Assembly: GCA_002702985.1 (NCBI GenBank)
Contig: PADI01000008.1
Span: 1 to 33,860, forward strand
Source: Methanobacteriota archaeon
GTDB taxonomy: Archaea; Thermoplasmatota; Poseidoniia; Poseidoniales; Thalassarchaeaceae
Length of the DNA stretch: 33,860 nt
Direction of reading: 5' to 3'
Positions 1-33,860 of the stretch are shown here, piece after piece (position 1 is the stretch's first letter; every line of letters starts with the position of its first letter). The translations under genes and the position numbers were made by a program. The notes below the pieces were generated by a model that ran no database searches, was not told the DNA's origin, and saw only the letters and a list, made by a program, of their open reading frames with translations.

Positions 1-105
1 GAGCCAAGTTATGCTGCACCTGAGCCAAGTTATGCTGCACCTGAGCCAAGTTATGCTGCACCTGAGCCAAGTTATGCTGCACCTGAGCCAAGTTATTCTA
101 CTCCG
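1..105 (+). repeat. 21-bp in-frame tandem repeat (4 perfect copies plus 1 diverged)
   Basis: The unit GAGCCAAGTTATGCTGCACC+T occurs at 1, 22, 43 and 64 with no mismatch. A fifth copy at 85-105 keeps the first 12 bases and then drifts (TCT ACT CCG). The array is in frame with the upstream gene and may continue beyond the left edge. Identity at synonymous positions points to recent expansion by slippage or unequal recombination rather than ancient protein repeats. Confidence 0.95.
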
Positions 106-177
106 GAACAATCCGGGAAATCACGTGAATTATCTGAGCCACTTCCTTCAACAGATATTTTAGATTTTGATTTGTGA
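1..177 (+). CDS. 3' end of a repeat-tailed protein, 5' truncated by window edge
   Basis: The frame starting at base 1 is open and ends with TGA at 175-177. It encodes four identical EPSYAAP heptapeptides, a fifth diverged copy (EPSYSTP), and then a short tail ending DILDFDL. Only the last 58 codons are inside the window, so the body of the protein is unseen. The Pro/Glu/Ser/Ala/Tyr repeats look like a disordered linker followed by a short acidic and hydrophobic C-terminal peptide. The stop overlaps the GTG start of sepF (GTGA), so the two genes are very probably translationally coupled. A linker plus a short binding peptide beside sepF is the architecture expected of an FtsZ-type protein, but no GTPase sequence is visible, so this is only a hypothesis. 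Confidence 0.75.
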   Translation, partial: EPSYAAPEPSYAAPEPSYAAPEPSYAAPEPSYSTPEQSGKSRELSEPLPSTDILDFDL

Positions 178-653
178 TTGATATGGTTGATATTTTCAGA
201 CTTCTAGGTCTTCCATCACCTTCTTCTAGTTCTCCTTCCAAGGATAAAGAAAGTTCTAGAGTATCAACTCCTTCAGGTCCAACAAAAGTGCCTTCATCTA
301 ATTCATCTGATTTTATGGACTTATCATCAATTGAGTGGGCAAGAAAAGCAGGACCAATTTCTCCTGATCGTCATTTGAGATATATCCAGCCTGACGATCG
401 TCATACTATACCTCATTCAGAAATTTCTGATTGTCTTCAAGGTGGAGATGTAGTTATTGTTGATTTACGTCGATTAGCTCATATGGAAGCACAAAAGAGT
501 GCATGTCGTCGTAGAATTCAAGAGGTAGCTCGTGATTTATCGATTCATGCTTTTGTTCTTGATGCTTCAGAAGATTTGATTTTAGTGCCTGGAGTTGGAA
601 TTTCTGTTGATGTCGATCGGCATGTTTTAGGTATTGAAACAGATTTAATCTGA
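174..653 (+). CDS. sepF: SepF-like cell division protein (FtsZ membrane anchor)
   Basis: The 159-residue product has three parts. An N-terminal hydrophobic/amphipathic stretch (MVDIFRLLGL, about residues 4-13) fits the membrane-targeting helix of SepF. Residues 14-75 are a Ser/Pro-rich linker. About residues 85-155 form the SepF/DUF552 core, with the pattern GGDVVIVDLRRL, a helix with conserved spacing, and the closing strand LILVPGVGISV. In archaea SepF anchors FtsZ to the membrane and is essential for division; that is family knowledge. The GTG start overlaps the TGA of the upstream repeat-tailed gene; an ATG four codons in is the alternative start. The 3' end overlaps the convergent flavin-reductase-like gene by 9 bp. 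Confidence 0.85.
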   Translation: MIDMVDIFRLLGLPSPSSSSPSKDKESSRVSTPSGPTKVPSSNSSDFMDLSSIEWARKAGPISPDRHLRYIQPDDRHTIPHSEISDCLQGGDVVIVDLRRLAHMEAQKSACRRRIQEVARDLSIHAFVLDASEDLILVPGVGISVDVDRHVLGIETDLI

Positions 654-1472
654 ATCCATTTTTTGTTTCCAACTAGTAGAATTAATACCTCCTAGCATAT
701 TATCTGATATTTGGGTTAAAATTGGAATTTCTTCCATTTCATCTATGTTCATTGATGAGGGTCTGATAATTGAATCGACCTTTAGAACCACCCATTCAGC
801 TACGGCATCCATGGGTAATTTGTAGCATTCTACTAGGGTAGTTTCAATCGCTGCAATAGCAGCTTTAGGAGCAGTAACCATTTCTGAGATATCATTCAAA
901 CCTTCGATTTCACCCCATTCTGATTCACTTCTTGGAATTGGTTTTCTCGTAATATTGACCATTTCAAATGATTTTGAATTCACGGGAAGAATTGCTAGAG
1001 TTGCCTTCCCTGTTTCTTTTAGATTAACCAGAGTATCTCTAGGTCTTCCCTCTCTATTTGTTGAAAGACTCATCCCAAGTAAGGGAGGAGAATTGGACAC
1101 CACAGATACAGAACTCATAGGAGCTAAATTTGGGATTCCATCTTTAGATATTGTAGATACAAGAATCAAAGGCCTTGGTGAAATAATTGCTGAAAGCCAT
1201 CTTGCCCTTTCTTGATGATTCATTTTATCCACTTCTAAAGAATTGATATCAGAATTAAGATCGAATTTTTTCTCATTTTCATCAAACCAATCATCTAAAT
1301 CTCCTCTGGATACTTCATCAGATGCATAAGCAGTGAAATCTCGATATGCTTCCCATCTCTTTATTTCGGTTTCATTTTCTCCTCTTTCTCTCTTCCTTTC
1401 AATAGAATCATTTGCATACTTTACGCACCTGTCTAGGAACTTGATGATACTATCTTTCTCATCAATTGACAT
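645..1472 (-). CDS. Flavin reductase-like (FMN-binding split barrel) domain protein
   Basis: The product has 275 residues. Residues about 85-250 match the flavin reductase/DIM6-NTAB split-barrel family: the opening ISPRPLILVSTISKDG followed by NLAPMSSVSVVSNSPP is the characteristic FMN-binding start, and a TLVNLKETG segment follows. Such proteins bind FMN and serve as flavin reductases or flavoproteins of unknown substrate. The first 80 residues are a charged, helical extension not typical of the family. A GAGG motif sits 7 nt before the ATG. It starts 9 bp after the peroxiredoxin gene on the same strand, so the two are probably one redox-related operon. The exact substrate cannot be read from the sequence. 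Confidence 0.8.
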   Translation of the reverse strand: MSIDEKDSIIKFLDRCVKYANDSIERKRERGENETEIKRWEAYRDFTAYASDEVSRGDLDDWFDENEKKFDLNSDINSLEVDKMNHQERARWLSAIISPRPLILVSTISKDGIPNLAPMSSVSVVSNSPPLLGMSLSTNREGRPRDTLVNLKETGKATLAILPVNSKSFEMVNITRKPIPRSESEWGEIEGLNDISEMVTAPKAAIAAIETTLVECYKLPMDAVAEWVVLKVDSIIRPSSMNIDEMEEIPILTQISDNMLGGINSTSWKQKMDSD

Positions 1473-1481
1473 TTGTATTCC

Positions 1482-1958
1482 TCATTGATTTTCGATGTCA
1501 AGAATTTTTAGCAATCGTTCAACATGACCTTTTGATTTCACACCTTTTCCACACCATTGGATAATCCCATCTTGACCAATAATGAAAGTACTTCGAATCG
1601 CACCCATGTACACCTTTCCATAGTTCTTTTTTTCACCCCATGCACCGTATAGTTGATGGATTTCAGTATCTGAATCAACAATGAGGTCAAAATTCAAATT
1701 TTGCTTATCAATAAAACGAAGATGGCTTGAAGCCGAATCTCTTGAGACGCCTATAACTGTCCAATTTTCTGAATTTAGGACGGGCATAGCATCGCGAAAA
1801 TCACAAGCTTGAGTAGTACATCCTGGCGTACTATCCTTAGGATAGAAATAGAGAATAATTCCTGTTTCTTTGAGATTTTCTGAAAGTATCCAATCGTCGT
1901 CGTTCTGTAGTTTTGCTGTGAAGTCAGGAGCTTTGTCTCCAACATCCGGTCCGCTCAT
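1482..1958 (-). CDS. bcp: Thioredoxin-dependent peroxiredoxin, PrxQ/Bcp type
   Basis: This 158-residue protein has the normal length for Bcp/PrxQ. The active-site motif TPGCTTQACDFRD places the peroxidatic cysteine at 47 and the resolving cysteine at 52, the C-X4-C spacing that defines many PrxQ enzymes. VGDKAPDFTAKLQND at the N-terminus and FYPKDSTPG before the active site are also typical. It reduces H2O2 and organic or lipid hydroperoxides in the cytoplasm using thioredoxin-like donors. Its ATG follows a GGAG motif (reverse strand, about 1964-1968). It is upstream of and probably co-transcribed with the flavin-reductase-fold gene. Confidence 0.93.
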   Translation of the reverse strand: MSGPDVGDKAPDFTAKLQNDDDWILSENLKETGIILYFYPKDSTPGCTTQACDFRDAMPVLNSENWTVIGVSRDSASSHLRFIDKQNLNFDLIVDSDTEIHQLYGAWGEKKNYGKVYMGAIRSTFIIGQDGIIQWCGKGVKSKGHVERLLKILDIENQ

Positions 1959-1996
1959 GCTATCTCCACTCGTTCGTAATAGTCAATACTATGTTT

Positions 1997-3082
1997 TTAT
2001 TCTGGGCCACTTTCGGTGAATTCGATTATGTTAATTGCATCTTCAGATAGTTCTGACAAAGTCTTCCTACCGTCGCGTCGACGTATAACTAGTCCTAACT
2101 CACTCATTCTTGTTACTGCAGCTACTCTTCTGAGTTGTAGAATTGAATTTGTCCAATTAAATGTAGTTCCTTCTCCAAATTTTCTTTTCATTCTGGCGTC
2201 TAGTCGTTCGTTACCAACTGCTCCACCTCTCATGCCATCGATTAATGTCCTCATAATATTCCATTCCATAGGGAGACGATGGTGAATTGAGTCTAGAATC
2301 AAAGTTCTTTCTAAGGGGCTAAACGGTCCTTCATGCGGAAGATCTCTATCAAGAATAGGATTCGGTAATTTTGCTAAGTCTAAGCCATGTGGTGTTAAAC
2401 GATATCCTTCTGAATCCTTAGTTGACCATCCGATAATTTCCATGGCAGATAATTTGGTAGAACCGCCTGGAGAGCCTATCATCCAGTTAACTGCCCTACT
2501 TCTTGCTGAATCGTCAAGGTGGCTAAATCCTGCTGCTAACCTTTCTCCTCTTCCTCTACCAAATTGATTATCTTCTTCAGCTAATTTCTGACCATTTAGT
2601 CTCAACATTTGATTCATTGCATTCCTTAATGCCCCATCTGGTAAAGATCTTTTAGTTTCACTAGTTAATGACCATAATAGTCGCAGTGCATGTTTCATGG
2701 GCAGTAATCTTAGAAGACCAGATGGCAATAATTCATTTTCTAATCGTCCAATATTTGATCCAATTACTGGTTCCCCTCGGATTGAATCTAAACGGAGAAA
2801 ATCTCGATTTCCCATTTCTCTTTGTGCTAATGAATCACCTGCTTTTGCTCTCCTGTCCCATGCCCTCTCTGCTAAGCCAGAAAGTATTCCTATCTCTGTT
2901 GACGGTGACTCTATTTGCTTATCTTTATTGTCAGAATTTGAATTTGCGCTATGGATTAACCATTCTTCTAGTGTGATTCCTTTGTCTTGAGCAGCCTGAA
3001 TCCATTGGATCAATTGTATATCTTCCACTGAAAGGGTCACGTCAACCATGTACTTCTCATGATATAATTCATTATGAATCAT
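1997..3082 (-). CDS. Unrecognised 361-aa protein, possibly DNA-binding
   Basis: I do not recognise this family. The protein is soluble, charged and mainly helical, with no signal peptide or membrane segment. The C-terminal 60 residues (RVAAVTRMSELGLVIRRRDG followed by KTLSELSEDAINIIEF) read like a winged-helix end, a recognition helix and a hairpin wing. The segment with YRLTPHGLDLAKLP is also phrased like a winged-helix domain. The N-terminus (VDVTLSVEDIQLIQWI) could be a short helical module. Two starts are possible: ATG at 3082 or ATG at 3049, after which VDVTLS begins. A strong dyad lies just upstream of 3082, which would suit autoregulation if the protein is a regulator. No function can be assigned. 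Confidence 0.75.
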   Translation of the reverse strand: MIHNELYHEKYMVDVTLSVEDIQLIQWIQAAQDKGITLEEWLIHSANSNSDNKDKQIESPSTEIGILSGLAERAWDRRAKAGDSLAQREMGNRDFLRLDSIRGEPVIGSNIGRLENELLPSGLLRLLPMKHALRLLWSLTSETKRSLPDGALRNAMNQMLRLNGQKLAEEDNQFGRGRGERLAAGFSHLDDSARSRAVNWMIGSPGGSTKLSAMEIIGWSTKDSEGYRLTPHGLDLAKLPNPILDRDLPHEGPFSPLERTLILDSIHHRLPMEWNIMRTLIDGMRGGAVGNERLDARMKRKFGEGTTFNWTNSILQLRRVAAVTRMSELGLVIRRRDGRKTLSELSEDAINIIEFTESGPE

Positions 3083-3088
3083 TCTATA

Positions 3089-3118
3089 ATAATCATTAAT
3101 TATTGATATAATGATTAT
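3089..3118. promoter_or_regulatory. 10-bp inverted repeat, operator-like, in an AT-rich promoter
   Basis: ATAATCATTA at 3089-3098 is the exact reverse complement of TAATGATTAT at 3109-3118, with a 10-bp spacer. It lies 7-36 bp upstream of the ATG at 3082 of the minus-strand 361-aa gene, inside a strongly AT-rich 129-bp gap (3083-3211) that also carries TATA-like stretches. The spacing is about two helical turns from arm start to arm start, as expected of a dimeric regulator. The low base complexity makes chance similarity possible. Confidence 0.45.
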
Positions 3119-3211
3119 ATTGATTCAATAACGAATGACGTAAATCAATAATTATGTTCATAAATTCCATAATTAAATATATGTTAAAATAATAAATCAA
3201 AATCGATTTAC

Positions 3212-3973
3212 TCATTCTACATCGAAGAAACAAACTTCTTGAGGCGGGTCACCACTACTGATCTGACCTTTGAATTCTCTCGGATTGCCTTCAACAGAAA
3301 CCAGGATGTTGAACTCCGTTACATCCGTAGAATCGTGTTTTTCGAAATGTTCAACAAATACACGATATCTTCCCTTAGGTGCATCTTTTTCCCAGAATAC
3401 ATTTTCAACAGGTTCTTCTGAGTTACCAGTTTCATTCATGTCGATATCTAAACGACCTCCACAATTGGAAATTTTGTTATCGAATGAAATCCGTTCTCCA
3501 CTCGGGCACACTACTGATAAATCTAAATCATTCTTATTGAACCAAATTAGGCTCACTTGTACTTCTCCGCTAGCTGCTCCTTCACGTCCTAATCTTTCTG
3601 CGAACACGTCTTCTTGTTCTGCTTCAACTTCAGTTCCAATTACTTCAGCATCATCGAGATCAGGGGCAGATGGAAGATCTACAGGTTGTGGTTCATCATC
3701 TACAACTTCCTCTTCCAGAATTTCCTCTTGTACAATCTCTTCTTCCACTTCTGGAGTAGGTATCGGTGTTATTGCACTGGATCTTGAACTTATTTCTACA
3801 CTACGATCTAATTGTTTTCTTGGTCGTCTAAGACCTTTGTCAATGACAGGGGCAGGAAGAGATGCCATAGATGGAAGCATCGCTCTTCTTGCATCTCCAC
3901 GTAGAATTCGATAGATGCCTTGAAGGGAGCCCACTGATAATGTGGCAATCACTGCTCCGCTCACAGGGTCCAT
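3212..3973 (-). CDS. Protein with C-terminal DUF2135/YfaP-like beta domain
   Basis: The 253-residue product begins with a weakly hydrophobic segment (GAVIATLSVGSLQGIYRIL). A basic and then strongly acidic, Pro/Glu-rich disordered linker follows (about 30-125). A C-terminal beta-rich domain (about 135-253) has the pattern VSLIWFNKNDLDLSVVCPSG, then GGRLDIDMNE, and then APKGRYRVFVEHF. That pattern (W-x-x-x-x-DLDL-x-V-x-x-P-G, GG-x-LD-D, P-G-Y-V) is what I know from DUF2135/YfaP-like and related tail domains found in surface and von Willebrand-associated proteins. Two cysteines in the domain (SVVCPSG and SNCGGR) could pair. It is divergent from the archaellum-region genes, with 124 bp between the starts. 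Function unknown; the domain call is moderate. Confidence 0.7.
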   Translation of the reverse strand: MDPVSGAVIATLSVGSLQGIYRILRGDARRAMLPSMASLPAPVIDKGLRRPRKQLDRSVEISSRSSAITPIPTPEVEEEIVQEEILEEEVVDDEPQPVDLPSAPDLDDAEVIGTEVEAEQEDVFAERLGREGAASGEVQVSLIWFNKNDLDLSVVCPSGERISFDNKISNCGGRLDIDMNETGNSEEPVENVFWEKDAPKGRYRVFVEHFEKHDSTDVTEFNILVSVEGNPREFKGQISSGDPPQEVCFFDVE

Positions 3974-4097
3974 TAGTAGTGGCAGAGAAGTTTAGGTATG
4001 TCTTCATTTCGTTTGTTTTGCTATATGAATTTCTAATGTTATTTGCGGTTCCTTCATATCCTTCCTGAGGTTGACATGGCATAGCGGAGGCCATGCA

Positions 4098-4511
4098 ATG
4101 TCTAATCGACTGGGAAGGAAATCAAGGAAATTCCTTCGCCGAGTCCAAAAGTCTCGAACTCTGCAAGAACTCCAATTGATTGCAAATGATATTCAAAGCG
4201 AGGTCGATTCGCGCGGTATAAATTATGAAGAGGCAAATCAATTAGGTAATAGAATTCAAGATAGAGCAGATATCATAGATTCAGATGGTTTGATTTATGC
4301 TATTAGCGATAGAGATACATATCGTCGAACTTTAGAGATTTATCTCAAAGATGGTCTTCTTACTAGGACTGAACAGATGCTTCTTTGGGATGAACGAAGA
4401 AAACTTGGAATTACTGAAGATGAGCATACTCATTTACTTGAGAAATTAGTTTCACTATACAGGAGTCAAGGCCGAACAATTAGGATTCAAAGATCAGGGG
4501 GTAGTTCATAG
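4098..4511 (+). CDS. Small helical protein, first gene of the archaellum-linked module
   Basis: Starting at the ATG at 4098, which has GGAGG at 4086-4090 with a 7-nt spacer, the product is 137 residues. An upstream TTG at 4071 is in frame but has no comparable ribosome site. The protein is basic at the N-terminus and otherwise helical and charged. Residues about 85-130 contain the pattern KDGLLTRTEQMLLWDERRKL followed by GIT and EDEH, a helix-loop-helix arrangement seen in several TerB/SHOCT-like short domains. No signal peptide or membrane helix is visible. It ends with TAG at 4509-4511, sharing one base with the GTG start of the giant surface protein, so it is certainly in the same transcription unit. 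Function unknown. Confidence 0.8.
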   Translation: MSNRLGRKSRKFLRRVQKSRTLQELQLIANDIQSEVDSRGINYEEANQLGNRIQDRADIIDSDGLIYAISDRDTYRRTLEIYLKDGLLTRTEQMLLWDERRKLGITEDEHTHLLEKLVSLYRSQGRTIRIQRSGGSS

Positions 4512-7500
4512 TGAAATTTTTCCATGCAATTACTCTGGTAACTCTTCTACTGATATCTTCCTTAGGTCATTTAGCGATTTCAGAAATTGAAAACTCTCCT
4601 TCACTAACGTCTGGACGTTCTGTAGATGTCTCGGTAGATAGTGTGGAAATAATTTCGGCTTCTGCGGTTATTGGAGGAGTACACACTTTGGCAAATGTGG
4701 CCCATGAAGTCCGAGTTACTATTGTCAATCTTGGAACTACTACTGCCACGGGTACGTTGGAACTGAATGTTGCAGTAAATTCAGGCGTCCCCTCTGTAGT
4801 CGATTCTGTATCATTTACCTTGTTAGGAAGTTCATCAGAAGTACATTTATTCGAATGGACACAAACTTCTGGAACGGCAGATATTTCCGTCACTGCTACT
4901 GCTGGTTCCGATTCAGATCCCTCAAATGATGATCTAGCCTATCCACATACTCTAACAATTCAAGATACCTCTAGTCACGTTGAGGTATCTAATACACTTC
5001 CCAATGATGGAGACGTGATTGGCAGAGATATCTGGCATGGAAATTGGGTTTTCTCAAATACTGGAAATGTTCCCTTTTCCGTTGAGGGCGAATTGGTTCT
5101 AACTCCTTCTGGAGGAGGTTCAGCAATCCCATTGACATCTAGTGTAACAACTGCTCCGCCAGGTTCTCTTTCACAAAACGCTGGAAATTCCGCAGTAAAT
5201 CTTTCTTTTGATGGTTCACCATTATCTGGTACATATACCATGAGTGGATTGTTTAAGATGTCATTTTCTGATGGTTCTACATCGGATATCCCTATCTCCT
5301 CTCGAAATATTGTTTTATCCGATTCACACCACACAGTTACTCCACCTGCAAATATTTCTGTAAATCCGGGTAGTGGAACTGGACTATTGTTTATTGTTCA
5401 AAATCTAGGTTCTTCATCAGATACCTACACTGTTGAATATAGTAATGTTTCAAACTGGGTTGATGATTCTAGTTTGCCTTCCACTATTACCAATTTAGCC
5501 TCCAACACAGGTGCACCGATAAATGTCCCAGTAAATGTTCCGATTACAGCGGATCGTTCTGATATTGAAACAGTTACAGTATACGTGAATAGTACAACTT
5601 CCCCTGCTAGTGTTACTGCCAGGGCCTCAGTTCTTGCAGGGGACCTTTACCAGTCTGATTTACGAAGTAACGGTTCACTGTTGTATATCGACCCGGGTTC
5701 ATTCGTAATTGTCGATTATACGTTGGTAAATACAGGTACTTCTCCGGCTCATTTCTATCTTACTGCAGGTCTTCAAGAAGATCCAGATGGATGGAATGTA
5801 GATATTGATACTACAACCACAGATCTGATGTCTCCTGGAAATTCTAGAGCCATTACCATTACAATTACTGCCCCCACATTAACCTCTCCCTTAGACCCTG
5901 AAGCAAAAATTTCTGCGGGCAACAGGTTACATCTCAGAGTCACCTCTACTCCAGTTGAAGGAGACTCGGCACTCACTGCATCGAACATTAGTGATATTGA
6001 GGTCCGCCCCTCAGTTAGCGTTTCCATGATTCCTGATGTTGAAGAGCTGTTATTCACAACTGATGAATTAGAAGCCGGAAATATGTTCAAAATGTTTGAT
6101 TTAGAAGTCTCATTGTTGAGTAATTTCCCATCTGGAACTATGGGTTCGGCTGTTATCAACATTACCTCACAAGCAACACAGTTTACTTCTGTAGATGGAG
6201 CAACATATGGTGCGCAGGAATCATCTCGATGGAATTCATCAGTCGGGCCAAATTCTACTACTCTAGATCTGGGTCAATCACGTACTTTGGTTACCTCAGT
6301 ACTAGGCCCTACAGAGACTTTGCCAGCGGCAGGCGCCCTGAATTTCACCTTAACTGCCTCCACTTCGTTATCTGGAATGGTTGGAATTACTTCTCCTGAC
6401 ACATCTTCTTCATTCCGTGTAATCATTGAAACAGTAATTGATGGAGAATTAGAAGATAGTCCAATTACTGCTGGTGTTCCAGGCGTAGAGAACGATGCGA
6501 CAATGGTTTTGACAAATAATGGAAATGCTCTATCTGATTATACTCTATCGACTTCAGGTCTTCCTGGATGGGTTGTTAATCTAACGCCTAATGCTGTTAC
6601 TGCATTGGCGCCAGAAGTTGGAACATGGCCAACAGGTATTGATTCTGTTTTTCAGAATGTTGTGGTAACTGCAACTCCTCCTACAGATGCTAGAGCAGAC
6701 ATAGTACACGAAATTGATATTTTATTGTTCGATGGAGAGGGTTCGTTTGTAGATAATGGAACAGCTAGATTTGTTCTTGACGAGGTAATAGGTGCTCTAA
6801 TAGAACCAGATTCATTGGAGATTGAAGTTCCTTCTGAAGGAACTCAAACTGCAAGTTTCATAGTTCGAAATATGGGTAATTCACTCCAATCATATGATAT
6901 TTCAACAGGTAATTTTGTTGGAGGAACTGACTTTACAATCGGAGCGCCAACCACTGTAACTGTAGAACCCGGTGCTAATGCTACACTTTCTGTTGATGTT
7001 ACCGCATTATCGACTGCAAGGGCAGATTCAACTTATTCATTTGAATTAATTTTAGAACACAATGGAACAGAACAGGATCGTTCAACTGTATTGGTTGGTA
7101 TTGAGAAAATACATGATATCAGATTATCTCATGACGCATTATTTGAAGCAATACCTGGAGAAACATTAGAAATTTCAGTAACTATAGAAAATCGAGGAAA
7201 TTTAAGAGAAGTCGGTACATTTAATCTTACAACTCCCGAAGGTTGGGTACAATCATCTGATTTAATTGATATTTCTCCTGGTGAAACTATTTCCGGACTA
7301 ACCGTAAGAGTTACTGTTCCTGCCCTTGAATCCGAAGAAGTTCCAATGGCTGGGCAAGCTTACACTATTCCGATTTTGGTATTCAATACAACAGACAATT
7401 TTACAATAGGGCAATCTAATGTTACGGTTTCTATCAAACCAGTGTTCCAATTGGTTATGTCATCGTCTCCATCTAGGATAGCAACCATTCCTGGACAATC

Positions 7501-9223
7501 AAGAGACGTTTCCTACCTAATGAAAAATGCAGGTAATGATGCAGTAATTCTTGATGTTTCTTGTTCTGTAGATGCCTCTAGTTCAGGCCGCTGGTCAGAA
7601 CCAGTTTGCCCTGCTACACTGGAGTTAAGTGTCGGTCAGGAACGTTGGATTAATCTTTCAATGACACCTACCGATGATCGACATTGGGATAAAGAATCAG
7701 GAACATTATCCTTCGAGTTTGTTCCAAGAGGGGAAGTTGGAGGTAATGCTAGTTGGTCAACACCTCTAGTGATTGAAAGGGTACAAACAGATGATCCAAT
7801 TATTCTTCGAGGCTCTGATGGCCCTCAATATACTTTGAACATAGACTGGATGCATGTTCCAGAATTAAGTCAAACTGGAACGCTTTCTCCATCATCCTAT
7901 TCTCTAAGATATGTTTCTGCTGAGAGAACAGTCAATGAATCCCTATATCCAGATACGTTATGGAGTTTTGCGATTGCTGGAGGCCCCGATCCATTGGTGC
8001 CTAATGATCTCCATTCTCTAGGGTCTGCATCTCCTTATGCTCTAGATTCTTTTGATATTCTTGTAACAATGCCAGATTCCTCATCAATTGCCCCCGGAGA
8101 CGGTTGGGATTTGACCTTTAATCTTGAAAATCTCGATGAAGCCGGAACTAGACCAGGTACTACGTTTGTTGTTAAAATTCGATTAGATTCCTACAGTGAT
8201 CCCAGAATTTCAGATATTAGTTTTAGTGATGGTTCTCTTGTAGAGGGCAGTTCTACTGAATTAGTAGTCAACATATCCAATACCGGTACAGCAATATTGC
8301 CAATGCTAAGTGTAGTTACTGTTTCTTGCACTGGTTCTGTAAATATACTGGATAATTCTCCTAAGGTTATTCCTCCATTGGGAATTCAAGAGTCAACAGA
8401 AGTAAGTTGGACAGTATCTGCTGATGCACTTCCGTGGTATGTTACTCAAGGTGAATTTAATTGCACTTTCAATTTGGTTTTATCTGATTCTGTATACGGT
8501 AATGTTCTGGAAAATGATGAAGAAATTCGTACCTTGTCTGTTGATACTTGGAGTCCTGGATTCCTCATATCTTTGATATCTGGAATTTTAGTTCTAGTTC
8601 TTTCTTTATTCCTTTTCCGAAGAGGATTAGATGATGATGAACGCGCTCTTCATGGTTCAACGTACTTAGCAATGTTAGGATTAGCAGTCCTAGCCCGTTC
8701 TTCGATTATCCCTGAAATTGGTTTGATTTGTATTGCTTTGGCCACTCTTTGGATGTTTGTAGTTTCGTGGTTGGGTGCTGGAGAGATTCAAGCTATCCAT
8801 GATGATCGGCGAAAGGCTTTGATTGGAGAAAGGGCGGCTTTAGCAAATCATGCTGAAGAGATTGAGACTACAAGACGTGAAGTCGGATGGATTCTTCTTG
8901 GAGCACCGATTTTCTTTGTACTAATGATGACAATCGATCCGAGCCTCAAGGTCAATACTGGAGTTTCTAGCATTGGCTCAAGTGTAGGATATATTGTAGT
9001 GCTTGGAACTATTTGTCTAGTTCTTCTTCGATATCTAGACCGATTGTATGGATTATTGCATAACGATTTGGCTGCCTTAGATATTCGAACTGCTAGAATT
9101 AGAGGAATTCTTCAGAGTAGAACTCAGAATCGAGTTAATCCGTTTGCAACTCCTCCTCCTGTGCCCGAAGCATTCAATCCAGATGTAGAATCTCAAGAAA
9201 ATACGGGGGGTGAAGAAGAATGA
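4511..9223 (+). CDS. Giant secreted/membrane protein: beta-sandwich ectodomain, five C-terminal TM helices
   Basis: The 1570-residue product starts with a signal peptide (residues about 1-25, core ITLVTLLLISSLGHLA). About 1300 residues of repeated Ig-like domains of the CARDB/NEW3 kind follow, recognisable from recurring phrases such as VRVTIVNLGT, FIVQNLGSSSDTY, FIVRNMGNSLQSYD and VTIENRGNL, each with P-GW nearby. Two cysteine pairs occur late in the ectodomain. Five hydrophobic segments follow (about 1350-1372, 1380-1396, 1400-1422, 1457-1475, 1490-1508), which leaves charged loops and a 60-residue Pro/Glu-rich tail in the cytoplasm. It overlaps its neighbours by 1 bp and 4 bp. The role is unknown; its place directly before flaB suggests a cell-envelope component linked to the archaellum. 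Confidence 0.9.
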   Translation: MKFFHAITLVTLLLISSLGHLAISEIENSPSLTSGRSVDVSVDSVEIISASAVIGGVHTLANVAHEVRVTIVNLGTTTATGTLELNVAVNSGVPSVVDSVSFTLLGSSSEVHLFEWTQTSGTADISVTATAGSDSDPSNDDLAYPHTLTIQDTSSHVEVSNTLPNDGDVIGRDIWHGNWVFSNTGNVPFSVEGELVLTPSGGGSAIPLTSSVTTAPPGSLSQNAGNSAVNLSFDGSPLSGTYTMSGLFKMSFSDGSTSDIPISSRNIVLSDSHHTVTPPANISVNPGSGTGLLFIVQNLGSSSDTYTVEYSNVSNWVDDSSLPSTITNLASNTGAPINVPVNVPITADRSDIETVTVYVNSTTSPASVTARASVLAGDLYQSDLRSNGSLLYIDPGSFVIVDYTLVNTGTSPAHFYLTAGLQEDPDGWNVDIDTTTTDLMSPGNSRAITITITAPTLTSPLDPEAKISAGNRLHLRVTSTPVEGDSALTASNISDIEVRPSVSVSMIPDVEELLFTTDELEAGNMFKMFDLEVSLLSNFPSGTMGSAVINITSQATQFTSVDGATYGAQESSRWNSSVGPNSTTLDLGQSRTLVTSVLGPTETLPAAGALNFTLTASTSLSGMVGITSPDTSSSFRVIIETVIDGELEDSPITAGVPGVENDATMVLTNNGNALSDYTLSTSGLPGWVVNLTPNAVTALAPEVGTWPTGIDSVFQNVVVTATPPTDARADIVHEIDILLFDGEGSFVDNGTARFVLDEVIGALIEPDSLEIEVPSEGTQTASFIVRNMGNSLQSYDISTGNFVGGTDFTIGAPTTVTVEPGANATLSVDVTALSTARADSTYSFELILEHNGTEQDRSTVLVGIEKIHDIRLSHDALFEAIPGETLEISVTIENRGNLREVGTFNLTTPEGWVQSSDLIDISPGETISGLTVRVTVPALESEEVPMAGQAYTIPILVFNTTDNFTIGQSNVTVSIKPVFQLVMSSSPSRIATIPGQSRDVSYLMKNAGNDAVILDVSCSVDASSSGRWSEPVCPATLELSVGQERWINLSMTPTDDRHWDKESGTLSFEFVPRGEVGGNASWSTPLVIERVQTDDPIILRGSDGPQYTLNIDWMHVPELSQTGTLSPSSYSLRYVSAERTVNESLYPDTLWSFAIAGGPDPLVPNDLHSLGSASPYALDSFDILVTMPDSSSIAPGDGWDLTFNLENLDEAGTRPGTTFVVKIRLDSYSDPRISDISFSDGSLVEGSSTELVVNISNTGTAILPMLSVVTVSCTGSVNILDNSPKVIPPLGIQESTEVSWTVSADALPWYVTQGEFNCTFNLVLSDSVYGNVLENDEEIRTLSVDTWSPGFLISLISGILVLVLSLFLFRRGLDDDERALHGSTYLAMLGLAVLARSSIIPEIGLICIALATLWMFVVSWLGAGEIQAIHDDRRKALIGERAALANHAEEIETTRREVGWILLGAPIFFVLMMTIDPSLKVNTGVSSIGSSVGYIVVLGTICLVLLRYLDRLYGLLHNDLAALDIRTARIRGILQSRTQNRVNPFATPPPVPEAFNPDVESQENTGGEEE

Positions 9224-10068
9224 TGAACAATGATCCTCTTGATGATATAATGGGTTCAGGTGCGGATGCATCTTCAAGATTTGTCGATCAACTAACTATA
9301 CGCTCTGCAAGAGTTAGACATTTTTTGTGGAATCATCGGCCGTTCAAAGCCAGAGCCGATTTGAAAGAAGCAAATAGGGATGCAGAATTCCTAGAGAAAC
9401 AAGTCATTCGATTACATCGTTCTTTACTAGCATTAGAACAACATCTCGCTAGTCTTGATGACTTAAGTGAAGAAGAAATGAGAGCTAGAGGCATGGTAAC
9501 AGACGGGCTGATCGATCTTGGAAAGGGAGAGTGGGAAACAGCTTTGGATGCATTTAGAACTGCTATTCAATCATTGAGTGATTCAGGTGGTCGAGTAAAT
9601 CCATTTGTGGCAGGTCGTTTCTTCTTCACTGTCGAAGCGCGTTGGCCTCCTGAATTAGAACATGGACTCCTAATGATGACTATTGAGAATCTAGGTGAAC
9701 ATGATTTACCTGCAATGCGGATTGCTGCTCCTGCTCCTACAGGTTGGATTGCTGAGCCTAAAGCTGCACAAATCCCTGCAATTCCTCCTAGAGGCATAAT
9801 TGAGATGGGGATCCATATTCATCCTTCTGGTACAATTTCAGAAAATTTAGTTTTGTCTAAACAAGTTTCAGTAGTTACTGGATATATGGTAGATATGGGT
9901 GACGTTTCTGTAATGTCCAGGGTTGAGAATCGAACTTTACGAACAATCGAAGGTTTTGTTGTTGAAGCTTGGCTTCCTCGAGGTTTCTCTGCAAAACGTG
10001 TCCCATTCGTACAAAATCTTGCTCCTGGCGAAGTAGTGCATGTTTCCACTGAAATCGATGCAAGATAG
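9220..10068 (+). CDS. Cytosolic partner protein: helical/TPR-like N-terminus, NEW3-like C-terminus
   Basis: This 282-residue protein starts at ATG 9220, which has GGTGA at 9209-9213, and overlaps the giant protein's stop as ATGA. There is no signal peptide or membrane helix, so it should be cytosolic. Residues 1-125 are helical and end in a TPR-like helix pair (LIDLGKGEWETALDAFRTAI). Residues about 130-282 are beta-rich, with a phrase like that of NEW3 domains (MMTIENLGEHDL, APTGWIAEP, IPPRGIIEMGIHI). A beta-sandwich normally found outside cells is thus placed in a protein without an export signal. It carries RVNPF, also found in the cytoplasmic tail of the upstream giant protein. The context suggests the two proteins act together. 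Function unknown. Confidence 0.85.
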   Translation: MMNNDPLDDIMGSGADASSRFVDQLTIRSARVRHFLWNHRPFKARADLKEANRDAEFLEKQVIRLHRSLLALEQHLASLDDLSEEEMRARGMVTDGLIDLGKGEWETALDAFRTAIQSLSDSGGRVNPFVAGRFFFTVEARWPPELEHGLLMMTIENLGEHDLPAMRIAAPAPTGWIAEPKAAQIPAIPPRGIIEMGIHIHPSGTISENLVLSKQVSVVTGYMVDMGDVSVMSRVENRTLRTIEGFVVEAWLPRGFSAKRVPFVQNLAPGEVVHVSTEIDAR

Positions 10069-10071
10069 TGA

Positions 10072-10080
10072 TTAAAAATT
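10072..10080 (+). promoter_or_regulatory. Candidate TATA box of flaB
   Basis: TTAAAAATT lies just after the stop of the 282-aa gene and 80-88 bp before the preferred flaB ATG (10160). With archaeal spacing, transcription would begin near 10100-10105 and give a leader of about 55 nt. The leader contains AGTCC (10083-10087, possibly just upstream of the start site), GGACT (10112-10116) and AGTCC (10137-10141), which could pair in alternative ways. A second AT-rich stretch at 10119-10128 is the alternative. Confidence 0.4.
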
Positions 10081-10159
10081 GCAGTCCGTTCATTGAATTT
10101 CCTCATTCTTAGGACTACTATGATATACTTCGATGGAGTCCACAGGAACGGTGAACACC

Positions 10160-10744
10160 ATGAATAAGAGAAACACCCCCTACATGAACGACGATAGAGC
10201 ATCGATTGGTATCGGTGCAATGATTGTATTTATTGCTCTAATTTTAGTAGCAGCAGTAGCATCTACAATCATTATCAAGACCGCTGAAGAACTGCAGCAA
10301 CGAGCTGAAGCAACTGGTGACGATACCCGTGACGAAATTTCCGGTAAGGTTGGCATTGTTTCTGCTCACGTAGGTAGTAACAATGCAGGTAACACTGCTG
10401 TTGATGTTGTATTCGTTGTTGCTCAAATGAGTGCTGGTTCTGATGACGTTACTGCTGGAGATGTCACCTATCTTGTGATCTGTGAAGATGGTGCAACTGC
10501 AGGTGATATTGCACAAGATAGTGACATAATCTCAAACCAGAACTCTGAATTGATTGACGGAACAGCTTTAGCTGCAGGTGATACAATCACTTCTGGAGCT
10601 ACTTTCACTTTCGATATGACACTAGCTGCCTGTGCTCCTGGTGCCGGAGATTCAATTGAAGTCCGTATCATAGTCGATGGTGGCGGAGAGACTTACGCTC
10701 AGATGGAAGTAACTTCCCTAGATGGCGGCGCTGTTCTAGTTTGA
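10160..10744 (+). CDS. flaB: Archaellin (archaellum filament subunit)
   Basis: The product has 194 residues from ATG 10160, which is preceded by GGTGA at 10150-10154 with a 5-nt spacer; in-frame starts at 10133 and 10184 are less convincing. A class III signal peptide is clear: a short charged leader ending NDDRA, then SIGIGAMIVFIALILVAAVA as the filament-core helix, then QQRA. The prepilin peptidase FlaK/PibD should cut after Ala14. The rest is an acidic, Ala/Gly/Thr-rich beta domain typical of the outer filament face, with two cysteines (VICEDG and AACAPG) that could form a disulphide. It is the only archaellin here and has its own probable promoter, in keeping with the high expression archaellins need. 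Confidence 0.97.
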   Translation: MNKRNTPYMNDDRASIGIGAMIVFIALILVAAVASTIIIKTAEELQQRAEATGDDTRDEISGKVGIVSAHVGSNNAGNTAVDVVFVVAQMSAGSDDVTAGDVTYLVICEDGATAGDIAQDSDIISNQNSELIDGTALAAGDTITSGATFTFDMTLAACAPGAGDSIEVRIIVDGGGETYAQMEVTSLDGGAVLV

Positions 10745-10764
10745 TTATTCGATTCAATAAATCG

Positions 10765-10795
10765 GGCGTTGCCTGATTATTGTACGCCTAATCAG
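10765..10795 (+). promoter_or_regulatory. Alternative hairpins between flaB and the next gene
   Basis: CTGATTA (10773-10779) pairs with TAATCAG (10789-10795). GGCGT (10765-10769) pairs with ACGCC (10784-10788). The two stems overlap in space and, with no linker between 10788 and 10789, probably exclude each other. The second strand of the first stem ends directly against the AGGAG ribosome site of the downstream gene. The element could separate high flaB translation from lower expression of the rest of the operon. Confidence 0.4.
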
Positions 10796-10802
10796 AGGAG
10801 TG

Positions 10803-11624
10803 ATGAAATTGGACAGTCAAGACGGTCGCGTAGCGGATAGGCTTGATGCTGCCTCTAGAGTCACAGTTGACCAGATCGATATTCCTCCTGAATATCGCCC
10901 TACCGATCTTGAAGCCTGGTTGTTCACCCCAGGTGCAAGTCGTGTAGGGTTTATGGGAGATATGGGTTCAAGACCTCCTTCCGGAGCCCCCCCTAGTTCT
11001 GGCTCATCTTCTTCTGGACCTCCTCCTGATGAATTACTCAAGATGTTAGCAGATAGATTTGAGAGATTAGAGGCCTCTATTGGCCATATGGAAACAAACC
11101 TTGCTCTTGGTCAAGTTCCAGTATCTGGAGGAGTTTCTACTTCTTCTGATGTAATGCATACTATGGGGCCTGATGGCGAAGTAACCACTGTTTCGTTAGA
11201 CAAATCTGATTCTGAAGGAGTTGACGCAGTTCATGCTGGTCCAGGGTTACTTGATCTGTATGAAGCACAATCTTTGGCATTGAACCCTTTTCTTCGCTCC
11301 AAGGATGGAGGTATTTCTGGACCAGGTGTAGATCCAGCGAAAATTGCTGCTCTTATTCTCGATAATTTATCTGGAAGCGATGCCCAATCCTTCATTCAAG
11401 CGGCTGCTAAAAGTGGATTTCTCACAGCGGGTGAAGCCAAAACTCTCAGTGGAATTACATCATTAGCAGAACCAGGTCAGAGTAGTGGAAAAGCGACACT
11501 ACCTAATCGCCCATTGTTGATTTTCGTTGCCATGGTAGATGCATGGCGCTCACAGTCTTCTTCTTCTTCCAGAAGTTCATCAATTCCTTCTGCACCCATG
11601 GTTGATTTGGAACCGGGGGAGTGA
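10803..11624 (+). CDS. FlaD/E-like archaellum accessory protein (tentative)
   Basis: The product has about 273 residues; ATG 10803 sits behind AGAGGAG, and a GTG at 10800 is also possible. It occupies the flaC/D/E slot between flaB and flaF. It has a short N-terminal segment, a Pro/Ser/Gly linker (about 55-75), a short coiled coil (LLKMLADRFERLEASI, about 80-100), a second linker, and a helical region (about 175-225). That last part reads PAKIAALILDNL, then AQSFIQAAAKSGFLTAGEAK. I compare it with the FlaD/E C-terminal pattern (hydrophobic helix, then YY-x-x-IGWI-x-x-x-V-x-x-x-L), but the match is weak and the signature tryptophan and tyrosines are missing. FlaC/D/E form the cytosolic collar that links the motor to chemotaxis. 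Position supports the call more than sequence does. Confidence 0.5.
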   Translation: MKLDSQDGRVADRLDAASRVTVDQIDIPPEYRPTDLEAWLFTPGASRVGFMGDMGSRPPSGAPPSSGSSSSGPPPDELLKMLADRFERLEASIGHMETNLALGQVPVSGGVSTSSDVMHTMGPDGEVTTVSLDKSDSEGVDAVHAGPGLLDLYEAQSLALNPFLRSKDGGISGPGVDPAKIAALILDNLSGSDAQSFIQAAAKSGFLTAGEAKTLSGITSLAEPGQSSGKATLPNRPLLIFVAMVDAWRSQSSSSSRSSSIPSAPMVDLEPGE

Positions 11625-11627
11625 GAT

Positions 11628-12023
11628 GTGGGTGGTTCTGCCAGTGTTGGCGCCTTGATTGTGGGCACAGTACTTCTTTCTATTTTTGCAAATGCAATGG
11701 TTATTACTCTTGAAAATAGACAACGATTCGAAGAAATTGATGACAATGAACCGATTAACGCTGAAGTCAAAGTTTTGAATGCCACCTTGGTATCTACAAC
11801 ACTTTTCATGAATATTACAAATGATGGTTCCGATCCTGTATTGTTTTCAGAAATATGGGTGACTTTAGACGGTGGGGACCCTGCTCCATTCTCAGATTAT
11901 TATACCTCAAACAAATATTTGTTCCCAGGTGAAACTGTAATGGGTTCTGATTCGGTGACCGGAACCCCAGACAGAGTTTATGTTTCATCATATGGATTTG
12001 GTTCCGGAGCTGAGATTCAATAG
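11628..12023 (+). CDS. flaF: Archaellum protein FlaF (stator/envelope anchor)
   Basis: The 131-residue product starts at GTG 11628, four bases after the previous stop and behind a GGGGGAG ribosome site. It has an N-terminal membrane helix (SVGALIVGTVLLSIFANAMV), then a short charged stalk and a beta-sandwich with VKVLNATLVSTTLFMNITND, which is the FlaF pattern (VNTG/NITN-like strand after the helix). FlaF spans the membrane and binds the S-layer or other envelope material so that the motor can act as a rotor against it. Order flaF-flaG-flaH-flaI-flaJ supports the assignment. FlaF and FlaG are similar in build; the pair could in principle be named the other way round, but this order is the usual one. 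Confidence 0.85.
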   Translation: MGGSASVGALIVGTVLLSIFANAMVITLENRQRFEEIDDNEPINAEVKVLNATLVSTTLFMNITNDGSDPVLFSEIWVTLDGGDPAPFSDYYTSNKYLFPGETVMGSDSVTGTPDRVYVSSYGFGSGAEIQ

Positions 12024-12031
12024 GTGATATT

Positions 12032-12505
12032 ATGGCAGACGGAGGTGCATCAGATATGATAATGTTAGTTGCCAGTCTCATTGTCGCAGGAATAGTTTCT
12101 GCAGTACTTATTCAAGCATGGGGCGGAGTTTCTTCTGCTCTTGATTCTGGAGCAGATCAAATTGAAGTTAATGAAAAGACTGAGGCTACATTAGTTAGCG
12201 ATCCGATGCATATAACTTGGAATTCTGCGACCAATCAGACAATGATAACAGTTCAAAATATAGGAGATTTAACTTTGAATATTACAGGAACAAATATTCT
12301 TCTTAATGGTTCAATGATGAATGTTACTCAACGTGGAGTAAACCCATCAATTTGGTTACCCGGTTCCATTGTTAATTTCACAGTTCAGGGTAATATACAG
12401 CTATCAACTAATGATGAAGTATCTCTTACAGTGATTGTATTAACAGATAGTTTGAACCCTACTCAAGGAGTGTACTCATTTACAGAGGTGGTACGAATTG
12501 TCTGA
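12032..12505 (+). CDS. flaG: Archaellum protein FlaG
   Basis: This 157-residue protein starts at ATG 12032 behind GGTGA (12023-12027). The first 25 residues (SDMIMLVASLIVAGIVSAVL) form a class III-like, uncleaved membrane helix, followed by QIEVNEKTEATLVSDPMHI and a strand-rich domain with TMITVQNIGDLTLN. This matches the FlaG scheme, in which ATLVSDP resembles the conserved INDP region after the helix. FlaG forms a filament that is capped by FlaF and couples the motor to the envelope. Several N-x-S/T sequons are present in the outer domain, as expected for an extracellular archaeal protein. Confidence 0.88.
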   Translation: MADGGASDMIMLVASLIVAGIVSAVLIQAWGGVSSALDSGADQIEVNEKTEATLVSDPMHITWNSATNQTMITVQNIGDLTLNITGTNILLNGSMMNVTQRGVNPSIWLPGSIVNFTVQGNIQLSTNDEVSLTVIVLTDSLNPTQGVYSFTEVVRIV

Positions 12506-13187
12506 AGACTCATTTCCATTTGGTCTTGAACAAGACAGTTTAGCCAATAGTTTAGGTGCAGCAATTCCCAACCGTTCTCTGATGATCGTTGAAGGAGAAA
12601 TTGGAGGAGGAAAGAGCCTAATCGCACAACGTCTTGCCTTTGGTTTAGTGGAAAATGGTACAAAGGTTGCTCTAGTTACTACTGAATTAACGACTAGGGG
12701 TTGGCTTGAGCAAGTAGCCAGTATTGGTTATGGTATGTCAGAATATATCGATAAAGGCCAATTTTTACTCATGTCTAGATTTGGTGTTTTAACTGAAGAA
12801 GTAGAAGTTGAAATTACGATTGATGATTTAATCTCCAATGAGGGTCTTAAGGCAGCAGACTTTGTTATCATCGATCGTGCATCTCAGTTGATTCCTCCTG
12901 ATACTAATCCTACAGCATTACTCTCTGCTATACGTCAATTTACTGCCGAAGGTCGTACACTCATGTTATGTTTTGATTCAGAAGAAGTTGAACCAGCCCT
13001 TCTTCGTGAGATTAAGGGTTCGGCTGAAGTAGTAATTGGCCTACTTTCAAGTACTCAGGGTGGCCAACTTAATCGTACACTTGCAGTGACTAGATTCCTT
13101 CGAGCTGCTGGTCCAGTACAAGCCAGAATTGGATGGAGAGTAGAACCGAGTATGGGATTCATTGTCGATATTACGGCGGTCAGTTGA
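12498..13187 (+). CDS. flaH: Archaellum motor ATP-binding protein FlaH
   Basis: The 229-residue product begins at TTG 12498, overlapping flaG by 8 bp, with GAGGTGG just upstream. It has a RecA/KaiC-like fold: Walker A GEIGGGKS at 33-40 and Walker B FVIID at 122-126, with TTEL at 61-64 in the place of the catalytic glutamate region. FlaH forms a ring that stacks on FlaI and binds ATP without strong hydrolysis, probably regulating the motor. Length and position before flaI are as usual. Confidence 0.95.
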   Translation: MSEDSFPFGLEQDSLANSLGAAIPNRSLMIVEGEIGGGKSLIAQRLAFGLVENGTKVALVTTELTTRGWLEQVASIGYGMSEYIDKGQFLLMSRFGVLTEEVEVEITIDDLISNEGLKAADFVIIDRASQLIPPDTNPTALLSAIRQFTAEGRTLMLCFDSEEVEPALLREIKGSAEVVIGLLSSTQGGQLNRTLAVTRFLRAAGPVQARIGWRVEPSMGFIVDITAVS

Positions 13188-13197
13188 GGTGTGACCA

Positions 13198-14919
13198 ATG
13201 GAAGAAGCGGAGGATTTTGAAATCGCTAAGGGAGACCTTGAAGGTCTCATGGCGAGATATGATCACGTTCGAAGATGGGTTGAAGATTTTGAGGCACAAC
13301 ATGGTACTCGTCCGTATTTCTATGGCCCATTAGATAGAGGTGCGAAAAGTATCGAACCTCGGAATTTGATATACAGCCTAAAACCGCCTTTGTTTGCCCA
13401 TATATACAAGCCAGAAGATGATGATGAACAGGGTGCAGGTACAACATTATGGTTTGGAATCGAACCAGTCTTGAATGAAGAAGAAGAAGTAATTCGTCAA
13501 GAAATCGTAGACCGGTTATTAAGAGACGCTCCAAGTGCACCTTCATTTACATCTGATTCAGAATTTGAAGGAATTCTTGAAGGAATGATTGAGAGAATGA
13601 CTACTACAAGTCCAAGTGTGATTCAAGCAGATACTGTTCTTGGCCCTGCTATGGGTTTTCTTGGGTTAGGTGAATCTTCTATTTCGGTAAGTCCAGAGCA
13701 ATTAGAACGGCTAAAATATATCATTATTCGAGATTTAGTTAAGTCAGGTCCGTTGGAAGCGTTACTATCTGATGAAATGCTTGAGGATATTCATTCTGTA
13801 GGTCTAAGATACATCAATATGGATCATAAAGTATTCGGGATGGTAACTTCCAATATTCGATTCAGAGATAGAGAAGTACTTGCAAGATATCTTCGTTCCA
13901 TGTCTGAAAGAATAGGAAGACCTGTTTCAGATAGTAAACCAATTATTGACGGTGCGTTATTAGACGGCTCCAGAATAAATATCATTTTCAGTGACGATGT
14001 TTCGATGCTTGGTCCATCTTTCACCATTCGAAAGTTCGCCGAAGAAACAATTTCTGTCATTCAATTAATCAAATGGGGGACTATGTCTGCTCAACAAGCA
14101 GCATACATCTGGTTGGGTCTTGAGAATGGTATGTCTCTCCTCGTTTCAGGGGAAACTGCTTCAGGAAAAACCACTACATTAAATGCAATTTTACCATTTA
14201 TCGATCATAATGTTAAGATATATTCTGCTGAAGATACTCCTGAAGTAAAGGTTCGACATAGACTTTGGCAGAGACTAGTTACTCGTGATTCTAAGAATGA
14301 AGACTCTAGAGTAGAAATGTTCGATCTTTTGAAAGCAGCATTAAGATCTAGACCGAGATACATCATTATCGGGGAAATTCGTGGTGTTGAAGGAGCCACT
14401 GCTTTCCAAGCAATGCAGACTGGACATCCGGTTATTGCAACTTTCCACGCATCTTCAATAGTCAAAATGATTCAGAGATTCACAGGAGATCCGATCAATG
14501 TTCCTGCTCGATTTTTTGATAATCTTAATTTCGCTATTTTCCAAGAGGTCGTTGAAGCTCCAGGTGGAGGAATTGCCAGACGGATTACCGGAATAGATGA
14601 GGTGATAGGTTACAATAAATTTGCAGATGGAATTCTCACTCGAGGAATGTTTGAGTGGGATCCTGTAATTGACAAGCATTACTTCAGAGGAATGTTTCAA
14701 TCACATTTAATGGAAAATAAGATGGCTCCTATGATGGGATTTGCAAATAAACGTGAAATTTACAATGAAATGGAACGAAGAACAGAAGCGATTCAACGAA
14801 TGGCCGATCGTGATTTGACTCATTATGACGACGTCTTCGACATTTTAGATATTTATTATCAACAAGGATGGGAACAGTTTTCCTCCGCAATAGACACCTG
14901 GGTAGGGGTGAACCATTAG
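13198..14919 (+). CDS. flaI: Archaellum motor/assembly ATPase FlaI
   Basis: This 573-residue protein is a type II/IV secretion ATPase. Walker A GETASGKT is at 318-325. The Walker B region RPRYIIIGEIRG is at 385-396, with catalytic E393, and the His box GHPVIATFHAS follows about 20 residues later. The N-terminal domain (1-290) includes the long FlaI-type region with LVKSGPLEALL and the DGSRINII segment at the N-terminal domain/ATPase junction. FlaI powers both filament assembly and rotation as a hexamer below FlaJ. It starts at ATG 13198 behind GAGGTG, 10 bp after flaH. Confidence 0.97.
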   Translation: MEEAEDFEIAKGDLEGLMARYDHVRRWVEDFEAQHGTRPYFYGPLDRGAKSIEPRNLIYSLKPPLFAHIYKPEDDDEQGAGTTLWFGIEPVLNEEEEVIRQEIVDRLLRDAPSAPSFTSDSEFEGILEGMIERMTTTSPSVIQADTVLGPAMGFLGLGESSISVSPEQLERLKYIIIRDLVKSGPLEALLSDEMLEDIHSVGLRYINMDHKVFGMVTSNIRFRDREVLARYLRSMSERIGRPVSDSKPIIDGALLDGSRINIIFSDDVSMLGPSFTIRKFAEETISVIQLIKWGTMSAQQAAYIWLGLENGMSLLVSGETASGKTTTLNAILPFIDHNVKIYSAEDTPEVKVRHRLWQRLVTRDSKNEDSRVEMFDLLKAALRSRPRYIIIGEIRGVEGATAFQAMQTGHPVIATFHASSIVKMIQRFTGDPINVPARFFDNLNFAIFQEVVEAPGGGIARRITGIDEVIGYNKFADGILTRGMFEWDPVIDKHYFRGMFQSHLMENKMAPMMGFANKREIYNEMERRTEAIQRMADRDLTHYDDVFDILDIYYQQGWEQFSSAIDTWVGVNH

Positions 14920-14940
14920 TAGGTTTTAGAGGGCGTACAT

Positions 14941-16734
14941 ATGGAACGTCTCCCCTTATGGCAAATTGCAATTCGTCGTCTTGGAATGCCTATCCAAGAA
15001 TATGCACTAAAAGTAGTTCTTCCACTTACTGTATTTGGATTAGTTTTAGGTGCAATTGTTTCCTACGTAGCCTCCGGATTATTTACTGGAGCCTCTGGAT
15101 TAATTCTAGGTTTTATTTTCCCGATACTATCGGGAGGAGTAGCCGCAATATGGCCTATCATCCAGACCCAACGTCTTGCTATTGCAATTGAACGTGAAAT
15201 GCACATGTTCATCACACGAATGGGAATTCTTTCTCTCGGTGATGCAGGAGCTCAATCTATGTTTGATATTCTTAAACAAATGGGGGATTATGGGGCTTTA
15301 GCAGAGGAAGTACAATCGATAGAAACCCTTGTTGATAGGTGGCATACAAATTTACCAGAAGCAGCAAGAATTGTCGGTAGACAAAGTCCTTCTCCGATTT
15401 GGGGTGATTTCTTAGATCGGATGGCTTTTTCAGTAGAAGCAGGTCAACCTTTAGAGGATTTTATGCGTTCTGAACAGGATACTTTCCAAGAGGAATTCAA
15501 TACATTATATGATACAAGATTGGAGGCTGTGGATACACTGCGTGAAATTTACATCTCATTAACGACTACTGGTATGTTTTTGTTGGTTGTTTCTGGAATT
15601 CATCTTGTTCTATTTATGACTGGAACCTTGGACGACGACCCATGGACAGTATTGGTTAGAATTCGTTGGATCCTGTTATCTGCATTAATTTATACTCTCC
15701 TCCAATTATTTGGGCTTATTTCGTTCATGGTACTAATCCCAGATGATGATTTATTCTCTCGAAATGATATGGCTACTAAATATAAAATCAAAATGCGTAG
15801 GGCTTGGGTGGTTGCTAGTGTAGTAGGAATGAGTATCATTTTGTTTACGTTATTTTCTAGTATTCTCGTAGACTTTACTTTCATCCTTGAGAATTGGGAT
15901 CAATATGGTCTTTTAGCAATCGCTGTAATTGTAACGCCATTCGCTGTTCCTGCATATTTAGTTGGACAAGAAGAACGTTCTGTAAGACGTCGAGATGAAT
16001 CATATCCTGGTTTTATACGAGCACTTGGAGGCACTGCTCAGGCTCGTTCTTCTGAGCCAAGTGCTACAGTACGTGCGTTGAAAGGTATTGATTTTGGAGC
16101 ATTGAACGCCTCTATTGATCAATTAGAGCGCAGACTTTCAATGAGAATTGATAGCGATCATTCCTGGGATTGGTTTGCAGCAGATGCGAATTCAATGATG
16201 GTATCTCGATTCATTCGAATTTATCTTGAGGGGGCCCAATCTAGTGGCGAACCAGCAGGGGTAGCTGAATTGGTCTCAAAAAATACTACTAATCTTCTTT
16301 CCCTTAGGAGGCGTAGAGCACTTTCATCTGGTACAATGCAAGGTGTAGCTTTTGGTGTTCTGATTGCTATGATTACTAGTTTAAACATTACAATATCAAT
16401 TGTCCAAGGGCTCGGTTCATCGATTAGTGGAGTTGCTCAGGGATTGGTTGAAACAGATGTCGGAGGTATTCCAGAATTAGCAGGGGGTTTTGGTCTCCCG
16501 GTTTTAGATGACAGTACCGTTGTAGAAGAAAACATCTTCCTTTTCAAAATAATTGTTTCAGTATTGGTTCTAATGATGATCATGATTCTAGGTCTAATTT
16601 CTGCCAGAATTAGAGGAGGCGGAATTGCTCTATCCATCGGCCAAATGATCACAATGTTATGGGTAGCTGGATTTACTAGCTTCTTGACAGCAGTAATTTT
16701 GGATGCTTCAATAGGGTTGTTCATCACTGGATAG
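14941..16734 (+). CDS. flaJ: Archaellum membrane platform protein FlaJ
   Basis: The product has 597 residues and two T2SSF-type cytoplasmic segments (about 60-210 and 345-470) between groups of membrane helices. Hydrophobic stretches occur at about 32-75, 200-225, 240-265, 285-310, 320-340, 465-490, 535-560 and 570-595. The cytoplasmic part begins EREMHMFITRMGILSLGDAG, the F-domain pattern with a short leader. It is the multipass base to which FlaI binds. It starts 21 bp after flaI and is the last fla gene; no prepilin peptidase gene is nearby, so the archaellin peptidase must be encoded elsewhere. Confidence 0.95.
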   Translation: MERLPLWQIAIRRLGMPIQEYALKVVLPLTVFGLVLGAIVSYVASGLFTGASGLILGFIFPILSGGVAAIWPIIQTQRLAIAIEREMHMFITRMGILSLGDAGAQSMFDILKQMGDYGALAEEVQSIETLVDRWHTNLPEAARIVGRQSPSPIWGDFLDRMAFSVEAGQPLEDFMRSEQDTFQEEFNTLYDTRLEAVDTLREIYISLTTTGMFLLVVSGIHLVLFMTGTLDDDPWTVLVRIRWILLSALIYTLLQLFGLISFMVLIPDDDLFSRNDMATKYKIKMRRAWVVASVVGMSIILFTLFSSILVDFTFILENWDQYGLLAIAVIVTPFAVPAYLVGQEERSVRRRDESYPGFIRALGGTAQARSSEPSATVRALKGIDFGALNASIDQLERRLSMRIDSDHSWDWFAADANSMMVSRFIRIYLEGAQSSGEPAGVAELVSKNTTNLLSLRRRRALSSGTMQGVAFGVLIAMITSLNITISIVQGLGSSISGVAQGLVETDVGGIPELAGGFGLPVLDDSTVVEENIFLFKIIVSVLVLMMIMILGLISARIRGGGIALSIGQMITMLWVAGFTSFLTAVILDASIGLFITG

Positions 16735-16858
16735 AATTTAGAGTAGTGTTATACTTTCGTGTAGATTAATTTCCGCAATTTGAATATCAATTCAGAATCA
16801 ATAATTTTCCCTGTTTTGCTTACAATGATTGAAATTGTATCATTTTTCGGTAGGATAT

Positions 16859-17800
16859 ATGGTGCAAATCAATCATGTTGCCATTACAATTTCAGTTGTT
16901 TTGAATATCATCCTTTCAAGTTTTCTTTATCACTTTGCAGTCAATGAAGAATCAACTGGTCCTGAAATTATATTTTTTGAGCGTACTGATGAAAATAAAA
17001 TTGAATTAGATAGAGATGACACTGTACGTCTTGCAACCTTCAATATCAAAACATTCGGTGTTACAAAGATGGGTAAGCCGGAGGTTATCTCAGAGTTAGT
17101 CGAAATTTTTGATAGATATGATTTGGTCTCAGTTCAAGAAATAAAAGATATCAATCAAGAGGTACCATACAGATTTCTTGATGAATTAAAGAATGGTTCA
17201 TCACAAAACTGGGAGATGTTGCTATCCGAACGAAGCGGTCAACAGGAAGATGATATCGGAGGACAAGAGCAATACGCTGTTTATTATCGAAATACAGCCG
17301 TTCATCCGGTCAATGATTCAAAACTCCATAATGATACATTGTTGGATGAATTTTATCGGGAGCCTTTCTTAACCGAATTTACAGTATTAACAAAAAATGG
17401 TGAAATTTCTAATTTGACGTTCCTTATGTTATCCATCCATACCTCTCCTGGAGTTACGGTAGATGAACTCCAATCATTATCAAATCTAACAATGACCTTT
17501 CCTGAATCTAAGAAATTAGTGATTTTAGGCGATATGAACGCAGATTGTAACTACGCATCTCTTAACGAATTAGATGCTCTTTCAATACGGAAATCAAATT
17601 TTACATGGGTAGTCCCTGACGATGCAGATACCACATTTTCATCAACTAGATGTGCTTATGATCGTATTATTCTCGATGAGCAAATTTCTAGTTCTTACAC
17701 TGGATGGTGGGGTATAGATAGAGAAATGAGTAATTCGAGCGTATCAGATCATTTTCCTGTATGGTTTGAACTTCTTCGTCCTTCTTCGTCTTTCAATTAG
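16859..17800 (+). CDS. Membrane-anchored or secreted DNase I-family nuclease
   Basis: Starting at ATG 16859 (CGGTAGG upstream; a TTG at 16829 lacks a ribosome site) the product is 313 residues. An N-terminal hydrophobic helix (about 8-27) exports or anchors it. The rest is an endonuclease/exonuclease/phosphatase fold with DNase I features in order: ATFNIKTFG (N62), VQEIKD (E94), SIHTSPG (H194), GDMNADC (D225, N227, C230), RCAYDRI (C265, D268), SDHFP (D297, H298). All catalytic residues known from bovine DNase I are present, and the two cysteines fall exactly where its essential disulphide lies. It probably degrades DNA outside the membrane, perhaps for phosphorus or nucleoside supply. It is 124 bp after flaJ and likely separately transcribed. 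Confidence 0.9.
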   Translation: MVQINHVAITISVVLNIILSSFLYHFAVNEESTGPEIIFFERTDENKIELDRDDTVRLATFNIKTFGVTKMGKPEVISELVEIFDRYDLVSVQEIKDINQEVPYRFLDELKNGSSQNWEMLLSERSGQQEDDIGGQEQYAVYYRNTAVHPVNDSKLHNDTLLDEFYREPFLTEFTVLTKNGEISNLTFLMLSIHTSPGVTVDELQSLSNLTMTFPESKKLVILGDMNADCNYASLNELDALSIRKSNFTWVVPDDADTTFSSTRCAYDRIILDEQISSSYTGWWGIDREMSNSSVSDHFPVWFELLRPSSSFN

Positions 17801-17874
17801 CAATCTGATTCGGAAAAATTGGATATATTTTTGATTTAGCAAGAATCATTAACGGGTTTAATTAAAATTACACT

Positions 17875-20800
17875 ATGGACAAAATAAGTAAGACACTATT
17901 GCTCACATTTCTGTTTGTACTAGGAACACTAAGTAGTTCTATCTTGAGTCAGAATGAGTCATTCAACACGACCTCTGAATCATATGAATCTGGACCGCGG
18001 AATATGAGTCCTCCAACTCTAGAATATTTGTCTCCTGCAAGTAATTCTACTTACAATGCAGGGGATGTGATTAACATTACTATCGAATTAAACGACACTG
18101 ATGGCGATGATATTGCATATGCATATGTAGCCGTTCAATCAGGAACTTGGTCGAACAATGTTTGGGGTTCAAATGGGAATATCACCACTGCAACAAACTC
18201 TACTATCATTACATTCTCGTGGAATACTTGGGGGTATAATGCAGGAACTTACTATTTTAATTCAAATTTGACTTGGACTAATGGAACAGATTGGTCAACT
18301 TGGTATTCTGGTGTTGATTATTGGAACAATTATTCGATTAATCTGGTAAATTCAAACAACTCAGGGGGTGGAGGGAATTCAGGAAACACAGGATGTGGCT
18401 ATGACGTAAGTTTTGCAACAGTTCAATCAACCGGCATTGGCCATACAATGAATGGTGGAACCGGAGACCTAAGCCCGAATCAGAATGTTACAATTTTCAT
18501 GACGGTCAATTGTGCTGTTTACAATAGTACTATGTCGTTAGTATACTGGATTTATGATTCAAACAACAGTACATGGGAGATAGGAAATCATAGTTGGTAT
18601 CATCAGTCATCAAGCACCACGTTTTCTCATCATTGGAACACAACAGCTCCTTCTACGAACGGCAATTACAATTTCATTGTTGAATTATTCATCAATGGTT
18701 CGATTGAGGCATGGGATAATGATCCATTCACGGTCGGTTCGAATAATTCTGGAGATAACGGCAATACTGGATGCACTCCAGAAGTCGTAATCAACAGTTA
18801 CAATCCGACAAACCCTAACGGCTTTGAAAATCAGACAACGTTCAATTCGAATGAGCCCATAACGCTCTATGCATATCATCACTGCTTTCCCACAGGTAGT
18901 TATCATTGGAACTCAACTGTTTACGGACCTAGTGGAATGTATGAGGATAACTATGGAAACCTGAATTTTACCAACAGCAGCAGCAACAGCTGGTTGACAA
19001 ATGTCTGGGAATATAACGTCGGTTATCTCGGTCCTGGGGAATATACTTGGTATTATGGATTCACAAATTGGGGGGGCATCTCCAGATATGTCTCACATAA
19101 CTTCACAATAGTCAACAGTACCTCTTCAAACAACAATAGTGGAGGATCTCAAGGCTGCTCACCAGAAGTGCTACTCGAAACTTATAGTTCGGTGAATACT
19201 TTCAATAGCGCTCAGACGATCTTCGAGTATGGAGTTCATGACATTATCTTTGAAGCAACCCACATTTGTATGCCTGCTGATGAATTTCATTGGAACTCTA
19301 CCATATACGGTCCCTCAGGAATGGTTGATTCTACGGTTTATGGTTCTGAAAACCTAACCAATGGCGGCAATCTGCATTCGACCGTCCACACCTTTGATTC
19401 CACTACTTTGCCTTCTGGAGAATATACCTGGTATTATGGATTTTCAAATTGGTGGGATATCTCTAGATACGTCTCACATAACTTCACAGTTATCGATAAC
19501 GGGACTGCTTCGAATGTTACAGGATCATGTTCTTTCCCTTCTTTTGAGGCAACACCATATGCTTTGTATGCTGGAGAGGATTTAACTTACAATTGGACCA
19601 TGACTGGAGATATCAGTTCCCATGTTTACTTATCTCTTCATAGTGGATGGGGGACACAGTACTATTACTCTGGAATCGTAGTGAATGATGGGAGTCATAC
19701 CATCACTCTGCCATCTCAAATGAACCCAAATCTAGACTACACAGTATATGTTGAAAGTGCTTTCCAGGATGCTAGAACAACACTATGTTGGAAATATGGT
19801 GCAATCGACATTCTAGGTTCCAACGAAGGGCCCTTGGGTAACGAAACAAACATATCCCCAACTGTTGATTTAACACCTCGAATCTCGATGTGGTATGGAA
19901 AGGTGAATCAGCACAATGAAAATGGTACTTGGATGACGGATCCTGATGGTGTTGCTGGCGCTGGTTCATATGATGATTGGGGAGACGAAGGTTGGGGAGA
20001 TCGCAAGCTTGAGTACTGCCAACGTTTCTGGCCAGATACTGTCGATGTTGTACTCCGCGACTCTCCTGAAGAGATTATATTCTACACTCGATACAATTCA
20101 GAAGCCTACCTCTCCACTAAACCGGTTTGGGAATGTATCCTTGAAGGCGCTCAAATCACTGAATTAACAGGTGTATGTTCATTTGATCTGACAATAACTC
20201 CAACTGAACTAGAAGTAGGAGATACTTTGACAGTGACTTGGACAATGACTGGAGACATTCCTGTTGAGGTTGGGATTGCGTTCTTCAGTACTGTGCAAGG
20301 ACAGTGGAATGTAGGTGTCCAATATCACTTGAGTGAGATTACTGCGAATGATGGTGGATTTGCTTATTCTATCCCTCAAGGTATGAATCCAGACCGAGAT
20401 TACTACATGTATATCGATGCCGAGTTAACGGATGATTTCACAACTTATTGTTGGAAGTATGGCTCTTTTGACATTCTTGCTAGTAATGAGGGTGCTTTGG
20501 AAGAAGTATTGGAAAATCTCTTCAATTCGACTGACCGCACTCCACGGATTTCAATGTGGTATGGTAAGGTAAACCAACATAACGAAAATGGAACTTGGAT
20601 GACCGATCCTGATGGAACTGCCGGGGCAGGTAATTTCAACCAATTCGGAAGTGATGGTTGGGGGGATCGCAAGCTCGAATATTGTCAGCGTTTCTGGCCT
20701 GACACCGTATCTGTCGCCCCTATGGGTGCAGAACAGATTGTATTCTATACAGGAGGGAATCAGGTTGCGTATCTTACTACAAAACCAGTTTGGCAGTGCG

Positions 20801-21090
20801 TACAAGATACGGATGGTGATGGAATCCTAGATCCAGATGATGCAGATGATGACAACGACGGTTGGAGCGATATTCTAGAACAGGCGTGTGGCACCAACGA
20901 ATTGGATGTCAATGATGTTCCCGCAGATTCGGATGGAGACCAAATTTGTGATCTTCTGGATGATGCATTGGACGAGGTAGTCACAGATGCTACAGAGGAA
21001 GATGCAGGATTCTTACCTGGATTCAGTGCGATTAGTGGCCTTGCAGCACTTGGTGCTGCGATGTTGATCGGGCGTCGTCGTTCAAATTGA
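17875..21090 (+). CDS. Repetitive surface protein with calcium-binding region and PGF-CTERM-like anchor
   Basis: The 1071-residue product has a signal peptide (1-25). Next comes an Asn/Ser/Thr/Trp-rich beta domain (about 40-160), then three related units of about 120 residues beginning GCGYDV, GCTPEV and GCSPEV (about 172, 299, 427). The last two end with near-identical EYTWYYGF and ISRYVSHNFT. Two longer units of about 210 residues follow (about 550-760 and 767-975), each carrying RISMWYGKVNQHNENGTWM and WGDRKLEYCQRFWPDT. Residues about 978-1035 are Asp-rich DxDxDG thrombospondin type 3-like repeats that should bind calcium. The end (FLPGFSAISGLAALGAAMLI then GRRRSN) matches the archaeosortase PGF-CTERM signal: PGF, a hydrophobic helix, basic tail. 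It is probably an envelope-attached adhesin or coat protein. Confidence 0.92.
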   Translation: MDKISKTLLLTFLFVLGTLSSSILSQNESFNTTSESYESGPRNMSPPTLEYLSPASNSTYNAGDVINITIELNDTDGDDIAYAYVAVQSGTWSNNVWGSNGNITTATNSTIITFSWNTWGYNAGTYYFNSNLTWTNGTDWSTWYSGVDYWNNYSINLVNSNNSGGGGNSGNTGCGYDVSFATVQSTGIGHTMNGGTGDLSPNQNVTIFMTVNCAVYNSTMSLVYWIYDSNNSTWEIGNHSWYHQSSSTTFSHHWNTTAPSTNGNYNFIVELFINGSIEAWDNDPFTVGSNNSGDNGNTGCTPEVVINSYNPTNPNGFENQTTFNSNEPITLYAYHHCFPTGSYHWNSTVYGPSGMYEDNYGNLNFTNSSSNSWLTNVWEYNVGYLGPGEYTWYYGFTNWGGISRYVSHNFTIVNSTSSNNNSGGSQGCSPEVLLETYSSVNTFNSAQTIFEYGVHDIIFEATHICMPADEFHWNSTIYGPSGMVDSTVYGSENLTNGGNLHSTVHTFDSTTLPSGEYTWYYGFSNWWDISRYVSHNFTVIDNGTASNVTGSCSFPSFEATPYALYAGEDLTYNWTMTGDISSHVYLSLHSGWGTQYYYSGIVVNDGSHTITLPSQMNPNLDYTVYVESAFQDARTTLCWKYGAIDILGSNEGPLGNETNISPTVDLTPRISMWYGKVNQHNENGTWMTDPDGVAGAGSYDDWGDEGWGDRKLEYCQRFWPDTVDVVLRDSPEEIIFYTRYNSEAYLSTKPVWECILEGAQITELTGVCSFDLTITPTELEVGDTLTVTWTMTGDIPVEVGIAFFSTVQGQWNVGVQYHLSEITANDGGFAYSIPQGMNPDRDYYMYIDAELTDDFTTYCWKYGSFDILASNEGALEEVLENLFNSTDRTPRISMWYGKVNQHNENGTWMTDPDGTAGAGNFNQFGSDGWGDRKLEYCQRFWPDTVSVAPMGAEQIVFYTGGNQVAYLTTKPVWQCVQDTDGDGILDPDDADDDNDGWSDILEQACGTNELDVNDVPADSDGDQICDLLDDALDEVVTDATEEDAGFLPGFSAISGLAALGAAMLIGRRRSN
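19522..20790 (+). repeat. Tandem duplication of a 210-residue domain inside the surface protein
   Basis: Two copies (about 19522-20152 and 20170-20790) encode the same order of motifs: CSFxxxxTPxxLxxGxxLT, WTMTGDI, a CWKYGxxDIL segment, a variable spacer, RISMWYGKVNQHNENGTWM, AGAG, WGDRKLEYCQRFWPDT, then TKPVW-CV/I. The C-terminal half is nearly invariant in protein while many codons differ, so the copies are old but under strong selection. Confidence 0.85.
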
Positions 21091-21140
21091 ATCTGGAATT
21101 TTGGAAACTGATCCACAATTAGTCCAAACGAGTTTATTGC

Positions 21141-21210
21141 TTTTTTCAAATCGAAAAGGCTCCACTTACGATACCTGTCAATCTAAGGGTACCCTTTGAT
21201 TCATTTTTTT
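21141..21210 (+). terminator. Oligo-T termination region after the surface-protein gene
   Basis: T6 at 21141-21146 and T7 at 21204-21210 follow the stop at 21088-21090. A perfect 12-bp palindrome AAGGGTACCCTT (21185-21196) precedes the second run by 7 bases. Archaeal polymerase terminates at oligo-T runs. On the other strand, a T5 run just past the nth stop (complement of about 21231-21240) could serve the converging nth transcript. Confidence 0.5.
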
Positions 21211-21243
21211 CGTTTCCTAGAGACAGAACAAGAAAAATAGTCC

Positions 21244-21891
21244 TCATTTTCTTTCTTCTTGCTTGCGTTTTTTTGTTGCAGCCCATGAACAAATTATACA
21301 ACTTTCAAGGTCATGAAATCTTGCCGGACAATGTTCTCTTCCGAAAAAGATGATTTGTAAATGTCTTGCATTCCATGTTTCCTTTGGGAAAACTGCTTTG
21401 AGATCCTTCTCAGTTTTTTCAACACTTTTCCCATTACTTAATCCCCATCTTGCTGCCAATCTGTGAATATGGGTATCAATTGGAAATGCAGGGATACCGA
21501 ATGCTTGAGCCATCACAACACTTGCAGTCTTGTGGCCTACACCAGCTAGAGATTCCAAAAAATCCCAATCTGGAGTCACTTCTCCACCATTAGAGATAAT
21601 CTGCTCTGCCATTTTTTTGAGATTTTTTGCCTTTGTCGGGGCTAAACCGATTTCACGAATAATTTCCTTTATTTCGTCTACTTCCAACGAAGCCATCGCA
21701 TATGGATTAGGGGCCACAGAAAATAGAGTGGGAGTCACTTCGTTGACCTTCTTGTCAGTTGTTTGCGCTGATAGCATTACTGCTACAAGTAATGTGTAAG
21801 CGTCATTATGATCTAAAGGAATAGGAGTTTCTGGATATAATTCGTCTAGAATTTCTCCTATTTTCTTGCCTTTTTCGCTTCGTTTCATCAC
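21244..21891 (-). CDS. nth: Endonuclease III (DNA glycosylase/AP lyase)
   Basis: The 215-residue protein has the full Nth/MutY fold. The helix-hairpin-helix LAGVGHKTASVV carries catalytic Lys121, and PIDTHIHRLAARWGL carries catalytic Asp139. It excises oxidised pyrimidines and nicks abasic sites. The C-terminal Fe-S region is unusual: cysteines at 188, 198 and 201 (EHCPARFHDLESCIICS) are followed by a Lys/Arg/Glu tail with no fourth cysteine, whereas the classical motif is C-X6-C-X2-C-X5-C. I recall similar CPA-x-x-HD endings in some bacterial Nth proteins, so this may be a known variant. The start overlaps the polX stop by 4 bp, which makes a DNA-repair operon. Confidence 0.95.
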   Translation of the reverse strand: MMKRSEKGKKIGEILDELYPETPIPLDHNDAYTLLVAVMLSAQTTDKKVNEVTPTLFSVAPNPYAMASLEVDEIKEIIREIGLAPTKAKNLKKMAEQIISNGGEVTPDWDFLESLAGVGHKTASVVMAQAFGIPAFPIDTHIHRLAARWGLSNGKSVEKTEKDLKAVFPKETWNARHLQIIFFGREHCPARFHDLESCIICSWAATKKRKQEERK

Positions 21892-23897
21892 TTTCCTTCC
21901 ATCATTCTTTCTTCAATTACGTTTCCAGGTAGACAATTCAAGACATCTGCTTCTTCTAGCCAACCTTTTCTTGCCATTTGAACTCCAAACCATACATCCT
22001 TCAGTCCCTTGGTAGAGTGCGCATCAGGATTAATTACAATTGGAACACCTTGTGATTTTGCAAATTTGCATAATCTCCAATCTAAATCTAGTCTGTATGG
22101 ACTCGCATTGATTTCGCAAGCTTTCAAAATTCCTTCCGAATTTAATTCACCCATTCTTCGTAGAACAGCGTGCATGTCTAATGGAAATCCTTCTCTTCCT
22201 CCGATGATTCGTCCAGTGGGATGCCCTAAGATAGTAAATGTAGGATCTTCAATAGCTTTGATTAAGATTTCAGTATTTTCAATTTCATCTCGATTTCTCC
22301 ATGATCCTATTGCATGTACGCTACCTACCACATGTGAAAATTCTCGCCTGATACTATCAGGATAGTCCAACTTCCCATCTGCTAAGATATCACATTCTGA
22401 ACCATGAAGAAGTCGAAAATTTGTATCTTCTTCTTCCCATTCATAATTCATTTCTCTAATTTCATTTCCTTGTTCGATAACCTTGTCTTGAGGTACTCCA
22501 ATACTTCTTCCTCCAATGTTTAGTACCTCAGAATGGTCAGCAATACCTAAGAATTCCCAACCAAGATCTATTGCTGCTTCAGCCATTTCGCTTAATGAAC
22601 CTGTACCATCTGAAGCAGTAGTATGATTATGTAACGCTCCTTTTACGTGAACTGGTTCAATTAAAGAAGGGAGATTTCCAGATAGCGATGCTTCAATTTC
22701 TCCCATGTCTTCTCTCATTTCTGGAGGTACCCATTTCATTTTGAGATGTTCATAAATTTCTTCTTCATCGAATGCGGGTAAGCCATTTTCTGCAGCTTGG
22801 AGTCCCTTTGCATCTCCTAGCCCTTCTAGAGGAAATAATCCAAATTCATTAAGTCTTAACCCCATGTCTAATGCTCTCTGTCTCATTCGAACATTATGTT
22901 CTTTACTTCCAGTAAAATAAGCCATTGTGTACGCGAAAACATGTGGTGGAACTAGCCTAACTTGGGCATCAATTGTAGAATTTGCTTCCAATTCTTCCCA
23001 TGCTTCCCCACCTAGAGCAGCCAAAACCCCTCCATCTATGGTTGAGTTTGATGCTGCATCTTCAAAGATTGTAGATTCTAAGATCAAACTAATTTTTGAA
23101 TCACCTGCGCCCTTTACTTCGGCTATTCCAGGTATAGATAATATTGAATCAGTGACTTTTTCGATATTTTCTTTTTCAACAGCTGCTACTACATCTAGGT
23201 CGCCTATTGATTCCTTCCTTCTTCTTGCAGAACCAGCAAGTTGTGCTCTTTGAACTCCTTCAATCCCGTCAATTCTTCTTTCAAATGCCTCTCCATAAAG
23301 AAGCCCTATATCTAGGCGCCGTCTACCAGAAAATCTAGCTAGTAAATCAATTCCTTCAAGTATTCTCCTCTCCATTTTCTTCCCCATTCGAGGTAAATTA
23401 GAAAGTTCTCCATCCTCAGCAGCCGCTCTCAAATCAGTAATATTTTCAATTCCTAATTCATCATAGAATTGTTTGATTCTTTTTGGCCCAAGACCTGGAA
23501 CTCCTAACATTTCGATTAATCCTCTAGGGACTTTCTCATACAGGGAACCTAAATCACCCCAAGTTCCTATATTCATTGCTTCATTAATCAGTCCAGCAAT
23601 TCCTTTTCCAATTCCTTTGATATCTATCAATCTACCCTGATTCACTGTTTCCCACAAATCTTCTTCATGAGATGACAGACTTCGAGATGCATTTTCATAT
23701 GCTCTTACTCGAAATGGATTTGCTCCATCCAATTGCAATAAAATGCCTACTTGTTCAAGTACAGTAATGATTTGACCTTTAGTGAAGTATGGAGGTTGTT
23801 CCCTTCGAGAACGAGGGATTGACCATGAACTCAGGTTCACCATGTACTGGGTTATTCGCGACGGGTCTTGAATCATCTCTTCATCACTCAAAATCAA
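21888..23897 (-). CDS. polX: Family X DNA polymerase with C-terminal PHP nuclease domain
   Basis: The 669-residue frame starts at TTG 23897; ATGs at residues 8 and 19 are alternatives, and family similarity starts only near residue 37. Domains in order: 8-kDa/HhH region (ANPFRVRAYENASRSL at about 59-74; VPGLGPKRI at about 133-141), palm with GSARRRKESIGDLDVV at 222-237 (Asp233 and Asp235), thumb with YFTGSKEHNVRMRQRAL and LNEFGLF, then PHP (420-669) with LHNHTTASDG, GIADHS, GSECDIL, GSVH, GHPTGR, EINASP and NPDAHS. PolX fills short gaps in base-excision repair and its PHP domain has 3'-5' exonuclease or AP-endonuclease activity. An extra loop of about 30 residues (275-308) precedes the third palm strand, where the third metal aspartate is displaced or replaced (see findings). 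Operon with nth. Confidence 0.93.
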   Translation of the reverse strand: MILSDEEMIQDPSRITQYMVNLSSWSIPRSRREQPPYFTKGQIITVLEQVGILLQLDGANPFRVRAYENASRSLSSHEEDLWETVNQGRLIDIKGIGKGIAGLINEAMNIGTWGDLGSLYEKVPRGLIEMLGVPGLGPKRIKQFYDELGIENITDLRAAAEDGELSNLPRMGKKMERRILEGIDLLARFSGRRRLDIGLLYGEAFERRIDGIEGVQRAQLAGSARRRKESIGDLDVVAAVEKENIEKVTDSILSIPGIAEVKGAGDSKISLILESTIFEDAASNSTIDGGVLAALGGEAWEELEANSTIDAQVRLVPPHVFAYTMAYFTGSKEHNVRMRQRALDMGLRLNEFGLFPLEGLGDAKGLQAAENGLPAFDEEEIYEHLKMKWVPPEMREDMGEIEASLSGNLPSLIEPVHVKGALHNHTTASDGTGSLSEMAEAAIDLGWEFLGIADHSEVLNIGGRSIGVPQDKVIEQGNEIREMNYEWEEEDTNFRLLHGSECDILADGKLDYPDSIRREFSHVVGSVHAIGSWRNRDEIENTEILIKAIEDPTFTILGHPTGRIIGGREGFPLDMHAVLRRMGELNSEGILKACEINASPYRLDLDWRLCKFAKSQGVPIVINPDAHSTKGLKDVWFGVQMARKGWLEEADVLNCLPGNVIEERMMEGK

Positions 23898-23933
23898 AGA
23901 CCTATTAGAAGTAGAGAATATTGAGGGGAGAGG

Positions 23934-24269
23934 GTGTTGGAGTTATTCGAATCTTTACTTTCTTGGTCTTGTGGATTAGTTGTTGTGATATGGATTTCTA
24001 TTGGAACGTTGGCCCGTTCTGCAAAAATTGAACGATTATCTCATAATATTATGACCTTTTTATGTATAATTACTGCCATAGGTTTAGCTTTATTTCATCA
24101 GTTAGGCGGGATTTTTTGGGGATCACCTCCCTTGGCTAATTTCCTTGTTTTAGTTCTTGTATTAATGGGAATAGTTAGTCAAATAATTCCAATTAATGGA
24201 GAAGAAATCCAAGGTGAACCGAATCCACATCATTTGATGAAGTTACGTCGAGAAAGAGAAGAAGAATAA
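23934..24269 (+). CDS. Small membrane protein with three TM helices
   Basis: The 111-residue product starts at GTG 23934 or TTG 23937; a GAGGGGAGAGG run lies immediately upstream and no ATG occurs before residue 40. Three hydrophobic helices are visible (about 8-26, 38-55, 66-86), followed by a short charged tail ending REREEE. The gene is divergent from polX with 36 bp between them and converges on the nfu-like gene with 5 bp between the stops. I do not recognise the family. Confidence 0.7.
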   Translation: MLELFESLLSWSCGLVVVIWISIGTLARSAKIERLSHNIMTFLCIITAIGLALFHQLGGIFWGSPPLANFLVLVLVLMGIVSQIIPINGEEIQGEPNPHHLMKLRREREEE

Positions 24270-24274
24270 TGATA

Positions 24275-24562
24275 TCAAGAGTCATCTGCTTCATTTTCTA
24301 ATTTTTCATCAATAAACTGGCGCATATATTCGGGTAATTCTCCGTTTTGGAACACTACATCGTTAACTTCGTCTAATTGCATTAATGAATAGTAAATTTG
24401 CATAGCCGTCATTGGCGTAGAACCGCAGCCTGTACAACCTCCTTCTAATGAAATCATAATTATTCCATCGGTAGTATCTACGACATTAACGATTCCGTCA
24501 TGGGCGTCAAGTACCGCCTGTACCGGCCCGACTGAATCTAAGATTAGTTGCTTGTCAACCAC
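24275..24562 (-). CDS. NifU-like (Nfu) Fe-S cluster scaffold protein
   Basis: The 95-residue protein is a stand-alone NifU C-terminal domain. VQAVLDAHDGIVNVV, then IIMISLEGGCTGCGSTPMT with the paired cysteines C43 and C46, then IYYSLMQLDEVNDVV correspond to the family pattern (helix, beta strand, CxxC loop, helix). Dimers of such proteins assemble and deliver 4Fe-4S clusters. The start is GTG at 24562; no in-frame ATG exists upstream in the promoter gap. An acidic C-terminal tail is present. The domain call is firm; the partner proteins are unknown. Confidence 0.88.
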   Translation of the reverse strand: MVDKQLILDSVGPVQAVLDAHDGIVNVVDTTDGIIMISLEGGCTGCGSTPMTAMQIYYSLMQLDEVNDVVFQNGELPEYMRQFIDEKLENEADDS

Positions 24563-24681
24563 ATGTTTCCCATAACGTCATACTCTATCAACCAACTGTT
24601 TGAAATCATTATTTTTTGTACTGTTGGAATTAATCTAATTCCTTTGAAAAAGGTGAAACGAGTAATTCAAATCGGTCTCCA

Positions 24682-24690
24682 TTAAATATA
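24682..24690 (+). promoter_or_regulatory. hppA: TATA box of hppA
   Basis: TTAAATATA is centred about 40 bp before the preferred hppA ATG (24726). Transcription should start near 24710, which leaves room for the GGTGA ribosome site at 24716-24720. The 154-bp gap 24563-24716 also serves the divergent nfu-like gene and holds no gene of its own. Confidence 0.6.
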
Positions 24691-24725
24691 GGTCGATTTT
24701 CCCGGTGATGGAATAGGTGAAAGAA

Positions 24726-26843
24726 ATGAGTGCATTTACCCCAGAAGAATTGGCGCAAATAGGCGTTGGATTAGCGGTTTTCGGATTGATTACTGCTTTC
24801 ATCCTTTATCGAAGGAATGATTCAATCGTTATTGACAACGAGACAGTATCTGATATTACGAGTCAGATACAGAAGGGGGCTATGGCTTTCTTGTATGCTG
24901 AGTACAAGTATCTTTCAGTATTCGTTCTAGTTGTAGCTGGTCTACTCATGGCAGGAGGAGAAATTAACGATGATTTGGGTATGGAAACAGCTGTCGCATT
25001 CTTACTTGGTGCCTTTACCTCTGTAATGGCAGGATATTCTGGAATGCGCAGTGCAACCTCGGCTAATGGCAGAACTGCAATGGCTGCAAAAAACGGAGGT
25101 CAACCAGAAGCATTGCTTGTTTCATTCAATGGAGGAGCAGTCATGGGGCTTGCCGTAGGAGGGCTAGGTCTTCTAGGAGTTTCTTCCATGTATCTATGGC
25201 TAGGAAGTGAATTCAGTACAGTTGGGTCGATTGCAGGTTTTGGAATGGGTGCATCTAGTATCGCTCTTTTTGCTCGTGTAGGTGGAGGAATTTACACAAA
25301 AGCAGCAGACGTAGGTGCTGATTTAGTTGGTAAGGTTGAAGCAGGAATTCCGGAAGATGATCCTCGGAATCCTGGAGTTATTGCTGATAACGTAGGAGAT
25401 AATGTAGGAGACGTTGCAGGAATGGGCGCGGATATCTTTGAATCATTTGTTGGTTCAATAATAGCAGCAATGGTGATTGCAGCAGCAGCAGGTAGTGCAG
25501 CAATGGCTGCAGGTAACATAGATGGTGCAACGTATTACGGAGCTTTAGTCTTACTTCCAATCGCACTAGCACTATCTGGCTACCTTGCAAGTATTATTGG
25601 CGTGTTTTCGATGACCTTTCTAAAGAATTTGGATGATGCGGCAGCAGCACTCAGGTATACTACTTTCATTGGAGCAGGTTTATTCTGGATTTTCGGATAT
25701 CTAATCATGGGTCCGAATGGTATGGATCTTCCAAATTACAACCCGTTGTATGCTGTAATTGCAGGTTCAATAGTTGGAATATTGATTGGCCTAGTAACCG
25801 AATATTACACAGGAATTGAGCCTGTAATGGGCCTTTCAGTCCGCGATATTCCTTACATCGGAGAAATGTCGAAGACCGGTCCTGCGACCAATGCTATTGC
25901 TGGTCTTTCAGTTGGAATGAAGTCAGTTTTCCTACCTATTCTTCTCATGGGAGCAGGAATTTGGTATGCAAACGATGTCATGGGAGGAGGAACTGATGGT
26001 TTGTATGGAATTGCTATGGCAGCTATGGGAATGCTAGCTACTGTAGGTGTAACTATGACCGTAGATGCATATGGTCCAGTTGCTGATAATGCTGGAGGAA
26101 TTGCAGAGATGGGTGAATTGGGTTCAGAAGTTCGTGAGATTACTGATGCTTTAGATTCCATTGGAAATACTACTGCTGCAGTAGGAAAGGGATTCGCAAT
26201 TGGGAGTGCTGCATTGACAGCATTAGCACTATTTGCAGCCTTCAAGTCTGCTGTAGAAACTGCAAATCCAGGATTTACAATGGAGTTAACAGATCCTATG
26301 GTCGTAATTGGACTATTGATTGGTGGTGCACTTCCTTTTGTTGTAGCAGCTATGACAATGACCAGTGTGGGCAAGGCTGCAGGAGATATGGTTACAGAGA
26401 TTCGTCGTCAGTTCCGTGAAATTGAAGGGCTTCTAGATGGTAAACCTGGAGTAAAGCCAGATAGTGAAAAATGCGTTGATATTTCCACAAAGGCAGCACT
26501 ACGTGAAATGATTGCTCCTGGATTGGTTGCAGTATCCTCTCCAGTAATTGTGGGTCTTATTCTAGGGCCTGAATCGCTAGGAGGATTGTTAGCAGGCGCT
26601 ACAGTTACTGGAGTACTAATGGCGTTGTTCATGGCGAATGCAGGAGGTGCGTGGGATAATGCAAAGAAAGCAATCGAACAAGGACATATTGATGGCGCAG
26701 AGAAGGGAGACGAAGCTCATTCTGCTGCAGTAATTGGAGACACAATCGGCGATCCATTCAAGGATACTTCTGGACCATCTCTAAATATTCTAATCAAATT
26801 GATGAGTATTGTTAGCCTAGTTATTGTTCCAATAATTGTTTAG
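24726..26843 (+). CDS. hppA: Membrane-bound ion-pumping pyrophosphatase, K+-dependent class
   Basis: From ATG 24726 (GGTGA at 24716-24720, 5-nt spacer; GTG 24717 is the less likely start) the protein has 705 residues and about 16 membrane helices. The pyrophosphate-binding signature [18 protein letters not shown] occurs near residue 195, followed by [20 protein letters not shown]; DxxxD and [15 protein letters not shown] motifs occur at the C-terminus. The motif [10 protein letters not shown] has Ala and Gly at the positions that are Lys and Thr in K+-independent enzymes, so it belongs to the K+-dependent class. It hydrolyses PPi and pumps H+ and/or Na+. The glutamate placement in ADIFESF is seen in Na+-pumping members but also in some H+-pumping ones, so ion choice is open. 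Confidence 0.96.
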
Positions 26844-26944
26844 AATTGATGGGCATAGTAGCATTGGTAGTAGTCTGGTGTGAATTTTTCTATTCTGAGC
26901 AGCATACCCGTATACTGAAAAATAACCTCGCCGTGGGGTATTAC

Positions 26945-27901
26945 ATGCGTGCTTACTTGTTGTCGTTTTTGATGATGACAGTTTGCTTAACGGGCTGTAT
27001 CGGTGATGATACTATTTCCGATTCTGAAATTGGTGATACTACTGAAGAAGAATTAGTCTTGCCTCAATGGCAAATTGGTGATCAGTGGCTATACACTTTC
27101 ATTACTCCAGAATTTGGAGAAGATAGTACTCGCTTAGTAGTCGCAGATATTCGTGAAGATGATGGTTTATTCATGTTAGGTATCTCGTCAGAAGGTGAGG
27201 CACAAAGACATGCAGTAATCAATCATAATCCATTCTTAGGAAGAGTTACAATGGACGGTTTGTCAGTTTATGAGAATGGAGATCCTCAGCCGGTTTTTAA
27301 TTTCCCTTGGGCAGTTGGCAACACTTGGAATTTCAGACTATTAGGCCAAGATTGGAGTGCAAACACTGACAATATCTACAACGGGGAAGTCTCAGTTTCT
27401 GCAACCTCTAGTGAAGACCACACTCTTAGTTATGTTTTTAGTGGCCGTGAGGGATTTATCAAGAATCTTCTTTGGACTGATAATGAGGGTGTAAATCACC
27501 TTCAAATGAATCTCAATGAAAAGAAAACTGGTTATTCTGGAGATGTTTTCTTCTATCGTGCAGGAGATATACATGATAATTTCTATGAGGAAAATGATCA
27601 AGAAATTTACGATACGTTTCTCGATGAGGGGTATTCTCCAAACGAAGCTTGGGATACTTTAGTTTGGTATTTAGATGTTGAAATAAGTGAGCAAGGTGGT
27701 TCAGGGTCACTTAGTATTAGAGATCACCAAGGTGCTTCTCCTTTGACTCGAGCGTGGGGTGCAGGGGCGACTGAAAAGGGTTCATTTGGTACCATTCCCT
27801 CTAATTCCGGAGAACATTCAATCACTGTTTCTCTAAGAGGTCAAGACTCTTTTGTTCATCTCAAAGTTGCCGGTGCTCTTGTTCGTTCTTGGACATTGTG
27901 A
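26945..27901 (+). CDS. Lipoprotein of unknown function
   Basis: From ATG 26945 the product is 318 residues; an in-frame TTG at 26846 would add 33 residues that do not look like a signal. The N-terminus (MRAYLLSFLMMTVCLTGC) is a classical lipoprotein signal with lipobox LTGC, followed by an acidic Asp/Glu/Ser/Thr stretch. The mature part is beta-rich, begins QWQIGDQWLYTFITPEFG, contains WAVGNTWNF, and ends in a strand pair with GEHSITVSLRGQDSFVHLKV. The phrase WxxGDxWxY/WxxGxxWxF is frequent in surface lipoproteins of unknown role in archaea. It lies 101 bp after hppA and 9 bp before the esterase. Confidence 0.8.
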   Translation: MRAYLLSFLMMTVCLTGCIGDDTISDSEIGDTTEEELVLPQWQIGDQWLYTFITPEFGEDSTRLVVADIREDDGLFMLGISSEGEAQRHAVINHNPFLGRVTMDGLSVYENGDPQPVFNFPWAVGNTWNFRLLGQDWSANTDNIYNGEVSVSATSSEDHTLSYVFSGREGFIKNLLWTDNEGVNHLQMNLNEKKTGYSGDVFFYRAGDIHDNFYEENDQEIYDTFLDEGYSPNEAWDTLVWYLDVEISEQGGSGSLSIRDHQGASPLTRAWGAGATEKGSFGTIPSNSGEHSITVSLRGQDSFVHLKVAGALVRSWTL

Positions 27902-27910
27902 GGTTGCAAG

Positions 27911-28501
27911 ATGCCTACACTTGTGATGATGCATGGGTTAACCGGTACTGCAGAGTTGATTCGCCCCCTTGCTGAATCACTTCTTGCTCCTAACATGTCT
28001 CTCATTCTTCCTGAGGCTAAAATACCTCATCCTAAGAGAGGATTTGCTTGGTGGTTAAGAGATGCTTCGCCAAGTATGCCGTTGGACGAGTCATCTCTCA
28101 ATCAAGTTGATCAATCAGTAGAATTGATTGTAAAAATTATCAAAGAATATTCAACTGAAGGTGAACTAATTTTAGGTGGATTTTCACAAGGAGCTGCTAT
28201 GGCTACTGAAGTTTTCATGCACCCTGAAATTTACAATAGAACCATCGGTCTAGTATTGATAGCAGGAAAAACAGTTCGACCGAATCAATTGAATTCTAAA
28301 TTATTGGAGAATCCAATCCCAGTTGTTTGGATGCATGGAGATACAGATCAGATTGTTTCAATGAACCAAGCTGAGGAATTATGTAATGTAATTGAGACTG
28401 CAAATTGTCCAATTTTGAAACTTCGCCATCATAAGGGGCATATGGTAAATTTGAAACAGAAAAATGAGATTATTCATTGGATTGATTCAATAGCAAAATG
28501 A
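27911..28501 (+). CDS. Alpha/beta-hydrolase, phospholipase/carboxylesterase type
   Basis: The 196-residue protein has the compact carboxylesterase fold. HGLTGT near residue 8 gives the oxyanion region. GGFSQGAAMA contains nucleophile Ser92 in G-x-S-x-G. HGDTDQIV contains Asp146, and KGHMV contains His177, completing the triad in the expected order. No signal peptide is present. It starts 9 bp after the lipoprotein gene, with AGGTTG before the ATG, so the two may be co-transcribed. The substrate is unknown. The last 32 bp overlap the 3' end of the convergent glutaredoxin gene. Confidence 0.88.
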   Translation: MPTLVMMHGLTGTAELIRPLAESLLAPNMSLILPEAKIPHPKRGFAWWLRDASPSMPLDESSLNQVDQSVELIVKIIKEYSTEGELILGGFSQGAAMATEVFMHPEIYNRTIGLVLIAGKTVRPNQLNSKLLENPIPVVWMHGDTDQIVSMNQAEELCNVIETANCPILKLRHHKGHMVNLKQKNEIIHWIDSIAK

Positions 28502-28745
28502 GTTCATCTGAACCACCCACAAAGATGGGTTCATCACTTCTTAGATCCCATATTATTGGTACTGTTCTCCAACCAGTTTGATTTCTAGCATCAAGATGAA
28601 CTTCAAGTTCTTTGTTTCCATCAATCTCTGAGAATGTCAACCCCTTCGCATTAAGGATATTCTTTGCTCTAGTACAATAATAACAGACCTTTGTTGTAAT
28701 CATAAAAAAATCAGAATCGGAATTAAGTGCTTGCTCTAAATTCAT
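28470..28745 (-). CDS. Glutaredoxin
   Basis: The 91-residue protein has the thioredoxin-like fold of glutaredoxins: active site CYYC at 21-24 after FMITTKV, the TVP segment with the cis-proline, and GGSDEL near the C-terminus that contacts the thiol substrate. It reduces disulphides in the cytoplasm, possibly the bcp-type peroxiredoxin or others. GGGGGAGAT before the ATG is a strong ribosome site. Its last 32 bp overlap the convergent esterase gene, so the final ten codons are shared on both strands. Confidence 0.9.
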   Translation of the reverse strand: MNLEQALNSDSDFFMITTKVCYYCTRAKNILNAKGLTFSEIDGNKELEVHLDARNQTGWRTVPIIWDLRSDEPIFVGGSDELILLLNQSNE

Positions 28746-28762
28746 AATATCTCCCCCTGAAT

Positions 28763-29635
28763 TTATTCACTTTCAATAGTCAATCCGTTTTCATCAAATC
28801 CCCATTCAATTATTGACCAACCAGCACTCTCGCATGATTGTTTTACTAAATCTTGGGTACTAGGTCTTACTAGGAGCATTGCACAACCTCCTCCCCCAGC
28901 ACCTACTGCTTTCCATGCCATGACATGCTTTGCTTCAATGAGTGGTTCAATAACCGGTTTGAATGGAGCATGAATTTTTTCATCAATCAAATCAACTCCT
29001 TCACATACCTGCTTCAACGATTCTACAACAGAATCCCTTCTATCTCTGTTTAGTCCATCAGCCATTTTCTTTGCCGCAGTTCTTAGCATAAGTAATCCTT
29101 CTTCAACTTTAGAATCACCTTTCTTGAATTTCTCCCAAACTTCTTGATGCATTTCTCCAGAAACATGTTCAATACCGCTATCTACCAAAATTAGATGTTT
29201 ACTTAACCAGTTTTTAGAACTTTGAAGAGGCTCTAAGGGTAATCTTTCTACCCGTTCTCCAATGAATAGTAAATGGTTGAATCCTCCGAGTGCTGCTGCC
29301 CATTGATCTTGTCTTCCTCCTGTGTTTCCTAACTGCATTTCAAATTGATATGCATTTTCTGCAATCTCTAGAGGGTCTGATTTTCCTCCATCAATCGCAG
29401 CTAAGAGTGCTACATTAACCGCACCTGTAGTTCCTAAGCCAGCTCCTAATCTTGTATTACTGCGATATGTGGCAGTAAGCATACCATTTTCTGTAGTCCC
29501 TACGTCTGCTTGAGCATAGATATTGATTGCAAAATTTACAACCTCGCCCCCATATTTTTCTGCAAAAATTGGAACATCTGTCCAGCCACCAGCCAAGTCA
29601 ATTCGAGTAGGAGCAGTAGCCCTTGTAGTTCTCAT
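28763..29635 (-). CDS. GHMP-family sugar kinase (heptose-7-phosphate/fucose kinase-like)
   Basis: The 290-residue product has the three GHMP motifs. TRIDLAGGWTDVP at 10-22 is the substrate-binding start characteristic of the HddA/fucokinase branch. The ATP-binding loop is GAGLGTTGAVN (64-74). Motif 3 GAGGGGCAMLL lies near residue 260. TGGRQDQWAAALGGFN (105-120) is also typical of D-glycero-D-manno-heptose 7-phosphate kinases. It phosphorylates a sugar or sugar phosphate, probably for nucleotide-sugar synthesis; the exact sugar cannot be told. It overlaps the NERD-S1 gene by 4 bp and is therefore in the same operon. Confidence 0.88.
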   Translation of the reverse strand: MRTTRATAPTRIDLAGGWTDVPIFAEKYGGEVVNFAINIYAQADVGTTENGMLTATYRSNTRLGAGLGTTGAVNVALLAAIDGGKSDPLEIAENAYQFEMQLGNTGGRQDQWAAALGGFNHLLFIGERVERLPLEPLQSSKNWLSKHLILVDSGIEHVSGEMHQEVWEKFKKGDSKVEEGLLMLRTAAKKMADGLNRDRRDSVVESLKQVCEGVDLIDEKIHAPFKPVIEPLIEAKHVMAWKAVGAGGGGCAMLLVRPSTQDLVKQSCESAGWSIIEWGFDENGLTIESE

Positions 29636-30864
29636 TTATCTCCCTCTGGAAAATCTAATGCGATTCGATTTCTTTGATGATCTACCTTTGTGACCATGAC
29701 CCTCACAGATTGTCCTCTTGGATACAGGACTTTGAGGTTGTCGAGACCAAGATTGGGCATCATACTCATTGGAACAAGGCCATTCATATTCGGTTGTAAT
29801 TCAATGAATAAGCCGTATGTGTCATGCCATCCATCTACAGTTCCTCTTATGATATCACCTTTTGAATATGGAATTCCTTCTAATCGAAGTTTATCTCTTG
29901 GGTCATCATCGGTTTTTCTGCCATAATCTACTCTTACAATGTCTATCATAGAAAGCCCTCCTTCTATGACTCCAATTCCAGGTTGAATCCAAGGAAGAAG
30001 GGCATCTTCATGGATATTTGATTTGATAATTTCATTATTATGTAAATGGATTATAATCGACAATGTTGGGTTCTTCCACAAAGTTTTGAACCATCCACAA
30101 TTTTGTTTTATTGTAAAATAGTTGACTTTTGTTCTATCAAGAATATCAATTCCTTCAATTAACAATTCTTTTCTTTCTTCAGGGATTTGCCCCCAACGAA
30201 TTAATCCATTCTCATTTTTCCCTTTATGTTGAACTGTATCCCAAGTTCCAAATTCTAATAATTTGTTAATAATGTGTTTGCGCATATTGCTTTTCATTCG
30301 TTCTTCGCCATCAAAAAGAGATTTTATTGCTGTTGCTTCTTTCATTTTTAGGATACTATGTTTTCCCTTTTTATTCGATAAAAAAGAACTACTTTTGTGT
30401 GTCAAAATAATTGCTGCTTTAATAGGTGGAGAATCTTCTCCTACATCATTTTCAATTATACTTGGACGTAGAATACGACTTATTTGATTAATTCGATCAT
30501 CTAAACGACTGAATGGATAGTCTACTTTGCCCTTAACTTGCTTCATTCCTTCTTCTGAAACTTCGATTTTACCTTTCCAATGTTTTACTTCTATCAATAC
30601 AATTCCTTTAGGTGAAATTGCTACGATATCAATTTCAAATCTTCCTTTAGGTCTATTTGGATCTGGTATTAAAACTCCCGAGAAAAATTTCCATCCCTGT
30701 GGACCTAATTTTAACTCTAAATTTTTCCTTGCTATTTCTTCTCCTTGTAGCCCTGCTTCCTCACTATAGTTTCTTTCTTGATGTGCCTCCAACATTTTTT
30801 TGCGGAGTTTGAATCTAGAACGAATAGTAGTCATAGTTAACCATTGATGAATCCGACAGTACAT
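29632..30864 (-). CDS. NERD nuclease-related domain fused to S1 RNA-binding domain
   Basis: The 410-residue protein has a NERD domain at about 35-175. GLQGEEIARKNL, then RFEIDIVAISPKGIVLIEVK and HWKG give the PD-(D/E)xK core with Asp79, Glu92 and Lys94. A middle region (about 180-330) is not recognised. The C-terminus (about 332-405) is an S1/OB fold: GTVDGWHDTYGLFIELQPN, NGLVPMSMM, VRVMVTKVDHQRNRIALDF. A predicted restriction-endonuclease-type catalytic domain is thus joined to an RNA-binding domain. An alternative start is Met11 (30834). It is 12 bp downstream of the GH38-like gene and overlaps the sugar kinase by 4 bp. Confidence 0.85.
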   Translation of the reverse strand: MYCRIHQWLTMTTIRSRFKLRKKMLEAHQERNYSEEAGLQGEEIARKNLELKLGPQGWKFFSGVLIPDPNRPKGRFEIDIVAISPKGIVLIEVKHWKGKIEVSEEGMKQVKGKVDYPFSRLDDRINQISRILRPSIIENDVGEDSPPIKAAIILTHKSSSFLSNKKGKHSILKMKEATAIKSLFDGEERMKSNMRKHIINKLLEFGTWDTVQHKGKNENGLIRWGQIPEERKELLIEGIDILDRTKVNYFTIKQNCGWFKTLWKNPTLSIIIHLHNNEIIKSNIHEDALLPWIQPGIGVIEGGLSMIDIVRVDYGRKTDDDPRDKLRLEGIPYSKGDIIRGTVDGWHDTYGLFIELQPNMNGLVPMSMMPNLGLDNLKVLYPRGQSVRVMVTKVDHQRNRIALDFPEGDK

Positions 30865-30876
30865 AGTTCAGAAGTA

Positions 30877-33860
30877 TCAAGAAAGTCGCCATTGAACAAT
30901 TGAACCTGATTTAACTTCAGCATCCCAGCCGCCATTTTTCAAGTCTAATTTCTTTTTTCTCGCATTTTCTAACATGCTACACTCATGCACTCGTTCCAAG
31001 TCGAGATCGGAATGAATTCTTCCTTTCCAATCTGTATTAGTTGGATTGTACACGCGCAAAATAATTCCTCCAAGATCTTCAGAAGGTTTGAACGCTGATA
31101 GGACTGGAGTAGGGCCTTCTCCATCAAATCGAATATGTTCTAAACTTCGACCCAGAGTTCCAGGAGTCAGAGATTCTTCAAAGAAACCATTCGCTAGAGG
31201 TTTTCGAGTAGCGACTAATAAATTAGCAGATGTAGCAAAACATTCAGCTGCATGATGGATATTTTCAGATTGCCAATCCTCATCGAATGGAAGTACAGAC
31301 CATCTGGTAATTGATGTTCCAATACATTGGGACCCCGGGGCAGGAAGTACTGCATCCGCATTCGAGGGTCTATGAGAAAATCCACTCTGAGATGTCCAAC
31401 CTATTGAACGTACCAAAGTTAGAGCGATATCATGGCCTCCAGGATCCGCATCATCTGCCAATATAATTTCATATTCATTGACGCCTGGAGAAAGAAGTGC
31501 TAACCCTCCATCGTTCAATCCATCTTCCGTTCCAATTACTGCCAAGAATCGTTCCATTGGTTGTGTAGGAACCAATGGTTGAACCCAACTTGGGTCATGA
31601 GGATGTAAAACTGGTCTTCGAACAACATCGAAAGGAGTACCTGCATTTGCACTAGTCAGGTGCATTCCAGTAGGGATAATCAATCTCATTCGGTGATCTT
31701 CAGCTTTATTGTCTACCCATGTTTCTACTTCTATATTTCTTGCTCCTAGTCTTAGGGTAACGAAATGATCTACCGTGACAGGGGCTAACTCTACACTTCT
31801 CGTTTGGTTCGCGGTATCCAAATATGCAGGGATATTCCAAACTACTCTGAGATGAACAGTTGCAGACCATTCATCTGAATGTTGTAAATTGGTTGTAGTT
31901 TGAATTCTTGTAATATCTGAATCATGCAATCTACGATCCATTGGCTGTGTTCGCAAGTCCATTGGACCATCAGATTTACCAGGATGGCCAGCAGGACTGT
32001 AGTCATAGGAATCTCCTGCATCTTCAACATCTTCAAGCCGCCCAATGCCTGGAAATCGTCTACCAGTGGAACGATCGACCAAATCAAATCTTCCATCAGG
32101 AAGAAATTCTACACGAATTTCTCCATTATCAATAGCAGAAATTCTTCCTTCTCCTTGTTCAACCTCAACTGGTTTACTGGGAAGAGTAGATGGAGAAGCA
32201 TGGCCAGGAACAGCATGTAAGACATGAATTCCCGGTGGTAATCGATGAATCTGTACTCTACCCCTAATTCGAGGCAATTCCAACTCAACGTGAGAGTCTC
32301 TGTGAAGATGTGTATCAATTTCTGGAGATACTTGGATTAAATCGCTGATTATGGTGGAATTGTTTGGAGGTTTGGAGAATTCAAGATGTACGGGGTTGCC
32401 TGCATCCAACCAACATCGGTATGCAGGGGCCACAATGTCTACTGGTAACATTCCGCTCCATTCTGTTCCTAGAGGATTATGCAATAACATCGGAATAGCG
32501 TCACGATCAATGTGATGAAGGTTCATTTCATCTGCCAGTTCGATTCGAACATCTTCTATCACCATGGCTGCAGTTTCCTGAGCATGTCTGAATGAATCTT
32601 CCATATCCATATGCACCTCATCAGGAGACACACCTCCAATCTCATGGAATCCATGGTTTTGTAGAACTAAATCCCAAGCATTTTGAATTCTATCCCATCG
32701 ATTTCTTCCTTTATGGAACCAACTTAATGCCGCTAAAGGTTCAGTAGATTGGGTTATAGTGCGAATAGTGTGGTCATTCATCCTTTTCAAATAAATTCTG
32801 GATGATAATGACCCGGTATGTAGCATTCTATCCCATCCATGTCGCATTTCTCCATCATACGAGTATAGTTTCTTTCTTCCTACCCATGAACGAACATCCT
32901 TTCCGAATTTTGAGAAACTAGAATGAGAAAAAGTCACTTCGCCTTTCATAGCTTTGTTCGCATCGGCGATTAGACTTGGAAGAGACGGTTGTGCCATTCC
33001 GTGTCTGGTTCCATTCCCAAATAGCATCATGGGAGGGAGCCATCCGTATTTTTCTAGATGAAGATTAGATAACGTTTCAATTCTATTGGATGCAGTTTCA
33101 GAATCTATATCCATACTATTTTTTGAATCAGTTTGCCTTTTCTCAAATCCCCAACCCCCCAATGAATCACCACTAGGGATTTGTTTAATCGCTAGTATAG
33201 AAGAATCACCATCTGATGATGACCATTTGAATACACCACGAGCATCTTGAATCCATGGTCCGGCTCCTCCATTGAAAATTAATTCATCAGAACCAATTTC
33301 AGATAGAAGAGCGGGTAATTGGCTAACGTGAGATGTACTTCTAGGCATTACAGTACTTCCAATACTTCCTCCAAGGGATTTAGTCGCAGCAACGCCCCTT
33401 TGCAAGTTACGAACCAAGGCTTCTCCACCTACCAAAAATTGAGAAGGTGGATTATACCATGGACCAATATTCAACCTACCTTCGGAAACTAAAGATTTGA
33501 CTCGTTCTCGATTTTCAGGTCTTAGAATGAGGTATTCCTCCAATATCAAAGTTTGACCATCCAAGTCGAATGAAGGAAATGTTTCTTCATTTGATTCTAG
33601 AAGAACAAGTAAATCATCAAACATATCTAGAAGTAGATGACGGTTAGATGCAATAGATCTAACTGCTGTCCTAGGCCAAAGTGCAAATGGAACAATATGT
33701 CCAGAACGTTCAGTATCAGGTAAATCATCGTACACGGAACCTGCTGGTGCCAGAACTTCTCTAGGCTGTATGGATACATCAGGTGGTGCTTCATCTGGTT
33801 CGCTTTCTGAAAGGGGGACTCTATTCGGTAACGGATCCAATGATTCTACTTTGATTTCCA
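30877..33860 (-). CDS. GH38 alpha-mannosidase homologue lacking catalytic residues (5' end outside window)
   Basis: The frame stays open to base 33860 (six more codons past the TTG at 33838-33840), so the true start is probably off the window; at least 993 residues are encoded. Scaffold motifs of GH38 are clear: DMFDDLLVLLE, FDLDGQTLILEEYLILRPEN, GRLNIGPWYNPPSQFLVGGE, LVRNLQRG, SHVSQLPALL and SPDEVHMDME. Numbered from that TTG, the zinc/nucleophile sites differ. PHSHWDRE reads PFALWPRT (51-58). PD-x-FGH reads PRSTSH (166-171). NH-x-HDSICG reads NHGFHEIGG (395-403). The middle and C-terminal beta domains of the family are present. It should bind a glycan or be regulatory rather than hydrolyse mannosides. 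It heads the operon with NERD-S1 and the sugar kinase. Confidence 0.88.
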   Translation of the reverse strand, partial: EIKVESLDPLPNRVPLSESEPDEAPPDVSIQPREVLAPAGSVYDDLPDTERSGHIVPFALWPRTAVRSIASNRHLLLDMFDDLLVLLESNEETFPSFDLDGQTLILEEYLILRPENRERVKSLVSEGRLNIGPWYNPPSQFLVGGEALVRNLQRGVAATKSLGGSIGSTVMPRSTSHVSQLPALLSEIGSDELIFNGGAGPWIQDARGVFKWSSSDGDSSILAIKQIPSGDSLGGWGFEKRQTDSKNSMDIDSETASNRIETLSNLHLEKYGWLPPMMLFGNGTRHGMAQPSLPSLIADANKAMKGEVTFSHSSFSKFGKDVRSWVGRKKLYSYDGEMRHGWDRMLHTGSLSSRIYLKRMNDHTIRTITQSTEPLAALSWFHKGRNRWDRIQNAWDLVLQNHGFHEIGGVSPDEVHMDMEDSFRHAQETAAMVIEDVRIELADEMNLHHIDRDAIPMLLHNPLGTEWSGMLPVDIVAPAYRCWLDAGNPVHLEFSKPPNNSTIISDLIQVSPEIDTHLHRDSHVELELPRIRGRVQIHRLPPGIHVLHAVPGHASPSTLPSKPVEVEQGEGRISAIDNGEIRVEFLPDGRFDLVDRSTGRRFPGIGRLEDVEDAGDSYDYSPAGHPGKSDGPMDLRTQPMDRRLHDSDITRIQTTTNLQHSDEWSATVHLRVVWNIPAYLDTANQTRSVELAPVTVDHFVTLRLGARNIEVETWVDNKAEDHRMRLIIPTGMHLTSANAGTPFDVVRRPVLHPHDPSWVQPLVPTQPMERFLAVIGTEDGLNDGGLALLSPGVNEYEIILADDADPGGHDIALTLVRSIGWTSQSGFSHRPSNADAVLPAPGSQCIGTSITRWSVLPFDEDWQSENIHHAAECFATSANLLVATRKPLANGFFEESLTPGTLGRSLEHIRFDGEGPTPVLSAFKPSEDLGGIILRVYNPTNTDWKGRIHSDLDLERVHECSMLENARKKKLDLKNGGWDAEVKSGSIVQWRLS

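Follow-up and report, generated by a model that had tools for sequence, protein, structure and literature searches.

The nearest known counterparts of the protein studied here include two bacterial GH38 alpha-mannosidases, SpGH38 (PDB 2wyh/2wyi) and the GH38 of E. faecalis (3lvt/5kbp). In SpGH38, the zinc ligands are H13, D15, D125 (also the nucleophile) and H351, D232 is the acid/base, and W18, F127, R149, Y192, D352 and Y574 make further contacts (PMC2815779). In marine archaea, a possible mannosylglycerate glycoside hydrolase was reported in basal MGIIb (MGIIb.9/.10) by Tully et al. 2019 (PMC6336850), and the transcripts of deep-sea MG-II include GH38 (PMC4660358); the passages of these two papers that concern these genes do not describe any inactive form. 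Pseudoenzymes are usually thought to come from duplicated genes (PMC6549527). Among glycosidases, the GH28 pseudoenzymes of beetles (PMC6549527) and heparanase-2 (PMC12406646) kept their fold, lost catalysis and were retained by selection, but both accompany active paralogues after duplication.

The protein reported here is encoded at one end of the window (the whole stretch of DNA analyzed, contig G000:C54, 33,860 bases), which comes from a genus of Ca. Thalassarchaeaceae (Marine Group IIb). It has the same fold as SpGH38 and the E. faecalis GH38 over ~890 residues, with the same motif spacing, but the zinc ligands, nucleophile and acid/base that these enzymes keep are all replaced. The curated GH38 model that matches it best is the MngB-type mannosylglycerate hydrolase (PRK09819), from which it differs by the loss of the catalytic residues and by the lack of kinase/dehydrogenase neighbours in its genus. 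Active Poseidoniales GH38 orthologues (genera g2, g8, g9, g19, g21 and g22; 41-47% identity) likewise have a GHMP kinase adjacent or one gene off where the locus is complete, and those of Thalassarchaeaceae share its GPP/acidic N-terminal tail; unlike it, they have an intact catalytic site, a catabolic operon and a catalytic domain under excess constraint. In contrast to the beetle proteins and heparanase-2, it is the sole GH38 copy detected that appears to have been converted here, in archaea. Pseudo-glycosidases are known as a kind, and our literature search found no paper on a GH38 pseudoenzyme; an archaeal one converted as a single copy appears not to have been known previously.

Structure of the gene and loss of the active site

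The features discussed below are as follows (residue numbers are those of the window ORF).

28763-29635, minus strand: GHMP sugar kinase (HddA/fucokinase-like) with intact motifs, downstream of GH38 and common to active and pseudoenzyme loci
29632-30864, minus strand: NERD-S1 protein gene between pseudoenzyme and kinase (Pfam and locus comparison), found in the majority of species of the genus but missing from some
30877-33858, minus strand: GH38-fold pseudoenzyme ORF, 993 codons within the window including the stop codon, 5′ end past the contig end
30934-31104, minus strand: Glyco_hydro38C2 domain (Pfam, above cut-off)
31399-32133, minus strand: Glyco_hydro_38C domain (Pfam, above cut-off)
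32551-32823, minus strand: Alpha-mann_mid domain (Pfam, 29.9 bits, just under the cut-off of 31.1)
32875-33555, minus strand: Glyco_hydro_38N domain (Pfam, above cut-off)
32644-32649, minus strand: F404-H405 instead of H351-D352, the fourth zinc ligand and a substrate contact (alignment)
33001-33015, minus strand: NGTRH instead of NGSDH, residues 282-286 (acid/base D232 to R285)
33169-33171, minus strand: G230 instead of Y192 (alignment)
33268-33270, minus strand: G197 instead of R149, which supports the nucleophile (alignment)
33328-33345, minus strand: PRSTSH instead of PDPFGH, residues 172-177 (nucleophile and zinc ligand D125 to R173, F127 to T175)
33661-33687, minus strand: FALWPRTAV instead of HTHWDRAWY, residues 58-66 (zinc ligands H13 to L60 and D15 to P62, W18 to A65)

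The GH38 frame (33858-30877) is open over its 993 codons with zero internal stops, as the first-pass annotation of this DNA had noted (neither stop nor frameshift in nearly 3 kb). The GH38N, middle, 38C and 38C2 domains follow each other in this order, and the nearest solved chains are bacterial GH38 alpha-mannosidases (PDB 2wyh, E 5e-57). The top NCBIfam match, mannosylglycerate hydrolase (PRK09819, E 3e-90), scores 303 bits against an equivalog cut-off of 1138, a score far too low for the ORF to belong to the MngB equivalog. An AlphaFold model of the ORF, predicted from 31 sequences (pLDDT 86, pTM 0.89), superposes on 5kbp and 2wyi with TM scores of 0.79-0.81 (normalized by query length). 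Domains, PDB match and superposition thus agree with the earlier view that the GH38 scaffold is retained and, judging from the model, the ORF encodes a full-length GH38 protein apart from its missing N-terminal end.

The contig terminates inside the gene, whose true N-terminus lies outside the window. The end of contig G000:C5 from the same genome encodes a low-complexity start (MSPGPSKGPPRGPP...) that halts in an acidic repeat, and very probably carries the missing N-terminus. The orthologues from Thalassarchaeaceae have 100-300 additional N-terminal residues of GPPxGPP and acidic low complexity. Since these orthologues extend further N-terminally and the C5 end encodes such a start, the listed TTG start (33840) is very probably not genuine. 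This tail (for example L033:5059-6100, L056:12180-13031 and G000:C5:41868-42100) is found on active and inactive GH38 of Thalassarchaeaceae alike and is absent from the sister family; repeats of the GPPxGPP type also occur at other places in genomes of the window genus. No hydrophobic leader was seen, and the protein is therefore probably cytosolic.

The residues defined in SpGH38 (PMC2815779) were transferred to the ORF through alignment, the motifs aligning without gap across the compared sequences. The four zinc ligands His, Asp, Asp and His are replaced by L60, P62, R173 and F404, and the Asp nucleophile and Asp acid/base by R173 and R285. Besides these four ligands (nucleophile among them) and the acid/base, six further active-site residues are lost, and the only ones kept are Y574 (Y618) and W14 (W61). 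The first reading had listed the changes in the zinc site, the nucleophile and the fourth ligand; these four positions are indeed replaced, but the list was an undercount, D232, D352, W18, F127, R149, Y192 and H11 (now F58) being replaced too. Over the 12 pocket positions defined by SpGH38, two replacements of Asp by Arg plus the loss of D15 and D352 shift the net charge from about -3 (plus Zn2+) to about +2. There are strong grounds, on sequence, to consider that the protein would be unable to hydrolyse mannosides through the GH38 mechanism. Its catalytic residues being lost and its fold kept, it is predicted to be a pseudoenzyme devoid of both zinc and hydrolytic activity.

Distribution and origin of the loss

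The losses are shared by all sequences of the window genus (n = 10, from nine species, 71-97% identity to the window protein). Among them, the position of Y574 varies and all other zinc, catalytic and contact residues of SpGH38 are absent from 10/10 (one residue being unread, X, in one row of the alignment). By contrast, every zinc, catalytic and contact residue of SpGH38 is kept in 31/31 Poseidoniales orthologues sampled from the order's other genera and families, as well as in 4/4 bacterial GH38 proteins. The check proposed with the first reading, whether the four positions are always changed in orthologues, therefore gives a positive answer within the genus and a negative one in other genera. 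Orthologues with intact motifs had been named as possible counter-evidence; they do exist, but only in other genera, where they show the ancestral active state and are no refutation of inactivation in the window genus. The active proteins share 82 invariant positions; the genus retains invariance at 55 of them, and at 20 all of its sequences carry a replacement. These replacements affect 11/13 active-site positions compared to 9/69 other invariant ones (Fisher p = 7e-7), so that their clustering at the active site is not due to chance.

In the GH38 tree, the sequences of the window genus group as a single clade (100/100) that falls within the active genera (80/54 and 91/93); support for this position inside the active family is only moderate at the two deepest nodes. 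The loss had a single origin, on the stem of the genus. This stem reaches 1.17 changes per site compared to 0.29 for g8 and 0.15 for g9. Since the stem of the adjacent kinase in the same genus is 0.56 (disregarding rows L057 and L058, paralogues drawn in by clustering) and the within-genus rates of kinase and GH38 are alike, GH38 was accelerated about twofold and on the genus stem only. The genomes of the genus yielded neither a second GH38 nor a hidden active paralogue. These MAGs are 67-90% complete, and it is unlikely that a second active GH38 was missed in all ten of them; one (G018, 67% complete) gave no GH38 match at all. Conversion thus appears to have occurred without a surviving duplicate. 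In one MAG the pseudoenzyme locus occurs twice in nearly identical form, on two contigs (G019:C24 and G019:C25; L031 and L032), probably from two strains binned together. The gene tree follows the genera and no further GH38 of the same profile was found elsewhere in the class; a horizontal origin is not indicated.

Selection on the protein

Within the genus, pairwise dN/dS ranges from 0.027 to 0.058 for pairs with estimable dS. Pairwise dS between its two subclades is saturated and omega at this depth therefore rests on the codon ML model, which gives 0.032 for the genus compared to 0.039 and 0.026 in two active genera. The gene is thus under purifying selection across species (omega 0.03), and the frame is open in all 10 sequences, as expected from the initial proposal that this is not simple decay. 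The ratio of divergence between the catalytic plus middle domains and the beta domains is 0.99 [0.79-1.26] in the genus, whereas all comparisons of active proteins give 0.37-0.65. Constraint thus extends over the entire protein and is no stronger in the former catalytic domain than elsewhere. This domain has lost the extra conservation seen in active lineages, which provides independent evidence that selection no longer acts on catalysis. Overall, the GH38 protein is very likely a single-copy pseudoenzyme maintained by selection.

Genomic neighbourhood

Active loci successively carry an Azf-like epimerase/dehydrogenase, a kinase plus mannitol-1-phosphate-dehydrogenase-type protein, GH38, usually a DUF2817 protein, and a GHMP kinase. 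The Azf-like dehydrogenase, the kinase/mannitol-1-phosphate-dehydrogenase-type fusion and DUF2817 are gone from the locus of the window genus. The kinase/mannitol-1-phosphate-dehydrogenase-type gene, in particular, is found in 27/29 genomes from g2, g8 and g9, the active genera of the family, compared to 0/10 of the window genus. The locus of the genus retains GH38 and the GHMP kinase, with the NERD-S1 gene between them in most species. As some species of the genus lack this gene, it is probably an insertion; its product in the window fuses a NERD nuclease-related domain to an S1 RNA-binding domain.

It had also been suggested that the protein acts with its operon partners. For the GHMP kinase, which is intact, this is not supported: full-strength orthologues (about 45-57% identity) are present in six genera of the family that lack GH38 (g4-g7, g10 and g11), and the kinase occurs in nearly all genera of the family. 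A profile search of the loci of these GH38-less genera found no diverged GH38 concealed beside the kinase, which sits there by an S8-MFS fusion and a DHBP synthase. Since the kinase is widespread without GH38, its presence is no evidence of partnership, and it is unlikely to be an obligate partner of the pseudoenzyme.

The mannitol-1-phosphate-dehydrogenase-type protein (L058:4757-6805 and orthologues) has a long N-terminal part with a weak sugar-kinase match and is divided into two genes in g2 and g19. A large gene of the CD36 family (Pfam E 1.6e-20), otherwise a family of eukaryotic scavenger receptors, adjoins active GH38 genes in some sister-family genera (L045:10119-12767, minus strand; also L048, L051 and L052). 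The fusion found by the GHMP kinase in GH38-less genera joins a subtilase (S8) to an MFS transporter (L064:9585-13409, L067:2717-6532 and L068:8646-12389), and an M28 peptidase-MFS fusion lies near GH38 at L045:110-3013.

Possible roles of the pseudoenzyme

The first-pass annotation proposed a non-hydrolytic role, and this is the best reading given the genus-wide loss of catalytic residues and an omega of about 0.03. A single-copy cytosolic GH38 alpha-mannosidase would have been changed in place into a pseudoenzyme on the stem of one Thalassarchaeaceae genus, with replacement of its zinc site, nucleophile, acid/base and sugar-stacking residues, while the associated catabolic genes were dropped from the locus. 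The multi-domain fold, under strong purifying selection, and the disordered GPP-rich/acidic N-terminal tail would have been kept. The folded surface may then act as a scaffold or interaction platform, the remodelled net-positive pocket being at most a secondary ligand site. We favour this scaffold role over a lectin-like pocket because the protein is evenly constrained and its pocket shows no special conservation within the genus, but we consider it to have somewhat less than an even chance of being correct.

Rather unlikely is the broader alternative that the active site was rebuilt without duplication into a new functional site, either a net-positive pocket that accepts a ligand bearing phosphate or sulfate groups or a site of new chemistry, making the protein a sensor, a regulator or a different enzyme. 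Its first form, in which the emptied site binds a sugar, perhaps anionic or phosphorylated, and the protein is an allosteric regulator of another protein, is unlikely too. Lectins derived from glycosidases exist in other GH families, and the reversal of the pocket charge with a gain of arginines would suit an anionic ligand. However, conservation of the pocket within the genus (7/12 positions) is not above that of the rest of the protein (596/946, 63%), the stacking residues W18 and F127 and the sugar contacts are lost, and positions 404, 405, 175 and 618 vary. An enzyme that performs new chemistry, whether in the old pocket or in a different one, seems improbable: a burst on the stem followed by strong constraint would also be expected of it and the genus has gained invariant His and Arg residues (H74, R67, R339 and H347), but the old site shows no obvious newly conserved acid pair or metal triad and the extra conservation of the catalytic domain has disappeared.

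A mannosidase still active through unconventional residues is scarcely credible, as nothing but the preserved fold speaks for it, while none of the zinc ligands, the nucleophile or the acid/base remains and two aspartates are now Arg. The disappearance of the catabolic neighbours could evoke a pseudogene early in decay after loss of the pathway, an explanation already refuted by the 10 open frames, the 55/82 family-invariant positions still invariant and an omega far under 1 across deep within-genus divergence. Finally, although these are MAG data and the contig terminates within the gene, an assembly, binning or alignment artefact is refuted by the recurrence of the same residues, in motifs aligned without gap, in independent assemblies from several studies.

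The favoured reading, a pseudoenzyme under selection, therefore combines in-place conversion of the sole GH38 copy found, active orthologues of sister genera as a natural control and co-occurring loss of the pathway. It appears that an enzyme has taken on another job with no duplication of its gene, and the genus offers a clean system to study the role of a large glycosidase fold once hydrolysis is removed. It should also be emphasized that counts of GH38 in Marine Group II metagenomes and metatranscriptomes do not always imply mannoside degradation.

Other genes of the window

Two very large ORFs lie in the window, one of 1570 aa with matches to Ig-like domains (4511-9223) and one of 1071 aa without Pfam match (17875-21090). 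Between them, genes for a KaiC-like ATPase, T2SSE and T2SSF proteins stand in series (12498-16734), the make-up of an archaellum (FlaH/I/J) cluster; such genes have been reported for only some MGIIb subclades (PMC6336850).
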